From Aeriscardovia sp. (GTDB taxonomy: Bacteria; Actinomycetota; Actinomycetes; Actinomycetales; Bifidobacteriaceae): DNA of 64,000 bases. How positions within the stretch are numbered: position 1 is the stretch's first letter; every line of letters begins with the position of its first letter. Made by a program: the position numbers and the translations under genes. Location: assembly GCA_017632855.1 (NCBI GenBank), contig JAGBQM010000014.1, positions 1 through 64,000 on the forward strand, written 5' to 3'. The notes beneath the pieces are model-generated. The model made no database searches and was not told the DNA's origin. It saw only the letters and a list, made by a program, of their open reading frames with translations. Of this stretch, positions 1-64,000 are shown one piece after another.

Positions 1-365
1 GCTGCCCATTGCGCTTTGGTACGAGGTCTTGGCAGTTTCTTCGGCAGCGGCTGCGGAGGTGGCCTTACTTCCGGCCGTGGCGCTTGCCGACTGAGCGTTG
101 GATAAGGCTTTCTGGGCAGAGGTCATGAGCCCCTGCATGGAAGCAGAATACGCGCCTCTGGCGCCTTGCATGATACTAATGGCATTTCTTGCAGTACTGG
201 TAGCAGATTCGGCGTTGTATAAGGCTTTCTGGGCGGAATCATGGAGGCTGCCCATTGCGCTTTGGTACGAGGTCTTGGCAGTTTCTTCGGCAGCGGCTGC
301 GGAGGTGGCCTTACTTCCGGCCGTGGCGCTTGCCGACTGAGCGTTGGATAAGGCTTTCTGGGCAG
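1..365. repeat. Perfect 119-bp direct repeat, period 246 bp
   Basis: Bases 1-119 are identical to bases 247-365. The spacing of 246 bp equals 82 codons, so the repeat keeps the reading frame of the surface-protein gene. The identity extends to the left edge, so the true repeat may be longer and further copies may follow outside the window. Perfect identity at DNA level means recent duplication or gene conversion, and the array is a likely site for copy-number change. Confidence 0.9.
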
Positions 366-981
366 GCGCAGCAAGAGCATTGAGTGCGTCAGTAAGGGCG
401 GCAGACTGAGCTGACAACGCCTCCTTGTCGGAAGCGGCCTGGGCCTGAGCATCAGCGAGAGCGTTCTTCTGATTTTGAAGTTCCGCCTGGTTCTTGCTTA
501 TGGCGCCTTCGACTATTCCCTGGAGATTTGAGAGAACTTTCTGGAGCGAAGCGCGTATTTCACTCTGGGTTTTTTGGTTTAGATTTTCCCCTCTTATGTC
601 TTTGAGCTGGGAAGCAATTTGAGCCAAAGAGTTACTGGCGTTTGCGGTACCTTTAAGCCAGAGTTGGAGCTTGGATGTAATTGCCTGCAGAGATGCGGTC
701 ACATCCTCCAACTTGACCTGGGTGAGATTGCCTTTCAGGTCTTTAGACAAATCAAGTTGATTTTCAAGGGCGTCCAACACCCCTTCGGCGCTGTTTAGCC
801 TTCTTAAATGGGCCAGCTCAGTACCCAGTTTGCTTCCAACTTGTTTAGCCTGCACAGTGGCGGCATTGGCGGGAGCTACAACTGAAAGCATGGCTGCTAC
901 GCCCGCCGCTCCAGCTATGGCTCCTACGCCTAACTTGTTGCCTTTGCCATTGGCAGCATGAGCAGCATGCTTTTTTGCCAT
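1..981 (-). CDS. Alanine-rich repetitive secreted surface protein, 3' end outside window
   Basis: The visible 327 codons start at an ATG preceded by a good ribosome binding site (GGAAGGAG). Residues 1-42 form a signal peptide: a basic, His/Lys-containing start, a Gly/Ala/Val hydrophobic core and a likely signal peptidase site after PANA. The mature part is rich in Ala, Ser, Gln and Asn and is built from short helical units of the type AQKALSNAQSA, probably coiled coil. It is a clear paralogue of the gene at 2978-6122: the signal region, the LENQLDL-x-GNLTQ block and the repeat units match. The stop codon and any cell-wall anchor lie beyond the left edge. Unlike its paralogue, the junction after the signal peptide has no G tract and the frame is open. 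Function is not known; an exported adhesin or surface-layer role is inferred only from architecture. Confidence 0.8.
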   Translation of the reverse strand, partial: MAKKHAAHAANGKGNKLGVGAIAGAAGVAAMLSVVAPANAATVQAKQVGSKLGTELAHLRRLNSAEGVLDALENQLDLSKDLKGNLTQVKLEDVTASLQAITSKLQLWLKGTANASNSLAQIASQLKDIRGENLNQKTQSEIRASLQKVLSNLQGIVEGAISKNQAELQNQKNALADAQAQAASDKEALSAQSAALTDALNALAAPAQKALSNAQSASATAGSKATSAAAAEETAKTSYQSAMGSLHDSAQKALYNAESATSTARNAISIMQGARGAYSASMQGLMTSAQKALSNAQSASATAGSKATSAAAAEETAKTSYQSAMGS

Positions 982-2381
982 ATGACAAGCTCCTTCCAAC
1001 GCAATAGGATTTCCCTGTTTTTACATTTAGAATAACAGAAAAATAAGCCTAGTATCATTTCGGAATTTCGTCTGTTAATTAGTGCGAACTTGCCTTTAAA
1101 ATGAGCGGAATTTGACTGTTGTGATTCGGCGGTTTTGCATATCGGATTAATTCGAAGGTATACCGGTTTTGCAACGGGCGGCAGTATTTTTTAGAAAACT
1201 TGCTCAGCCGCATTCCCATTCTTTGCCTTGGGGATTCATCTTCCGGCGCAGTTTCAGTTTGATATACGAAAACATCTCAAAATAAAATCGGAGGATTTAA
1301 AGGATTTAAAGCGTAACAGTTCTTTACTTTCTAATACGCCTTTAACACACCTCTTTCTTTTTAAGCGATCCCGCCCGCCAAATGACGGCGAAAGCGATCT
1401 TACGTCTTCTTCTGCGCTTAAACCCTCAGCGCCGGTTTTTAAAAGGGTTGGGTTTAAAAGAGGGGTTTGACGCTTTAAGTGTTTGAAATGCGCCTTGCAA
1501 AATGTAAAATCATGAAAATTGGAACGTGTATATAAAAGTCCCCAGATGCCGGAAAGAGCGTGGCGCGGGAAAATTTTGAGATCTATTCGAACTCTTTAAA
1601 AGCTGGAAGTATCCGCGCTCCCTTCTTAAGGCGGCAGCTTGGTCGGAAAACTTTTTTCGCCTGCCCCGGGAGGTCCGGTATATTTCTCTGCAAGGCAGTT
1701 TGGTTTTAAAATCCCTTTTTCCGGTATCGGGAGATTTTCCCTTATCGGCGTCCTCCAAATTTCAGGTCTTCGGATTTTTGCATCCCTTAAGAGCGCTTTG
1801 CCCTCTAAAAATCTTCTTGCCGCAATTCCCATGAACCTAAATTGCCAAGAACCTCATTTAGGTTTCCTTGTAAAAAAAGGTAAGCGGGATGAGGCGCCAT
1901 TTGTTTTCCGCTTCGTTAAATTCCCGGGCCTGTATCTTGACTCTGCGCTGGCTTCGCAGTTGGAGTCCGATAGCCAAAACCTTAAGCCGCCTCCAAAAAA
2001 AGCGCAGCGGTTTTTAATGTTTGTTTCCTGCCTTTAACGAGGGTGGTTTTATTTTAAAGGGCCGTTTTTCGCTTTTGCCGCCTTTTTATCCGTATTCCGA
2101 AATTTTCGTGCAATGAATTGAAGTCTTGTTCTGACTTATACAGCCGTAGTCTAGGCAGGTGAGGGTGTATTTTCTTACCCTCCTCTTCCAAAATCTCGGT
2201 CAGGTTTACCGTTTCCGGGCAAAAGGGAACTTGAAAAGCGCCCTGAAAAATGCGCATCAGCCGTGTGAAGAATTGTAGCCTGTCCCGCCCAAATCCTATA
2301 CGCATCTTAAAGAGAGGGATGCGGAAAGGGTTTTGCAGGCAAAGCCTGAGGCCCGGCGAGGCCTTCTTTTGCCGCCCCGCT
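982..2381. other. 1.4-kb region without a supportable gene
   Basis: Short open frames occur on both strands (the longest, 1639-2037 plus, would encode 132 residues), but none has a convincing ribosome binding site, recognisable motif or composition like the neighbours. The left end, next to the surface-protein start, is AT-rich and must hold its promoter. The rest could be decayed coding sequence left after the local duplication. I found no tRNA, no long inverted repeat and no transposase remnant. Confidence 0.5.
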
Positions 2382-2796
2382 TCAGGAGTTTGAGGCTTCT
2401 TCGCTTTCCTCTTTTCTCACATAGGCCCTAAGGTAGCCAAGGCCTTCTATCTTTACCTTCGCTTCGCCGTCCTCGGTCATTTTCTTGGAGAAGCGGCTGC
2501 GGGCTACCACCATGTCTCCCGGCAGCAGTGTCGAAAAGGTGGAGATGAAAGCTGTATTTTTTATGACGCACCTCAGGAGATCCCTTACGCCTTCCCCCTT
2601 ATCTTCCCCGAAAACCAGGCGGGCGTCAGGGTCGATTTTGCTTTCGACCCAAGGGCCTATGACCAAGGAGTCGCCAAAGGCTGTGTTGCATATGTGGCTC
2701 CTGTCTGAAAGCGCTGTAGAATCCAAGACGCAAGTCATGCCAAGGATGGAATAATCCGTTAGCCTGCCATTTTTGCCTATGCCGAGGGGTTTTTAT
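2382..2796 (-). pseudogene. 5'-truncated duplicate of FAH-family gene
   Basis: The frame from 2738 to 2382 encodes a protein that matches the C-terminal half of the intact FAH-like protein at 6395-7126 almost throughout: TCVLDSTALSDRSH, GPW-E-KIDPD-RL-FG, FSTLLPGDMVVARS and the AYVRKE tail. Homology continues in frame upstream of the first ATG to about 2796 (GIGKNGRLTDYSILG), where an in-frame TAA and AT-rich sequence end it. The N-terminal half of the family domain is therefore missing. It is probably a relic of a tandem duplication that copied an FAH gene together with a surface-protein gene. Confidence 0.75.
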
Positions 2797-2925
2797 TTCT
2801 TTATTTTTTATCGTTTTGCATAGATTTAAATAGATTTAATTTGGATGTTTCCCATCTTTACCACACAACGCTATAAGACGGGCAGAGGCAACAATATTTC
2901 CTCTGTCGAATTAGTAGGCAAATGA

Positions 2926-2957
2926 AATCACCTCAGGCTTGAAATGCTGAGGTGATT
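2926..2957 (-). terminator. Hairpin terminator of the 1047-codon surface gene
   Basis: A perfect 11-bp inverted repeat (AATCACCTCAG / CTGAGGTGATT) with a 10-base loop lies 20 bases past the stop codon. Read on the minus strand, it is followed by a short T-rich stretch (TTTCATTTG). The stem is strong but the T tract is imperfect. Confidence 0.6.
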
Positions 2958-2977
2958 AGGGGAAAAGATCAATACAC

Positions 2978-5900
2978 TTAGTTCTTGCCGCTGCGCCTTT
3001 CGCGATTCTTCTTGATGGCTTCAGTGACCAATCCTAGACCTGCAAGTCCTCCTGCAGCCAAAATAACATCCACTGCATCATCTCCGGTGATTGCAAGATT
3101 TTTAGAAGAAGGCTGAGAGCTACGCTCGGCCGAGGATGGGACCGCTGACGAATAGGAGGCCTTTGAAGTGGAAGGCATCCAAGCAAAGGGCTCGGCAAGA
3201 ATCTTGGAGTCCACTTCCAGTTCTTCTGCTGTGGATTCGAGATTGCTAAGCTGCTTAGTCATCTGCGAGATGCTCTCGCTAAGATCTGCTACAGTGGCCT
3301 TTTCTTTGGCATAGCTTGCATTTGTTGCAGCCCAGCTGTTTGCGTCATTTAAGGCATTTTGCAGGGCTTTGGCGGCTGCATTTCCAGTCTCAAGATCATA
3401 AGTAGCACTAGCAACGCTCTGTTTGCTGTAGCCCGCATCCGTCATAGAAGCGATGGCGTCTTTTGCCTGGGCTAGAGCATTAGATACTAAATCCTGGGCG
3501 GAAGAAAGGTACTTTGCAGCTTCAGAGGGATCCGTAGAACTCATGGCATTAGCGAGGTCAGAGTTTGCGCTCTCAGCATCATTTTCTATCTTCATGGCGG
3601 CATTGTGGACTTGTTGTGCAGCCGTAGATTCGTTTACAGCAGCAGTCCAGTCCTTCAGCGCGCTAAGGGCTCCATCTAGGGAAAGGGCTTCGCCGGTTCC
3701 CAGATCGTAACTTGCGTTCTTGGCATCGGTGTCGGAGTAACCTGCGGATTTCATATCGCCGATGGCCGTATTTGCATCGCTCAAGGCAGCAGTTATCGCA
3801 GTCTGGGCGGAATTGAGAGAGGCCTGGGCATCTGATGGAGTTGATGCGTTTGCAGCTTCTTGAAGCGACTGATAGGCAGACTGGGCCGAGCCCTCTACCG
3901 CGTTTGCCTCTTTAGCCACATTCTGGGCTGAAGCGGCCAATTTTGCAGCCGTCTGTGCTGCACTCTTCGCATTTTCAAACGCCTTCTGAGCAGGTGCAGT
4001 TATTTGGGCCATTGCACTTTTGAAGGTAGTTTTGGCTGATGAAGCCATTGAACTCGCTTCGGATGCCGCTGAAGAGGCTTCGGATGCCGCTGAAGAGGCA
4101 TTTGGAAGAGCCTTTTTTGCAGCTTCGTCAAGGGCAGTCAACGCATTGGCGCATTTTGTATTTGCTGCAGCCTCCGCTTGCTGTGCAGAAGAGTAAGTGG
4201 AGTTATCGGAAGCTATTTGGCTTGTGGCAGACTGAAGGCCTTGGGCATCCTGTAGGGCTGTATCAATCGCAGTCTGCACATCCTTTGCAATATTTACGTC
4301 ATATTGAGCGCCTTCGATGAAGGATGTGCCCAACTTTGCCGACTGCATTTCTTCTATGGCCTGTTCGGCAGACTGAATAGCGCTATCAGTGTTTGTCTTA
4401 GCAGAACTTAGAGAAATAATTGCCTCATTCAAGGGCGTAGAAGAGGTAAGGTCCTTCACATCGTTGTAGGCTTGGTTGGCCTTTTCAAGTATTTGTGAAG
4501 CTAACCCCTTGACCGCTTTTACTGTCGCATCAGAAGGCATGGCGCTATAGACGGTATCTATGCTGTTATTCGCTGATTGTGCCTCGCTCACAGCACGTTG
4601 CCCTTTGCTCAAGATGTCCTCGAGGGCAGATGGGTAGGTATTTTGAAGCTGTTCTTTTGTGGACGTAGCATTCTCTAAGGCCGCTCTTGCATTAGCTTCC
4701 TGGGTCTTTGCAGTCTGAAGTTCATTAGCTGCAGCGAGGGCGTTGGAAAGAGCCGTTTTAACTGCAGTGGCGGTGTCGAGATCGTACTTAGCATTGTTAA
4801 TACTCTTTTGAGAGTAGCCCGCATCCGTCATGGAAGAGATGGCGTCATTAGCATTGGAAACGGCGCTGTCGACAAGATTTTGCATGCTCGTCAGGGCAGA
4901 AATCAGTGAAGAAGTGCTTGTAGCATTCTTGGCTTCACTTAGGTACGTATCTGCATTTGTCGCATCTTGCAACGCATCCTGAGCGTAGGAGGAAACGGTT
5001 TGTGCGGCTGTAGCGGTATTTTCGGCCTTCTGCCAAGCCAAGGCCTTTTGAAGTGCATTGGCAACGGCGCTTTTGGCGGCTTTGGCGGTTGTAAGGTCGT
5101 ATTGGGCGTTGTGCGCACCGGCCTCCGAAAGTCCGGAAGTTTGCATGTTGCTGACTGCTTTTTGCGCCGCCTGAATGGCATTCGTTATATCGCTCTGCGC
5201 GCTTTGCAGGGCCTCTACAGCTGCATCTGGGCTGCTAGCCTGTTCCGCGTTGCTCAGATTGGTGTTGGCGTGTTGGGCATAACTTAAAACGTTTTGCGCA
5301 TCGGTATTTGTCTCGGTATTGATATTGGAAATATCTCCGGCAGTGCTCGCTGCAGATTCCGCATTTGAAAGAGCCTTTTTGGCAGATGTGATAACCCCTT
5401 GCATGGCAGTGGTGTAGGCATCCTTAGTGCTAGAAGCAGCATTTTCTGCCTTCTGGAGCGCTTCACGGGTAGTGCTCGCTGCAGATTCCGCATTTGAAAG
5501 AGCCTTTTTGGCGGGATTTTGAAGCGCGCTTACTGCTTCCTTGTAAGCGGCGGCTTGGGACCACAACGCACTTGCATCAGAAGCCATTTGCTTCTGCGCG
5601 TTTTTCAGGGCTTCCTGGTTATCTTTACTTTCTTCTGTCAACTTGTTAATGGTATTTCCCACCATATTCTGGAGAGAAGAAGTAATTTTTTGAAGGCAAG
5701 CGCGCATTTCACTTTGGCTATTTTGGTTAAGCCTCATTCCCTGCTCGTCCCTCAATGCCTTGAGCTGAGAAGCAATTTGATTGAGAGGGAGCAAGGAAGC
5801 CCCATGGCACATGGACTGGAGTTCGGAAGTTATGCCCTGAAGGGAAGCTGTAACTGCTTCCAGCTTGGCTTGGGTGAGATTTCCCCTAGTCAAATTCGAC

Positions 5901-6122
5901 AGGTCAAGTTGATTTTCAAGGAAGTTTAGAGTCTTCTTTGCCCCATTCAGCCGATCGTAGCTGGCGAGCCTAGAAGACGCCCCCCCCCCCGATGTTTTCT
6001 TCCTTTACGGTAGCTGCGTTGGCTGGTGCTACAACGGAGAACATAGCGGCTATGCCTGCGGCTCCCGCTATGATCCCGGCACCAAGCTTAGCGCCCTTGT
6101 GGTTTGCATATTTTTCAGTCAT
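2978..6122 (-). CDS. Phase-variable LAXTG-anchored Ala-rich repeat surface protein (OFF as sequenced)
   Basis: The ATG at 6122 opens a signal peptide (core AGIIAGAAGIAAMFSVVAP, cleavage after PANA) closely matching the paralogue at the left edge. At codon 46 the frame enters a run of 11 G (5980-5990) and stops at TAG (5972-5970), giving about 50 residues. Removing one G joins the signal peptide to a continuous frame to 2978, restoring a protein of 1047 residues that matches the paralogue through the junction (LENQLDL, GNLTQ). The mature region is Ala/Ser/Asn-rich, helical, and holds five copies of a module around AGYS-(x)n-YDL-TA. The C-terminus has LAITG, a hydrophobic segment and a basic tail: a sortase signal of the actinobacterial class E (LAXTG) type. 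An internal TTG at 5893 would lack the signal. Role unknown; phase-variable adhesin or decoy antigen is inferred. A homopolymer sequencing error cannot be excluded. Confidence 0.8.
5342..5512. repeat. Perfect 42-bp direct repeat inside the surface gene, period 129 bp
   Basis: Bases 5342-5383 and 5471-5512 are identical and 129 bp apart (43 codons, in frame). They encode the KKALSNAESAAST unit. With the diverged module copies elsewhere in the gene, this shows growth by in-frame duplication. Confidence 0.85.
5980..5990 (-). repeat. Homopolymer G11 tract, putative phase-variation switch
   Basis: Eleven C on the plus strand (G on the coding strand) sit just after the signal-peptide region. Ten, seven or thirteen G would place the upstream ATG in frame with the 971-codon downstream frame; eleven does not. 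A tract of this length is expected to slip during replication, as in contingency loci. It is the longest single-base run I noticed in the window. Confidence 0.75.
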
Positions 6123-6163
6123 AATTACCCTTTTTCATAGGAGAGAAACAGACTATTAGTTGC

Positions 6164-6193
6164 ATTATAAATCGGAATTGACAAGGATGTGAA
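6164..6193 (-). promoter_or_regulatory. Putative promoter of the phase-variable gene
   Basis: On the minus strand TTCACA (-35) and TATAAT (-10) are separated by 18 bases, with the -10 about 42 bases upstream of the ATG at 6122. The leader carries a purine-rich stretch (AAAAAGGG) before the start. The flanking 200 bases are markedly AT-rich. Confidence 0.45.
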
Positions 6194-6394
6194 CCAGTCC
6201 GAATAATTTCGTGCAAATGCTATTTAATTAACTTTTTACATTATGAATTTAATGTTCATTATATGTATATACCCTATTAAATGTTAGCAAAACCAGGCAA
6301 AAGCAAATTAATGAGGCAACTTGATGCTATGCCGCAGCTTCAGCTGGGCCCAAGTTAGGTTATGTCCTTATCGGATGCATGTAGGGAATTTGGA

Positions 6395-7126
6395 TTAGGA
6401 GAGGGGCAAAGAAGTTTGATCTTCTCCTTCCTTGCGTACATAAGCCTTGATATATCCTAAGTTTTCGATCTTTGCCCTCACTTCGTCAGGCAGCTCAAAA
6501 ATCTGTTTATTTTGGCTTCTTGCCACCACCATGTCTCCAGGAAGCAGTGTAGAAAAAGAGGAAATAAAGGAAATATTTTTGAGGGCACACTTTAGAAGTT
6601 CGCGTATATCTTCCGGCCTTTCTTGCCCGAAGATAAGGCGTGTGTCAGGATCTATCTTGGTTTCTATCCAAGGTCCTATGGCTAGAGAGTCGTCGAAAGC
6701 CGTATTGCACACATGGCTTCTATCCGAAAGCGCTGTAGAATCCAAAACACAGGTTATGCCTAGAATATGGTTCTCCACATCCGAAACTGGGCAGTTTCTC
6801 GTGGAAGTGGCGATAATTATCCCAATACCGGGCCTAACTTCTATCCCCCGGCTCCAATCTGGAATGTCAAGGACGTCGTCAGGTCCGACTGCGCAGGTGG
6901 CGGGTTTCAAGTAAAAGTCCATAAACCCATCGCAACAGAAAATCTTCAGAGGAAAATTGGGTGCCAGAAGTCGCACGTCCGATAGATCAAATCTTTGTCC
7001 CGAGAGGGCTGCATCCCCTGCGAAGGGATTTCCGGAGAGGACGGCTACTATTTTCTTCCCCTTGTCCTCCTGGACAAATCCGTACTCTGGCAGATCTTCA
7101 TCTTTGGTGAACCTAGCTACCCTCAT
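6395..7126 (-). CDS. Fumarylacetoacetate hydrolase-family protein, degenerate metal site
   Basis: 243 residues, beginning MRVARF like actinobacterial FAH-domain proteins. The family fold is recognisable: a -KP-----GP-D--- segment near residue 75, a -LGITCVLD- strand near 125, GPW- near 155 and LLPGDMVVA near 205. The usual acidic pair that binds the divalent metal (E-x-E before the VVIG strand) appears here as E-V-R, and the catalytic lysine region (R-A-K-x-F-D in relatives) reads C-N-T-A-F-D. Hydrolase or decarboxylase activity is therefore doubtful. The start overlaps the yggS stop by four bases (ATGA). In other actinobacteria a FAH gene often sits beside gltX, which fits the gluQ neighbour here. 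A truncated copy lies at 2382-2796. Confidence 0.7.
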   Translation of the reverse strand: MRVARFTKDEDLPEYGFVQEDKGKKIVAVLSGNPFAGDAALSGQRFDLSDVRLLAPNFPLKIFCCDGFMDFYLKPATCAVGPDDVLDIPDWSRGIEVRPGIGIIIATSTRNCPVSDVENHILGITCVLDSTALSDRSHVCNTAFDDSLAIGPWIETKIDPDTRLIFGQERPEDIRELLKCALKNISFISSFSTLLPGDMVVARSQNKQIFELPDEVRAKIENLGYIKAYVRKEGEDQTSLPLS

Positions 7127-7854
7127 TTGAAGCTTCTCTTCCCGAAGATGGCCGTCCCGATTCTGACGTCCGTGGCTCCGCAGGCGATAGCTTCTCCAAA
7201 GTCTCCGCTCATTCCCATAGAGAGCCTCTGGCAGGTTTCAACTTCGGCGCAAATTTTATCCCTAAGCTCCCTTAGCCTTTCAAAGCATGCCTTTCCTTCC
7301 GCAGGATCGGCCACAGTCATTAGGCCTACAAGCTTAAGACCGGGGAGGGAAGATATGGAGCGGGCGTAGTCGAAAGCCTCTTCGTGCCTGCATCCGCTCT
7401 TGCTTTCTTCTCCCGATTCGTTTACCTCGAGGTAGATGTCTAGGAGCCTTTCCGCCGGCACCCTTTCCGAGATTTCCTGAGCTTTGTCGAAGCTTTCTAC
7501 GCTTTCAATGCAGTCGACTAAAGGAAGCACCTTGGCGATCTTATTTTTCTGGAGCTGGCCTATAAGGTGGGCGGAGACGGAAATGCCGGCCTTTTGGCAC
7601 TCGGCAGAAATGAGGGGCATTTTTTCTTCCAGCTCCTGGACCCTGTTTTCCCCAATGACTTTTATTCCGCCCCTTATGGCGGCCATCACTTCTCCCACAT
7701 CCCGGGTCTTCGTGGCGGCGACCACGCGCACGGGCCTGCCTTTTGCGGCCGCATCCACCGCTTCCATCACCTTGGAAACGGCTTCTTCTATTTCCTTTTC
7801 TCTTCTTTCGGATATCTCAGTATTGGCAAGATCTTTATTATCCATATATGCCAT
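7123..7854 (-). CDS. yggS: YggS/PROSC-family pyridoxal phosphate homeostasis protein
   Basis: 243 residues from the ATG at 7854, which has AAGGA six bases upstream; a TTG two codons earlier is less likely. The family signature is clear: VRVVAATKT with the PLP-binding lysine at about residue 49, IGENRVQE, HLIGQLQKNK, ESV-S-D, and the C-terminal SMGMSGD--EAI--G-T-VRIG that binds the cofactor phosphate. Members fold as a single TIM barrel, have no known enzymatic activity and buffer free PLP in the cytoplasm. The gene lies between gluQ (17-base overlap) and the FAH-like gene (4-base overlap), so the three are probably co-translated. Confidence 0.93.
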   Translation of the reverse strand: MAYMDNKDLANTEISERREKEIEEAVSKVMEAVDAAAKGRPVRVVAATKTRDVGEVMAAIRGGIKVIGENRVQELEEKMPLISAECQKAGISVSAHLIGQLQKNKIAKVLPLVDCIESVESFDKAQEISERVPAERLLDIYLEVNESGEESKSGCRHEEAFDYARSISSLPGLKLVGLMTVADPAEGKACFERLRELRDKICAEVETCQRLSMGMSGDFGEAIACGATDVRIGTAIFGKRSFK

Positions 7855-8866
7855 AATCAATCCTTCTGCGACTGCTCCCGCTCCCCTTCCACCAGTGAGG
7901 ATCCGAAAAGTAAGTCGGAAGCTCTTTGTCTTTCAGCCTGTTGGGGCCGAACTTTACTTTCTTGTAAGAAAAGAGCTTTACGCACTCTTCTATTCCCATA
8001 GGCAGCGGCTGAGGGGCGGAATACAGGTTCATGAGCCATGCGCAAAATCCGATGATCTGCTCAGGGGAGGCCCCCCACTCCCTGAGGAGGGAGACGTCTG
8101 CAGATCCCCGGCTTTTGCTCATTTTCATGCCTCCATTTTCCAAAATCAGAGGCAGATGGGCAAACCTTAAGTCTTTAAGCCCCAAAATCCGGCGGATGTA
8201 AATCTGGAGGGCGCTGCTTTTGAGAAGATCCCTTCCCCGTACCACTTGCCCTATCCCTTCTATCCCGTCATCTACCGCTACCGCCAGCTGGTAGCTGAAC
8301 TGTCCGTCTCTCCTCCTTAAAACCGCGTCCCCAATCTGCCTTTCAAGATCGAAAATGCGGGGTCCGAAAATAAAATCCCTCACTTCCACCCTTTTTTCTC
8401 CGGCGTGCGGAACTTTGAGCCTGATTGAACAGCCCTCTGAAGAGGGAGGGGGATCTTTTCTGCACTTCCCTTTGTACACCCTCATGCCGTCTATGGGATC
8501 TGCAGGGCTTTGAGCGCAGATTTCCTTCCTCGAGCAGGAACAGGGGTAGAGCAAAGGATCTTCCGGATTCGCATTTCCGATTTCTTTCAGGGCCTCCCTG
8601 TAAATATCCAGCCTATCTGACTGAAACACCAGTTCGTCCCAGTCAAAGCCCAGCCATTCGAGGTTCTCTATTATCTTTTCGCTTTCCCTGCGGGTGTCTT
8701 TGGAAGTGTCGAGATCTTCGATTCTGAGAATGAAGCGGGAATGGGGGAAACTCCTAGCGCTTAAATACGCCCCCAGCGCCGTATAAACGTTTCCTATGTG
8801 AAGTTTTCCTGTGGGGCTTGGAGCGAAACGGCCTGTAGACGCTAGATTTTGCAGAGCAGAAAACAT
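7838..8866 (-). CDS. gluQ: Glutamyl-Q tRNA(Asp) synthetase-like protein
   Basis: 342 residues, a catalytic core of the glutamyl-tRNA synthetase family without the anticodon-binding domain of GltX (full-length GltX is about 500). The class I motifs are present: HIGN at residue 23 and KMSKS near residue 250. Between them C109, C111, Y131 and C135 form the zinc site typical of GluQ-type paralogues, which charge glutamate onto queuosine-34 of tRNA(Asp). A ribosome binding site AAGGGTGG precedes the ATG. It heads the gluQ-yggS-FAH operon. A glutamate-tRNA function in place of GltX is less likely because the anticodon domain is absent. Confidence 0.85.
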   Translation of the reverse strand: MFSALQNLASTGRFAPSPTGKLHIGNVYTALGAYLSARSFPHSRFILRIEDLDTSKDTRRESEKIIENLEWLGFDWDELVFQSDRLDIYREALKEIGNANPEDPLLYPCSCSRKEICAQSPADPIDGMRVYKGKCRKDPPPSSEGCSIRLKVPHAGEKRVEVRDFIFGPRIFDLERQIGDAVLRRRDGQFSYQLAVAVDDGIEGIGQVVRGRDLLKSSALQIYIRRILGLKDLRFAHLPLILENGGMKMSKSRGSADVSLLREWGASPEQIIGFCAWLMNLYSAPQPLPMGIEECVKLFSYKKVKFGPNRLKDKELPTYFSDPHWWKGSGSSRRRIDYGIYG

Positions 8867-8969
8867 GGTCCACCCTTTTTCAAAACCGATGTCTAATCGG
8901 ATAAGTAAAATCCTACATTTGAATTATCTCATACAAATACCTTCGTAAATCACACCAAGAAGCCTTTCG

Positions 8970-10343
8970 ATGCAGGATAAAAAATATATTGAAATGACCC
9001 AGGCGCCGCTGGGAAGACTTATAACGAAAATGGCGATCCCATCGGTAGTTTCCAATATCGTCGGCATCAGCTACAGCCTTGTGGATGCCTTCTACGTAGG
9101 ATCGATGGGCGCGGCGGCCAGCGCGGCGGAGGGCGTATGCATGCCTGTGATAGTCGTCATACAGGCGTTCGGCCTGCTTTTGGGAATAGGCGCGGGAAAC
9201 AGGGTGTCGGTAGAGCTGGGCAAAAAGAACATAAAGAAGGCCGAGCAGCTGATTTCCACGGCCCTTTTCGGATCTATAGTTTTGGGGATAATTCTGGGGG
9301 GCCTTGGGCTGATGTTTCAGACCCCCCTCATCCACATTCTGGGTTCCACCCCCTCAGTAGACCCTTTGGCCAGGCAGTACCTTCAGCCCCTGCTCTGGAT
9401 CGCCCCCCTGTTTTGCGCTACCTACGTGTTGAACCCCGCCATGAGGTTTCAGGGCTACCCTACCGAATCCATGATCGCCATGATCGCGGGCGTAGTAGTA
9501 AACGCCGTCCTTGAGCCTATTTTCATGTTCGCGATGCATCTGGGGGTATTCGGGGCGGGCGTGGCCACCGCCATCGCCCAGGCCATAAGCTTTGTGATAA
9601 TGCTCTGGATTTACATAAAAAAAGCTACAGCCAAGCTGAGCGTGAAAATGATCTCCTTTAACGGCACGATGTGGAAGGAAATCTTTTCGGTAGGCTTTCC
9701 GAGCTTTATAAGGAACGGCCTTTTCGCGGTATCCTCGGATCTTCTCAACGTGGTATCGGCCGGATATGGGGCCGTGGCTATAAGCGCCATGACCATAGTG
9801 GGAAGAATCATCAATTTTGGAAACGTAATACAGGTGGGAATCGGACAGGGCTACCAACCCGTGTGCGGGTACAATTACGGGGCCAAAAAGTACGACAGGG
9901 TCCTTAAGGGCTACAACCTCATTTTGGCGGCCTCTTTCATTCTGCTGGTAATCATATGCATTCTGGAATTTATATTCGCCCCCCAGATAGTGGGCATCTT
10001 CATAGATAATTCCAGAGTGGTCTCCTACGGGGCGCTGGCGCTTCGCCTGCAGTGCGTGGACTTTTGGCTAAACGCTTATGTGGTGATGTCGAACATGATG
10101 CAGCAAAACCTGGGATACGTCGTGATAGCCTCCATTGTGGGCCTGGGCAACAACTGCATCTTCTTTATTCCCGCCCTTCTGATCTTCCCCCGCTTCTTCC
10201 ACTTTTTGGGCATCGCCATGTCTCAACCGGTGGCGATGCTGTGCACGGCTTTAATGACTTTGCCCCTCCAAATCTACGTTTTAAGGAGGCTGAAGAAAAA
10301 ACAAAGGAAGGAATCGGAAAAAGCCGTGAAAAAGACAGTGTAA
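8970..10343 (+). CDS. MATE-family multidrug/Na+ antiporter
   Basis: 457 residues with about twelve hydrophobic segments in two similar halves. The N-terminal half begins APLGRLITKMAIPSVVSNIVG and contains VDAFYVG, the hallmark of the first MATE repeat; the second half has VGRIINFGN---GIGQGYQPVCGYNYGAKKYDRV, the classic MATE signature. These inner-membrane proteins export cationic drugs or metabolites in exchange for Na+ or H+. The C-terminus is a short basic cytoplasmic tail. The gene is divergent from gluQ and stands alone. The substrate cannot be read from sequence. An alternative ATG eight codons downstream is possible. Confidence 0.9.
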   Translation: MQDKKYIEMTQAPLGRLITKMAIPSVVSNIVGISYSLVDAFYVGSMGAAASAAEGVCMPVIVVIQAFGLLLGIGAGNRVSVELGKKNIKKAEQLISTALFGSIVLGIILGGLGLMFQTPLIHILGSTPSVDPLARQYLQPLLWIAPLFCATYVLNPAMRFQGYPTESMIAMIAGVVVNAVLEPIFMFAMHLGVFGAGVATAIAQAISFVIMLWIYIKKATAKLSVKMISFNGTMWKEIFSVGFPSFIRNGLFAVSSDLLNVVSAGYGAVAISAMTIVGRIINFGNVIQVGIGQGYQPVCGYNYGAKKYDRVLKGYNLILAASFILLVIICILEFIFAPQIVGIFIDNSRVVSYGALALRLQCVDFWLNAYVVMSNMMQQNLGYVVIASIVGLGNNCIFFIPALLIFPRFFHFLGIAMSQPVAMLCTALMTLPLQIYVLRRLKKKQRKESEKAVKKTV

Positions 10344-10390
10344 ATTTTTTAGTTCCGCTTGTTAGACTATAAGTGAATAAGTGAGGTCGA

Positions 10391-11092
10391 ATGAGCATAC
10401 TCGATAGGTTTGAAAAACACGTTGAGCGCGGGGTCAACGGGGTGTTTTCCCGGTTCGGATCGAAAGATCTGCAGCCTGTTGATCTGTCCGGTGCGCTCGA
10501 AAAGGAAATGGATTCCAAAGCCAGGGTGATTTCCCAAAACAGGACCATAGTTCCAAACGAATACAGGTTCGAGCTGAGCACTCCTGATTTTGACAAGATA
10601 GAGGAGTGGGGCTCGGAATCCCTGGCAAATGAGCTGGCCGACGGGCTGACTAAGTACGCGGGCAACCAATCTTACAGCTTCGAGGGCCCCGTGACCGTGA
10701 TATTCGAGGAAAACCTCGATATCTCCAAAGGGGAATTTAAGCTGACAAGCGAAAGCGTTCAGGGCAACGCCGCCCCCGTCACCAATAAAAACGAGGCCAA
10801 AGATTTTCCCGTATTGGAGATTTCGGGACGCCAGTATTTGCTTACGGCGGCCAAGACCATAATCGGAAGGGGCTCCGACTGCGACATAGTTATAGACGAC
10901 CCCGGAATTTCAAGGAAGCATCTTGAAATCACCATCACTCCCAGAGGGGTTGTAGCCAGAGACCTGCATTCCACCAACGGGGTATACGTTGAAGGCCACC
11001 TCGTCCCCGCCGCCACTTTGATAGATGGCAATACGATTACCATAGGGAGAACGAGGATTTTATTCTGGGCTTCTTCCGAGCCGAGGTCCTGA
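10391..11092 (+). CDS. fhaA: FHA-domain protein FhaA (DUF3662)
   Basis: 233 residues. The first ~120 form a DUF3662 domain (begins MSILDRFEKHVERGVNGVFSR); the C-terminal ~90 are a forkhead-associated domain with GRGSDCDIVI, S-KH and STNGVYV, the residues that bind phosphothreonine. The linker is much shorter than in mycobacteria. FhaA proteins bind phosphorylated partners of PknA/PknB and help regulate peptidoglycan synthesis at the membrane. It opens a tightly packed operon that ends with pknB. Confidence 0.92.
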   Translation: MSILDRFEKHVERGVNGVFSRFGSKDLQPVDLSGALEKEMDSKARVISQNRTIVPNEYRFELSTPDFDKIEEWGSESLANELADGLTKYAGNQSYSFEGPVTVIFEENLDISKGEFKLTSESVQGNAAPVTNKNEAKDFPVLEISGRQYLLTAAKTIIGRGSDCDIVIDDPGISRKHLEITITPRGVVARDLHSTNGVYVEGHLVPAATLIDGNTITIGRTRILFWASSEPRS

Positions 11093-11112
11093 TTGGGATT
11101 TAGGGCTCTCTT

Positions 11113-11700
11113 ATGACCGAATTGACGTATGCGGTTCTGAAGTACAGTTTTATTCTCGCGCTGATACTTTTCGCATGGCTCGCGGTCCGTTCTTTGCACA
11201 AGGATGTGTCGGCTTTTCTGCCCTCCAGGGACAAGTGGGTGAGGAAGAGGAAAAAGCAAATGAAGGAAGCTAAAAACGAGGCCGCTTTTTCCCCTTCCCC
11301 CGCCCCTTCCCCTTCCCCTTCTTCGACTCCTCCTTCTGCGGCCCAAACTTCCATCGTCTCTCTGGTGACGCACGTCCCTCCTTCCCCTTCCCCGATTTCG
11401 CCTTCGCGAAGCGACACCACCGTCCTTGTAATAGTGGACGGGCAAAACGCCGGCATGACTTTCCCCCTCCCCCCTTCCTGCACCGTGGGCAGGGCTTTAG
11501 ACAACTCCATCGTCGTTTCAGATCAATTCATCTCTTCCCATCACGCCAAAATATACAAAAGCAAAAAAGGGGAATGGGTTCTGGAAGATTTGGGATCCAC
11601 CAATGGCACATATCTGGATGAAAAACAAATTGCCGGACCCGTCATAATAAAACCCGGGCAGCTGATACGCCTGGGAGCTACTTCCTTTGAGCTGAGGTAG
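11113..11700 (+). CDS. fhaB: FHA-domain membrane protein FhaB/FipA
   Basis: 195 residues: an N-terminal membrane helix (residues ~8-28, KYSFILALILFAWLAV), a basic and then Pro/Ser-rich linker (~40-100), and a C-terminal FHA domain with VGRALDNSIVV, S-HHAKI and GSTNGTYL. In other actinobacteria FhaB is a phosphothreonine-binding partner of the division and wall-synthesis machinery, phosphorylated by PknA/PknB. It follows fhaA by 20 bases and precedes pstP by two. Confidence 0.9.
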   Translation: MTELTYAVLKYSFILALILFAWLAVRSLHKDVSAFLPSRDKWVRKRKKQMKEAKNEAAFSPSPAPSPSPSSTPPSAAQTSIVSLVTHVPPSPSPISPSRSDTTVLVIVDGQNAGMTFPLPPSCTVGRALDNSIVVSDQFISSHHAKIYKSKKGEWVLEDLGSTNGTYLDEKQIAGPVIIKPGQLIRLGATSFELR

Positions 11701-11702
11701 GG

Positions 11703-13124
11703 ATGGAGCTGCATCTCTCTTCCTCCCTTGTAAGCGATAAAGGGTATGTGAGAAAAGACAATCAGGATTCCGGATTCGCCGGAGCCACCCTGGCCGCCGT
11801 GGCCGACGGCATGGGGGGCCATGCCGGGGGCGCCACGGCTTCCACCATAGCTATCAGGGCCCTCAGCCACATGGAGCACCCCAAAGCCTTCAGGCACAAT
11901 GTGGAGGCGGTGTGCAGGGCCGCGGAAAAAAGCATCCTTCTCGCCCATGACGCCATAGTGGGAAAGGCGTCCAAAGAAAAGGCGCTTTCAGGAATGGGCA
12001 CCACGGTAGACGCCCTGCTTTTGATAAACGGATACTGGGTGCTGGCCCATATAGGGGATTCCAGGGTCTACCTTCTTCAAAACGGGAAATTAATCCGCCT
12101 CACCCACGATCACAGCTATGTGCAGTACCTTATAGACTCCTCCGTCCTCACCGAAGAAGAGGCCAAAATCCATCCCCAGAAAAACGTCGTTATGAGGGTG
12201 GTAGGGGACTTCAACATCAACCCCCTCCCCGATATCTGCGTGAGGAAGGCCAAACCCGGAGACAGGTGCCTGCTTTGCTCCGACGGCCTGTCGGGGTCTT
12301 TGGAAGACAGCACCATAGAAGACACCCTTCAGAAAATCAAAGACGAAGAGCTTTGCGCCCAGACCCTTGTAAACATGGCCTTGAAAGCCGGAAGTTCCGA
12401 CAATATTACCGCCGTAGTGGCAGACTGCCTTCAGGGATCCGCCCCCCGGGGGCCTGCTCTGATAGCGGGGGCAGTGGAAGAGAGCCTGGAGTCCATAATC
12501 GCAACTACGCGCGAAAAGGTGAAAATCGCCCCTCCCCTCATAGAGGAGGATTCGCCTTTAAAAAGGGCAAGCGATCTTTTGCGGGAGGCGGAGGAAAAGG
12601 AAGAAGAGGCTGAAAGAAAAAAGGCGCAAGCCGCAAAGGCGAAAGAGAAAAAGGACAAGAAGAAAGATCCTTCCGCTTTTGACGAGCCCCCGGCGGATAC
12701 GGCTGAAATTCCGATAGTAAGCGGAAAGAACCTGAATCCTGCAGATCCCGTGGATGCCGAAGTTTTGGAGCAGTACGGAAAGGAGGAGATCCGGGAGAAC
12801 AAAAAGAGGCGCAAGAGGTGGAAAACGACCGTTTGGATATTTTTATGCTTCTGCCTCGCTACAATACTTTCCGTAGGGGGATACCTTTTTTACTGGAGTC
12901 AAACGCAGTACTACGTGGGCGAATGGGAAGGCTATGTGGCAGTTTACAAGGGGGTCTCTACGGATATTTTGGGAATCAGGCTTTCTCACCTCGAGCAGCC
13001 TACGGATATGAGCACCTCTTCCCTTCCCCCCTCCCTGCGCCAGCAGCTTCAAGAGGGCATTCACGCCTCTTCCCTTTCCCAGGCCCTCCAAAAGGCCGAT
13101 GATTTGAAAGCGGGGAAGGCGTAA
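11703..13124 (+). CDS. pstP: PP2C-family serine/threonine phosphatase PstP
   Basis: 473 residues. The phosphatase domain (1-240) has all metal-binding motifs of the PPM family: RKDNQDSG, VADGMGGHAGG, GMGTT, HIGDSRVYL, CSDGLSG and SDNITAV. A Lys/Glu-rich charged linker (~265-370), one membrane helix (~378-400, VWIFLCFCLATILSVGGYLFYW) and an extracytoplasmic tail follow. PstP removes phosphate from PknA, PknB and their FHA-bound substrates. The start is two bases after the fhaB stop, indicating coupled translation. Confidence 0.93.
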   Translation: MELHLSSSLVSDKGYVRKDNQDSGFAGATLAAVADGMGGHAGGATASTIAIRALSHMEHPKAFRHNVEAVCRAAEKSILLAHDAIVGKASKEKALSGMGTTVDALLLINGYWVLAHIGDSRVYLLQNGKLIRLTHDHSYVQYLIDSSVLTEEEAKIHPQKNVVMRVVGDFNINPLPDICVRKAKPGDRCLLCSDGLSGSLEDSTIEDTLQKIKDEELCAQTLVNMALKAGSSDNITAVVADCLQGSAPRGPALIAGAVEESLESIIATTREKVKIAPPLIEEDSPLKRASDLLREAEEKEEEAERKKAQAAKAKEKKDKKKDPSAFDEPPADTAEIPIVSGKNLNPADPVDAEVLEQYGKEEIRENKKRRKRWKTTVWIFLCFCLATILSVGGYLFYWSQTQYYVGEWEGYVAVYKGVSTDILGIRLSHLEQPTDMSTSSLPPSLRQQLQEGIHASSLSQALQKADDLKAGKA

Positions 13125-13126
13125 AA

Positions 13127-14512
13127 ATGAGAAAGCCTCCCGAAAAAGCGAAAAGGCCGTCCAAGGGCAAAAGGATATACCTTACCCTTTTCGCCCTGTT
13201 TATAGGGTGTTTGGCTTTCTCATCCATGATGCTGAAGCTTTCCGGCAAAATTTCATGGCCCTATCTGCTTGCTGGAGGCATTGACTGCGCCTTCGGCGTC
13301 CTCTTGACGGTCCTTGTAGACAAAAAGATTCCAAACAGCATAAAGGCTATAGTCCCAGTGGGCCTCCTTCTTTCCCTGATTGGAATAACGCAAATCACCA
13401 GAATCGACCTGGAATACGCCCAAAACGGTTCCGCCACCGATTTTGGACTGAGGCAAATGATCTGGCTGGCGGTGGCCCTTGCCCTTTCCTCTTTTTTCGT
13501 CGCCTTCTTTGCCGACTACAGGAAGCTTCGCCGCCTCTCCTACGCCTTTATGGCCATAGGCCTCATTCTTTTGGCGCTCCCTTTGGCGCCGGGAATCGGA
13601 GAAAGGGTGAACGGGGCGAAAGTATGGGTGAAGTTCGGAGGCTTTTCATGGCAGCCCTGCGAATTTGCGAAGCTGTTTTTGGCCATCTTCTTCGCTTCCT
13701 ACCTCTTTACCCACAGGGATAAGTTTCAGGAAAAGTCAAAAGCGGGGAAGGGGAAGTTGCCAAGGCTTAAGGATACGGGGCCGCTGGCAGCCGTGTGGAT
13801 CCTTGTGGCCGTGATTTTAGTGGCAGAGGGGGACCTGGGAATTTGCCTCATGTTTTTCGCCCTGTTTACGGGCATGGTGTATGTGGCAAGCAAGAAGAAA
13901 ATATGGGTGCTGTGCGGAGTGGTGGCCTTCATCATCCTCTTCTTCGCCTCCGCAGGCCTGTTTCCGACATTTTCTTCCCGCATCGACATCTGGCTCCACC
14001 CCTTCTCCAAGCAGCTTTACACCCGCTCTTACGGAAGTTCCTACCAGATTGTTCAGGGCCTGTTCGCCTTAGGGGCGGGCGGCCTTTTCGGCACGGGATT
14101 CGGGGAAGGGTATCCGGCCCTCACCCCCTTCGCAAATTCCGACTTCATTTATTCCTCCCTCACCGAACAGATGGGATTTGTGGGAATATGCCTCTTGCTT
14201 TTGATGTACCTGTGCCTTATAACGGCCGGATTCGTCATAGCCATGAGGACCGACGACGGTTTTGGAAAGCTTTTGGCTTCCGGCCTGGTGTTTTCTTTGG
14301 CCTTCCAAATTTTTACGATAGCCGGGGGAATCACCCTGGTCCTCCCCCTGACGGGCCTGACGATGCCTTTCCTGGCTTCCGGAGGATCCAGCCTCACCGC
14401 CGACTGGCTGATTTTGATGCTCCTTTTAGTCATCGACAAATCCCCCAGGCCCACCGGTTCTGAAAACGGCACCGGGCTTTTAGACCTTTCGGCTCTTAGG
14501 AGGTCAAGGTGA
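13127..14512 (+). CDS. FtsW/RodA-family SEDS peptidoglycan polymerase
   Basis: 461 residues with about twelve membrane segments. SEDS hallmarks include GAKVWVKFGGFSWQPCEFAKL near residue 170, the long extracytoplasmic loop with YGSSYQIVQGLFALG-GGLFGTGFGEG near 305, and the C-terminal TGLTMPFLASGGSS. SEDS proteins polymerise lipid II and work with a class B PBP, normally the next gene. The basic N-terminus PPEKAKRPSKGKR is cytoplasmic. It lies two bases after pstP, and its stop overlaps the GTG of pbpA. Position in the pkn cluster corresponds to actinobacterial RodA (often annotated FtsW). Confidence 0.9.
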   Translation: MRKPPEKAKRPSKGKRIYLTLFALFIGCLAFSSMMLKLSGKISWPYLLAGGIDCAFGVLLTVLVDKKIPNSIKAIVPVGLLLSLIGITQITRIDLEYAQNGSATDFGLRQMIWLAVALALSSFFVAFFADYRKLRRLSYAFMAIGLILLALPLAPGIGERVNGAKVWVKFGGFSWQPCEFAKLFLAIFFASYLFTHRDKFQEKSKAGKGKLPRLKDTGPLAAVWILVAVILVAEGDLGICLMFFALFTGMVYVASKKKIWVLCGVVAFIILFFASAGLFPTFSSRIDIWLHPFSKQLYTRSYGSSYQIVQGLFALGAGGLFGTGFGEGYPALTPFANSDFIYSSLTEQMGFVGICLLLLMYLCLITAGFVIAMRTDDGFGKLLASGLVFSLAFQIFTIAGGITLVLPLTGLTMPFLASGGSSLTADWLILMLLLVIDKSPRPTGSENGTGLLDLSALRRSR

Positions 14513-15939
14513 ATAAGTCCATGCGCCAGCTTTTCATCGCCGTTTTGGTGCTGTTTCTCATAATTACCTGTTCCACCTTCTTTTGGTCCATCATCTACGC
14601 CCCCTCTTTGGATGCTAACCCGGAAAATACGGCGGCCTTCTACCATGAAGTAGGGATGGCCAGAGGCGAAATTTTGTCGTCCGGCGGGGAAATTCTGGCT
14701 TTGAGCCAGAAAAGCGATGACTCTTTCAACTACCAGCGTTCCTACCCCAAGGGGGAGGCCTTCGCTCCCGTGACAGGGTTCTTTTCTATTGCCGCCCCCC
14801 CCAGCCAGGGCGTGGAGATGAGCTATGACAAAGTGCTTTCCAGCGGCAACGGGAGCGTATGGCAGCAAAAGTTCGAATCCATTTTTGACGGCCAGGAAGA
14901 GGGGGAGGTGAATGTGGAAACCAATATAGAGGCCCCCCTCCAGCAGTACTCCTATTCCCTTCTCAAGGGAAAGACCGGAGCCGTCGTAGTGATGAACGCC
15001 AAGTCGGGAGCCATTTTGACTTTGGCCACCTCTCCCAGCTACAACCCCAACCTGCTGGCCGTCCACAATTCCCAGGAGGCCCGATCCCTCTATTCCTCCC
15101 TCTCTCAAAGGGGGTTCCTTACGGATTTGGCCACTTCCTACCTGATAAACCCGGGCTCCACTTTCAATATCCTCACTTCTTCTCTCGCCCTTCAAAAAGG
15201 AATGGGACTTGCCGATCAGATTTCCGCTCCTACGACTTTCAAGCTTCCTTCCGGAATGGTGATAGCCAACAGGGTCTATTACCCCTCATACAGCATGGAA
15301 AGCAAAATGGCCCTCTCCGAGGCTTTTTCCTATTCCTCCTCTACGGCCTTCGCGATCCTTGCCCAGAAATTCGGGTCCCAAGCCCTGAAAAAGGAAGCGG
15401 CCTCGTTTGGATTCGGATCCCCAATACAAATCTGCGGGGAAAAGGGAAGCGGCTCTCCGATGCTCTCTTCGGCTTCATCTCTTGGAAATGTGGGAGATGA
15501 AGAAAACCTTGCTTTGGCGGGGGCAGGAGAAGGGAGCGCAGGAGTCACGCTCCTTCAGGAAGCCATGATGGTAGGCGCCATAGCGGACGGCGGAACGGTC
15601 ATGAAGCCGGAACTTGTGAAAAGAACCCTCTCTTCCAGCCTCGAAGTCCTTTCCTCTTCCATCCCTTCCCGCCTCTCCTCCCCCCTCACCTCTTCCCAGG
15701 CCGGCCAGATTGAATCCATGATGGAAAACCTTACGAAGGTGCAGGACCCCTCTTTGGGCCCGCTCGCCTCCGTCATGGCCCAGGTCAAAGACCCTTCCCA
15801 GGCCGATCGCAGCGATGGCTTGGCCGCAGGATTTTCCGCTTCGAATCCGGATACGGTAGTGGCGGTAATGCTTCAAAACGCCACATCCTCCCAGGCCGCT
15901 TCCCTTATGGACAGCGTAATAAAAGAGGCTGAAAAATGA
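14509..15939 (+). CDS. pbpA: PbpA-like class B penicillin-binding protein, catalytically degenerate
   Basis: 476 residues starting at a GTG that overlaps the ftsW stop (GTGA). There is one N-terminal membrane helix (~8-28) and then the extracytoplasmic PbpA fold (ARGEILSSGGEILA, GAVVVMNAKSGAIL, ATSPSYNPN). The transpeptidase motifs are altered: SxxK reads S217-T-F-N220 (PGSTFN for PGSTFK), SxN reads S276-S-S278 (SSSTAFA for S-x-NTAFA), and where KTGT is expected the text is QVKDPS. All three motifs of a working transpeptidase are thus lost while the frame and fold are kept. Probably a pseudoenzyme acting as partner of the SEDS polymerase; that role is inference. About 20 residues shorter than usual. 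Confidence 0.88.
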   Translation: MNKSMRQLFIAVLVLFLIITCSTFFWSIIYAPSLDANPENTAAFYHEVGMARGEILSSGGEILALSQKSDDSFNYQRSYPKGEAFAPVTGFFSIAAPPSQGVEMSYDKVLSSGNGSVWQQKFESIFDGQEEGEVNVETNIEAPLQQYSYSLLKGKTGAVVVMNAKSGAILTLATSPSYNPNLLAVHNSQEARSLYSSLSQRGFLTDLATSYLINPGSTFNILTSSLALQKGMGLADQISAPTTFKLPSGMVIANRVYYPSYSMESKMALSEAFSYSSSTAFAILAQKFGSQALKKEAASFGFGSPIQICGEKGSGSPMLSSASSLGNVGDEENLALAGAGEGSAGVTLLQEAMMVGAIADGGTVMKPELVKRTLSSSLEVLSSSIPSRLSSPLTSSQAGQIESMMENLTKVQDPSLGPLASVMAQVKDPSQADRSDGLAAGFSASNPDTVVAVMLQNATSSQAASLMDSVIKEAEK

Positions 15940-16907
15940 AGCTGATTGAGGGCCAAATCATCCACAGCCGCTACAGGCTTGAAAAACGCGTAGCGCAAGG
16001 CGGCATGGGAGAAGTGTGGAAGGCCTACGATCTTGGAGCGAGGAGGGAAGTGGCTGTCAAAGCCCTCAGAGGGGATCTGGAAGAAAATTCGTCAAGGCTT
16101 GAAAGAATGAGGATAGAAGCTAAAAACTCCGCCTATCTCGCCCATCCCGCCATAGCGGCGCTTTTCGACTACTACGAAAACAACGGCATGGGGTTTTTGA
16201 TAATGGAATACATCCCATGGCCTTCCCTGGCCCAGCTTTATAAGGAAGAGGGGAGGGTGGCTCCCAAAAAGCTCCTCCCTTTGATTTCCCAGGTAGCCAA
16301 GGGGCTGTATGTAGCGCATAAAAACGGCGTCATCCACAGAGACATCAAGCCCGCAAACATTATGGTCAGCCCGGAAGGGAAGGTAAAAATAACCGATTTC
16401 GGAGTGAGCTACTCGGCCAATCAAGCTCAAATCACCCAGGCCGGAAGAGTGGTGGGCACCGCCCAGTATATCGCCCCCGAACAGGCCAAAGGCCTTAAAC
16501 CTCTTCCCCAAAGCGACATATATTCGCTTGGGATCGTGCTCTACGAAGGGCTAAGCGGCTACAGGCCCTTCACCGGCACAGCCCCCGTAGACATCGCCGC
16601 AGCCCAGGTCAACGACCCCGTCCCCGATCTTCCTTTCGACATCCCTGAGGAATTGGCTAGTTATGTTATGGTTATGTTAGAGAAAAACCCTGCCCATAGG
16701 CCCCGGAGCGCTTTAGATGTGGCAAATGACCTAGACCATATCTTGGAGGATATCAAGAATAAAGTGATACCGAGAAAAGTTTCCAGCTATCCTCACCCCG
16801 TAAAGTACTACATACACACGGATGCCATGAAGGCATACAAGCTTATGGAGGGCATCCTTCCTTCAACCGGCATTCCCGCCGGATTTGAGAAAGAGAGTTT
16901 CAGATGA
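15936..16907 (+). CDS. pknA: Serine/threonine protein kinase PknA
   Basis: 323 residues: a complete Hanks-type kinase domain (about 9-275) with the glycine loop AQGGMGEVW, the lysine in EVAVKAL, catalytic HRDIKPANIM, the DFGVSYS magnesium loop and YIAPEQAKG. A short tail follows without the transmembrane helix of mycobacterial PknA, so this one appears cytosolic. The start overlaps the pbpA stop (ATGA) and the stop overlaps the pknB start. PknA and PknB phosphorylate division and wall-synthesis proteins including the FHA partners encoded upstream. Confidence 0.93.
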   Translation: MKLIEGQIIHSRYRLEKRVAQGGMGEVWKAYDLGARREVAVKALRGDLEENSSRLERMRIEAKNSAYLAHPAIAALFDYYENNGMGFLIMEYIPWPSLAQLYKEEGRVAPKKLLPLISQVAKGLYVAHKNGVIHRDIKPANIMVSPEGKVKITDFGVSYSANQAQITQAGRVVGTAQYIAPEQAKGLKPLPQSDIYSLGIVLYEGLSGYRPFTGTAPVDIAAAQVNDPVPDLPFDIPEELASYVMVMLEKNPAHRPRSALDVANDLDHILEDIKNKVIPRKVSSYPHPVKYYIHTDAMKAYKLMEGILPSTGIPAGFEKESFR

Positions 16908-18979
16908 GCCAATTCACTCCCCAGAGCCTGGCTCAGGGACGCTACACTGTAGGGCCGGTAATAGGCCATGGCGGCATGGCCGAGGTGCATATAGGCACCG
17001 ACACCCGCTTGGGCAGGCAGGTGGCTATAAAGATTTTGCGTCCCAATCTCGCCAATGACCAGGTCTTTTTGGCCAGGTTCCGCAAGGAAGCGAGATCTGT
17101 AGCTCAACTCAACAATCCCAATATCGTTTCCATCTATGACACGGGCGAAGAGGAAGCCGAAGGCCCCGACGGGGAGAAGGAAAAAATCCCCTACATCATC
17201 ATGGAGTACGTCAAGGGCCAGACTCTTCGGGAGATAATAAGGGAAAACGGGGCCCTCTCCCCCACTGACGCGGGGCAAATCATAATCGGAATCCTAAACG
17301 CCCTGGAGTACTCCCACAAAATGGGGATTATCCACAGAGACATCAAGCCCAGCAACGTCATGGTCAGCGAGCAGGGCGTGGTAAAAGTCATGGATTTCGG
17401 AATAGCCAGGGCCCTGGACGACTCGGCTACCACGATGACGCAGTCCCAGGGCGTGGTAGGCACAGCCCAGTACCTGTCTCCGGAACAGGCGAAGGGCGAA
17501 AACATAGACATGCGCTCCGACCTCTATTCCGCCGGATGCGTTCTCTACGAAATGCTGACGGGCCGGCCCCCGTTTTCCGGAGACACCCCTGTGGCCATAG
17601 CCTACCAGCACGTCTCCCAGGTCGCCGTCCCTCCCAGCTCAATAATTCCCGGCCTTCCCAAGATCTGGGATTCGGTAGTGGCCAAGGCCATGACCAAAGA
17701 CAGGCAAAACCGCTACAGCACCGCGGCGGAATTTAAAAGGGACGTGCAGGCCATTTTAAGCGGCCAGAAAGCGTCGGTAGAGGACTACAACCCGCTTTCC
17801 GATCTTCACAAGCCCGCTTTGGACGCCGAAAAGACCATGGTGGCCATGCCCCCCGCTTCCGCCCCTCCCTCCAATTATTCTTCCTCCTCCCACGCTTACG
17901 ATCGCGACTTCAATTCCGGAAGGGCGGTAGTGAGGAAGAAGCGCAAGGCATGGAAAGTATGGCTGATTTTGTGCATACTGGCGGCCTGCTGCGGGGCGGG
18001 GGCGTGGATATACTTTTCCACCAGGCCCCAGTACGTCACCGTTCCCTCCATACAAAACGGCATGACCGAACAGGAGGCGCAGCAGAGCCTGAGCAGCGTG
18101 GGATTAAAGTTCCAGGCCGAACTCGATACCGCCACCGACCAGCCTAAAGGAAACGTGATAAAACAGGAGCCTACCTCCGGAAAGAGCGTGATAAAAGGCA
18201 GCACCGTCACGGTATGGTTCTCCGCAGGCCCCGCCACGTCCCAAATTCCAAACGTCGTGGGCATGAGCGAGCAGCAGGCGGAGCAGAGCCTGAGCGTGTC
18301 GGGCTTTTCGGTAGGGTCGGTGGAAGTGCAAAATTCACCCACCATTCCAAAAGACCGGGTGACCGGAACCTCCCCCGCCGCGGGAAGCAGCCAGTCTGAA
18401 GGAACCAAGGTCACCCTCTTCATTTCAAGCGGGCAAACCACTGTGCCTAACCTTGCGGGAAAGAGCGAAGGGGAAGCCCAGACTACGCTTTCTCAGGATG
18501 GGTTCAATATTTCCATAAAGCAGGTGAGCAGCTCTTCAGTTGCAAAGGGAATGGTTGTAAACACCTCCCCTGCCGCGGGAAGCGTGGTGTCTCAGGGAGC
18601 GACTATCACCTTAAACGTCTCACAGGGCCCCCAGAAAGTGAGCATCCCCTCCCAGCTGAGGGGAGAAGCGCTGTCTGTAGTGAAGAACGCGCTTCAGGCC
18701 CTGGGGCTTAAAGTGAGATTGATTCCTCAAAACGCCCAAGACAACTGGACGGTTGAAAACCTTCAAGCCCCCAGCGGAGAAAGCCTGTCTACATCGGGAG
18801 GGAGCGTGGATTCGGGTTCCACCATCACGGTCTATTGCCAGAGCCCGTCCTCCTCATCCTCCTCTTCGTCTTCTTCACAGCAGGGTTCCAAGTCCTCTTC
18901 TCAAAGCAAGTCAGGATCTTCCTCCTCATCCTCCTCTTCGTCTTCTTCCAAGTCGGGATCCTCTTCCTCGTCGAATTAG
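16904..18979 (+). CDS. pknB: PASTA-domain serine/threonine kinase PknB
   Basis: 691 residues. Kinase domain 9-275 (GHGGMAEVHIG, VAIKIL, HRDIKPSNVM, DFGIARA, YLSPEQAKG), a juxtamembrane linker, basic stop-transfer RKKRKAWK, a membrane helix (~350-368), then four PASTA repeats (VPSIQNGMTEQEA..., IPNVVGMSEQQA..., VPNLAGKSEGEA..., IPSQLRGEAL...), which in relatives bind muropeptides or lipid II outside the cell. The last ~45 residues are almost only Ser with a few Gly, Lys and Gln, encoded by an internal DNA repeat; such a tail is not part of the usual PknB fold. Last gene of the operon. Confidence 0.95.
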   Translation: MSQFTPQSLAQGRYTVGPVIGHGGMAEVHIGTDTRLGRQVAIKILRPNLANDQVFLARFRKEARSVAQLNNPNIVSIYDTGEEEAEGPDGEKEKIPYIIMEYVKGQTLREIIRENGALSPTDAGQIIIGILNALEYSHKMGIIHRDIKPSNVMVSEQGVVKVMDFGIARALDDSATTMTQSQGVVGTAQYLSPEQAKGENIDMRSDLYSAGCVLYEMLTGRPPFSGDTPVAIAYQHVSQVAVPPSSIIPGLPKIWDSVVAKAMTKDRQNRYSTAAEFKRDVQAILSGQKASVEDYNPLSDLHKPALDAEKTMVAMPPASAPPSNYSSSSHAYDRDFNSGRAVVRKKRKAWKVWLILCILAACCGAGAWIYFSTRPQYVTVPSIQNGMTEQEAQQSLSSVGLKFQAELDTATDQPKGNVIKQEPTSGKSVIKGSTVTVWFSAGPATSQIPNVVGMSEQQAEQSLSVSGFSVGSVEVQNSPTIPKDRVTGTSPAAGSSQSEGTKVTLFISSGQTTVPNLAGKSEGEAQTTLSQDGFNISIKQVSSSSVAKGMVVNTSPAAGSVVSQGATITLNVSQGPQKVSIPSQLRGEALSVVKNALQALGLKVRLIPQNAQDNWTVENLQAPSGESLSTSGGSVDSGSTITVYCQSPSSSSSSSSSSQQGSKSSSQSKSGSSSSSSSSSSSKSGSSSSSN
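18848..18948 (+). repeat. 29-bp direct repeat in the Ser-rich tail of pknB
   Basis: Bases 18848-18876 recur unchanged at 18920-18948 (period 72 bp, 24 codons, in frame). The unit is made of TCC/TCT/TCG serine codons. In-frame duplication could lengthen or shorten the polyserine tail of PknB. Confidence 0.8.
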
Positions 18980-19040
18980 GGCCCTCTCTTTTAGGGCCTT
19001 GGATAAATCCCAGGGGATTTCCCGCTTCAGCTTTTAGGAC

Positions 19041-19063
19041 AAAAAAAGGGAGGCCTTCCTCCC
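19041..19063 (-). terminator. rpoD: Rho-independent terminator of rpoD
   Basis: On the minus strand GGGAGG-AAGG-CCTCCC is followed by seven T, 17 bases after the rpoD stop. On the plus strand the pknB operon has only a weak GGCCCT/AGGGCC stem at 18980-18998 with no T run. Confidence 0.85.
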
Positions 19064-19079
19064 TCGAAACCGGCAAAGC

Positions 19080-20126
19080 TCAGTTATCCAAAAAGTCCAT
19101 AAGGGCTTTGGAACGGGAAGGATGGCGGAGCTTGCTCATGGTTTTCGACTCTATCTGCCTGATGCGCTCGCGGGTGACTCCGTAGATTCTGCCTATATCG
19201 TCTAGGGTCTTGGGCTGACCGTCCTCAAGGCCGTAGCGCATCTTTATAACTCCGGCTTCCCTGGGGCTTAAAGTGCTTAAAACCTGCCTGAACTCCTCCT
19301 GAAGAATGGAGAAGGCGACGGCATCCTGGGGGCTTATGGCATCGGTATCCTCTATGAGGTCTCCAAACTCCGAATCCCCTTCTTCTCCCAGGGGGGTATG
19401 GAGGGAAATGGGCTCCCTGCCGTATTTTTGCACTTCTTCCACTTTTTCGATGGGCATGTTAAGCTCGTTTGCCAGCTCTTCTGTGGTAGGCTCCCTTCCC
19501 AGATCCTGAAGCATCCTCCTTTGGATTCTGGAGAGCTTGTTTATGACTTCCACCATATGCACCGGCACCCTGATGGTCCTCGCCTGATCGGCCATAGCCC
19601 TGGTGATCGCCTGCCTTATCCACCAGGTGGCGTAAGTGGAGAACTTAAACCCCTTCGTATAATCGAACTTTTCGACGGCCCTTATCAGGCCGAGGTTCCC
19701 CTCCTGGATGAGATCCAGAAAATGCATGCCCCTGCCTATATAGCGCTTGGCGAGGGAAACTACCAGTCTCAAGTTGGCCTCTAGAAGGTGGTCTTTGGCT
19801 TTCTTTCCGTCGTTTGCCGCCCACTGAAGCTGCCTTCTGTATTCGAATGATAGCTCGCCTTCTTTGGCGGTATCCAAAATGTGCTGGGCATAGAGTCCGG
19901 CTTCTATCCTTTCAGACAGATCCCTCTCTTCGTCTGCAGTAAGGAGCGAAACCCTGCCTATTTGCTTTAAGTAGTCCTTCACGGGGTCGGCGCTGGCCCC
20001 GGCAACATTGTCTAAATGTTCGTGAGACGGGAGGTCTCTTCCCTTTCCTATCTCAATCTCGCCATCATCCTCATCAGACTCGTCGTATTTTTCTTCAAAT
20101 TCATCTGATTGCGGCATCAGGGGCAT
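19080..20126 (-). CDS. rpoD: Principal RNA polymerase sigma factor
   Basis: 348 residues, with an acidic N-terminus ([17 protein letters not shown]) and no long Lys/Ala-rich extension of the kind seen in many actinobacterial primary sigma factors. Region 1.2 [15 protein letters not shown] is followed by region 2 ([55 protein letters not shown]), region 3 (IRVPVHMVE) and region 4 with the -35-binding helix ([11 protein letters not shown]). These match group 1 sigma factors (HrdB/SigA). The minus-strand leader has AAGGAAGG upstream of the chosen ATG; a second ATG three codons in is also possible. Confidence 0.95.
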
Positions 20127-20230
20127 CTAAGGCACCTACCTTCCTTTAAAAAGCCTAAGCCAGCTATAAAACAAAATTGTTTTTGCTTTTATTCCAAAAT
20201 TCCCGTAACCCGTTTGCCGTTCCTTGACTG

Positions 20231-20244
20231 TAACATTTACAATA
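20231..20244 (+). promoter_or_regulatory. Putative -10 element giving a leaderless idsA transcript
   Basis: TAACAT ends seven bases before the A of the idsA ATG, so transcription would start at or next to the start codon. No Shine-Dalgarno sequence precedes this ATG. No clear -35 is seen. Confidence 0.4.
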
Positions 20245-21362
20245 TGGCGTCTAAAGTCCCCCTCCCGAAACCGCAGGATTTTTCATCATGGGTTGAAAGC
20301 TGCAAATCCAGCGTGGAGGGCCAGATGAGGAAGTTGTTTTCCATTCCCAGCTTTTCATCTTTAAGCGGCCCTCTAAAGGAAGCCTCCTCCCTTTTTGACA
20401 GGCAGGTTTTCGAGTCCCTTCTTGGAGGCAAAAGATTACGGGCGATCCTGGAAATGGCTTCCTGCCTTTGCGCGGGAAAAGAAGGGGGGGCGCAAGCCGC
20501 CTGCGCAATAGAAATTTTTCAGGCAGGCGCCTTGGTCCACGACGACATTGTAGACAAATCCGAAGTAAGGAGGGGAAGGCCTTCGGGCCGCAAGGCCTTT
20601 TTTTCTTCCCTTTCCTCTCCCACTTTCGATTTCGAGTCTGCAGACGCCATGGCCATCATGCTCGGAGACTTTTTAGCTTCGGCAAGCGTTGAAGCCCTGC
20701 TCGAATCCGATATGGCAAATAACGGCCCTGCCGCCATAAGGGCTTTTTGCAGAATGCAAATGCAGGTGGAAAAGGGGCAGATTTTAGACATCAATTCACC
20801 TTCCCTCCCCCTAAGCGACGTCGAAGGCCTCGAAGAAGGCATAAAAAACATCTACCTTTACAAGACTGCAAGCTATACCTCCATAGCCCCAATTTCTCTG
20901 GGCTTTTTGGAAGCGGGAAAAGATGAAGAAAAAGCGGAAAAGTGGGGAGAGAAAATAGGCAGCCCCTTGGGGGTGGCTTTTCAAATTTACGACGACCTTC
21001 TGGATCTTAAGGGGGGGCTCAAACCCACAGGGGGAGACGTAAGGGAAAAGAAGAGGACGTTCCTTCTGGCGGACGCCATTTCGCTTCTTTCGCCCAAAGA
21101 CAGAGGCGATCTTATTCGGCTCTACGAAAAAGAAGACCTAAAAGGAAGGGAGGGAGAAGTGATGGATATGTTTGAAAGCTGCGGGGCCGTAAAAAAGAGC
21201 CATGAAAGGATAAAAAAACTTTATTTGAAGGCTTCCCTCGCTTTAGACGAATGCTCAAGCGAGCTGAACCTCGAAACGGAGGAAAAAGAATTTTTGGGAC
21301 GGGCCTTGGGCCTGTTCATCCCAAAAGAAGATCTCTCCTCCCCTACTCCGGAATTTCTTTAA
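20244..21362 (+). CDS. idsA: Polyprenyl diphosphate synthase (trans-isoprenyl synthase)
   Basis: 372 residues from the ATG at 20244; an upstream in-frame extension over the rpoD start is unlikely. Both aspartate-rich motifs that bind Mg-diphosphate are present: LVHDDIVDKSEVRRGRP near residue 100 and QIYDDLLDL near 245, plus GGKR--A near the start. The enzyme condenses isopentenyl diphosphate with an allylic diphosphate to make C15-C50 chains for wall carriers or quinone tails. Its 3' end overlaps plsC, on the other strand, by 20 bases. Product chain length cannot be read. A MenA homologue at 34.3 kb would need such a chain. Confidence 0.88.
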   Translation: MASKVPLPKPQDFSSWVESCKSSVEGQMRKLFSIPSFSSLSGPLKEASSLFDRQVFESLLGGKRLRAILEMASCLCAGKEGGAQAACAIEIFQAGALVHDDIVDKSEVRRGRPSGRKAFFSSLSSPTFDFESADAMAIMLGDFLASASVEALLESDMANNGPAAIRAFCRMQMQVEKGQILDINSPSLPLSDVEGLEEGIKNIYLYKTASYTSIAPISLGFLEAGKDEEKAEKWGEKIGSPLGVAFQIYDDLLDLKGGLKPTGGDVREKKRTFLLADAISLLSPKDRGDLIRLYEKEDLKGREGEVMDMFESCGAVKKSHERIKKLYLKASLALDECSSELNLETEEKEFLGRALGLFIPKEDLSSPTPEFL

Positions 21363-22098
21363 GCTCTTCGTCCTTAAGAAGTTTTTCTTCCTGAAGCTGG
21401 CGCTTTCTCTCCTGGGCGTACATGTCCACATACTCCTGGCCGCTTAGGATCATAATCTTTTTCATTATTTCATCCGTCAGGCTGCGCAGTTTTTCGTAAG
21501 TGATTTCTTCAGGCTCCAGTTTTGGCACTTCTATCGGCCGTCCGTAAGAAACGGCGACGGGAAACCTGTGTGGGAAGACGGAGCCTATGGGCTGGCTGAC
21601 ATTGGTCCCCCATAAGGCCACGGGAACTACCGGGGACCCCGTTTCGAAGGCTAATTTCGCCACGCCCGTGTGGCCCTTGTAGAGCTTTCCGTCCGGGCTC
21701 CTCGTGCCCTCCGGGTGTATCCCAAATATTTCCCCCCTTTCCAACACTTCCTTTGCCGTCACCAGGCCGCTTTCCGCCCCTTCGCCGCCGGATCTGTCTA
21801 CGGGAAAGACCCCCACATTGGTGAAGAAGAAGCGGGTAAGCCTTCCTTTTACGCCCTTGCCTACGAAGTATTCCATTTTCCCCATAAAGTGCACGTCCCT
21901 GTGCTTGACCGTGATTGGGATTACGGCGTCGTCTATGACGGCCAAATGGTTTGACGCCAGAATGGCCCGTCCGGTTTTCGGTATGTTTTCTTCTCCTCTT
22001 ACCGACGGGGTAAACCACTTCTGAGCCATAATTCCCACTACGCTCACGCTCAGGTGGTACAGCCACATCTGGCTTTTTTCTACTTTGGCTTTACCCAA
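21343..22098 (-). CDS. plsC: 1-acyl-sn-glycerol-3-phosphate acyltransferase
   Basis: 251 residues. The acyltransferase motifs are in order: NHLAVIDD (HX4D) near residue 51, VFPVDRSG near 98, GIHPEGTRSPDGKLYKGHTG near 125 and PVVPVALWGT near 155. PlsC acylates lysophosphatidate at the inner membrane to make phosphatidate for phospholipids. The C-terminal ~45 residues are charged and helical. It is convergent with idsA and divergent from the MFS gene. Confidence 0.9.
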   Translation of the reverse strand: MGKAKVEKSQMWLYHLSVSVVGIMAQKWFTPSVRGEENIPKTGRAILASNHLAVIDDAVIPITVKHRDVHFMGKMEYFVGKGVKGRLTRFFFTNVGVFPVDRSGGEGAESGLVTAKEVLERGEIFGIHPEGTRSPDGKLYKGHTGVAKLAFETGSPVVPVALWGTNVSQPIGSVFPHRFPVAVSYGRPIEVPKLEPEEITYEKLRSLTDEIMKKIMILSGQEYVDMYAQERKRQLQEEKLLKDEELKEIPE

Positions 22099-22169
22099 GA
22101 TGCTCCAATTCAGAACCGGTTACTTAATTAGAAAGTATACAGAATAGGAGGAGGAAAATTTATTTTCAG

Positions 22170-22194
22170 GCGCTCCTAAAGGAATTTAGGGCGC
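22170..22194. promoter_or_regulatory. Hairpin with GGAA tetraloop between plsC and the MFS gene
   Basis: CCTAAA/TTTAGG closed by a GGAA (GNRA-type) loop and extended by GCGC/GCGC across one bulged T gives a ten-pair stem. It has no T tract on either side, so it is not a standard terminator. It is the first of three inverted repeats in this leader. Confidence 0.5.
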
Positions 22195-22204
22195 AAAAAA
22201 ATGT

Positions 22205-22248
22205 ACAGGGTATATAGTACCCTGTCGATACGAGGCTGTATTCGCCTC
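22205..22248. promoter_or_regulatory. Two further inverted repeats in the MFS leader
   Basis: ACAGGGTA-TATAG-TACCCTGT (22205-22225) is a perfect 8-bp inverted repeat, followed by GAGGC-7-GCCTC (22232-22248). The first has the size and symmetry of a repressor operator and contains a TATA core that could be part of a promoter. They end about 58 bases before the MFS start codon. Confidence 0.45.
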
Positions 22249-22306
22249 ACAAAAGACAGGTGCGAACTGCCTTTTGACCCCTACTGCAAGGAGTAAACAA
22301 GAAAGA

Positions 22307-23746
22307 ATGAAAAACGCCACAGAAATCGGAGTTCCAAAGGCCGATTCCAATGGAAGTCTTAATTTTAACAATTCCACAGCCCAAAATCAATCCCTCCCCC
22401 CAAATACCCACAAATACAAGCCCTGGGTGATTTGGATCGGATGTTGCCTGTTGGAATTTATAGGCGACGGACTTGAGGGAAATACCAGGGGGCAGTTCTA
22501 CCACTCGCTTAGAACCGCCTTTCACGCCAAGCAGGATCAGGTCTCCCTCATAGTCACCTTCCAGCTGATAGGAACGGTGATAATACTCATAGTGGCCGGA
22601 AACCTTTTGGAAAAGGTAAACACGAAGCTACTTTTGAGCGTCTGCATAGCGGGAAGCGCAATCTGCTACATATGCTGCTACTTTGCCACATCCCTTTGGC
22701 AGATGTACCTGATCTTCATAATCAACGGCCTTCTCTACACTACCCCCCTCATCCTCGCTCCCACTATCTTGCTTTCCAACTGGTTTGCGGAAAAATTCGG
22801 AACGGTTTTAAGCCTTATGTTCGCGTTTACGGCCCTGGCCGGAACAATCTTCCAGCCCCTGGCCGTCGTAGTTATACACCACTTCGGCTGGAGGGGGGCC
22901 TACGTAGGAATAGGCCTCGCCTTTGCAATTTGCCTTCTTCCCTTCACCCTCTTCGTTTTGAAGTTAAAGCCCGACCGTTCCAAAGGGGAATACGCATGGG
23001 GAGAAGAAAAGCTCCTCGCCAACACGCCCTCTCCAAAGAAGGCTAAGGTAGGCAAGAACGCCCTCAACCCCAATATAGGGCTTTCCAAAAAGCAGGCATT
23101 TACAAGCGGGATCTTCCTCGTGGTCCTTCTTATGGTCATCCTCTTTGAGGGAGTGAGGGGATTTGACTCCTATATGCAGCCCTATCAGAGGACTGCCGGC
23201 CTTTCCGCTCTCACCGCGGCCTCTATATGCTCTTTTGCCGAGATTGGATCGCTTGTGGGAAAGACCTACGGAGGCTACCTTCTAGACAGGCTTAACACCA
23301 ACCTTGCGGTGGCCATACTGGCAGTTCCCGGAATTTTGGGCTGGATAGGCCTCTTCTGCACCCATTACTATCCTGTGGCAGTGGCCAGCGCCTTCTTTGC
23401 GGGATCCGGAACCGGCACTTTGGGAATAATAGTTCCCTGGGTCACCCGCCAGGCCTTCGGAGGCAAAGAATACAGCGTAATATACTCAAGGCTTAGCATC
23501 GCAGGTTACGGGGTCGTGGCCTTGTGCACAGAGTTTTACGGCTGGCTTTACGACGCTTTGGGCAAGACTTACAAACCGGTTTTGATAATAGTGATTTGCT
23601 GCTTTGGACTTGCGGCAATTACCGCCTGCATCGTCTTTGCAAACAGGCCCATGAAAAAGCTTGAGGCCCAGGAGAAAGAGAGGGAGGCGGAAGAGCTTCG
23701 TCAAGAGGAAGCCGCAGCCGCTTCCAAGGCTCCGGTTGAAGCTTAG
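22307..23746 (+). CDS. Major facilitator superfamily transporter (oxalate/formate antiporter-like)
   Basis: 479 residues from the ATG at 22307, 13 bases after AAGGAG; an in-frame TTG eleven codons upstream lies before that site and is less likely. About twelve membrane segments in two six-helix halves around a charged central loop (residues ~225-265). The half-and-half layout (helix-4 text NGLLYTTPLILAPTILLSNWF, GTVLSLMFAFTALAGT) resembles MFS monocarboxylate/oxalate:formate carriers. The tail is Glu/Ala-rich. Substrate unknown. A bidirectional terminator separates it from the convergent hydrolase gene. Its leader carries three inverted repeats, suggesting specific regulation. Confidence 0.82.
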   Translation: MKNATEIGVPKADSNGSLNFNNSTAQNQSLPPNTHKYKPWVIWIGCCLLEFIGDGLEGNTRGQFYHSLRTAFHAKQDQVSLIVTFQLIGTVIILIVAGNLLEKVNTKLLLSVCIAGSAICYICCYFATSLWQMYLIFIINGLLYTTPLILAPTILLSNWFAEKFGTVLSLMFAFTALAGTIFQPLAVVVIHHFGWRGAYVGIGLAFAICLLPFTLFVLKLKPDRSKGEYAWGEEKLLANTPSPKKAKVGKNALNPNIGLSKKQAFTSGIFLVVLLMVILFEGVRGFDSYMQPYQRTAGLSALTAASICSFAEIGSLVGKTYGGYLLDRLNTNLAVAILAVPGILGWIGLFCTHYYPVAVASAFFAGSGTGTLGIIVPWVTRQAFGGKEYSVIYSRLSIAGYGVVALCTEFYGWLYDALGKTYKPVLIIVICCFGLAAITACIVFANRPMKKLEAQEKEREAEELRQEEAAAASKAPVEA

Positions 23747-23750
23747 GCTC

Positions 23751-23786
23751 TAATAAAAAAGGGGCGGTTTCGCCCCTTTTTTATTA
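23751..23786. terminator. Bidirectional rho-independent terminator
   Basis: GGGGCG-GTTT-CGCCCC flanked by AAAAAA on the left and TTTTTT on the right, between the convergent MFS and choloylglycine-hydrolase-family genes. It works symmetrically on both strands and overlaps the stop codon of the latter. Confidence 0.92.
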
Positions 23787-24716
23787 GAACTCCGTCAAGC
23801 CTTTCGCGTCCAGATCGCAGGCGAAGAGGGCCGCCTCTTTGATTTCAAAATCCTCATAGGTCATAAACCTGTAGATGCATCTGTCCATATCCACGCATGA
23901 AGTGTAGATGGTGTATTCGAATCCGCTTTCAACTTCGTCAAGCCCCTTTATCTGGCAAACGGAGCGAAGAATATGGAAGAACTGGGCGACGGCCTTCTTT
24001 TCGTCCTTTTCCTTGGAGGCGTTGAGGGCGGAAAAGGCGGCCCTTACAAACCTTGATTCCGAATCCAGCCCTCCGGGAAGGTTTCTCGTCCCCATGCCCC
24101 GGCTGTAGGAAGAGAGGGGGTAGGAGGAAGAAAATCGATCTTTTGGATCGGAAGGGGAAAGGAATGGGTAATTGTTTAGGGAGAAAAGCTGTTTTCCGAA
24201 GTCCGGGCAGTTTGTGAGCACTCCTACCGGATTGTCGTAGACCTTGACTTTCCCGTCTTCCACTTCCACCGTTATGCACTCTTTTTGATCGCAAATCATC
24301 CAGTGGAGGGGAGAAGGGGGGAAGGCGGAAGAAAAAGCTTCGTCGGTCACTTTTATTTCTTTCAGGCGCTCTTTTGCTTCCTTTACAGATTGGCAGGTTC
24401 CCAGAAGGTAGGGTATAAGCTCAAAAGAAGCGAAGCAATTTTCGCCCCTTTGAGGGGAATACTTCGCCGTTTTGAACATGAGGCCTTCGGCGGAAAGCCC
24501 TTTTTCGTTGGTGGCGTCAAAATAGAGGGGATAACCCTGGGCCACAGTTGCCATGCCTATTATCGCCAGATGGCTTTCCAATGTAAGGCCGTTTCTGAAG
24601 TTAAAGACGAAATTTCTGGGAGTCGCCACGGGTTTTTGCCCGTAAGAGACTTCAAAATCCAAGTTTCGCCCTACAAAGTGAAAGCCTTCGCTTTCCCATT
24701 TCACCGTGGTGCACAT
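23784..24716 (-). CDS. Choloylglycine hydrolase-family (bile salt hydrolase-like) enzyme
   Basis: 310 residues. An Ntn hydrolase whose nucleophile is Cys2, exposed after Met removal (MCTT). Other active-site landmarks of bile salt hydrolases are present: R17 and D20 in GRNLDF, NEKGLS near residue 70, NPVGVLTN-P-F with the oxyanion Asn near 170, LNNY, and LPGGLDSESRFVRAAF with the conserved Arg near 220. The family cleaves linear amides: conjugated bile acids in gut bifidobacteria and lactobacilli, penicillin V in some bacilli. Bile salt as substrate is likely but unproven. The ATG directly follows the stop of the ROK kinase gene, whose frame needs one base to reach it. No signal peptide: cytoplasmic. 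Confidence 0.88.
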   Translation of the reverse strand: MCTTVKWESEGFHFVGRNLDFEVSYGQKPVATPRNFVFNFRNGLTLESHLAIIGMATVAQGYPLYFDATNEKGLSAEGLMFKTAKYSPQRGENCFASFELIPYLLGTCQSVKEAKERLKEIKVTDEAFSSAFPPSPLHWMICDQKECITVEVEDGKVKVYDNPVGVLTNCPDFGKQLFSLNNYPFLSPSDPKDRFSSSYPLSSYSRGMGTRNLPGGLDSESRFVRAAFSALNASKEKDEKKAVAQFFHILRSVCQIKGLDEVESGFEYTIYTSCVDMDRCIYRFMTYEDFEIKEAALFACDLDAKGLTEF

Positions 24717-25663
24717 TTATTCTCTAACCTTTCTAAGGGCCAGGTCGGCCGCTCCTATAAGTCCCGCGTCGCCGCTGAATTTCGCAAGTTTGATTTCCGC
24801 CTGAGGCCTGAAAGAAGAGGCCTGGAGGAACTGAGGGTAGGCGTTTCGGGCTTCAGAGAGGAGGAGGGGGTGGCGGCAGAGCCCCCCAGCACGTAAGTGT
24901 CGGGATCCAGCACGGCGCTGATGGCGGCTAAAGTCTTTCCGAGCCACGTTCCAGTCTCCTGGAAAATGCTCATGCTGAGCTTGTCTCCCGCCTCGGCTGC
25001 GGCAAAAACGGTGGAGCCCGTTATCTTTTCGGGGTCTCCCCCCGTCATGTCGAGCAACTTGGCTCCGGCTGCAGGATCCCTTCTCACCGCCTGCTTTGCC
25101 AGAGTCTCAAGCGCGGTGCCGCTGGCGTATTTTTCAGCGCATCCAAACAGACCGCATCCGCAGGGAAGGCCCGAAGAGACCATGGGAAGGTGGCCGACTT
25201 CGCCTGCCATGCCGAAGCTTCCGCGGTAGAGTTCCTTATTTAGGACTAAGGCTCCCCCCATGCCGGTGCCCAAAGTGACCATTACCATGTTGCAGCTGCC
25301 TTTTCCGCTGCCATGGGCAAATTCCGCCCAACCCGCCGCATTTGCGTCATTTTCAACGATTACGGGCACCTTGAACTCGCCTTCGATAATTTCGGCGAGG
25401 GGATAGTCTATCCAGCAGGGGATATTGGTAGAAAAAGCTATAGTCCTGCGATCAGGCTTTATATTTCCGGCGGCGCTGATTCCCACAGCGGCTATTTCTT
25501 CCTCTTCGCACGCCCTTCTGCACGACTTTAATACTGCCCCTTCTATCTCCGAAAGCCCCTTGCCGGTAGGGACTTTCCATTCCCGAATCAGGTTTAAGTT
25601 TTCATCGTATATGCCGCAGGCGATTTTCGTACCGCCTATATCCAGGGCGAAAATATTTACCAT
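24717..25663 (-). CDS. ROK-family sugar kinase (glucokinase-like), frameshift near the 3' end
   Basis: The N-terminal ~255 residues are a typical ROK kinase: DIGGTKIACGIYD (ATP loop), ENDANAAGWAEF, GTGMGGALV, and the zinc/signature segment GHLPMVSSGLPCGCGLFGCAEKYAS. The frame then leaves homology at VLGG. One extra G in the G6 run at 24882-24887 restores the family C-terminus (LLLSEARNAY... GDAGLIGAADLAL) and ends at 24717, immediately before the hydrolase ATG. As sequenced, translation ends at 24755 after ~50 aberrant residues. Could be a base error or a real lesion. The likely reaction is ATP-dependent phosphorylation of glucose or a related hexose. It follows secA by 11 bases. Confidence 0.82.
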
Positions 25664-25674
25664 AAGTAAAAAGT

Positions 25675-28512
25675 TTACACTTTTTGCTCTTGGCTTTCTT
25701 CACCTTCGTTCTGTCCGTGGCACATTTTGTACTTCCTCCCCGATCCGCATGGGCAGGGGTCGTTTTTGGGCGTTCCGGGGAAGGTGCGGCCGTCAGACCA
25801 GGGGGTAAGTGCGTTGGAAGCCGCCTTTACTCTGACCTTTAAAGGAAGCTTTTTGTCTTCGTGGGTTATAGGCGAAAGCTTGGCTTCCACGCTTCCCGAC
25901 ACTTCTTCCTCTTTTCCTTCCTCCTCTTCCATGTTTTCAAGGGCCGCATCCTGCCCTTCTTCAACCTCTTCGGCTTCTTTTTCCTCTTCAACCTGGGCGT
26001 TTACGACTTCCCTTATCTGCGCGGGCTTTATGGCAAAGAAGAGGTTGACGCATTCTTCCTTTATGGCTTCCACCATTGAAGAATACATTTGGTATCCCTC
26101 CCTCTGGTACTCGACGAGGGGATCTCTTTGCCCTATGCCCCTTAGGCCTATGCCGTCTTTTAGATAGTCCATCTCATAGAGGTGCTCCCTCCATTTTTTG
26201 TCTATCACGTTGAGGACTATCTTCTTTTCGAGATCCAGCGCCGCATCCTCTCCCATCTTTTGCCTCTTTTCGTCAAACTGGGAGAGCACGTCGGCGGAAA
26301 CGTCGTCTGAAAGCTTCTTTAACGCGGCTGAAGGGGAAAGTTTTGAAATGGCCTCTTTTTCCTCTTCCTCGTCAAGGGAGAGGGGATAAAGGTTGGAAAG
26401 CGCCTCCCAAAGCGAATCCAGGTTCCACAGTTCCGTCTTCTGCCTTCCCTGGAAAGCGGAAGACACGTAGGCTTTGCACACTTCCTCGGCAAAGTTGCGT
26501 ATGCTCTCTCCCGCGTCTTCCTCTACCAGGTTCCCGCGCTCGGCGTATATGATTTCCCTCTGCTTGTTCATAACGTCGTCGTACTCAAGCACGTTTTTTC
26601 TAATCTCGAAGTTTCTGGACTCTACGGCCCTTTGCGCGTTATAGACTCCGCGGCTCACCTGTTTGGCAGTGATGGGCTCTCCTTCAACCATTCCCTTCGC
26701 CATGACGCGGGCCACGATCTGGGTGTTGAACAGGCGCATAAGGTCGTCTTCCAAAGACAGGTAGAATCTTGACTCTCCCGGATCCCCCTGCCTTCCGCTC
26801 CTTCCCCTCAGCTGGTCGTCTATGCGTCTGGACTCATGCCTTTCGGTGCCCAAAACGTAGAGGCCCCCCAGCTCCACGACTTCATCGTGTTCCTTCTTTA
26901 CTTCTTCTTTCACCTTTTCCAAGGTGGGGCCCCACAGTTTTTCATACTCTTCCGGGGTGTCTTCTGCAGAGTAGCCCTGATCTTTTAGCGCTTTGTCGGT
27001 AAGAAATTCTACGTTCCCCCCAAGCATTATGTCGGTGCCCCTGCCGGCCATGTTGGTGGCCACAGTAACCATTCCCTTTCTTCCCGCCACCGCTACGACC
27101 GCGGCCTCCCTTTCGTGCTGCTTGGCGTTTAGGACGGTATGGGGGATGCCTGCGGCGTCAAGGAGGGAAGAAAGAACTTCGGAAGACTCCACGGAGGCCG
27201 TGCCCAAAAGCACCGGCTGGCCTTTTTCGTAGTGCTCGGCCACATCCCTTACTATCGCACTCAGCTTTTCCCTTTTGGTCCTGAAAATCAGATCGTTTTG
27301 ATCTTTCCTTATCACAGGCTTATTGGTGGGAATGGGGATGACGCCCAGCTTGTAAGTGTTCATAAACTCTGCGGCTTCAGTTTCCGCGGTTCCCGTCATG
27401 CCGGAAAGCTTTTTATACATCCTGAAGTAGTTTTGCAGGGTGATGGTCGCAAAGGTTTGGTTTTCCGCCTGCACCTTCACGTGCTCTTTTGCTTCCAGGG
27501 CCTGGTGGAGCCCCTCGTTATAGCGCCGTCCGGGCAAAATCCTTCCCGTGTGCTCGTCGATTATCAGGACTTCCCCGCCCCTTACCACGTAGTCTTTGTC
27601 CCTTATAAACAGCTCTTTGGCCTTTATGGCGTTGTTCAAGTAGCTTATGAGGGCGGTATTGGAGGGCTCGTAGAGGTTGTCTATGCCCAGGTAGTCTTCC
27701 ACTTTCTCTATCCCGGGTTCCAATATGCCCACTACTTTTTTCTTTTCGTCTACTTCGTAATCCTGATCCCTTAAGAGGGAGGGAACGAGTTTGGCGAACT
27801 GGGCGTACCAGCGGGTGACGTCCCCTTCGGAGGGCCCCGAGATTATGAGGGGGGTTCGGGCTTCGTCTATCAATATGGAATCAACCTCGTCCACTATGGC
27901 GAAGTTGTGCCCCCTTTGAACGAGATCCTCCTTATCCCAAGTCATATTGTCTCTAAGGTAGTCAAAGCCGAATTCGTTGTTGGTGCCGTAAGTGATGTCG
28001 GCCTGGTACTGCTTGGCCCTGACAGCGGGGGCCTGCTCGGTCAGGATGCATCCTACGGAAAGCCCCAAAAACTTATGGACTCTCCCTATAAGCTCAGACT
28101 GGTAGCTGGCAAGATAGTCGTTTACCGTTACCACATGCACCCCTTCTCCGGTCAGGCCGTTAAGGTAGCTGGCCAGGGAAGCTACGAGGGTCTTTCCCTC
28201 CCCCGTCTTCATTTCGGCTATATTTCCGAAGTGGAGGGCGGCTCCCCCCATAAGCTGCACGTCAAAAGGCCTAAGGCCCAGGACTCTGTCGGATGCCTCC
28301 CTGCACACCGCGAAAGCTTCGGGAAGCAGGGAGTCGAGGCTCTCTTTTCTTCCCAGCCTCTCTTTAAATTCGACGGTTTTGGCTTTGAGCTCTTCGTCGC
28401 TCAGGGCTTTAGTCTCATCGGCTAGGTTGTTTACCGCCTGGGCTATATTCGAGAGCTTTTTAAGTTGATGGCCCTCCCCCATCCTGAGCATTTTTCCGAG
28501 CACGGATACCAC
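25675..28512 (-). CDS. secA: Preprotein translocase ATPase SecA
   Basis: 945 residues starting at GTG with AAGGAG at good spacing. Walker A is in [13 protein letters not shown] near residue 100; the DEAD variant is in [21 protein letters not shown]; helicase motifs [24 protein letters not shown] and [29 protein letters not shown] follow. The C-terminus has an acidic linker and the SEC-C zinc motif [14 protein letters not shown], which binds SecB or ribosomes in relatives. SecA drives Sec-dependent export, presumably including the surface proteins at the left of the window. The ROK kinase gene follows closely. Confidence 0.97.
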
Positions 28513-28935
28513 GGCTGAGCACTCCTTTTCGTATTTTCAGGCCTGTAAGAATTGGTTTGCCGTTTCCGGCTCCCGGGATTTCTGCATGGCCCGGGGCGCC
28601 GGTTGATTGTTTAAACTAGAAAAAAGTCACGGCCTAAAAGCTCCATTTTATAAGCGGAGCCTTGAAGGCCGCTTAAGCCCTGCAGCCCTTTTTCGCAAAT
28701 ACGGCCCCGTTCTTCCGTTATCGGATCCTTCAGATAGCTGAGAGGCCGATATTTTGAGGCGCGAAAGCGCGCCCCGGAGGCGTTCTGAGCCCCTTTCGGA
28801 TTCGCTTTGGGCCTGTCGGGTTGCTTACAGCTCCAAACTTTTCCGGCCTCGACTTTCCTCTCCACCGATTCTCCTCCGAATCCTGTTTCCCTACTTTAAG
28901 TTTCTCATACAAAGGCGTTATTTGATACCATGGAT
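28513..28935. other. Gap between secA and rnpB with structured sequence
   Basis: 423 bases that must hold the secA promoter. They contain a GCGC-GAAA-GCGC tetraloop hairpin (28760-28771) and a nested stem (GGCCT/AGGCC around GCTCC/GGAGC, 28631-28670) which, read on the minus strand, is followed by GTGAC and six T, like a terminator. A leftward transcript ending at about 28620 is therefore possible, coding (see next entry) or non-coding. No known RNA family recognised. Confidence 0.4.
28611..28865 (-). CDS. Doubtful small protein, 84 residues
   Basis: A GTG start is preceded at good spacing by GGAGGAG, one of the better Shine-Dalgarno sequences here. The predicted protein is basic, with no recognisable motif. 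Its last codons run through the terminator-like T6 stretch. Either a real short gene of unknown function or a chance frame over an RNA gene. Confidence 0.22.
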   Translation of the reverse strand: MERKVEAGKVWSCKQPDRPKANPKGAQNASGARFRASKYRPLSYLKDPITEERGRICEKGLQGLSGLQGSAYKMELLGRDFFLV

Positions 28936-29287
28936 GCCAGGGCTTCCGGGTGGCTGCGCGGAGACTTTCCGCGAGGAACTTCCGGGCTCCATAGAGCGCG
29001 ATGGCGGGTAACGCCCGCCCAGGAAAACCTGAGAGAAAGCGCAACAGAAAATAAACCGCCCCCTTTGGGGGTAAGGGTGAAAAGGCGGCGTAAGAGACCA
29101 CCGGGCACTTTGGCAACAAAGGCCGCAGGCAAGCCTCATCGGGAGCAAGATCAAGCAGGATGCATTGAAGTTGCTCGCTTCGCATCCGGGTAGATCGCTT
29201 GATTTGCCTGGCGACAGGCAAACTAGATGGATAGCCACCCGCGCCTTTTTAAGGCGTGACAGAACCCGGGGTACAGGAAGCCCCGAT
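28936..29287 (+). ncRNA. rnpB: RNase P RNA, bacterial type A
   Basis: All conserved blocks are in order: GAGGAACTTCCGGGCTCC, GGCGGGTAACGCCCGCC, ACAGAAAATAAACCGCC, GGTAAGGGTGAAAAGG-GGCGTAAGAGACCACCG, GGAGCAAGATCAA, GGTAGATCGCTTGA and GACAGAACCCGGGG. P1 pairs GGGCTTCC (28940) with GGAAGCCC (29276); P2 pairs GGGTGGCT with AGCCACCC. This RNA matures tRNA 5' ends together with RnpA. The P4 strands differ from the E. coli sequence in a paired way (see findings). Exact ends are estimated from P1. The 3' end overlaps recX, on the other strand. Confidence 0.93.
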
Positions 29288-29770
29288 TTTCATGGCCAGC
29301 CCCAAGGGCTGGCCTTTTTTCTTGCAGAGTTTCAAGGCCTTTTGAAGGTCGGATCCGGATTCCTCTTTCAAAAACAGAAGAAACCTCCCCCTTCCCTCTT
29401 CGATCTCCTCTTCTCCCTCTTTTATGGCCAGCACGCAATCGTCTTCCCCGATTCCGGCTTTTTGAAGCCTGAGGCGTATTAGGGGTTCGCCTTCCATGGC
29501 TTTTGCGGACTTTTCCACAATCTCTTTCGCCAGAACCCCGTCATTTAAAAATCCCATGGCCTTCAGGATTTGAACGGCTTTGCAGACATCCTCTTGCGAA
29601 AAGCCCCTCCTTTTCATTCTCTCTTTAAGCCGCTTTTCGCTTGCCCCCGCGGCCCCAAGGGATCTCAAGGCAAACTTATAGGCCTGGGAAGAAGGGGGAG
29701 TTTGGCTTTTGGAAGGCTCTTTTGGAAATTTGGGAGCGTGATCTTTAAGAAACTGGGAGCTGTCTATCAT
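29249..29770 (-). CDS. recX: Recombination regulator RecX
   Basis: 173 residues. Helical three-repeat architecture of Rec[29 protein letters not shown] near residue 30, [16 protein letters not shown] near 80, then a degenerate third repeat. RecX caps RecA filaments and inhibits recombinase activity. The ATG overlaps the recA stop by four bases (ATGA), so the two are co-translated. The 3' end reads through the rnpB terminator and about 37 bases of rnpB itself on the opposite strand, and the C-terminal ~20 residues look unlike other RecX proteins. Confidence 0.85.
29294..29321 (+). terminator. rnpB terminator, located inside recX
   Basis: GGCCAGCCC-CAA-GGGCTGGCC followed by six T, just after the RNase P RNA. 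The hairpin lies within the antisense recX coding sequence, where it encodes a GQPLGLAM stretch. Confidence 0.88.
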
Positions 29771-30807
29771 TGCGAGACTTCAAAGCTCGCCTTTATTTCT
29801 TCCTCTATCTGGGAAGCTACGTCCTTATGTTCCTCCAGGAAGGATCTGGCGTTTTCCTTGCCCTGGCCCAGTTGCTGGCCCTTATAGGTGAACCATGAGC
29901 CGCCCTTGGTGACGACTCCCCTTTCCACGCCCATGTCGAGCAGGGATCCCTCCTGGGAAATCCCCTTGCCGTAAAGGATGTCGAACTCGGCAGTCCTGAA
30001 GGGAGGGGCCACCTTGTTTTTGGCCACCTTCACTTTTACCCTGTTTCCCATCGGATTTCCAGAACCGTTCTTCAGAGTCTCTATCCTTCGAATATCCAGC
30101 CTTACCGAAGAGTAGTACTTCAAGGCGTTCCCCCCGGTAGTGGTCTCGGGATTTCCGAACATCACGCCTATTTTCTCGCGCAGCTGGTTTATGAAGATGG
30201 CCGTAGTCCCGGTTTTATCCAGGATTGATGTGAGCTTTCGGAGAGCCTGGCTCATAAGCCTTGCCTGAAGGCCTACATGGCTGTCTCCCATGTCTCCGTC
30301 GATTTCTGCCTTGGGCACAAGGGCCGCCACCGAGTCTATGACTATGATGTCGAGGGCGCCGCTTCTTATGAGCATATCGGCGATGTCCAGAGCCTGTTCT
30401 CCCGAATCCGGCTGGGCGACCACCAGAGAATCAATATCCACACCCAGGTTTTTAGCGTACTCGGGATCTATCGCATGTTCCGCGTCGATGAAGGCCGCCT
30501 GCCCTCCGGCTTTTTGCGCGTTCGCTATCGCCTCCAGGGCCAAAGTGGTTTTTCCTGAAGACTCGGGGCCGTAAATTTCTATTACCCGCCCTCTGGGCAG
30601 CCCTCCCACTCCCAGGGCCAAGTCCAGGGGAAGGGAGCCTGTAGAGATGGCTTTAACATCTACCTGAGGCCTGTCGCCAAGCCTCATTACGGCTCCTTTT
30701 CCAAAACTTTTTTCCACTTGACTTAGCGCGTTATTTAGAGCGGCTTCTTGCTGGGAACGGGTTCCCGCCTCTTTTTCCATTTCTTCATCTTTTTCTTTAG
30801 AGGGCAT
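29767..30807 (-). CDS. recA: Recombinase RecA
   Basis: 346 residues from the ATG at 30807, which has AGGAAG just upstream; an earlier in-frame start eleven codons up lacks this. Walker [10 protein letters not shown] near residue 70, [18 protein letters not shown], Walker B region [18 protein letters not shown], the DNA-binding loop 2 [14 protein letters not shown], and [18 protein letters not shown] at the C-terminus are all intact. RecA pairs homologous DNA and triggers LexA cleavage. I saw no clear actinobacterial SOS box upstream. ClgR is the next gene upstream, as in related genomes. Confidence 0.97.
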
Positions 30808-30882
30808 AAAACTTCCTAAAGCTAAAAAACACTCTGCCAAAAATCATTTGAGAGACAATCTTAGCATGGGAAGGGAACAAGG

Positions 30883-31365
30883 CTACTTGCGAAGCATCCC
30901 GCTTTTCAGAACCTCCTTTCTGTCGGTTTCATTGAGATCGAGCGCAGTGGCTACGAGCCTTAAAGTGTCGCTAAGCCTAAGCCCCAGCGCCAGGGAAATG
31001 GATTCCATCACTTCGCTGCTCGCTTCCTTTTTGCCTCTTTCCACTTCCGAAAGGTACCCCAAGGAAACCCCGGTTTTCTCGGCTATATCGTGAAGGGTCT
31101 CTTTTCGCTCGGTGCGCAGAGATCGGATGACTTCCCCAAGGACTTCGCGAAACAGGATTCCGTTCCCTATCGCCGCTCCATTGGCGGAATTCCTCATAAG
31201 CCGTTTCTGCATAGGCCGCATGGACTCTCGTCCGGCAAGAGACTTTCTCTCCTCGTATTGCCTTCTGAGCTGCTGAGCCAGATCCAGTTGCTTTCTGTAT
31301 AACCTAACCGCTGTAGCCTGGGAGGGAGTCAAAGGAGAGGACTCCTGTTCAGGTAATTTGGCCAC
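30883..31365 (-). CDS. clgR: ClgR-type XRE-family transcriptional regulator
   Basis: 160 residues: a ~75-residue Arg/Gln-rich N-terminal extension, then a helix-turn-helix domain (about 78-140: FREVLGEVIRSLRTERKETLHDIAEKTGVSLGYLSEVERGKKEASSEVMESISLAL). In actinobacteria ClgR activates clp protease and stress genes, and recA-linked functions in some species. The extension is longer than in mycobacterial ClgR. The gene sits between cinA and recA, the usual actinobacterial order. Confidence 0.85.
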   Translation of the reverse strand: MAKLPEQESSPLTPSQATAVRLYRKQLDLAQQLRRQYEERKSLAGRESMRPMQKRLMRNSANGAAIGNGILFREVLGEVIRSLRTERKETLHDIAEKTGVSLGYLSEVERGKKEASSEVMESISLALGLRLSDTLRLVATALDLNETDRKEVLKSGMLRK

Positions 31366-31439
31366 TATTCTCCTTTCAGCTTAGAACGCTTCCGTCGAAG
31401 ACGGGCTGTTTTTGTTCTTAAACACTTGTGGACCGATAG

Positions 31440-31943
31440 TTATTCCAATGGCGAATGCAAGAGAACGCCTAAAGTCAATTTGAGGATCTTCAAAACCGTC
31501 GCCCTCCTTATTTCCTCTCTCCCTCCGGAAAAGTGAAAAGTCCGAAGAAGGGGAGGGCGAAAGGGGGCGATTACGCCGCAGCAAACTGTCCCCACGGGTT
31601 TAAATCCGTCGGAAGAGGGTCCGGCTACGCCGGTAGTGGAAAGGAGGAGGAGGGGGGAGGAGGAAGAAAAAACCCGTCCGGCTCCCTCGGCCATTTCCAG
31701 AGCCACCTCTTCTTCCACGGCGCCCTTTTTTGAAAGGATTTTCCCTTCCACCCCCAAGACCTTTTCTTTTTCCCTGGAATCGTAAATTACCAAAGATCCC
31801 GCAAAGCTTTTGCTCGCCCCCGCAATAGACACGAAAGCATCCGCCAAAAGGCCTCCTGTCAGGCTTTCTGCGCACGCGATATGCCATCCTGAACGGAAGC
31901 ATATTTCCAGGATTTTTGCAGCATCCTCATTTTCCGGATGCAT
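31440..31943 (-). CDS. cinA: CinA C-terminal-type nicotinamide mononucleotide deamidase
   Basis: 167 residues, matching the stand-alone CinA C-terminal (PncC) domain: ACAESLTGGLLADAFVSIAGASKSFAGSLVIYDSREKEKVLGV, then SKKGAVEEEVALEMAEGA and STTGVAGPSSDGFKPVGTV. It removes ammonia from NMN in pyridine-nucleotide salvage. The N-terminal molybdopterin-like domain of full-length CinA is absent, as in many actinobacteria. Its start overlaps the 3' end of pgsA by 17 bases. Confidence 0.9.
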   Translation of the reverse strand: MHPENEDAAKILEICFRSGWHIACAESLTGGLLADAFVSIAGASKSFAGSLVIYDSREKEKVLGVEGKILSKKGAVEEEVALEMAEGAGRVFSSSSPLLLLSTTGVAGPSSDGFKPVGTVCCGVIAPFRPPLLRTFHFSGGREEIRRATVLKILKLTLGVLLHSPLE

Positions 31944-32574
31944 GTGAAGCCTTTCTCATTTGCGAAAAAATGGAAACCGTATAGCTGGCTCCCGAAGCGA
32001 AACAAAGGCACAAGGCGATTGCCAAGACAATCATCGTCAGGTAATAGTAGGAACTGGCCAAGATTATAGGCATTTTCGGTACTGCCCACAGAGGCGAAAG
32101 AAGCATTCCCACGGCTACGCATTCGAATACCGTTTTCAGCTTTCCCAAAAAATCGGCTGCAGCCACTATGGCGTACTTTCTTTTGGCATAGATCCTAAGT
32201 ATTGTGATCCAGCCCTCGCGAATGAGGAACAGGACGGTGACCCACCACCATACGGTTCCAAAACATGAAAGCACTATAAGGCAGGAGCATATGAGGAGCT
32301 TATCGGCCACAGGATCGAGCAACTTTCCCAAGGTTGTAACCTGATTGCGGCTCCTGGCCAGGTATCCGTCCAATTTATCGGTACTGGCTGCAATTATGAA
32401 CAGGGCCGCGGCAACCCATCTTTCGGCGTTGCTTTTGTCAGGCCCCGCAAAAGCCAGCAAAATGACGATGGCTATTACCATTAGGATGCGCACGTAAGTG
32501 ACTATGTTTGCAGGTGTCATAGTCTCTTCTCTTATACGCTTGCAGCGTTCTTTTGAAGAGAGGATCCGTTCCAT
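31927..32574 (-). CDS. pgsA: CDP-diacylglycerol-glycerol-3-phosphate 3-phosphatidyltransferase
   Basis: 215 residues with several membrane helices. The CDP-alcohol phosphotransferase motif is complete: DKLDGYLARSRNQVTTLGKLLDPVADK near residue 65-90, with the metal-binding Asp residues and AR-x8-G. The product, phosphatidylglycerol phosphate, leads to phosphatidylglycerol and cardiolipin. A downstream ATG (MTPANIVTYVRILMV, residue 19) is where most homologues begin and may be the real start. It heads the pgsA-cinA-clgR-recA-recX group. Confidence 0.9.
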   Translation of the reverse strand: MERILSSKERCKRIREETMTPANIVTYVRILMVIAIVILLAFAGPDKSNAERWVAAALFIIAASTDKLDGYLARSRNQVTTLGKLLDPVADKLLICSCLIVLSCFGTVWWWVTVLFLIREGWITILRIYAKRKYAIVAAADFLGKLKTVFECVAVGMLLSPLWAVPKMPIILASSYYYLTMIVLAIALCLCFASGASYTVSIFSQMRKASHASGK

Positions 32575-32681
32575 CGCTCTTGCTTTCTGAAAACGTCATT
32601 GTTACAGGCTATTTTACAGCCTTCGGCTTCTTTTACTTTATAAGCCCTTTCGAGTTCCAGCCTTGGAGCCGCCTAGTTTTT

Positions 32682-32695
32682 TATACTGTATTGTA
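32682..32695 (+). promoter_or_regulatory. -10 element placing the lysS start codon at the transcript 5' end
   Basis: TATACT ends seven bases before the A of the lysS ATG and no Shine-Dalgarno sequence lies between, so a leaderless mRNA is likely, a common arrangement in actinobacteria. The -35 is not clear. Confidence 0.5.
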
Positions 32696-34335
32696 TGTCA
32701 GAAGAAAATAGAGAGAATACGGATTCGCAGCTGCTTCCCTTGGAGAGGGCCGAAAAGCTTATGGAAGAGGAAGAAGCTGTAGGCCGCTGGATAAAAGAAG
32801 GGGAAGGGGTTGAAGAAATTTCCGCCCGGGGGCTGAAAGATTTTGGCCAGATTTCCTTTCCCGAGCAGACCCTGGTAAGAATTGCCAAAAGAGATGAAAT
32901 GCTTGAAGAAGGGGTCAATCCCTACCCGGTAGAGCTTCCCATAACTTCCTCAATAAAGGAAATTAGGGAAAAATGGGCCGGAAAACTTGAAAATGGCGCA
33001 AAAAGCGGGCAGAGCGCGGCTGTAGCGGGCAGGGCCATGTTTATCCGCAACGCCGGAGGTCTCTGCTTCGTAAAGCTTCAGGACGGCGAATTTAATTCGC
33101 TTCAAATCATGATTTCCAAAAAAGAGATCGGAGAGAAATCCCTTTCTTCCTTCAAGCAGATGGCGGATATCGGAGACTTTATCTTTGCAGAGGGGGAGAT
33201 TGTCAATTCCAACACCGGAGAGCTGAGCATAATGGCCAAAAGTTGGAAGATGGCCTCAAAGGCTCTGCGGCCCCTCCCCGTGATGCATAAAGAGCTTAGC
33301 GACGAACAGCGCACGAGAAAGCCCTATGTGGCTTTAATAGTCAGCCGGGAAGAAAGAAAAACGTTTGAAGTACGGTCGAAGACCCTTTCTTCCCTGCGTT
33401 CCCGCTTCACCCAAAGAGGGTACATGGAGGCCGAGACCCCGCTTCTTCAAACCATTCACGGAGGGGCTTCGGCCAAGCCTTTTGTGACTCACATGAATGC
33501 TTTGGATATGGATCTGTACCTGAGAATCGCTCCGGAACTCTTTTTGAAGAGGCTGCTTGTGGGCGGAGTGGAAAAGGTCTTCGAGATAAACAGGAATTTC
33601 AGAAATGAAGGCCTTGACGCCACCCATGCCCCGGAATTTACTGCCTTGGAAGCCTATCAGGCCTTTGGAACGTATAAGAGCATGGCGGAGCTTACCGAGT
33701 ACCTCATAAAGAGCGCGGCCATGGACGTATTCGGATCTGAAACCGTGACTTTGAAAGATGGAAGCGAATACAGTTTCGGAGGCGAGTGGAAGTGGATGGA
33801 TCTTTACGGTTCCCTCTCCGAAAAGCTGGGAGAAGAAATAACGCCGCAAACTTCCGTGGAAAAGCTTCTAAAGATTGCCGATGAGTTGGGCCTTGAAAAA
33901 GAGGCCGTGACGAATCACGGAAAGCTTGTAGAGCAGCTTTGGGAAAACTTCTACACCCAAGACCCCTCCGCACTTTGGGAGCCTACGTTTGTTGCAAACT
34001 TTCCTACCGACACTTCTCCTCTCACCAAGTCTTCCCCTTCGAGGCCGGGAGTCACTGAAAAGTGGGATCTTTACGTCAGAGGATTCGAACTGGCTACAGC
34101 CTATTCCGAATTAAACGACCCCGTAGTGCAAAGAAAGAGGTTGGTGGAACAGGCGAGGCAAGCCAGCATGGGAGACGAAGAGTCCATGCTTGTAGACGAA
34201 GATTTCCTGGAAGCCATGAGCTATGGAATGCCTCCCGCCGGAGGGATGGGAATGGGCATAGACAGGCTGCTTATAGCAATGACCGGACTTACTATACGGG
34301 ATACCATTACTTTCCCCTTGGTAAAGCCTTTGTAA
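32695..34335 (+). CDS. lysS: Lysyl-tRNA synthetase, class II
   Basis: 546 residues. An acidic, helical N-terminal extension of about 60 residues precedes the usual start (VRIAKRDEMLEEGVNPYPV). The OB-fold anticodon domain runs to about 200. Class II motifs: motif 1 YMEAETPLLQ, motif 2 FEINRNFRNEGLDATHAPEFTALE and motif 3 GMGMGIDRLLIAMTG. It charges tRNA(Lys) in the cytoplasm. The following gene, a menA-like prenyltransferase, begins one base after the stop. Confidence 0.95.
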   Translation: MSEENRENTDSQLLPLERAEKLMEEEEAVGRWIKEGEGVEEISARGLKDFGQISFPEQTLVRIAKRDEMLEEGVNPYPVELPITSSIKEIREKWAGKLENGAKSGQSAAVAGRAMFIRNAGGLCFVKLQDGEFNSLQIMISKKEIGEKSLSSFKQMADIGDFIFAEGEIVNSNTGELSIMAKSWKMASKALRPLPVMHKELSDEQRTRKPYVALIVSREERKTFEVRSKTLSSLRSRFTQRGYMEAETPLLQTIHGGASAKPFVTHMNALDMDLYLRIAPELFLKRLLVGGVEKVFEINRNFRNEGLDATHAPEFTALEAYQAFGTYKSMAELTEYLIKSAAMDVFGSETVTLKDGSEYSFGGEWKWMDLYGSLSEKLGEEITPQTSVEKLLKIADELGLEKEAVTNHGKLVEQLWENFYTQDPSALWEPTFVANFPTDTSPLTKSSPSRPGVTEKWDLYVRGFELATAYSELNDPVVQRKRLVEQARQASMGDEESMLVDEDFLEAMSYGMPPAGGMGMGIDRLLIAMTGLTIRDTITFPLVKPL

Positions 34336-34336
34336 A

Positions 34337-35242
34337 ATGCGCAAATGGCTTTTGGGGGCCAGGCTACGCACGCTCCCAGCCGGAGTTTGCCCTGTCATAG
34401 GAGCTTTTCTTCTGGACTTGGGCTTGAATTGCAAAACATTTGGCCCCATGGGGTACTTAGAAGCCTTGCTTTGCCTTTTAACGGCTCTTTTTATGCAGCT
34501 TTTCGCCAATTTTGCAAACGATTATTCGGACGGGATAAGGGGATCCGACGAGGGGAGGCGGGGCCCGGAAGGTGAAGATCGCGGCCCCATCCGGCTTCTA
34601 GCTTCCGGGCTTGCGAAGAAAAAGGAACTTTTGATTGCCTGCGGAATATGCGGCCTAATCAGCGCAGCCTCAGGCATTGCAGCCTGCGCCATAGCGGAGG
34701 ATTTCTGGTTTCTTTTTATAGGCCTGGCCTGTTTTTTGGCAGGCTGGTTTTATGTGGGAGGGAAAAAGCCCTATGGCTATATGGCTTTGGGGGAGATATC
34801 CGTTTTAACCTTCTTCGGTTTCGTAGACACCATGGCAAGCGGCTACCTTATAGCCCAAAGCTCCTTTTTACACTTTAATTCGGCCTTGTTTGCAATTCTT
34901 TCCATTTGTTTCGGCCTAAGCAGCGTGTCAATTTTGGCCGTAAACAACTTCAGAGACAGGATTGAAGATAAAAAGCACGGCAAAATAACCCTTGCAGTAT
35001 GGCTTGGGTCGAGCTACGCCTTTTTTATCCCCGTCTTCCTCTTCTTTTCCCTCCTCTCCCTTTCCTTCCTTCTGGGTTACTACCGCATCCCCTGGCTGGT
35101 GGCGCCCTACGACGTTTGCGATCTCGCCCTCATTTTCCTTTCCTGCCGGTCCGTGGCAAAAAAACGTTGGAAAAACGGGATGAGGCTTTTATCTTCCAGG
35201 CTCCTCCTCATCTGCCTCTTTCTGGCCATAGCCCTGGCGTAA
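34337..35242 (+). CDS. menA: UbiA/MenA-family prenyltransferase
   Basis: 301 residues, eight or nine membrane helices. It begins WLLGARLRTLPAGVCPV, and the first Asp-rich motif is NFANDYSDGIRGSDEGRRGP near residue 60, a form characteristic of 1,4-dihydroxy-2-naphthoate prenyltransferases. The second motif (NNFRDRIEDKKHGKITLAV near 205) is also present. The enzyme transfers a polyprenyl chain to the naphthoate ring in menaquinone synthesis at the membrane. No other men gene is in the window. It lies one base after lysS and 18 bases before gpm. Confidence 0.82.
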   Translation: MRKWLLGARLRTLPAGVCPVIGAFLLDLGLNCKTFGPMGYLEALLCLLTALFMQLFANFANDYSDGIRGSDEGRRGPEGEDRGPIRLLASGLAKKKELLIACGICGLISAASGIAACAIAEDFWFLFIGLACFLAGWFYVGGKKPYGYMALGEISVLTFFGFVDTMASGYLIAQSSFLHFNSALFAILSICFGLSSVSILAVNNFRDRIEDKKHGKITLAVWLGSSYAFFIPVFLFFSLLSLSFLLGYYRIPWLVAPYDVCDLALIFLSCRSVAKKRWKNGMRLLSSRLLLICLFLAIALA

Positions 35243-35260
35243 AAGAAATAAAATGGGATC

Positions 35261-35938
35261 ATGTACAAATTGATTCTTTTGAGGCACGGGGAAAGCCAAT
35301 GGAACCTGGAAAACAGGTTTACCGGATGGGTGGATGTCCCCCTCAGTCAAAACGGCATAAAAGAGGCTCAAAAGGCCGGCGAGATTCTCAAGGCTAACGG
35401 GCTTTATCCCGATTTCCTTTTCACTTCCCTCCTTCAACGCTCCATTGCCACGGCTTTTTACTGCCTTCAGGAAGAAGGAAGGGGCTGGATAGACGTTAAA
35501 AGATCGTGGAGGCTTAACGAAAGGCATTACGGAGCCCTTCAGGGCCGCAACAAGGAGGAAGTGAAAAATGAAGTGGGAGAAGAGCAGTTCATGCTCTGGA
35601 GGCGCTCTTACGACACCCCTCCCAAACCCATAGAAGAAGGGAGCCCCTACAGCCAGGAAGGCGATCCCAAGTACGAGTTCGTGCCAAAAACCGAGTCTTT
35701 AAAAGACGTTTTGGGTCGCCTTGAGCCCTATTGGTACGCTCAGATAGTGCCGGAGCTTGTGCAAAACAAACTGGTGATGGTCTGCGCTCACGGCAATTCC
35801 CTTCGCGCCCTCATAAAAAAACTGAACCACTTGAGCGCTCAAGAGGTTCAGCAGTTAAACCTGCCTACGGCAGAACCCATGCTTTTCGAGCTCGATCACG
35901 ATCTCGAAGTCGTTTCCGAAAAGCACCTGGAACTTTAG
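35261..35938 (+). CDS. gpmA: 2,3-bisphosphoglycerate-dependent phosphoglycerate mutase
   Basis: 225 residues. The phosphohistidine motif is LILLRHGESQWN with His9; the second active-site segments ERHYGALQGRNKEE and AHGNSLRALIK are intact, with the insert typical of cofactor-dependent GpmA. It interconverts 3- and 2-phosphoglycerate in lower glycolysis, feeding the pyruvate kinase encoded at 45.5 kb. The stop codon abuts the stop of a convergent small gene. Confidence 0.94.
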   Translation: MYKLILLRHGESQWNLENRFTGWVDVPLSQNGIKEAQKAGEILKANGLYPDFLFTSLLQRSIATAFYCLQEEGRGWIDVKRSWRLNERHYGALQGRNKEEVKNEVGEEQFMLWRRSYDTPPKPIEEGSPYSQEGDPKYEFVPKTESLKDVLGRLEPYWYAQIVPELVQNKLVMVCAHGNSLRALIKKLNHLSAQEVQQLNLPTAEPMLFELDHDLEVVSEKHLEL

Positions 35939-36217
35939 TCAGTTTTTTCTGTGCCTTCGCTCAGGCTTGCTGTAGTACTTGTCTCTGTAAATAACTTCCC
36001 AAAGCATTAAAAGGACCCCTATCGCCAGGCCGAAGCATGTTATCAAAAGGGCGTATGCGGGGAAAAGGTTCTGAATCAGCATTTCCACTACTGCGACATA
36101 GAGGAAGGCCGCGCCCCACACAATCAGGCCCAGGCCTATGATTACCCTGAGGTTCACCTTGGCAGGCTTGGGATCGGGCTTTCTTTTCTGGGGATTGAAA
36201 AGGGGAGCTAGGCTCAC
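35939..36217 (-). CDS. Small two-helix membrane protein, unknown function
   Basis: 92 residues with a basic, Pro/Lys-rich N-terminus, two hydrophobic segments (about 25-48 and 54-76) and a strongly basic tail (RDKYYSKPERRHRKN). No family recognised. The start overlaps the OsmC stop by four bases (ATGA/GTGA-type junction), so it is probably translated with that gene as the last member of the group starting at the LCP gene. Confidence 0.7.
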   Translation of the reverse strand: MSLAPLFNPQKRKPDPKPAKVNLRVIIGLGLIVWGAAFLYVAVVEMLIQNLFPAYALLITCFGLAIGVLLMLWEVIYRDKYYSKPERRHRKN

Positions 36218-36600
36218 TTTTTCTCTATCTCGACGTTGACTTGGACTTTCGCTCCGCGCTCATAGGTTCTCGCTATGGTGCAGTTCGTCCTTATCGCATC
36301 CTGGACTGCCTGCTCGAGCTTTCCGGGTTCGTCATCCCCCTTTATAAAGAGGGTTTCGCTGAAGGATTCGAAGCGGTTGGACTCTTCGTTGTACTCTCCC
36401 GACACTTCAGCCCTGACTTCGTCTCCCTCAGTCACTCTTCTGGAGCTTAAGATCGCGCATCCCGCCAGCGCAATCTGAGCCACTTCGCCCGGGTCGAACA
36501 CTCCTTCCATGTGGCCCAGCACCATTCTCGCCCCGCTTTGGCTGCGGGCTTCCACGGTGCCGTCTTCAAGCCTGGTAAGCATAATTTTTCTAGTTGCCAT
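36214..36600 (-). CDS. OsmC/Ohr-family protein
   Basis: 128 residues with the two conserved cysteines of the family: C48 in ALAGCAI and C107 in NCTIARTYERGAKV. OsmC-like proteins are small cytoplasmic dimers that reduce organic hydroperoxides with this Cys pair. The YhfA/OsmC branch fits better than Ohr. The gene starts 13 bases after the DUF805 gene and overlaps the next by four. Confidence 0.82.
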   Translation of the reverse strand: MATRKIMLTRLEDGTVEARSQSGARMVLGHMEGVFDPGEVAQIALAGCAILSSRRVTEGDEVRAEVSGEYNEESNRFESFSETLFIKGDDEPGKLEQAVQDAIRTNCTIARTYERGAKVQVNVEIEKK

Positions 36601-36613
36601 TATTCACTCTTTT

Positions 36614-36997
36614 CTAATTCGTTTTGGCGAACCACTCGTCTTTCCAGCGGTCGTCGCGGGTGGGAAGGGCGCACATCACCAGCAAAGCCAGTTCGCCTAA
36701 AACGGGCAAGCAAACGAGCCATGTGAGTTTTCCCGAAAAGCCTCCGTCGTGCAGGCGCCGGCAAGTGAGGGAAAGCACCGGAATAACGATCGCCAGATCC
36801 CACAAGAATACGAGAATCCTCAGCACGTGGCTGGCATCCCCTACCAATATCAGAATTATTCCGATTACGAAGTAAAACAGGAACGCCCACCAGAACTCGC
36901 TTCTTGACGCCGCCCCTTTAAACTGGACGTACTTTTTGAAGAACCTCGCGACAGCCTGCCCAAAAGTGCAGTCGGGCAGCGGATCGTAGTTGTCCAC
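36614..36997 (-). CDS. DUF805 membrane protein
   Basis: 127 residues from a GTG with AAGGGGAAGGA upstream. The signature of DUF805 is clear: FKGAASRSEFWWAFLFYFVIG in the first half and RRLHDGGFSGKLTW in the second; three to four membrane helices. No biochemical function is known for the family. It follows the LCP gene by 27 bases. Confidence 0.85.
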   Translation of the reverse strand: MDNYDPLPDCTFGQAVARFFKKYVQFKGAASRSEFWWAFLFYFVIGIILILVGDASHVLRILVFLWDLAIVIPVLSLTCRRLHDGGFSGKLTWLVCLPVLGELALLVMCALPTRDDRWKDEWFAKTN

Positions 36998-37024
36998 TTT
37001 ATCCTTCCCCTTTACCTTAATCTA

Positions 37025-38209
37025 TCACTGTACGCCGCCCACGGTACCTGCGGGGAGCTTTCCGTTTATTATATTCTGGAACATCTGCTTTGTTTCTGTG
37101 GTATTCCAGAGTATGCAGTCTCCCACCCCGGGCACTTCGTAACCCAGGTCCGAGATATAAGGGATGCCCGTTATTCCGTGATGGGTGGCCTGATAGAAGA
37201 CGTAAGCCATAGTGATGAGGGTGTTGGCGTGGGAAGTATTGTCTATCTTCACGTTTTGAAGGCCTATCTGTATAACCTTGGCCACTTTCTTGAAATTAAG
37301 GTAAAAACTGGGTTTCAGCATGGCGTTGAACATATAGCGGATAAGGATGCGCTGCTGCTGCTCGCGGCCGATGTCTCCTAAGGGATCCGAGTGCCTTTCC
37401 CTGGCGAACGCCAGCGCGGTCTCCCCGTTCATGACCCCGCATCCCGACTTCCACTCAAAGCCCGAATAGGGATCGTCTACAGTCCTGTCGAAACAGACGT
37501 AGACTCCCCCCATGGCGTTTACAACGTCCTCTATGGTGTTGAAATTCGCCCTGACGGCGTGATCTATCTTTACTCCCGTAAGCTGCTCTACCTTTGAAGC
37601 CAAAGCCGGCCAGCCGTAGTCTTCGGCTATGGCGTTAATTTTCATGTAGTAGCCGTTTTCGTAAACCAGGGTGTCTCTGGGAATGGAAATCAGGGCGTCT
37701 TTGCCATGCTTGGGCTTTATTAAAAGCATTATGGTGTCTGTCCTGAATCCCGGAACCGACCCCGCGGCTCCGGTTCCCGCGGCTCCGTCCCTTTGGTCCA
37801 CTCCCGTTATAAGCCAGCTTTCCTCAATGTTGTTTTTGGGCATTGTGGTCAGAGCCTGATAGTGCTGGATCTGGTGATCCACCCACAAGTACAGGCCTCC
37901 GGCTGCGCCCACCAGAAGGAAGATGATGGAAACCAGAATCGTGCACAGAGTTAAAAAAATATGATGCCTTTTATGCGGAAGCTTGCTCGTAAAGCTTACA
38001 TGGCTGCTGCCTTTGGGAAGGCGCCCCCTCTGCTTGCGTTTCTTTCCGCTTACGGCCACCCTCGGGCCTTGAATGGGCGCTCCGTGAAGGTAGGGATTGT
38101 ACTCCTTTTTTACAGGAGCCGCCTTTTTAGGCCGCTGGTACGAGCCTGAGGAAGGTAAGAAGCTGGGCGGATCGGTGAAGGAGTCATCATCCGGGAAATC
38201 TGGCGTCAT
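37025..38209 (-). CDS. LytR-CpsA-Psr (LCP) family cell-wall glycopolymer ligase
   Basis: 394 residues: a basic, Pro-rich cytoplasmic N-terminus (~1-85), one membrane helix (~88-110) and an extracytoplasmic LCP domain. Family motifs include RTDTIMLL, DALISIPRDTLV, KINAIAEDYGWPALASKVEQLTGVKIDHAV, VNAMGGVYVCFD, NGETALAFARERH and GDIGREQQQRILI, which provide the conserved Arg and Asp residues that bind the polyprenyl pyrophosphate. LCP enzymes transfer lipid-linked glycopolymers to peptidoglycan. AAAGGA precedes the ATG. Confidence 0.93.
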   Translation of the reverse strand: MTPDFPDDDSFTDPPSFLPSSGSYQRPKKAAPVKKEYNPYLHGAPIQGPRVAVSGKKRKQRGRLPKGSSHVSFTSKLPHKRHHIFLTLCTILVSIIFLLVGAAGGLYLWVDHQIQHYQALTTMPKNNIEESWLITGVDQRDGAAGTGAAGSVPGFRTDTIMLLIKPKHGKDALISIPRDTLVYENGYYMKINAIAEDYGWPALASKVEQLTGVKIDHAVRANFNTIEDVVNAMGGVYVCFDRTVDDPYSGFEWKSGCGVMNGETALAFARERHSDPLGDIGREQQQRILIRYMFNAMLKPSFYLNFKKVAKVIQIGLQNVKIDNTSHANTLITMAYVFYQATHHGITGIPYISDLGYEVPGVGDCILWNTTETKQMFQNIINGKLPAGTVGGVQ

Positions 38210-38298
38210 CGCATCCTTTCTTCGGGCTGCCTGCAGGAGGTCAAAAGTTCAATCAAATTTTACAGTAAGGAAAATACAGGAAAGTTTGTAATCCCGTT

Positions 38299-38694
38299 TC
38301 AGGAGTCGAACCCGAAATCGGGATCTATGTCTTCGGGCCTTTCGTTGAAAATTTCGGCCAGCCTCAGCACCATTTCCCCCTCTATGGCCTCGTTAAGGGA
38401 GGATTCGTCCGCGCAGTTTTCGGCCAGAGTCCTGCTGTAGAGGACGATCCTGAATTTGCCCCCCTTCTCCCCCTCCTTTACGGCCGAATAGAGGTTCTCT
38501 CCGCTTTCAAGGCAAAGAAAGGGGGGCAATTCCTGAATCTGCACCTCCACCATGCGTCCGAATCTGGAATCTTTCCTCCAAAGCCTGCGCATTTGAATGG
38601 CCGTCAGCCTTTCAAACTTTCCCGCGCTCGTCCTGTAATAGGGAAGCTTTCCCGGAAAAGCGCCCGTACGGCCCCTGTCGTGCCTGTCTCTCAC
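38299..38694 (-). CDS. Zincin-like (metallopeptidase-family) protein lacking HExxH
   Basis: 131 residues. The opening RDRHDRGRTGAFPGKLPYYRTSAGKFERL and the C-terminal E--VLRLAEIFNERPEDIDPDFG match an actinobacterial branch of the metallopeptidase-like family in which the zinc-binding HExxH is absent. Not expected to be an active protease; function unknown. It starts at a GTG overlapping the stop of the response-regulator gene by four bases, so the two are translationally coupled. Confidence 0.7.
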   Translation of the reverse strand: MRDRHDRGRTGAFPGKLPYYRTSAGKFERLTAIQMRRLWRKDSRFGRMVEVQIQELPPFLCLESGENLYSAVKEGEKGGKFRIVLYSRTLAENCADESSLNEAIEGEMVLRLAEIFNERPEDIDPDFGFDS

Positions 38695-39407
38695 TTCCCC
38701 TTCCTTTCCGCTTTTTCCTTTTCCAAAGCGTACCCCACTCCCCTAACAGTCCTTATTGCAGCGGGTCTGATTTTCTTTCTGATTTCCTTTATGTGGGTGT
38801 CTATGAAGCGCAGGGACTGAAAAGCGTCGGAGCTCTGGATCATGGAGGCTATTTCTTCTCTTTTCAAGGCTTCTCCCGGCCGCTTGGCCAGAGAAAGGAG
38901 AATGTCGAATTCGGTTTTTGTAAGGTTTACTTTCCTTTCCCCGACTTCAACCTCCCTGCCTGAGGGATCTATATATAGTTCCCCCCTCCGGATGGCCCTC
39001 TTGCCGTAACCCAGCCTGGTTTTATCCATGCGCCTGAAAAGAGCCATGCACTCCGCTTCTACAATCCTCTCCGATACGGGCTTTTCCAAATATGCGTCAA
39101 CTCCCATTCCCAGGCATATTACCTCATCAGCTTCGTCGGTTTTAGAGGAGAGGAGGACTATCAGGGGGCTTTGGACGGACATCATGAAATAGAGCGCGTC
39201 CTTTCCGTCCATATCGCACAGTTCCCTGTCAAGCACAATAAGATCCGGCTCGAAAGAAGCGCAGGCCTCCAAAGCCTCTTTTCCGCTTCCCGCCGCCCTT
39301 ACTTCCCACCCTTTTTTTCTCCTAAACCTTTCTTCAAGGGTAGAGCGAATGCCAAAAACGCTTTCAACTAAAAGGATCTTCTTGCTTTCTCCATTTTCTT
39401 CGTTCAT
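38691..39407 (-). CDS. OmpR-family response regulator, no adjacent histidine kinase
   Basis: 238 residues: a receiver domain (about 10-125) with the phospho-acceptor Asp60 in LIVLDRELCDMDG and the conserved Lys in LEKPVSE, then a winged-helix DNA-binding domain (about 140-228: LTKTEFDILLSLAKRPGEALKREEI, DTHIKEIRKKI, IRTVRGVGYAL). No histidine kinase gene is in the window. The gene is divergent from carD across 149 bases that include the perfect palindrome AAATCATGATTT (39431-39442), a possible operator. Confidence 0.88.
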   Translation of the reverse strand: MNEENGESKKILLVESVFGIRSTLEERFRRKKGWEVRAAGSGKEALEACASFEPDLIVLDRELCDMDGKDALYFMMSVQSPLIVLLSSKTDEADEVICLGMGVDAYLEKPVSERIVEAECMALFRRMDKTRLGYGKRAIRRGELYIDPSGREVEVGERKVNLTKTEFDILLSLAKRPGEALKREEIASMIQSSDAFQSLRFIDTHIKEIRKKIRPAAIRTVRGVGYALEKEKAERKGK

Positions 39408-39430
39408 TTTTACCCCCTTCCCTTCGCCTT

Positions 39431-39442
39431 AAATCATGATTT
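39431..39442. promoter_or_regulatory. 12-bp palindrome between the regulator and carD
   Basis: AAATCATGATTT is a perfect palindrome 24 bases upstream of the response-regulator start. It could be a dimer binding site for autoregulation; nothing else supports this. Confidence 0.3.
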
Positions 39443-39556
39443 TGGTGCCATAAATTTAAAAAATTCATTAAAATCCTATGTATTCCCAGAGAGAGCATTT
39501 AAGATGTAAGAGATAAGGGCTTAGAGCCTCTTTCCAAGATTTATTTAGAGGATGGT

Positions 39557-40063
39557 ATGTCTTACAGTGAGGGAGACATCGTTGTCTATCCAAGACACGG
39601 ATGTTGCAAAGTAATAGGCACTGAAAACAGGAATAATACTGTTTACATAAAGCTCAAAACTATATCCGAACTCAACAATGATTTAACAATCATGATTCCG
39701 GTCAGAAACCTGGACATGATTGGAGTGAGGGATGTAATCTCCCCCGAAAAGGCCGATGAAATCTTAGAGCTCCTCAAAACGGAGCGGGTGGAAGAGAAAA
39801 AGATGAATTGGTCTAAAAGATTTAAAGCAAACCAGGAAAAGATATACAGCGGGGATTTGGAACAGATTGCGGAAGTGGTAAGGGATCTGTCCAGAAAAGA
39901 CGCCGATATGGCGAATGGGGAAAAGAAGATTCTCTCTCAGGCCAGGGATATCCTCTACACCGAGATCGCAATCAGCAAGAACATGGACAAAGAGGAAATT
40001 GCGAAAATGTTCGAAGAAGGGGAAGAAGAGGCAGAAGCAAAGCAGGCAGATGGCCAGGATTGA
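39557..40063 (+). CDS. carD: CarD-family RNA polymerase-binding regulator
   Basis: 168 residues. N-terminal Tudor-like RNAP-interacting domain (MSYSEGDIVVYPRHGCCKVIG, LKTISELNNDLTIMIPVRN) and a helical C-terminal DNA-binding domain including W-KRFKANQEKI--GD--QIAEVVRDL--KD-----GEK. CarD stabilises open promoter complexes with the primary sigma factor, especially at rRNA promoters. GAGG lies seven bases upstream of the ATG. The 3' end overlaps folD by 14 bases. Confidence 0.94.
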   Translation: MSYSEGDIVVYPRHGCCKVIGTENRNNTVYIKLKTISELNNDLTIMIPVRNLDMIGVRDVISPEKADEILELLKTERVEEKKMNWSKRFKANQEKIYSGDLEQIAEVVRDLSRKDADMANGEKKILSQARDILYTEIAISKNMDKEEIAKMFEEGEEEAEAKQADGQD

Positions 40064-40904
40064 CGGCAGGGCTCTGGCCGACAAAATTTTTGAAGATTTA
40101 AAGGCGAAGGCGGATAGCCTAAGATCCGGCGGACTCAACCCCTCCCTGAAAGTGATAATGGTCGGAGAAGATCCCGGATCCTTATCCTATATCCGAGGCA
40201 AAGAAAAGGACTGCAGCAGGGTGGGGGTGGAGTTCTCCCGCCTTTTGCTTCCCTCAGGCTCCAGCGAATCTGAAGTCAAAGAAGCGGTAGAGGAATGCAA
40301 TGGCGACCCCAAAGTTTCCGCCTTTATAGTCCAGCTCCCCCTTCCCGGCCTCGATCCCCTTCCGGTCCTTTCAAAAATAGATCCGAGAAAAGACGCTGAC
40401 GGGCTTTCTCCCATTTCCGTTTCGCGCCTTGACGCCGGAAGGCCTAAAATCGTGCCGTGCACGGCTTTGGCTGTTTGGGAAATGCTGAAATCAGAAGGCA
40501 TAGAGGTCGAGGGCAAAGACATATGCGTTGTGGGGCGGGGGCTTACTTCCGGAAGGCCCATCTCTGCTTTTTTAACCTGCCTTAATGCCACCGTTACCCT
40601 TGCCCACAGCCGCACCCGCAATCTTGAAAAGTACACGAGAAGATCGGAAATCATAGTTTCATGCGTGGGCCGGGGCCACTTTATCAAGCCTGACTTCATC
40701 TCTTCGGGATCCGTACTGGTCGACGTGGGTTTCTTCATGAAAGACGGAAAACTGATGGGGGACTTCGATCCGTCCTGCTTTGAGAAGGCTTCGTTTTACA
40801 CGACGGTCCCCGGAGGAGTGGGGCCGATGACCCGCGCGATGCTGATTTACAACGTACTGGAACTTTGCTCCAGTTTGGCAAACAACCAAAATGACTTATC
40901 ATAA
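40050..40904 (+). CDS. folD: Bifunctional methylene-tetrahydrofolate dehydrogenase/cyclohydrolase
   Basis: 284 residues from the ATG at 40050, inside the carD 3' end. Recognised by MVGEDPGSLSYIRGKEKDCSRVG with the catalytic Tyr/Lys pair, FIVQLPLPG, KDADGLSP, PCTALAVWEML, the NADP loop VVGRGLTSGRPI, and TTVPGGVGPMTRAMLIYN at the C-terminus. It converts 5,10-methylene-THF to 10-formyl-THF for purine and fMet-tRNA synthesis. One change from the usual Rossmann text (GRSxxVGxP is GRGLTSGRP) is seen also in other actinobacterial FolD. Confidence 0.93.
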   Translation: MARIDGRALADKIFEDLKAKADSLRSGGLNPSLKVIMVGEDPGSLSYIRGKEKDCSRVGVEFSRLLLPSGSSESEVKEAVEECNGDPKVSAFIVQLPLPGLDPLPVLSKIDPRKDADGLSPISVSRLDAGRPKIVPCTALAVWEMLKSEGIEVEGKDICVVGRGLTSGRPISAFLTCLNATVTLAHSRTRNLEKYTRRSEIIVSCVGRGHFIKPDFISSGSVLVDVGFFMKDGKLMGDFDPSCFEKASFYTTVPGGVGPMTRAMLIYNVLELCSSLANNQNDLS

Positions 40905-40978
40905 GTCAGTAAGTTCTCGCCAGAGGCTTTCCTGACCTTTCCGGAGTTGTGCGGCTTCCCGTGTTTCTGAGTCGCATG

Positions 40979-40992
40979 GCCCTGAAAAGGGC
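40979..40992 (+). other. GNRA hairpin in the rpsA leader
   Basis: GCCCT-GAAA-AGGGC sits 32 bases before the rpsA ATG in a 119-base leader. S1 often controls its own translation through leader structure in other bacteria; here that is only a suggestion. Confidence 0.3.
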
Positions 40993-41023
40993 AGAGTAGC
41001 ACGACTAAAAAGAAACACTCTTT

Positions 41024-42487
41024 ATGACAGAAAATTTGCATGACGTGCCCCAGGTAGCCGTAAACGATATCGGCACTAAAGAGGACCTTATAAAGGCCGT
41101 TACGAGCACCGTAAAGAACTTTAACGAGGGCGACCTCGTCATAGGCTCTGTAGTAAGAATTGGACGTGACGAAGTACTGCTCGATATAGGCTACAAGACG
41201 GAAGGCGTCATTCCTGCCAAAGAGCTCTCCATTAAGAAGGACGCAGATCCGGAAGACGTGGTAAAGCTCGGAGACGAAATTGAAGCCCTCGTCATCACCA
41301 AAGAGGACAAAGAGGGCCGCCTTATGCTCTCCAAGAAGAGGGCTCAGTACGAGCGCGCTTGGGGAGAGATAGAGAAGATCAAGGAAGCCGACGGAGTGGT
41401 GGAAGGCACCATCATAGAAACCGTCAAGGGCGGATTGATAGTCGATATAGGCCTGCGCGGATTCCTCCCCGCCTCCCTTGTGGAAATGAGGAGGGTAAGG
41501 GATCTCGCCCCCTACATCGGACAGACCATCAAGGCCAAGATTTTGGAGCTGGACAAGAACCGCAACAACGTGGTCCTTTCCCGCAGGCAGTACCTCGAAG
41601 AGACCCAGTCCGAGGTGCGCGAGGCCTTTATGAACCAGCTCAAGAAGGGCCAGATTTGCGAAGGGACGGTCAGTTCCATCGTGCAGTTCGGAGCATTCGT
41701 GGATCTGGGCGGAGTAGACGGCCTCATCCACGTTTCCGAGCTCAGCTGGAAGCATATAGATCACCCCTCCGACGTAGTGAAGGTGGGGCAGAAGGTCACT
41801 GTAGAAGTTCTAGACATCGACGTGGAGAGGGAGCGCATCAGCCTTTCGCTCAAGGCCACCCAGGAAGATCCTTGGCAGCGCTTCGCCCGCACTCACGTTC
41901 CCGGGCAGATTGTCAAGGGCAAAGTGACTAAGATCGTCCAGTTCGGGGTGTTTGTATCCCTGGCAGACGAAATCGAGGGCCTCATCCACATTTCCGAGCT
42001 CACCGATCACCACATCACCAACCCTGCCTCCGTGGTATCCCCCGGAGAAGAAATTTTCGTCAAGGTTATAGACGTGGATCTCGACAGGTGCCGCGTCTCC
42101 CTTTCGCTTAGGCAGGCAAACGAAGCCGTGAACCTTGCCTCCAACGACTTCGACCCCGCCCTTTACGGCATGACGGCCGAGTATGACGAGAACGGAAACT
42201 ACAAGTATCCTGAAGGGTTCGATCCGGAGTCCAATGAATGGCTTCCCGGATATGAAAAGCAGAGGGAAGAGTGGGAGGCTGAATATGCCGCAGCCCGCAA
42301 CCTCTGGCTGGAGCACAGGCAGTTTGTGGTAAAGCAAAGGGCCTATGAACTCGAGAACGCCGAAAAGGAACAGGAAGAGGAAGCCCCCAAGGCCATAGAA
42401 GCCTCCGGAGAAGAGAGCGCCCAGAGCGCCCTTATGAACAACGGCAAGCTCGCAGAACTTAAAGAGCAGCTTTCCGAAGAAGCCTAA
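41024..42487 (+). CDS. rpsA: 30S ribosomal protein S1
   Basis: 487 residues with four S1 RNA-binding domains (about 30-105, 120-190, 205-280 and 290-365), each ending in a strand of the type DVDLDRCRVSLSLR. Domains 3 and 4 are the best conserved (GAFVDLGGVDGLIHVSELSWKHIDHPSDVVKVGQKV and GVFVSLADEIEGLIHISEL). The C-terminus is acidic and Glu/Ala-rich. S1 recruits mRNA to the ribosome; the four-domain form is standard in actinobacteria. Confidence 0.96.
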   Translation: MTENLHDVPQVAVNDIGTKEDLIKAVTSTVKNFNEGDLVIGSVVRIGRDEVLLDIGYKTEGVIPAKELSIKKDADPEDVVKLGDEIEALVITKEDKEGRLMLSKKRAQYERAWGEIEKIKEADGVVEGTIIETVKGGLIVDIGLRGFLPASLVEMRRVRDLAPYIGQTIKAKILELDKNRNNVVLSRRQYLEETQSEVREAFMNQLKKGQICEGTVSSIVQFGAFVDLGGVDGLIHVSELSWKHIDHPSDVVKVGQKVTVEVLDIDVERERISLSLKATQEDPWQRFARTHVPGQIVKGKVTKIVQFGVFVSLADEIEGLIHISELTDHHITNPASVVSPGEEIFVKVIDVDLDRCRVSLSLRQANEAVNLASNDFDPALYGMTAEYDENGNYKYPEGFDPESNEWLPGYEKQREEWEAEYAAARNLWLEHRQFVVKQRAYELENAEKEQEEEAPKAIEASGEESAQSALMNNGKLAELKEQLSEEA

Positions 42488-42506
42488 TTTCTCGCACTAC
42501 CATTGA

Positions 42507-42527
42507 TTGAGGGCGCATAACCCTCAA
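42507..42527 (+). terminator. Stem-loop between rpsA and uvrB
   Basis: TTGAGGG-CGCATAA-CCCTCAA is a perfect 7-bp stem with a 7-base loop, 20 bases after the rpsA stop. There is no T run, so it may be an mRNA-stabilising hairpin or weak attenuator. Confidence 0.4.
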
Positions 42528-42540
42528 AACAGGTAGAAAT

Positions 42541-44532
42541 ATGGCAATAGAGAAATTTCGCAAAGATTTTACAGTCAATGAAAATTGGAAACCTTCAGGC
42601 GATCAGCCTCATGCGATAGAGCAGATAGCCGAAAGGTTTAAGTCCGGCCAAAGAGACGTGGTCCTAATGGGGGCCACCGGCACCGGAAAGAGCGCTACGG
42701 CCGCCTGGGTAATAGAAAAGCTTAACAAGCCCACCTTGGTGGTAGAGCCGAATAAGACCCTTGCGGCGCAAATGTGCCAGGAACTTCGTTCCCTTTTTCC
42801 GCAAAATTCCGTAAATTACTTCGTCAGCTACTACGATTATTACCAGCCTGAAGCTTATATACCCCAAAGCGACACCCATATAGAAAAAGACGCATCAATA
42901 AACGAAGAGGTAGACAGGCTCCGCCATGCCGCTACGGCTTCCGTCCTTACAAGGCAAGACTGCGTGGTAGTGTGTACGGTCTCCTGCCTTTACGGCCTTG
43001 GCTCTCCAAAAGAATATCTGGCGCAAATGTTAAACATCTCCCTTGGAGACCAAACAGACAGGCAGACTCTTCTTAAGCGCTTCGTTTCCATGCAATACAA
43101 AAGAAATGACGCAAACCTGCAAAGGGGATCCTTTAGAGTACGGGGCGGGACTGTAGACATAATTCCGGCTTATTTGGACAAAATCGTCAGGATAGAGCTT
43201 TTTGGAAACCGGGTAGAAGCTATAGAGCTTTTGGATCCCGTCAGCGGCAAAGTGGAAGACAGGCCTTCGAATGCGGCCATCTTTCCTGCAACGGAATACG
43301 TGTCAAACGAGGAGCAGAGAAAAAGGGCCATCAAAGAAATCAGAAGCGAGCTTAAGTCCCAGCTCGCTTATTTTCGCTCCCGCGGCAAGCTTTTAGAGGC
43401 CGAGAGGCTGGAAGAAAGGGTAAATTACGATTTGGAATCCATTAAAAACATAGGGTTTTGCCCGGGAATTGAAAACTATTCCAGATTTTTTGACGGAAGA
43501 AAGCCCGGGGAAGCCCCCAATACCCTTATGGATTTCTTCCCGGATGACTTTTTGACCATAATAGACGAATCCCACATCACCCTCCCCCAGATAAGGGGCA
43601 TGTACGAAGGGGACAGATCCCGAAAAAGAACCCTTGTAGATTATGGCTTCAGGCTTCCCAGCGCCTGCGACAACAGGCCCCTTACGGAGTCGGAGTTCAA
43701 TTCCAAACGAGGCCAGACCCTTTACCTTTCCGCCACTCCGGGACCGGATGAACTGGAAAGGAGCGGAGGAAAGGTAGTAGAGCAAATCATAAGACCCACG
43801 GGCCTTTTGGATCCCAAAGTGGAAGTCAGAAGCGAAAAAGGGCAGGTAGAGGATCTTATAAAGGAAATAAAGGCGAGAAAAAAGAAGGGCGAAAAAGTCC
43901 TCGTAACTACCCTCACCAAAAAAATGGCCGAAGACCTCTCCACCTTCTTCAGAGAGGAAGGGATAAAGTCCGAGTACCTTCATTCCGACATTCCCACCCT
44001 CGACAGGCTAGAAATTCTAGGCAAGCTTCAGGATGGGAGCCTGGATGCGGTTGTGGGGATAAACCTTCTAAGGGAAGGGCTGGATCTGCCTTCAGTTTCC
44101 TTGGTTGCCATACTTGATGCCGACAAAGAGGGCTTTTTAAGGTCTTTTACCAGCCTTATCCAAATAATCGGGAGGGCTGCAAGGAACGTAGACGGAACCG
44201 TGATAATGTATGCCTCCTCTGTGACTTCCGCCATGAAGGAGGCCATAGTAGAGACGAATCGCAGGCGGAAAAAGCAGCTGGAATGGAATGAAAAAGAGGG
44301 CGTCGTGCCGAAGTCCATTAAAAAGAAGGAGGCAGGCCCTGCCCTTGTAACCAAGAAGAAAGAACATCCCGCCAAAAAGCGCATTTACGCCCAGCTAAAA
44401 GAAACTTCCGATCCGAAAGAGATTTACGAAAAGATGATGGAGGCATCGAAGAATATGGATTTTGAACAGGCGGCGGCTTTAAGAGACGAGTTGGAAGAAA
44501 TGGGAGTGGATTTCAGAAACTTCAAAAAATAA
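42541..44532 (+). CDS. uvrB: Excinuclease ABC subunit B
   Basis: 663 residues. Helicase motifs: Walker [15 protein letters not shown], the beta-hairpin region [21 protein letters not shown] that inserts between DNA strands, [71 protein letters not shown] and QIIGRAARN. The C-terminal UVR motif ([18 protein letters not shown]) binds UvrC. It verifies damage in nucleotide excision repair. The gene is slightly shorter than in many actinobacteria but complete. Confidence 0.97.
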
Positions 44533-44537
44533 CTCCC

Positions 44538-45521
44538 ATGGCTTTTAAAATTATCTCCATCGTTTGCATTTTCGCCCTCTTTCTAGTCGACATGTATTGG
44601 AGCTCGAAGTCGACTTCCCTGGCTTCTGCCTCCATAAGGCTGGTGGCTTTGGTAGGATGCGCCGCAATCTTCGGGTGGATCCTTACTTTGTCTTCCCTCA
44701 AAGATTCCCTGAATTTCTTTTCCGGCTACATCACCGAGTACTCCCTTTCCATAGACAACCTTTTCGTTTACGGCCTGATTTTGGATTCTTTCAAAGTTCC
44801 GGACGCCCTTTCTGACTGGGTGCTGTCGATCGGGATATTTTTGGCGGTGCTTATAAGGCTTGGCCTTATAGTTTTGGGATCTTCCCTCCTTTCCGCTTTT
44901 TCCTTCCTTTTCATCCCCTGCGGAATCCTTTTGATATGGGTGTCTGTAAAAAACGTCGTGTCTTTTTGGAAGAAAAAAGAAGGGGGAGGGGAAGGGGGGA
45001 TAATAAAAAAGCTCTCCCGCTTTCTTCCTACCGGAGACTGGGAAGGGAAAAAACTTTGGTATAAAAAAAGCGGAAAGCTGCTTTTTTCGCCCCTTCTTTT
45101 GACCTTCCTTTCCATAGGGCTGTGCGACGCATTTTTTTCTTTGGATTCCATTCCCGCAATTCTTGGCATAACCACCAATATTTTTGTGGTATTCACGTCT
45201 AATTTCTTTGCCCTCATAGGCTTAAAAGAGCTCTATTCCCTTCTGAAAAAAGGACTTCGCGCCCTAAAGTTTCTTCCTCTTGGCGTTTCAGCCATCCTGG
45301 CTTTTATAGGAGTGAAGCTGTTTTTCGAAGCCCTCTCCGACAATTCCCTAAAGTTTATAAACGGGGGTAGGCCGCTTCCCATCCCTCAAATTCCTTCATG
45401 GGTCACCTTATGCGTTATCGCTTCCATCCTTATGGCTTCTATAGGCTTTAGCCTGGCATTTTTAAAAAAAGATAAGGAAAGCCCAAAGGGTAAAATTGGG
45501 AAAGAAGAGAAAAAGCGATAA
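44538..45521 (+). CDS. TerC-family integral membrane protein
   Basis: 327 residues with eight or nine membrane helices. TerC signatures: YITEYSLSIDNLFVYGLIL near residue 60, IRLGLIVLGSSLL, and in the second half DAFFSLDSIPAILGITTNIFVVFTSNFFALIGLKELY, with Asp residues that probably bind a metal. Family members are linked to tellurite resistance and manganese export; some help load metals onto exported proteins. The Gly/Lys-rich loop near 150 is cytoplasmic. It lies five bases after uvrB. Confidence 0.88.
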   Translation: MAFKIISIVCIFALFLVDMYWSSKSTSLASASIRLVALVGCAAIFGWILTLSSLKDSLNFFSGYITEYSLSIDNLFVYGLILDSFKVPDALSDWVLSIGIFLAVLIRLGLIVLGSSLLSAFSFLFIPCGILLIWVSVKNVVSFWKKKEGGGEGGIIKKLSRFLPTGDWEGKKLWYKKSGKLLFSPLLLTFLSIGLCDAFFSLDSIPAILGITTNIFVVFTSNFFALIGLKELYSLLKKGLRALKFLPLGVSAILAFIGVKLFFEALSDNSLKFINGGRPLPIPQIPSWVTLCVIASILMASIGFSLAFLKKDKESPKGKIGKEEKKR

Positions 45522-45542
45522 CTAGAAAACGAGGTTTCCCTT

Positions 45543-46973
45543 ATGAGGATGGGCAAGATCGTCTGCACCATAGGACCGGCGTGCGACAGCTTGGAAATGC
45601 TTAAAACTCTCATGCAAAACGGAATGGATGTGGCGAGGCTGAACTTCTCCCACGGAACTCCCGAACAGCACTTGGAAATTTTGAACAATATAAAAGAGGC
45701 CCGCAAACAGCTTGGAAAAAATGTAGGAATCATGGCAGACTTCCAGGGTCCCAAGATTCGCTGCGGATGGTTTGAAAAAAACGCCGATGGCAAAGACGAG
45801 GTCTACCTCGAAAAAGGCCAGGATTTCTTCATAACTTCGGATGAAATCGTAGGAAACAAAGAAGGGGTAAGCTGCACTTATAAGGATCTTCCCAAAGACG
45901 TAAAGCCGGGAGACGTCCTGCTTTTAAACGATGGCCTGGTAAGGCTGGAAGTGAAAGGCGTGGAGGGCAACAAGATCCTCACCCGCGTCATCACCCCCGG
46001 ATTTCTTTCCAGCCACAAGGGAATCAACCTTCCCGGAGTGGCCATCTCTTCTCCGGCGCTCACTCAAAAAGACGAAGAGGACCTCAACTGGGCCTTGGAT
46101 CACGGCGTAGACATGATAGCCCTGAGCTTTATAAGGAAGGGAAGCGACCTGGATCCGGCAAAGAAAATCATGGAAGAAAAAGGGTGCGTGCTTCCCATAA
46201 TAGTGAAAATGGAAAAGCCGGAAGCCATAGAGAATATGGAGGAAATCGTAAAGGCCTGCGAAGGGATCATGTGCGCCAGAGGGGATCTGGCGGTGGAGCT
46301 TCCCTTCTGGCAGGTTCCCATTATAAACAAGAAGCTTATAACCATGAGCCGTTACTATGCAAAGCCGGTAATAATGGCTACAGAGATGCTAAGCTCCATG
46401 ATTAACAACCCCCTTCCCACCAGGGCCGAAACTTCTGATTGCGCAAACGCCATACTTGACGGGTGCGACTCTACCATGACAAGCAACGAAACCGCAGTGG
46501 GATCCGATCCTGCCCGCGTTGTGGAAGCCATGGCCAAGATTTCGGAGTACACTTCCGACCACGGCTCTTCTTACATTCCCAGCGTGAAGCCCAGAGAAAA
46601 CAACGGCCAGGAAGCTCTTTCCTTTGCCGCCCTTCCCGCTGCCTACGCCCGAAAAGCCAAGGCGATAGTGGTGCTTTCCAGCTCCTTGGATTCCGTAGCT
46701 TCCATCGCCAAGTTCAGGCCTTCCATCCCGATTTACGCTTTCACCCCCGACGAAGAGATCTATTACCAGCTTTCCCTCTACTGGGGCACTTTCGCAGTCT
46801 TTTCTCCCGATCTTCTCTATCCTTCCAGGGATCTCTTCCTTAAGGTTGACGAAAAGCTCAAGAGCCTCTTTGGCCTTTCAAAGGGAGACAGGGTTCTTAT
46901 TGAGACGATAGAAAATGAAACCCAGGCCTTCGGCCCCGGCTCCGGAGCAATCTTTGATCACGTCATTTCCTAA
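45543..46973 (+). CDS. pyk: Pyruvate kinase
   Basis: 476 residues. Active-site blocks: TIGPACDSLEMLKTLMQNGMDVARLNFSHG, ADFQGPKIR, DEEDLNWALDHGVDMIALSFIRKGSDL, the catalytic-Lys segment PIIVKMEKPEAIENMEEIV, MCARGDLAVELPFWQVP, and PVIMATEMLSSMINNPLPTRAETSDCANAILDG. It makes pyruvate and ATP from phosphoenolpyruvate. GAGG precedes the ATG. The promoter of the next tRNA lies over the last codons. Confidence 0.96.
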   Translation: MRMGKIVCTIGPACDSLEMLKTLMQNGMDVARLNFSHGTPEQHLEILNNIKEARKQLGKNVGIMADFQGPKIRCGWFEKNADGKDEVYLEKGQDFFITSDEIVGNKEGVSCTYKDLPKDVKPGDVLLLNDGLVRLEVKGVEGNKILTRVITPGFLSSHKGINLPGVAISSPALTQKDEEDLNWALDHGVDMIALSFIRKGSDLDPAKKIMEEKGCVLPIIVKMEKPEAIENMEEIVKACEGIMCARGDLAVELPFWQVPIINKKLITMSRYYAKPVIMATEMLSSMINNPLPTRAETSDCANAILDGCDSTMTSNETAVGSDPARVVEAMAKISEYTSDHGSSYIPSVKPRENNGQEALSFAALPAAYARKAKAIVVLSSSLDSVASIAKFRPSIPIYAFTPDEEIYYQLSLYWGTFAVFSPDLLYPSRDLFLKVDEKLKSLFGLSKGDRVLIETIENETQAFGPGSGAIFDHVIS

Positions 46974-46981
46974 GTTATAAT
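46954..46981 (+). promoter_or_regulatory. Promoter for the tRNA-pdtaR unit
   Basis: TTGATC and TATAAT separated by 16 bases; the -10 ends ten bases before the first tRNA nucleotide. The promoter lies over the last codons of pyk and within a 7-bp inverted repeat (TCCTAAG/CTTAGGA, 46968-46990) spanning the pyk stop. Confidence 0.6.
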
Positions 46982-46991
46982 TGCTTAGGAT

Positions 46992-47065
46992 GCCCTGGTA
47001 TCCCAACTGGTAGAGGAAACAGCCTCAAAATCTGTACAGTGTGGGTTCGAATCCCACTCAGGGTA
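46992..47065 (+). tRNA. tRNA with Leu anticodon CAA, class I (short variable loop)
   Basis: 74 nucleotides. Acceptor GCCCTGG pairs with TCAGGGT with G-U pairs at both ends (1-72 and 7-66) and discriminator A73; U8-A9, D-loop G18-G19, anticodon loop CTCAAAA (34-36 = CAA), variable loop ACAGT, T-arm GTGGG-TTCGAAT-CCCAC. The D stem has one mismatch and the anticodon stem closes on C-U. CCA is not encoded. The anticodon reads UUG (Leu), but bacterial tRNA(Leu) is class II with a long variable arm, as at 58403-58490; this one has five bases there. The call as leucine is therefore by anticodon only. Confidence 0.75.
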
Positions 47066-47081
47066 CGAATCGTAGGCGCTT

Positions 47082-47672
47082 ATGGCAAGTAGTGGCACCA
47101 ACGCGCCCAGGCGCGTGTTAGTTGCGGAAGATGAGCCTTTAATCAGGCTGGATATTGTTCAAGCTCTTAAAACTTTTAATCAGGTAGTCGTGGGGCAGGT
47201 AAATAACGGAAAAGAAGCCGTAGAGGTCGCCCGCAGGGAAAAGCCGGATGTGGTCTTAATGGACGTAAAAATGCCCGGCGGGGACGGAATCAGCGCTACT
47301 AAAGTGCTCTCGGAAGAAAAAATAGCCCCGGTTGTAATTCTTACAGCTTATTCCCAGCAGTCCCTTGTGGCTGAAGCTATAGAATCCGGGGCCGGGGCGT
47401 ATATAGTAAAGCCTTTCGAACCCGAGCAGCTTTTGCCCGCCATAGAGATTGCGATCTCGAGATTCGATCAGTTGAACGCCTTGGAAAGCCAAATAACGGA
47501 TATAAGGGCGAGGGTGGAAGTCAGGAAAAAGGTCGACAGGGCAAAGGGGCTTTTAATGGAGAGCATGAATTTTTCCGAACCCGAGGCCTTCAGATGGATA
47601 CAGAAAAACAGCATGGACAAAAGGCTGAGCATGGCCGAAGTCGCCGAGGCCGTGATATTGAAGCTCGGGTAG
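47082..47672 (+). CDS. pdtaR: ANTAR-domain response regulator (PdtaR-like)
   Basis: 196 residues: a receiver domain (12-130) with Asp61 in VVLMDVKMPGGDG and Lys in IVKPFEPEQL, followed by an ANTAR RNA-binding domain (about 140-195: RVEVRKKVDRAKGLLMESMNFSEPEAFRWIQKNSMDKRLSMAEVAEAVI). In mycobacteria PdtaR is phosphorylated by the kinase PdtaS and acts as an antiterminator on paired-hairpin RNA. No PdtaS-type kinase is in the window. It lies just after the tRNA and before polA, the common actinobacterial order. Confidence 0.92.
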   Translation: MASSGTNAPRRVLVAEDEPLIRLDIVQALKTFNQVVVGQVNNGKEAVEVARREKPDVVLMDVKMPGGDGISATKVLSEEKIAPVVILTAYSQQSLVAEAIESGAGAYIVKPFEPEQLLPAIEIAISRFDQLNALESQITDIRARVEVRKKVDRAKGLLMESMNFSEPEAFRWIQKNSMDKRLSMAEVAEAVILKLG

Positions 47673-47700
47673 TGTCGAAAAGGGCGCTTAGTCTGGAAAC

Positions 47701-50181
47701 GTGAAGGATAACACTTTCCTCGTCGTTGACGGCCACTCTCTGCTTTTCAGGGCCTTCTACGCTTTAGACGAATCGAAATTCAGTTCGGGCTCCATCCCCA
47801 CTAACGCCGTATTCGGTTTTTTCACCATGCTTTGCGAAGTGGTGAGGGCTTATAAGCCCTACTACATTGCGGTGGCCTTCGATACTTCCGGAGGCACTTT
47901 CAGAAACAAGCTTCTGCAATGCTACAAAGCCCAAAGGCCCAAAACTCCCGAAGGGTTTGCAAAGCAGCTGGAAGTCGTAAAGACGGCCCTGGGCCTTCTG
48001 GACGTCAAGTGGTTCGTAAAAGAGGGTTTTGAAGGTGACGACATCATAGCCTCTTTAAGCCGCGAAGGAGAAGAAAAAGGCCTGAAGGTACTGATAGTTT
48101 CAGGAGACAAAGACGTATTCCAGCTTATCGACGAGAAAGTGTCTGTGATATTTCCGGGGAAGCATTTTAAGGATTTTTCGCTAAAAACTCCCGCTTCCAT
48201 TGAAGAAACATACCTCATCCCTCCTTGCCTTTATCCGGATCTGGCGGCTTTGCGCGGGGAAGGAGCGGACAATATCCCGGGAGTGAAAGGCGTAGGAGAC
48301 AAGATCGCGGCCAAGTGGCTATTGGAATTCGGATCGCTTAAAAACCTTTTGGAAGAATCCGGGTCAATAAAGGGCGTGAAGGGCGAAGAGCTTAGAAAAG
48401 ACAAAGAGCAGGTCCTTTTAAACAGGAAAGTAAACGAGCTTGTAAGAGATCTTTCTTTTCCGGTTCCCATCAGTGATATGCATCCCTGCGTTCTTTCCGA
48501 AGAATTTGAAACCTTTATGAAGTCGCTTTCGTTTGGGGAAAAGACCATAAGGAAGATAGAGGAAAGTTTCGGATATAACCCAAAGGCCGCTATGGACCTT
48601 TTTGAAGCAAACGAGGTAGAAGGGAAGGCGTACGAAGTAGAAAAAACGGATGAAGGCTTTTGCGCCTTCACTTTAAACGGGGAAAACTTTGAAAAGTGGG
48701 AAAACCGCGTGCCCCGGGCTATAAAGGATGAAAAAGATTGGACGGCCTTCGACTATAAGGGGGCTATGGAAAAAACCTCTTCAGATCTTCCCATGCCCTC
48801 TTTCGATCTTTCCCTTGCAAGCTACCTGATAAATCCCGACAACCCCAAGGAAGCGCTCTCCCCTCTGGACAAAAAGGAAGGGAAAGAAAAACTGGGGATA
48901 GGCCTCGCCTTGAAGAGGGAAATGGAAAAGACCTTAAAGGAGAGGGAAGAAGAGAAGCTTCTAAAGGATATCGAAATGCCCGTGGCCAAAATCCTTTACG
49001 ACATGGAAAAGCGGGGGGTTTTGGTAGACAAGCCCAAGCTGCAGGATTTAAAGGATTTTTTCGATTCCCAATGCGCCCTGGCTTCCTCTATAGCCCAGGA
49101 GGCTTTGGGCTTTAATCATAAAGAAATTAACTTAAACAGTCCCAAGCAGGTTTCAGACGTTCTTTACGGGGAATTTTCAATCAAGCCTCCGAAAAGGTCC
49201 ACATCGGCCGAAACCCTGGAAAAGCTTTCCTCGCTTGTGGATCCCGACAGCCGGGAAGAGAAATTCATTCAGGCCCTTTTGAAGTTCAGAGAGGTAGGCA
49301 AGCTTTCCGAGATATCCGCCTCCCTTTTGAAGGCTGTAGCCAAGGACGGAAGAATCTACTCGACTTTTGATCAAAAGGCCACGGCCACAGGAAGGATTGC
49401 TTCCCAAGACCCCAACCTTCAGACAATCCCGAACAGGACTGAAGAAGGGCGCAAAATGCGCTCGGCATTCATAGCCCCCGAAGGTTGGGATCTTATGAGC
49501 TGCGACTACTCGCAGATAGAACTTAGGATTATGGCCGATTTGTCGGGAGATGAAAAGCTTATAGAGGCTTTTAAGTCCGGAAATGATTTTCACAAGCGCA
49601 TAGCGCACCTAGTCTATGGGATTCCGGAAGACGAAGTGAGCCCGGAAGAGAGAAGCAGCGTAAAGCAGGTAAGCTACGGGCTGGCCTATGGGCTGGGAAG
49701 CTTCGGACTTGCCGCCAGGCTCCACATTTCCACCTCTGCCGCCAAAAAGCTGATGGATCGCTACTTTGCAATCTTTGGCTCGGTGAAAAAGTATTTGGAC
49801 ATGCAAACTGAAGAAGCCTTCCAAAAGGGGTACAGCGAAACGATTTTCGGAAGGAGAAGGTATTTTCCCGGGCTTCACTCTCCTTCCTACAGAGTCAGGG
49901 CGGCGGCGGAAAGGTCGGCCAGAAACGCTCCCATTCAGGGTTCTGCCGCAGACATAATGAAGATAGCCATGATAAGGGCCGAAAACTCTCTCGAAGAAAA
50001 AGGCCTAAAGAGCAGGATGGTGCTTCAAATTCATGACGAGCTTTTGATAGAGGTAGCCCCGGGAGAGAGAGCGGAAGCCGAAAAGACGGTAAAGAAAGCG
50101 ATGGAGGGGGCGTGCGAACTCAAAGTCCCCCTCACAGTCTCTGTAGGATGGGGCAAAAACTGGCAGCAAGCCGCCCACTAG
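47701..50181 (+). CDS. polA: DNA polymerase I
   Basis: 826 residues starting at GTG. The 5'-nuclease domain (1-290: FLVVDGHSLLFRAFYAL, FKGDD-type EGDDIIASLS, LRGEGADNIPGVKGVGDKIAAK) is followed by a shortened, exonuclease-like region without the proofreading Asp/Glu residues, and the polymerase domain (about 430-826: QKATATGRIASQDPNLQTIPNRTEEG, motif A DYSQIELRIMADLSGD, motif B ERSSVKQVSYGLAYG, motif C LQIHDELLIEV). It fills gaps and removes primers. A total length of 826 is short for an actinobacterial PolA; the loss lies in the middle region. Confidence 0.95.
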   Translation: MKDNTFLVVDGHSLLFRAFYALDESKFSSGSIPTNAVFGFFTMLCEVVRAYKPYYIAVAFDTSGGTFRNKLLQCYKAQRPKTPEGFAKQLEVVKTALGLLDVKWFVKEGFEGDDIIASLSREGEEKGLKVLIVSGDKDVFQLIDEKVSVIFPGKHFKDFSLKTPASIEETYLIPPCLYPDLAALRGEGADNIPGVKGVGDKIAAKWLLEFGSLKNLLEESGSIKGVKGEELRKDKEQVLLNRKVNELVRDLSFPVPISDMHPCVLSEEFETFMKSLSFGEKTIRKIEESFGYNPKAAMDLFEANEVEGKAYEVEKTDEGFCAFTLNGENFEKWENRVPRAIKDEKDWTAFDYKGAMEKTSSDLPMPSFDLSLASYLINPDNPKEALSPLDKKEGKEKLGIGLALKREMEKTLKEREEEKLLKDIEMPVAKILYDMEKRGVLVDKPKLQDLKDFFDSQCALASSIAQEALGFNHKEINLNSPKQVSDVLYGEFSIKPPKRSTSAETLEKLSSLVDPDSREEKFIQALLKFREVGKLSEISASLLKAVAKDGRIYSTFDQKATATGRIASQDPNLQTIPNRTEEGRKMRSAFIAPEGWDLMSCDYSQIELRIMADLSGDEKLIEAFKSGNDFHKRIAHLVYGIPEDEVSPEERSSVKQVSYGLAYGLGSFGLAARLHISTSAAKKLMDRYFAIFGSVKKYLDMQTEEAFQKGYSETIFGRRRYFPGLHSPSYRVRAAAERSARNAPIQGSAADIMKIAMIRAENSLEEKGLKSRMVLQIHDELLIEVAPGERAEAEKTVKKAMEGACELKVPLTVSVGWGKNWQQAAH

Positions 50182-50189
50182 GAGGAAAA

Positions 50190-51014
50190 ATGAAGCTTAG
50201 AAAAGTAGTCGAAGGGTTGGAAGAGCTTTACCCTCTGTGGCTGAAGGAAGAATGGGATTTTCCGGGCCTTGTTCTCGGCGACGGGGAGAGGGAATGCGAA
50301 AAGATATTTTTCGCTCTGGATCCTACAGAAAAAACGGCTCTGGAAGCCAGAGAATGGGGGGCTGACCTCATGATCACCCATCACCCCCTTTTCTTTAGGG
50401 CCGTCCACCGCATTCCTTCCACCGATCCCCACGGCAGGGTAGCTTCCATCCTTCTAGGCTCAAACTGCGCCCTATGGGTGGGCCACACCAACGTAGACAG
50501 CTCCCCCCGGGGCACAAACGATGCCCTGTGCTCCCGCCTGGGCCTTTTAAAGACGAAGCCCATGGAGTTTCAGGGAGAAGTGAACGGGCTTCCCGCAGGC
50601 ATGGGCAGGGTGGGGGACTTGGAGAGGGAAATGAGCCTGGAAGAATTTGCCGGGCTCTGCCGCGAAAAACTCCCCAAAACCGTGCAGGGGGCGAAAATGG
50701 CGGGAGACGCAAGGATGAAAGTCAAAAGGGTAGCCGTCATGAGCGGGGCCGGAGACAGCTTTTTGGACAAGGCCATAGATCTTAAAGCAGATGCGTTTTT
50801 GACAAGCGATCTCCGTCATCACCCGGCCCTGGACGCCATTGAAAAGGCCAAGGCGCTTGGAAAGCCTATGGGCCTTGTAGACGTTTCGCATTTCAGCTCG
50901 GAATTTCCCTGGTTTGATTTTGCGCTCCGAGATATTGAAAACAAATTTGAGGGCCTGGTGGAATGCAGGCTCTGTTCTCTCTACACGGACCCGTGGAGCG
51001 GGATCTTCATATAA
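50190..51014 (+). CDS. Nif3-like (DUF34) dinuclear metal protein
   Basis: 274 residues from the ATG at 50190, which follows AGGAGG directly after the polA stop. Metal-binding histidines of the family are visible: DLMITHHPLFF near residue 65, GHTNVDSSPRGTNDALC near 100, and the C-terminal GLVDVSHFSSEFPW near 230. Nif3/YbgI proteins form toroidal hexamers; a GTP cyclohydrolase I-like or metal-insertion role has been proposed, but the function is not settled. Confidence 0.88.
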   Translation: MKLRKVVEGLEELYPLWLKEEWDFPGLVLGDGERECEKIFFALDPTEKTALEAREWGADLMITHHPLFFRAVHRIPSTDPHGRVASILLGSNCALWVGHTNVDSSPRGTNDALCSRLGLLKTKPMEFQGEVNGLPAGMGRVGDLEREMSLEEFAGLCREKLPKTVQGAKMAGDARMKVKRVAVMSGAGDSFLDKAIDLKADAFLTSDLRHHPALDAIEKAKALGKPMGLVDVSHFSSEFPWFDFALRDIENKFEGLVECRLCSLYTDPWSGIFI

Positions 51015-51018
51015 AAAG

Positions 51019-51091
51019 TCGGGGCGACAGGACTCGAACCTGCGACGTCTTGCCCCCAAAGCAAGCGCGCTACCAACTGCGCCACGCCCCG
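51019..51091 (-). tRNA. tRNA-Pro(UGG)
   Basis: 73 nucleotides on the minus strand. Acceptor CGGGGCG/CGCCCCG with A73, D-arm GCGC-AGTTGGTA-GCGC, anticodon stem CTTGC/GCAAG around TTTGGGG (34-36 = TGG), T-arm GCAGG-TTCGAGT-CCTGT. CCA is not encoded. The C1-G72 pair is typical of tRNA(Pro). Confidence 0.95.
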
Positions 51092-51134
51092 AAATCGTAC
51101 AATATTATACCCTATCGGGCTATGCTTTCCCGCC

Positions 51135-52328
51135 TTAAAGCGAGGAAACCAAATCCCGGGTCTGTCTGGCGATGGATAGCTCCTCGTCAGTGTGAATTAC
51201 AAGAACCTTTACGGAGCTTTCCGGAGAGGAAATGAGCCTGTTTTTCGGCCCGTTTTGGTTCTTTTCTTCATCCAGCTTTATTCCAAAGCAGGAGAGCTTC
51301 TCTGCGACAATCTTTCTTATGAAGGCCTGGTGCTCCCCTATGCCGGCTGTAAAGGTGAGGGCGTCTAGGGCCCCCATCTGGGCCCAGTAGGCCCCGATAT
51401 AGCTTACAATCCTGTGGCAAAATACCTTCACGGCCAGGACCCCTTCAGCATCCCCCGCATTATAGAGGCCCTCTATCTCCCTCATATCGCTGTGTCCGCA
51501 AAGGCCCTTCAGACCGCTTTCTTCGTTATAGAGTTTTTCTATGCTTTCGGGGGTGTAGGGGGAATTTTTAAGGAGGTAGGTAATGCTGGCGGGATCTATG
51601 TCTCCCGTTCTCGTCCCCATCACCAGGCCTTCCAGGGGGGTAAGCCCCATTGAAGTCTCCACTGCCCTCTCATTTATCTGGGCGCTGCAGCTGGCGCCGT
51701 TTCCCAGGTGCAATACTATCTGATGGAAGTCCTGGCCTTCCTTTGCCTCCATGGATCTCACCTTCGCTCCCACGAATTGATGGCTTATGCCGTGTGCTCC
51801 GTAACGGTAGATGTGGTACTTTTCAGCCACTTCCCTCTTAAGCGCATAGGTTCTCGTTTCGCTTGGGAGGCGGAAGAAGAAGGAAGTGTCGAATACCGCC
51901 ACCTGGGGCACTTGGGGCAGGAGGCTTCGCATAATTTCTATCCCCCGGGCTGCGGGGCCGTTGTGAAGAGGGGCTATGGACGACAGCTCCCAGATTTCCT
52001 TCAAAACTTCCTCGTTTATGAGGGCGGGTCCGGGGAAGAGATCCGCCCCCTGGACGATCCTGTGCCCTATGGCCTTAATCCCCACTTCATCGAGATTGGG
52101 TCCGAATTCCTTAAAGGCGTCCAAAACTGCCTTAAAAGCCGCAAAGTGATCCCCGATCCCGCATTCCTTTACATTTTCCTTTCCCTCGGCTTCATGGGTG
52201 ATTTTACTCCCTTCCTGCCCTATCTTTTCCACTTCCCCAAGGGCAAGAAGCTTTTCCCCGTTCATGTCGAGCAGCTGGTACTTTATCGAGCTCGAACCTG
52301 AATTTATGACTAAAATGTTTTCACTCAT
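51135..52328 (-). CDS. ackA: Acetate kinase
   Basis: 397 residues. Motifs: ILVINSGSSSIKYQLLDM at the N-terminus, KAIGHRIVQGADLF, PLHNGPAARGIE, VAVFDTSFF, HGISHQFVGAKV, IVLHLGNGASCSAQINERAVETSMGLTPLEGLVMGTRTGDIDPA and DALTFTAGIGEHQAFIRK. It makes ATP and acetate from acetyl phosphate, the energy-yielding end of the bifid shunt. The ATG overlaps the pta stop by eight bases. Confidence 0.97.
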   Translation of the reverse strand: MSENILVINSGSSSIKYQLLDMNGEKLLALGEVEKIGQEGSKITHEAEGKENVKECGIGDHFAAFKAVLDAFKEFGPNLDEVGIKAIGHRIVQGADLFPGPALINEEVLKEIWELSSIAPLHNGPAARGIEIMRSLLPQVPQVAVFDTSFFFRLPSETRTYALKREVAEKYHIYRYGAHGISHQFVGAKVRSMEAKEGQDFHQIVLHLGNGASCSAQINERAVETSMGLTPLEGLVMGTRTGDIDPASITYLLKNSPYTPESIEKLYNEESGLKGLCGHSDMREIEGLYNAGDAEGVLAVKVFCHRIVSYIGAYWAQMGALDALTFTAGIGEHQAFIRKIVAEKLSCFGIKLDEEKNQNGPKNRLISSPESSVKVLVIHTDEELSIARQTRDLVSSL

Positions 52329-54045
52329 CGTCTTCCTCTTCGCAGCTTAACGCCGTGATGGCAATAGTATTGACTATATCCCACATGGTAGATCCCCTAG
52401 ACAAGTCGTTTACAGGCTTGTTTAGGCCTTGAAGCACAGGCCCTATCGCTATGGCCCCGCCCGTCCTTTCCACGGCCTTGTAAAGGATGTTTCCCGAGTC
52501 CAGATCGGGGCAAATATAGGCGCTCACCCTTCCTGCGAAGGGATTGTTGGGGGCCTTTAGCTTCGCTACCTGGGGGCTGAAGGCCGCATCGAACTGGATG
52601 GGGCCCACAAAGGAGGCTTTGGGATGCAGGGAGGAGAAATCTTCAACCGCTTCCTTGACCATGTCTACGTCCTTGCCCTTTCCGGACCCCAAAGTGGAAT
52701 AGGACAAAAAGCCCACTATGGGGTCGATTCCCACCATTTTAGCCGTTTTGCAGGTTTGGGAAGCGATGATGGAGAGCTGGGAAGGGGTGGGATTTGGAAC
52801 TATGGCGACATCCGCATATATGTCCACGTGATCTTGCATGCACATAAGCATGGAGCCTGAAACTATCTCGCTTCCGGGGCGCGTGCGGATAATTCTCAGG
52901 GCGGGCCTTACGGTTTGAGCCGTCGAATGCACTGCTCCCGATACCATTCCGTCCGCCATGCCGGTTTTTACCAGCATCGTCCCGAAGTAGGAGGGGTCTC
53001 TTATAAGATCCGCTATTTCTTCTTCGCTGCAGGCGGGCAGGGCCTTTTTCATCCCTTCTTCCAACTTCGCCTTCAACGATCCTTCATCCATGGAAAGGAT
53101 TTTTGCCTTGGAAATGAAGCTCAGGCTGATGTTTTCCGCCCGCCTTCTGATGTATTTTTCCTCTCCTAAGAGGATGATGTTGACGGCATCCAGGGAAAGG
53201 ACGTAGTTTGCCGCCCTCAGCACCCTTTCTTCGGATCCCTCCGGAAGCACTATGGTCTTTTTCCTTTCCGACGCCCTCCTGATTAAAGAGTACTGAAAAG
53301 AGGCGGGGGTGACGGGCGCGGTAAGCGGCCTGGAGAGGGCCTGAAAGAGCTCTTCTTCATTAACCCCTCTTCGATAGGCTTCAAAGCAGGCCCTGGCTTT
53401 TTGCCTGAGATCCCCTTTCGCTTCCACCCTCTCTATAAACCAGATGGGAATCGAAAGGTCTACAAGATCCAGCCTTACCTTTTCTTCTATTCCCTCGTGG
53501 CAAGGCGACACGAAGGCACCCAGTATCTTGCTCCCCTTCTCCTGCACCGTCCTTGCGCACGCCTTTATGCTCTCAGATATCTCCTCGGCGCTTCTGCCTT
53601 CCCCGCTTACCGACAGCAATACCGGGCACTGGAGGTCGGCGCTGAGGGAGGCGTCGGTATTCATGCGGTTGGGGTGGGCCACCTTGGAGTAATCGGAGCC
53701 TACCACGAGCGCGAAGTTCGCTTTCTTTATGGCAGGAGAGGTATAGAACTTTGTGACTATGACCCTCCTCATAAGGGGCTCGTTTGCGTAATACTCTTCT
53801 TCTTCCACCCCCGCATGCTCTTCTTCCTTCCCCGCCTCCAAATCCAGTTCTTCCATGGATGCCGAAAGCAACGGCAAAAGCCCTTTCGGCTTAAAAAGCG
53901 GCTGAAAGAAAGAGACCAAAGGGTAGAGCTTGGAAAGCGAATTAAGCAGCCCTACGGCCACGGCGTCCCTTCCTTCCTCGCCAGAAGGGGAAAAAAGAAA
54001 GACTCTGTCCGTGGACTCTATTTTGTTGGAAGAAGATTGCCTCAT
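52321..54045 (-). CDS. pta: Phosphate acetyltransferase
   Basis: 574 residues. The N-terminal ~230 are a shortened DRTGG/BioD-like regulatory region; the C-terminal ~330 form the catalytic PTA domain: IVLPEGSEERVLRAANYVL, GTMLVKTGMADGMVSGAVHSTAQTVRPALRII, GSMLMCMQDHVDIYADVAIVPNPTPSQLSIIA, FLSYSTLGSGKGKDVD, FVGPIQFDAAFSP and PNLDSGN-type CPDLDSGNILYKAVERTGGA. It interconverts acetyl-CoA and acetyl phosphate, linking xfp and ackA with CoA metabolism. Full-length Pta in many bacteria is about 700 residues. Confidence 0.95.
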   Translation of the reverse strand: MRQSSSNKIESTDRVFLFSPSGEEGRDAVAVGLLNSLSKLYPLVSFFQPLFKPKGLLPLLSASMEELDLEAGKEEEHAGVEEEEYYANEPLMRRVIVTKFYTSPAIKKANFALVVGSDYSKVAHPNRMNTDASLSADLQCPVLLSVSGEGRSAEEISESIKACARTVQEKGSKILGAFVSPCHEGIEEKVRLDLVDLSIPIWFIERVEAKGDLRQKARACFEAYRRGVNEEELFQALSRPLTAPVTPASFQYSLIRRASERKKTIVLPEGSEERVLRAANYVLSLDAVNIILLGEEKYIRRRAENISLSFISKAKILSMDEGSLKAKLEEGMKKALPACSEEEIADLIRDPSYFGTMLVKTGMADGMVSGAVHSTAQTVRPALRIIRTRPGSEIVSGSMLMCMQDHVDIYADVAIVPNPTPSQLSIIASQTCKTAKMVGIDPIVGFLSYSTLGSGKGKDVDMVKEAVEDFSSLHPKASFVGPIQFDAAFSPQVAKLKAPNNPFAGRVSAYICPDLDSGNILYKAVERTGGAIAIGPVLQGLNKPVNDLSRGSTMWDIVNTIAITALSCEEEDDE

Positions 54046-54082
54046 ATACGTATGTCTAGCACCAGGAAATTAAAAGATAAAG

Positions 54083-54106
54083 CAAAGAAAAGGGGCCTTC
54101 GGCCCC
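54083..54106 (-). terminator. Rho-independent terminator of xfp
   Basis: On the minus strand GGGGCC-GAA-GGCCCC is followed by TTTTCTTT, about 15 bases after the xfp stop. It separates xfp from the pta-ackA unit. Confidence 0.88.
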
Positions 54107-54120
54107 ACTTCACAAAAGAG

Positions 54121-56589
54121 CTACTTTTGTGAAGGATTGGAGGAACCTCCGGCGGAAGTTCCGTGTTCATGGCTTATGCTTGAATCCCAGTCCACAAGAT
54201 CTTCCTCCTTCACTTCGCCCCAGTGCCAACCGGTGTAGTCTTCGATGTCTACTCCGTTTTCCTTTGCGTACTCCCAGGCCTTTTGCCTCTTTGCTTCCAG
54301 CCTTCCGATCGCTTCCTTGTCTTTTGCTCCCACCATTTCAAGGGCAAGGGCGGCCAAGTGATAGCGATCCATGTCGTTACTGCGGAGCATGTCGAAGGGG
54401 GTGGTGATGGATCCGCGCTCGCTGTAGCCCATAACTTTCCAGTTGCCGCAGCCGGGGCGGCCGTGGATAAGCGAGTAGACTTCCCTTGGGTAGGAGTGGT
54501 AAGCGAAGAGGACGGGATTGTCTTTGCCGAAGATCTCCTCGAACTCTTCGTCGCTTATGGCCTCGTCGTTTTCTTCCCTGTTTTGGATCTTCAAAAGCTC
54601 CAGGATGTTTACGACCCTGTACTTTATGCCTTCGGCATTGAGCAGGCAGCTGGCCGCAAGGATTTCCTGGGTGGGGATGTCTCCTGCGCACACAAGCACT
54701 ATCTGTTCTTCTCCCTTTTGGCAGTTAGAGGCCCACTTCCATTCTCCCAGGCCCTTTTCAACTTCCTTCCTCGCTTCTTCCATCGTCAGGTAGCAGAAGT
54801 TGAGCTGCTTTCCGGCGACGATGGCGTTTATCTTGTTTTCAGACTTGAAGGACTTTTCGGCTATTGCAAGGAGGGTGTTGGGGTCTACCGCAAAGTAGAT
54901 GCTGACGACGTGATCGTTATTGAAGTTCTTGTTCAGGAAGATGTCGATGATTCCGGGATCCTGGTGGGTAAAGCCGTTGTGATCCTGCCTCCAAACATGG
55001 GAGGAAAGGAGGAGGTTGAGAGAAGACAGGGGCTTTCTCCACCAGATCTTCTTTATCTGCTCAAGCCACTTGGCATGCTGGTTGAGCATGGAATCCACCA
55101 CATGGGCGAATGCTTCGTAAGAGCTCCAAATTCCGTTTCTTCCGGTAAGGATGTAGCCTTCAAGCATCCCTTCCATCTGGTGCTCGCTAAGCTGTTCTAT
55201 GACGGCTCCGGAAGCTGCCATGGATTCGTCAGCCTGTTCGTCTTCGTACAGGCCGTTCCACTGCTTGTCTGTCACTTCGTAGACCGCGTTAAGCCTGTTG
55301 GAAGCAGTCTCGTCGGGTCCAAAAACCCTAAAGATTCCGGGGTTGCGGCTGATGATGTCGCGGATGTAGGAGCCAAGGACGCGGGTCGCTTCCACTTTGC
55401 CCCATCCGTGTCCAAAGTCTTTTACGCCCGCCACTTCGTAGTTTCCGATTTCCGGCAGATCCAATTTTTCGGATCCCCTGTTGGTGTTGGGGTTAAATCC
55501 TAGGCGCAGATCTCCTTCTGGAATGCACTCGAGCACTTGAGGGTTGAGGTTTCCCTCGGAATCGAAGAGTTCTTCGGGCCTATAGGACTCCAGCCAGTTT
55601 TTGAGCATCTCAAACTGCGCTTCGTCGCTTTTAGCCCTGGTGAGGGGGACCTGGTGGGCCCTGAAAGTGCCCTCGACTTTTTTGTTATCTACTACCTTCG
55701 GGCCGGTCCAGCCTTTGGGGGTCTTGAAGATTATCAGAGGATAGCGCCCGATCTTGCCCGAATCCTTTATGTCGCAGATCTTGGCGAAAACTTCTTCAAG
55801 GAGGGCGTGGAAGCGGGAGTGAATGCTCATCATGTCTTCGTCGTCGAAGCCCGCCACAAACTCGTGGGGATCGTAGCCCATTCCCTTAAAGAAGCTCGCC
55901 CTGTCTTCGGGGCTGATTCTCGAAAGTATGGAGGGATTGGCGATCTTGTAGCCGTTTAGGTGCAGTATCGGGAGCACCATTCCGTCAGTTTTGGGGTTGA
56001 TGAATTTGTCGGCCCACCAGCTGGTGGAAAGCGCCCCCGTCTCGGCTTCTCCGTCCCCTATCGCGCATACCGTCAAAAGGCTGGGGTTGTCGAGAACGGA
56101 TCCGTAGGCGTGGCTGAGGCTGTAGCCCAGCTCCCCTCCTTCATGCATGCTTCCGGGAATTTCGGGCCCGTAGTGGGAGGGGTCTCCCCCGGGCCAAGAG
56201 AACTTGCGGAAGAACTCTGTAAGCCCCTCTTCCCCTTTGGGCATTTCGGGGTGGAAATATTCGTAGCTTCCGTCAATGAAGGATTGGACTCTCCCCGCAG
56301 GGCCCCCATGCCCCGGCCCCATAATGAATACGGTATTTTGGCCGTGGTCTCTTATAAGCCTGTTTATATGTCCAAAAAGGAAATTCAGACCCGGAGTGGT
56401 GCCCCAATGCCCCACTAGTCTGGACTTCACGTCTTCAGGCGTGAAGGGCTCCCTCATGAGCGGATTTGATTTCAGATAGATTTGTCCTGCGGACATATAA
56501 TTTGCAGCCCTGAAATACCTGTCCACGTCCTCGAATGAATTGCTGCCGGATCCATTCTTTTCCCATGGGGTCCCAAGTAGAGAATCCAT
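54121..56589 (-). CDS. xfp: Xylulose-5-phosphate/fructose-6-phosphate phosphoketolase
   Basis: 822 residues. Thiamine-diphosphate enzyme with the phosphoketolase blocks [83 protein letters not shown] (ThDP/Mg motif GDGEAETG), [17 protein letters not shown], and [11 protein letters not shown] in the second half. It cleaves xylulose-5-P to acetyl-P and glyceraldehyde-3-P and fructose-6-P to acetyl-P and erythrose-4-P: the key step of bifidobacterial hexose fermentation. It has its own promoter and terminator. AAGGA precedes the ATG by ten bases. Confidence 0.98.
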
Positions 56590-56637
56590 AATAAACGTTC
56601 CTTTTTTCTTGATTGGATAAAAGAAAATCCGTCTATT

Positions 56638-56664
56638 ATTATAAATTCATCCATTCTTATCCAA
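56638..56664 (-). promoter_or_regulatory. Putative xfp promoter
   Basis: On the minus strand TTGGAT and TATAAT are separated by 15 bases, just after the aspD stop and about 49 bases before the xfp ATG. The surrounding sequence is AT-rich. The spacer is short but the -10 is consensus. Confidence 0.5.
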
Positions 56665-56670
56665 GGGATC

Positions 56671-58296
56671 CTATTTTTCTTCCTTCCACTGCTCGAAATA
56701 GTCCTGCAAAAGCTTCCTTACTTTGTCTCCTATCTGGGGGTAGGCGGCATCGGGAAGGTTGGCTTCAGAGACCCTCACGATTCCCCTGTTGGACCCGAAT
56801 CCCACTCCGTCCATCAAAACCACCCCGTAGCGGGAGGCGAGCTTATAGAGGAAGTCGAGGCGGTCGAAGTGGGTGGCAAGCCATGTGGAAAATTCCTTTC
56901 CGTAGTGCTTTTCGGCTATGGCGTACACATCTACCAAAGAGTAGTACTTGGTGTTTCTGGAATTGTTGAAGTCTTCTATGCCCAGGGCCTTGTTCAGAGA
57001 GGCGTACCTTGCGTCCACCAGATCGCACGCTTCCTCTATGTAGAAGTCTTTCTCCCCCTGGGCTATGTTTACGAGGTGAGACAGGGAGAAGAGATCTTCC
57101 ATGATTTGCTGGGGGGTCGAAAGCCCCGCCGTGTGGTAGAGGCCTATGGAACGGCTGTCGGCCACTATCCGATCTATAAACTTCATGTTCTCAGGTTCCA
57201 TGGAATCGTGGGCATAGCGCTTGTCGACCTCTTCCTTTTGCTTTTTTGGAAGGCCGGCTATCAATTCGTCAAATACGTTGTCCTCGTTTATCCCCAAAAC
57301 TCCCAGCCTCCAACCGGTAACGCCGTAAAGCTTGGAGTAGGAGTAGACGAGAAGCGTGTTATAAGGCATGACGCTGTAGATGCTGCGAAATTCTGAGGCG
57401 AAGGTGCTGTAGACGTCGTCTGTGATCACCATAAGGTGTGGGTTTTTCTTTACCGCCTCCTTAAGCGCCTCGAGGGTGGGGGTTGAGAGGGCGACGGAAC
57501 CCGGGTTGGAAGGATTGACCAATATAAGCGCTTTGACCTCGGAATCGTTTAGCGCTTCTACGGCCTCAGCCTTAAGCTGCCAGTGGTCGGATTCTATAGA
57601 CTTCAAATCTATGGTCTTTAGCCTGTAGTCGTTTAGCTGGGGGATGGCCAGATAGGGAGAAAATATGGGGGTGTTTAGGATGATTTTGTCCCCGGGGGCG
57701 ATAAGGTGGTTTTCCTTTAAGGAGTTGAATATGTAGGCTATGGCTGCCGTAGCCCCTTCGGTCGGGAAGAGCTGGGTCGTGTTTATGAGCTTTTTAACGT
57801 CGTGGCCCGCGTAAAGGATGGAAGCAAGATAATGGTTTATAACGGTTTGAGTGCAGTCTAAAACCCTGCTGGGCATGGGGTAGTCGTTTCCCAAAACCCC
57901 GTTTACAAGCTCGCTTGCAAATTCATCCCCGTCAAATCCCAGGTTCACTTCCCCGTAGTCTAAAGCCTTGGAAAGGAACAGGTCGGCGGGGGAATCGGAA
58001 AGGAATGAGCGCAGGCGCTTTGCCATGCCTTCTTTTTCAGTGTAGCCGGCCAGGTCTTTTTCGCTAATCGTTCGCCTGCTCTCCTGAACCCCGAATTCCA
58101 CCAGGCGGCAGAAAGCCAGCCGGGAAACCGTTTGTATCCAATTAGGATTGCCCCTTCCGGCATTTAATACGGGGCTGGAAGTGCTGTTTTTTTCAGCCAG
58201 TTTTACAAGGCAGGATGCCACTTCAAAATTTCCCAGTCTGGCCAGATCTTTTTCATACTCGTCTAAAGATTTACCGTCAGCATTTTCCGAAACCAT
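56671..58296 (-). CDS. aspD: Aspartate 4-decarboxylase/aspartate aminotransferase (AspD-like)
   Basis: 541 residues, the length of bacterial aspartate beta-decarboxylases and longer than simple aminotransferases. Fold type I PLP enzyme: NAGRGNPNWIQT near residue 45, TEGATAAIAYIF, ILVNPSNPGS (Asn binding PLP), VITDDVYSTFA, and the Schiff-base lysine in YSYSKLYGVTGWRLG; the C-terminus has the substrate Arg in NRGIVRVSEANL. Products would be alanine and CO2. With an aspartate:alanine exchanger this can generate proton-motive force; no exchanger gene is in the window. It is read in the same direction as xfp, just upstream. Confidence 0.9.
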   Translation of the reverse strand: MVSENADGKSLDEYEKDLARLGNFEVASCLVKLAEKNSTSSPVLNAGRGNPNWIQTVSRLAFCRLVEFGVQESRRTISEKDLAGYTEKEGMAKRLRSFLSDSPADLFLSKALDYGEVNLGFDGDEFASELVNGVLGNDYPMPSRVLDCTQTVINHYLASILYAGHDVKKLINTTQLFPTEGATAAIAYIFNSLKENHLIAPGDKIILNTPIFSPYLAIPQLNDYRLKTIDLKSIESDHWQLKAEAVEALNDSEVKALILVNPSNPGSVALSTPTLEALKEAVKKNPHLMVITDDVYSTFASEFRSIYSVMPYNTLLVYSYSKLYGVTGWRLGVLGINEDNVFDELIAGLPKKQKEEVDKRYAHDSMEPENMKFIDRIVADSRSIGLYHTAGLSTPQQIMEDLFSLSHLVNIAQGEKDFYIEEACDLVDARYASLNKALGIEDFNNSRNTKYYSLVDVYAIAEKHYGKEFSTWLATHFDRLDFLYKLASRYGVVLMDGVGFGSNRGIVRVSEANLPDAAYPQIGDKVRKLLQDYFEQWKEEK

Positions 58297-58402
58297 ATGC
58301 TCACCGACCTTTCTTTAGATATTTTAGACAAGACTTTTAAACGCGAATCGGCCCAAAAGCCGAAAAACAAAGCAGGAAAAAGATGAAAAAGGGACAAAAA
58401 AG

Positions 58403-58490
58403 TGTCCAGAGCGGGAGTTGAACCCGCACGACCGATATAGTTGGTCACTAGCACCTCAAGCTAGCGCGTCTACCATTCCGCCACCTGGAC
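58403..58490 (-). tRNA. tRNA-Leu(GAG), class II
   Basis: 88 nucleotides on the minus strand. Acceptor GTCCAGG/TCTGGAC with A73, D-loop ATGGTAGAC, anticodon stem CTAGC/GCTAG around TTGAGGT (34-36 = GAG), a long paired variable arm, and T-arm GCGGG-TTCAACT-CCCGC. CCA is not encoded. It is the normal class II form, in contrast to the CAA tRNA at 46992. Confidence 0.95.
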
Positions 58491-58572
58491 AGCACAGTCA
58501 TTCTATCACGCATTAGGGGAAGAATACAGGCTTTGTAAAATAATTTATATAAGCATCGTTCCGGGAGAATTT

Positions 58573-58914
58573 ATGGAAAACGAAGAGGACTGTATTTTTT
58601 GCAAGATAGTGTCAGGAGAAATTCCTTCGCAGAAAGTGTATGAAGACGAAAAGGTGTTGGCTTTTAAAGACATACACCCCATGGCCAAAGTGCACGTTTT
58701 AATCGTGCCTAAAAAGCACCTTAAAAACGTGGAGGAAATAGCGTCTTTCGATCCGGATCTTTTGGCCCACATAGTGGAAGTGGCCGCAAAAATAGCGAAG
58801 AAAGAATACAACGGATCCTACAGGCTTGTCTTCAATACGGGGCTGGATGCCGGACAGACCGTATTTCACGCCCATGCCCACGTTTTGACGGGCGAGAAAT
58901 TGGAAGAGGCATGA
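58573..58914 (+). CDS. HIT-family protein (HINT branch)
   Basis: 113 residues: DCIFCKIVSGEIPSQKVYEDEKVLAFKDIHPMAKVHVLIVPKKH at the N-terminus and the histidine triad VFHAHAHVL near residue 100, with the preceding FNTGLDAGQTV. These proteins hydrolyse purine nucleoside phosphoramidates and aminoacyl-AMP. GGGAG lies seven bases before the ATG. The stop overlaps the ybeY start (ATGA). Confidence 0.94.
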   Translation: MENEEDCIFCKIVSGEIPSQKVYEDEKVLAFKDIHPMAKVHVLIVPKKHLKNVEEIASFDPDLLAHIVEVAAKIAKKEYNGSYRLVFNTGLDAGQTVFHAHAHVLTGEKLEEA

Positions 58915-59396
58915 GCGTAGAAATCAACAACGAATCCGGCTGGAGGGTAGATTCCCAAGCTCTTCAGGAAGCGGCCAAGTGGGTCTTTCGGCGCCTTAAG
59001 ATTTCTTTGCGCTGCGAACTTTCCATCCTCTTTACCGACCCGGATTCCATAGCCCTCCTCCACGAGCAGTATATGGGCCTTCAGGGCCCCACGGACGTCT
59101 TGAGCTTTCCGATGGATGAAATCAAGCCCGGAAAGGGAAGCCAGGGGATGCTTGGAGACATAATGATCTGCCCCCAGGTGGCCTCCATTCAGGCCAAGTG
59201 CACGGGGCACAGGACTATAGACGAAATCCTGCTTTTGGAAATTCACGGCATCCTCCATCTTTTGGGCTTCGATCACAACAGCGACAAGCTTCAAAGGCAG
59301 ATGTTTTCCCTGCAGCGCTACCTGCTCTTCACCTTCCTTTACCAGTACGGAGGCATTGCAGACGCCGGACCCATCCGGTCTGACGCCGATTTATGA
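58911..59396 (+). CDS. ybeY: Endoribonuclease YbeY
   Basis: 161 residues. Zinc motif HGILHLLGFDH near residue 118 (H-x3-H-x5-H), GPTDVLSFPMDE and LGDIMICPQVA are diagnostic. YbeY takes part in 16S rRNA 3' maturation and ribosome quality control. It is joined to the HIT gene and the CorC-like gene by four-base overlaps, and era follows, the conserved bacterial grouping. Confidence 0.95.
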   Translation: MSVEINNESGWRVDSQALQEAAKWVFRRLKISLRCELSILFTDPDSIALLHEQYMGLQGPTDVLSFPMDEIKPGKGSQGMLGDIMICPQVASIQAKCTGHRTIDEILLLEIHGILHLLGFDHNSDKLQRQMFSLQRYLLFTFLYQYGGIADAGPIRSDADL

Positions 59397-60709
59397 GTCC
59401 CATCCACATAGTTTTCATAGCCGCCTGCAGCTTTTTTACGGTCTGCTTCGTGTGGTCCTCCTTGGTTCTTGCCACCCAGGAAGCGGCAGTCATGCAGATT
59501 ACCCGCACCGCCGTAAACAATTTTTCTTTTAACGCCCAGACCGACACCAATCTCACCGAATTTGAGCGCTCAAAGAAGCTGAAAAAGCTCAGAAAGGTTC
59601 AGCATCTGATAAATAAGAGGCCCCTGACCGCCTCCGCCGCGTCTTTTTGGCGGGTTATCATGAATATTTTTTCAGGCGTGGCCCTTTCCCTTTTGGCGAT
59701 CCAGTTTATAGACAGGCTCTGGTTCGGAGCGCTTGTGGGATTTATCGGGGCAATCCTCATAGCCATCCTCTCGGCCCTCCTCAGGCCCGTGATGTCTAGC
59801 GACAGGCCCCTCCAGACCATGCTGCGCCACTGCGGGTTTATGACCCTTTTGGTGCACCTTGTCCCGCGCGGCAAAGCCTTTTCCGAAAAACACAAGGAAG
59901 AGGAAGGGGAAGAAGAGCTGGAGCAGATAAGGATAGAGCAGGGAAAGGAAATGGTGGCAAGAATCGCGGAAGCGACTAATATGGACGCCTCCGCGGGAGA
60001 AATGCTGAAAAATATAGTCACCCTCTCCGATACCCTCACTCGTGAAATTATGGTTCCCAGAACCGATATAGTCTGCATAAAAAAAGACGCGAGCATAGCG
60101 GATGCCATAAAGCTTTTTTCAAAGACCGGGTTTGGAAAACTGCCCGTAATAGGGGAAGACATAGACGACCTTCTGGGGGTCCTCTACTTAAAGGACGTGA
60201 TCTACGCCACGACTTTGGGATCCGTCTCGCAAAACGCCAAAACTTTGAGCCTTGTAAGGGAGCCCTTCATGGTTCCCGAAAGCAAGCCCGTAGACGACCT
60301 GTTTCACCAAATGCAGGACAGAAACCAGCATTTTAGCGTGGTGGTAGACGAATACGGGGGCATTGCGGGGCTGGTCAGCATGAAAGACGTGATAGAGCAG
60401 ATAGTGGGGGATCTGGTAGACGAGCACGACAAGTCCCAGCACGACGCCCCTATAAAAATAGGCCAGACATGGAGCATGCCTGCAAGGACCCCCATTTCGG
60501 ATCTGGAAGAAATATTTGAAATAGACTTTCAGGAAGACGACGTAGACACCGTCTACGGCCTTTTGACCAAGCTCTTAGGCCATATTCCCAAAATTAACGA
60601 ACAGGTCGTCACCCACGGGCTCATCCTCTATGCGGCTGCCGGAAAAAGCAGGAAGGTTCCAAACATAGTGGCCGAGCCCGTAGTGGAGGAGGAAGAGGAA
60701 GATGAGTGA
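59393..60709 (+). CDS. CorC/HlyC-type CNNM membrane protein
   Basis: 438 residues: N-terminal DUF21/CNNM membrane domain (about 1-165, four hydrophobic segments), then two CBS domains (about 215-340: TREIMVPRTDIVCI, GKLPVIGEDIDDLLGVLYLKDVI, FSVVVDEYGGIAGLVSMKDVIEQIVGDLVDEHD) and the C-terminal CorC_HlyC transporter-associated domain (WSMPARTPISDLEEIFEIDF). Relatives take part in magnesium or cobalt efflux. It sits between ybeY and era and overlaps both. Confidence 0.9.
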   Translation: MSPIHIVFIAACSFFTVCFVWSSLVLATQEAAVMQITRTAVNNFSFNAQTDTNLTEFERSKKLKKLRKVQHLINKRPLTASAASFWRVIMNIFSGVALSLLAIQFIDRLWFGALVGFIGAILIAILSALLRPVMSSDRPLQTMLRHCGFMTLLVHLVPRGKAFSEKHKEEEGEEELEQIRIEQGKEMVARIAEATNMDASAGEMLKNIVTLSDTLTREIMVPRTDIVCIKKDASIADAIKLFSKTGFGKLPVIGEDIDDLLGVLYLKDVIYATTLGSVSQNAKTLSLVREPFMVPESKPVDDLFHQMQDRNQHFSVVVDEYGGIAGLVSMKDVIEQIVGDLVDEHDKSQHDAPIKIGQTWSMPARTPISDLEEIFEIDFQEDDVDTVYGLLTKLLGHIPKINEQVVTHGLILYAAAGKSRKVPNIVAEPVVEEEEEDE

Positions 60710-61604
60710 CTTTACATCGGGATTCGTGGCGATTGTGGGAAGGCCCAACAGCGGGAAAAGCACGCTGATAAATTCCCTGATGGGGAAAAAGGTGGCCCTT
60801 TCTTCGAGCTTTCCTCAAACTACCAGGGGCGAAGATCGATATATTTTAAACCTCCCTGGCTGCCAGGCTGTTTTGGTAGACACCCCCGGCATCGGCAAGC
60901 CCCGCACCCTTCTTGGCGAAAGGCTGAACGGTGAAGCTTTGCGCTCCATGGCTTCAGCAGACGCCGCCCTCTTTTTGACGCCCGCAGACGAAGAGCTGGG
61001 CAAAGGCGATCGGAGGATAATAGCCAATCTCCACTCCCTGCTTTCAAAGAGGAAGGAGGGGAAAAGCGAGTGGCAAATTCCCGTAGTCGCCCTGGTGACT
61101 AAAGCCGACAGCGCCGGAAGGGAAGAAACGGAAGAGAAGGTGGGGGAGGTAAAAGAAGCCGCAAACTTCACTCGCGTCCTCGCCATCTCCTCTTTCACCC
61201 ATTACCACATGGAGGAACTGGAAAAACTCATTTCCTCCCTCCTCCCTCCCGGCCCCGCCCTCTACGGACCTGAAGACGAAGAAAAGAATCTGGAAAAGGA
61301 GGCGGCCCAAATAGTCCGCTCAGCATTTCTCCCCCTCCTTCACGACGAGCTTCCCCACTCCCTTGTGGTAAGGTGCGAAAAGCTGGAAGGCAGGGGCCTG
61401 ATTTTCAAAGTATATGTGGAGAAGGAAAGCCAAAAAGGCATGGTTATAGGCAAAGGGGGATCGGTGCTGACAAAAGTCAGGAAGGAAGCCATTCCGCAGC
61501 TTCGCTCCCTTTTGGGATTCAACCCGTCAGTGAGGTTTGAAGTGAGGGTGGCAAAAGACTGGCAAAAGGACCCTAAAAAGCTGGACTTTTTCGGTTACTA
61601 CTGA
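60702..61604 (+). CDS. era: GTPase Era
   Basis: 300 residues. G domain: G1 GRPNSGKSTL, G2 QTTRGEDRYI, G3 DTPGIG, G4 TKAD; then the KH domain (about 215-290) with GMVIGKGGSVLTKVRKEA. The insertion KPRTLLGERLN after G3 is the family mark. Era binds 16S rRNA and assists 30S assembly. It overlaps the CorC-like gene by eight bases and, at its 3' end, the convergent ligase gene by seven. Confidence 0.95.
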   Translation: MSDFTSGFVAIVGRPNSGKSTLINSLMGKKVALSSSFPQTTRGEDRYILNLPGCQAVLVDTPGIGKPRTLLGERLNGEALRSMASADAALFLTPADEELGKGDRRIIANLHSLLSKRKEGKSEWQIPVVALVTKADSAGREETEEKVGEVKEAANFTRVLAISSFTHYHMEELEKLISSLLPPGPALYGPEDEEKNLEKEAAQIVRSAFLPLLHDELPHSLVVRCEKLEGRGLIFKVYVEKESQKGMVIGKGGSVLTKVRKEAIPQLRSLLGFNPSVRFEVRVAKDWQKDPKKLDFFGYY

Positions 61605-63559
61605 CTTATTTTCCGCGGAGTATACATTTCTTTGTTAAGCAGGTCGCTGTAGCGATCCATCACTTTTTTCCGGATTATCTTCATAGAGGGGGTAAGAAGC
61701 CCGTTTTCCTGGGTGAAATCTTCGGGAACTATTATGAACTTCCTTACGGATTCCGCCTGGGACTCCCCCTTATTCGCCTCGTCTATGTACTTTTGCACTT
61801 CCATCCTGACCGCCGGGTTTTTGCACGCCTCTTCCATGCTCATCTCATCATTTAGCTTTTGGGACTTCAGCCAGAGGCGCAGCGCCGGCTCGTCTAAAGT
61901 AAGAAGCGCGGAAACGAATGGGCGTCCGTCTCCCAGCACCACTACCTGTGACACTAACGGGCACCTTTCAATTTCTTTTTCCATGGCTTCGGGGGCCACG
62001 TTTTTGCCTCCGGCCGTTATTATGAGGTTCTTTTTGCGGCCCGTAACGTATAGGAAGCCCTGGTGATCGATATAGCCCAAATCCCCTGTAAGGCACCAGC
62101 CGTCCTTGTCGAACGCCTCCCTGGTCGCCTCTTCGTTGTTGTGGTAGCGGGAGAAGACGGAGTCCCCTTTCACTTCTATCTCCCCTTCTTCGCTGCACCT
62201 CAACGTGACTCCCGGAAACGCTATGCCCACGCTCCCATGCCTATAGGGAAGGCCCAGGGGGGAGAAGGCGCAGGGAGCGGTAGTTTCGGTCAGCCCGTAG
62301 CCCTCGTAAACCGGAATGCCGGCCCCCCTGTAAAAAGCCAGAAGGCTTGGATCCAACGGAGCCCCTCCGCACACAAGCCATTTGGCCCTGCCTCCCAGAA
62401 GCTCCCGCAATCTGGAATACACGGAAGTGTCGAAGGCGGTGCGAAGGAAGGAAGTGTAGAGCCTGGGCTTGCCCCTCTTGTTTATCTCCTGCATGTAGGC
62501 CCTCGCCGTCTTTACAGACATCGCAAAAACTCTGCCCTTCCAGCCCATTCCGGCATTCTGGCTTACGGCGTTGTAAAGCTTCTCGTAAACCCTTGGCACT
62601 CCAATCATTGCGGTGGGCTTCGAATACTGAAGGTCGGAGACGAGGTTTTTGAAGTTGCTGGAAATATAGGCCCGGACCCTGGAAAATACGCACATGTAAT
62701 TTATGGTTCTGGCAAATACGTGGGCCATGGGCAGGAAGAGCAGCGCGGCCCCCTTGGGATCGGCCAGGATGCTTGGAAGGTAGGCTGCAAGATTCGAGGC
62801 CGCCGCGCAGAAGTTTTCATGGGTTATTTCTACGCCCTTTGGCGCCGAAGTGGATCCGGAAGTGTAGACGATGGAGCACAGATCCGTTTTCTGTACCGCA
62901 TCTATCCTCCTGTTCAGCTCGTCGTCGCTTACAGATTCAGCATAGGCCCTTACTGCTTCAAGCGCATCTTCCTCCATGCACAGAACCTGGCATTTTTTTC
63001 CAAGCTCGGCCACTTCCGCTTTGGCCTTCATCTCCTTAGTTTCCACTATGAGGATTTTGGCACCGGAGTTTTCTATTATCGCCTTCATCTGCTTTGGGGA
63101 GTCGGTGTCGTAAATGGTAGACAATACCCCGCCTATCGACATCACTCCGGCGTCTATTATGTTCCACTCGTAGCGGGTGGAACACATTAATGCCACGCCT
63201 TCTCCGTGCTTTAGGCCCATGCCGATAAAGCCTTTGCAAAGCTTCCTTATGTCTTCCAAGGTCTCTGCCGCGGTCTTCGTCAGCCATTTATTGGAATTGT
63301 CTTTTGAGCGGTAAGTGTAAAGGGGCCTGTCTGCCATCCTTTCCGCACGGCTGCGATAGAGCGAATAAATGGTCATAAACTTTGGGATTTCCCCAATGCC
63401 GCGCGTGCTTGTTTCCACCAGTCCTGATCGATCCACCCTAGTTATAGACGGGTAGCCGTCGGCGCACCAGTCGGCCTCGAAGAGGATCTTGGGATCGCCA
63501 GATCCAACCTCAGTTTCGCCGTTTTCAGATCGTGGGAGGAGGCTGCGTAAATCTGTCAC
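61598..63559 (-). CDS. Long-chain fatty-acid-CoA ligase (AMP-binding)
   Basis: 653 residues, FadD15/Faa type. P-loop-like YTSGSTSAPKGVEIT near residue 235, YEGYGLTETTAP near 420, LTGDLGYIDHQGFLYVTGRKKNLIITAGGKNVAPEAME near 490-530, and the catalytic Lys region MKIIRKKVMDRYSDLL at the C-terminus. It activates fatty acids through acyl-AMP to acyl-CoA, probably for recycling exogenous lipids into membranes. An acyl-chain role fits better than MenE because of length and sequence. Confidence 0.9.
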   Translation of the reverse strand: MTDLRSLLPRSENGETEVGSGDPKILFEADWCADGYPSITRVDRSGLVETSTRGIGEIPKFMTIYSLYRSRAERMADRPLYTYRSKDNSNKWLTKTAAETLEDIRKLCKGFIGMGLKHGEGVALMCSTRYEWNIIDAGVMSIGGVLSTIYDTDSPKQMKAIIENSGAKILIVETKEMKAKAEVAELGKKCQVLCMEEDALEAVRAYAESVSDDELNRRIDAVQKTDLCSIVYTSGSTSAPKGVEITHENFCAAASNLAAYLPSILADPKGAALLFLPMAHVFARTINYMCVFSRVRAYISSNFKNLVSDLQYSKPTAMIGVPRVYEKLYNAVSQNAGMGWKGRVFAMSVKTARAYMQEINKRGKPRLYTSFLRTAFDTSVYSRLRELLGGRAKWLVCGGAPLDPSLLAFYRGAGIPVYEGYGLTETTAPCAFSPLGLPYRHGSVGIAFPGVTLRCSEEGEIEVKGDSVFSRYHNNEEATREAFDKDGWCLTGDLGYIDHQGFLYVTGRKKNLIITAGGKNVAPEAMEKEIERCPLVSQVVVLGDGRPFVSALLTLDEPALRLWLKSQKLNDEMSMEEACKNPAVRMEVQKYIDEANKGESQAESVRKFIIVPEDFTQENGLLTPSMKIIRKKVMDRYSDLLNKEMYTPRKISQ

Positions 63560-63759
63560 TTGCTCTTCCTTCTCAAATACGGTTTAATGTGCTAATTTTA
63601 TCGAAACTTTCCCAACCTTTACTAACCGCGGAAAAATAGGATAGTCTTAGAAAAGTATAAATTAAAACCATGGCGAGGGGAGAAATCCCGTTATCGACTG
63701 AGTTTGAAGTTGAGCTGATTCTTCCCTGCCCCAGCTATAGAAAGGCCTGAATAGAGCCG

Positions 63760-64000
63760 ATGGCAAAGATTGAATTGAAGGGCGAAAAAAGGGAAGAGTT
63801 CGGGAAAGGATTTTCCAGAAGGCTTAGGCAGAGGGGCAGGATTCCGGCCTCCGTTTACTCCCATGGAAATAAGCCCATTTTCTTCCACGTCGATTACAAC
63901 GCCACCCTTTCTTCCCTTAGGAATGTAAACGCCGTTTACGAGCTTGAAATCGACTTTGACGGCGTTGAAAAAGTCATGGCCGTGGTGAAAGACGTTCAGA
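63760..64000 (+). CDS. rplY: Ribosomal protein L25/Ctc-type, 3' end outside window
   Basis: The first 80 codons read MAKIELKGEKREEFGKG, SRRLRQRGRIPASVYSHG, and HVDYN---SSLRNVNAVYELEIDFDG, matching L25/TL5/Ctc proteins that bind 5S rRNA. Only the N-terminal L25 domain is seen; actinobacterial forms are about 200 residues with a second beta domain. No strong Shine-Dalgarno is visible before the ATG. Confidence 0.88.
   Translation, partial: MAKIELKGEKREEFGKGFSRRLRQRGRIPASVYSHGNKPIFFHVDYNATLSSLRNVNAVYELEIDFDGVEKVMAVVKDVQ

Follow-up and report, generated by a model that had tools for sequence, protein, structure and literature searches.

How does a gene whose export signal and surface-protein frame meet at a run of 11 G in different registers come to keep about a thousand codons open behind the break, and is the run a lesion or a switch? 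The gene, named here B, lies on the minus strand of the window, the 64,000-nucleotide stretch of contig C1 analysed here, from a 767-kb Aeriscardovia sp. genome (41 contigs, 94.5% complete). A direct reading of the sequence reproduces the coordinates of the original prediction exactly: the 11 consecutive G, a length taken from one assembly, occupy 5990–5980, and the signal-peptide frame runs for 50 codons from its ATG (6122–6120), ending ...ATVKEENI GGGG VF before the TAG at 5972–5970. The Bifidobacteriaceae-like placement proposed at that stage is consistent with the genus mates of the genome, which are Aeriscardovia sp. metagenome-assembled genomes (MAGs).

Directly behind the tract, the long frame stays open for 999 codons up to a stop at 2978 (971 codons, ORF 2978–5893, when counted from a TTG), and the remaining two frames across the same region hold 48 and 56 stops. 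The only frame break of this gene of about 1,000 codons coincides with the G11 tract (Table 1). The long frame ends in SSKNLAITGDDAVDVILAAGGLAGLGLVTEAIKKNRERRSGKN and, as had been predicted, its sorting signal combines an LAITG motif with a hydrophobic segment and a basic tail (LAITG-DDAVDVILAAGGLAGLGLVTEAIKKNRERR); LAATG, LAVTG and LASTG occupy this place in homologues. At the other end, the export signal reads MTEKYANHKGAKLGAGIIAGAAGIAAMFSVVAPANAATVKEENI, and the 44-residue signal segment shares 71–74% identity with the signal peptides of the paralogue in the same genome and of two genus mates, G003 and G004. A possible ribosome-binding site, AAAAAGGG, precedes the ATG.

Table 1. Features at the B locus; positions are those of the window.
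Feature	Position	Strand	Evidence and remarks
Paralogue A, N-terminal part	1..957	-	Frame open up to contig edge; without G tract
X', truncated second copy of X, between B and A	2382..2738	-	Sequence comparison with X of genus mates
Downstream frame of B, 999 codons and stop	2978..5979	-	Conserved N-terminal domain, α-helical Ala/Ser-rich stalk, LAITG end
Signal-peptide frame of B (putative OFF product), 50 codons	5970..6122	-	Basic N-terminus, hydrophobic segment, ANA-A cleavage-like site
G11 tract, putative slippage switch	5980..5990	-	Longest G/C run of the 767-kb genome
Promoter-like TTCACA-18-TATAAT	6164..6193	-	11/12 consensus matches, promoter scan; about 42 bases 5' of ATG
X, FAA-hydrolase-family gene upstream of B	6395..7126	-	Pfam PF01557 and PF10370; synteny conserved

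Taken together, the signal peptide, the sorting signal and the presence of sortases in the genome predict that B is a sortase-anchored (LAXTG) surface protein. Two such enzymes, of class E (NF033747) and class C (NF033745), score above their cut-offs, both encoded on contigs other than that of B. A Pfam/NCBIfam profile search of B returned no family above cut-off, and AlphaFold models the N-terminal 190 residues from the TTG at 5893 as all helix (pLDDT 85). The neighbouring genes are FAA-hydrolase-family, YggS-like and GluQ-like. A pilus operon was also considered for this locus and rejected because neither pilin domains nor an adjoining sortase are present.

The mere presence of a long G run carries little of the argument. 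Pattern searches of the genome return 11 G/C tracts of at least 8, among which G11 is the longest and a G9 the next, and in the window runs of 6 occur 39 times, runs of 7 twice, and those of 8 and 11 once each. Dinucleotide shuffling makes a 9-G run unsurprising, and a run of at least 11 arises in 15 of 60, 0 of 60 and 5 of 60 Markov simulations of 64 kb of order 1, 3 and 5, respectively. The real genome is in fact poorer in long runs than dinucleotide or first-order models predict, and a simple poly-G excess was consequently abandoned as an argument. Tract density provides none either, since other genera of the family often hold more 9-G matches per genome than this one. The meaningful point is instead that the tract coincides with the only frame break of B. 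At least 8 of the 9 8-mer tracts of the genome lie in frame within their genes, and its two tracts of at least 9 both fall exactly on frame breaks, one in B and the other in an MmeI-type restriction–modification (R-M) gene.

The frame behind the tract has been kept intact by selection, as its 999 open codons and a pN/pS below 1 attest. Comparison of B with A gives a nonsynonymous fraction of 0.33 and a synonymous fraction of 0.72, that is, a pN/pS of 0.46 with pS near saturation, and the chance of the long frame remaining free of stops would fall to about 0.005 after just 0.05 neutral substitutions per site. No second lesion is found within the 999 codons. In contrast to the single tract break in B, the syntenic single-copy surface gene of the sister genome G005 (L094:4348–5672, G005:C14) is a decayed pseudogene, with several frameshifts scattered along a shortened gene. 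For the past, the open frame and the pN/pS value thus lend strong support to the original assertion of selection for an in-frame form, but ongoing switching does not follow from it.

In the four mates examined, GluQ-like and YggS-like genes are followed by X and then by a single surface gene, the order YggS-like–X–surface gene being kept in G002 to G005; the window instead reads X–B–X' (truncated)–A. X resembles its counterpart in G002 (84%), whereas X' shares 75% identity with X of G004 against 64–68% with X of the other mates. X' and A both resemble G004 (75–77%), and A together with X' may therefore have been acquired through recombination from a G004-like lineage. Contig C40 starts with an open frame that probably encodes the C-terminus of A, with its LAATG motif. 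The similarity of B to A (RLNGAKKTLNFLENQLDLS versus RLNSAEGVLDALENQLDLS) and to the genus mates restarts some 8 codons past the tract, and the G run is missing at the aligned position in A and in three genus mates, which makes the tract lineage-specific. The predicted match between the restored junction and the paralogue at the left edge is accordingly real from these codons onwards, but A has nothing that corresponds to the tract itself. B also evolves faster than A (pN/pS of 0.46 for B versus A and of 0.17 for A versus G004) and has a GC3 of 0.48, compared with 0.55 in A and 0.65–0.69 in neighbouring genes; relaxed constraint or a recent arrival could account for both properties. Searches for further copies returned no DNA similar to the locus in phage records, neither the B flank with its tract nor a second strain in viral contigs, and genus mates only, with no second strain, in a scan of genome contigs.

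These observations give some substance to a rival reading that we nonetheless consider improbable, namely a recent fixed inactivation, in which expansion of the G run knocked out a copy of the gene made redundant by the tandem A, too recently for decay to have set in. The open frame of A, the restriction of G11 to one lineage and the faster evolution of B would all fit such a loss, as would the G005 pseudogene, which indicates that loss of this surface gene is tolerated in the genus. However, the absence of any further lesion in the 999 codons weighs against it, and the loss would have to have struck the longest G run of the genome by chance. Moreover, R-M genes of the genus show tracts placed on frame breaks in open and broken forms alike.

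This genus-wide pattern emerged from inspection of all G/C tracts of at least 9 in six genus mates, whose genomes span 0.6–0.9 Mb. In the genome under study (G000), the MmeI-type R-M gene, otherwise intact, carries a G9 on its frame break (L126, C5:948–956) ahead of a 927-codon downstream frame, and its G001 orthologue (88%) reads GAGGGAGGGG at the tract site, with no such run and an open frame. In four species, the tract of an Eco57I-like methylase (PF07669) falls on one shared codon: the G001 gene (L111, C43) is open at G8 and encodes 659 residues (...NIDLKGGVCISLWDR...), and the genes of G006 (L110, C8) and G002 (L113, C9) are broken at G9 and that of G005 (L112, C12) at G10. A second Eco57I-type gene of G006 is broken at G10. 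Similarly, a DNA methylase (PF01555) whose layout is type III Mod-like is open at G9 in G004 and G005 and broken at G10 in G003. In four species, a run of C9 or C10 marks the frame break of a gene whose N-terminal domain is of the type I restriction kind (HSDR_N, PF04313). Three R-M families thus each share a tract site across three to four species, and two of them occur in both open and broken lengths.

By comparison, the G9 tracts of housekeeping genes are in frame in all four cases, which comprise NrdJ (class II ribonucleotide reductase), an ECF component, TypA/BipA and a glycosyltransferase. Tracts of at least 9 lie on a frame break in 11 of 13 R-M and surface genes but in none of the 4 housekeeping genes (Fisher p 0.006; p 0.06 when limited to 9-mers), a contrast that pools related loci and was devised after the data were seen and that is for these reasons support rather than proof. 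It counts against one very unlikely reading, in which the tract length is an assembly or sequencing error, the true tract being in frame and B simply ON. For the Aeriscardovia sp. MAGs recovered from the gut of yak and goat, Illumina NovaSeq reads were assembled with MEGAHIT/IDBA-UD (PMC8199421), the sister genomes are of this NovaSeq/MEGAHIT type, and the assembled length of a G tract may depart from the true majority length (PMC9187656). Plain assembly error should ignore gene function, however, and the breaks track it: R-M and surface tracts are mostly broken, housekeeping G9 tracts never, and at least 8 of the 9 G8 tracts of the genome itself lie in frame.

Long homopolymers can also provoke transcriptional slippage. 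Slippage of RNA polymerase or of the ribosome, which would yield full-length B constitutively at a low level whatever the genomic length and, needing no mutation, would likewise keep the long frame under selection, is the least likely explanation, given that shared R-M sites differ in length (8, 9 or 10) as expected of mutating DNA tracts and that in Bifidobacterium breve frame-fixed strains are visibly piliated and shifts in genomic length have been measured (PMC9187656).

The anatomy of the locus, its intact long frame, the sortases of the genome and the genus-wide placement of tracts on frame breaks therefore make phase variation the best reading, and B is probably a phase-variable (contingency) locus operating through replication slippage at G11. 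B combines a homopolymer of at least 8 within the gene with an intact downstream frame and with two frames that meet at the tract in different registers, from which the dependence of the full-length frame on tract length is deduced. In the proposed mechanism, DNA polymerase slippage would gain or lose G at the tract. An in-frame length would join the signal peptide to the long frame, giving a protein of about 1,050 residues that would leave the cell by the Sec pathway and be attached to the cell wall by a sortase, the LAXTG motif making the class E enzyme the most likely candidate. Out-of-frame lengths, including the assembled G11, would leave the surface protein OFF because the 50-residue stub alone would be made. 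The promoter and start, lying upstream of the tract, would be unaffected by changes in its length. Slippage is presumably frequent and reversible, so that both forms of B would coexist; the protein may act as an adhesin or stalk, and turning it on and off may help the population to cope with host, phage or competitor.

Phase variation of an LAXTG protein, the core of the original prediction, is hence the best-supported interpretation, although the wording on past selection needs the restriction to the past given above and the claim of rarity has to be revised. The view that such switches are seldom described in such bacteria is outdated because B. breve pilus genes and Gardnerella tracts have already been published, and the poly-G switch layout of B is already known within the family. 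In B. breve UCC2003, sortase-dependent pilus genes consist of a signal-peptide ORF, a tract of G10–G12 and an LPXTG ORF, with demonstrated ON/OFF slippage; the pilus genes of B. longum, B. dentium, B. bifidum and B. pseudocatenulatum carry G tracts as well, and the authors mention additional intragenic and promoter-spacer tracts (PMC9187656). Like bbr_0113 and bbr_1889 of that member of the Bifidobacteriaceae, B has its tract between a signal-peptide ORF and a sortase-motif ORF, a promoter and start upstream, and an out-of-frame length in the assembled genome. Unlike B, the B. breve loci are pilin operons with their own sortase, in which mixtures of lengths have been measured, whereas B is a single non-pilin, helical Ala/Ser-rich stalk with an LAXTG motif beside an FAA-hydrolase-family gene. 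In Gardnerella, likewise of the Bifidobacteriaceae, homopolymer tracts of at least 8 are associated with LPXTG, GA-module and methyltransferase genes, with a length change shown for one (PMC11287997). The tie to surface and methyltransferase genes is shared, but the Gardnerella protein families differ, most of the tracts lie upstream of genes, and the species are cultured ones of the human urogenital tract. The contingency loci of Neisseria, Campylobacter and Helicobacter similarly switch the frames of methylase and surface genes by poly-G/C slippage, but they belong to unrelated phyla and genes, and their set was mapped by strains and reads (PMC4209511, PMC8355987).

Several further tracts of the genus mates lie outside coding frames. 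G/C tracts of 9, 9 and 11 are located 32–71 bases 5' of long secreted proteins (L047, L053 and L060; G002:C5, G001:C75) that have similar signal peptides, with no Pfam match for the two tested. In G005, a G11 precedes an AAA (McrB-like) gene, and two G9 tracts (L079 and L080; G005:C11:11094 and 21299) separate TTGAC(A) from a -10-like TAGGATAAA, behind which comes a ribosome-binding site. The L080 tract and ribosome-binding site stand in front of a small gene for a double-glycine-type peptide, and these G9 tracts could form a promoter-spacer switch of a bacteriocin-like peptide.

What is new here is a probable poly-G phasome spanning the genus, in genomes of 0.6–0.9 Mb, as the literature searched yielded no description of such a tract set in ultra-small ruminant-gut genomes. 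On an even balance of probabilities, these ruminant-gut Bifidobacteriaceae, with genomes that have shrunk to this size, would have kept, and would still be renewing, a poly-G contingency set that shuffles surface and DNA-modification states jointly even in so nearly minimal a genome. On the same even odds, the set would take in at least three R-M systems (Eco57I-like, HSDR_N and Mod-like, joined in some species by an MmeI-type system), together with secreted or anchored proteins and perhaps promoters of peptide genes. Tract positions are common to several species, and the idea is thus testable with existing ruminant-gut reads. It also carries a warning for the annotation of such MAGs, in which genes called lost may be genes switched off. 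Genome reduction is usually thought to strip luxuries; if this reading is true, the upkeep of mutable surface and R-M switches in a 0.77-Mb gut bacterium and its sisters would point to strong and fluctuating pressure from phages, competitors or the host.
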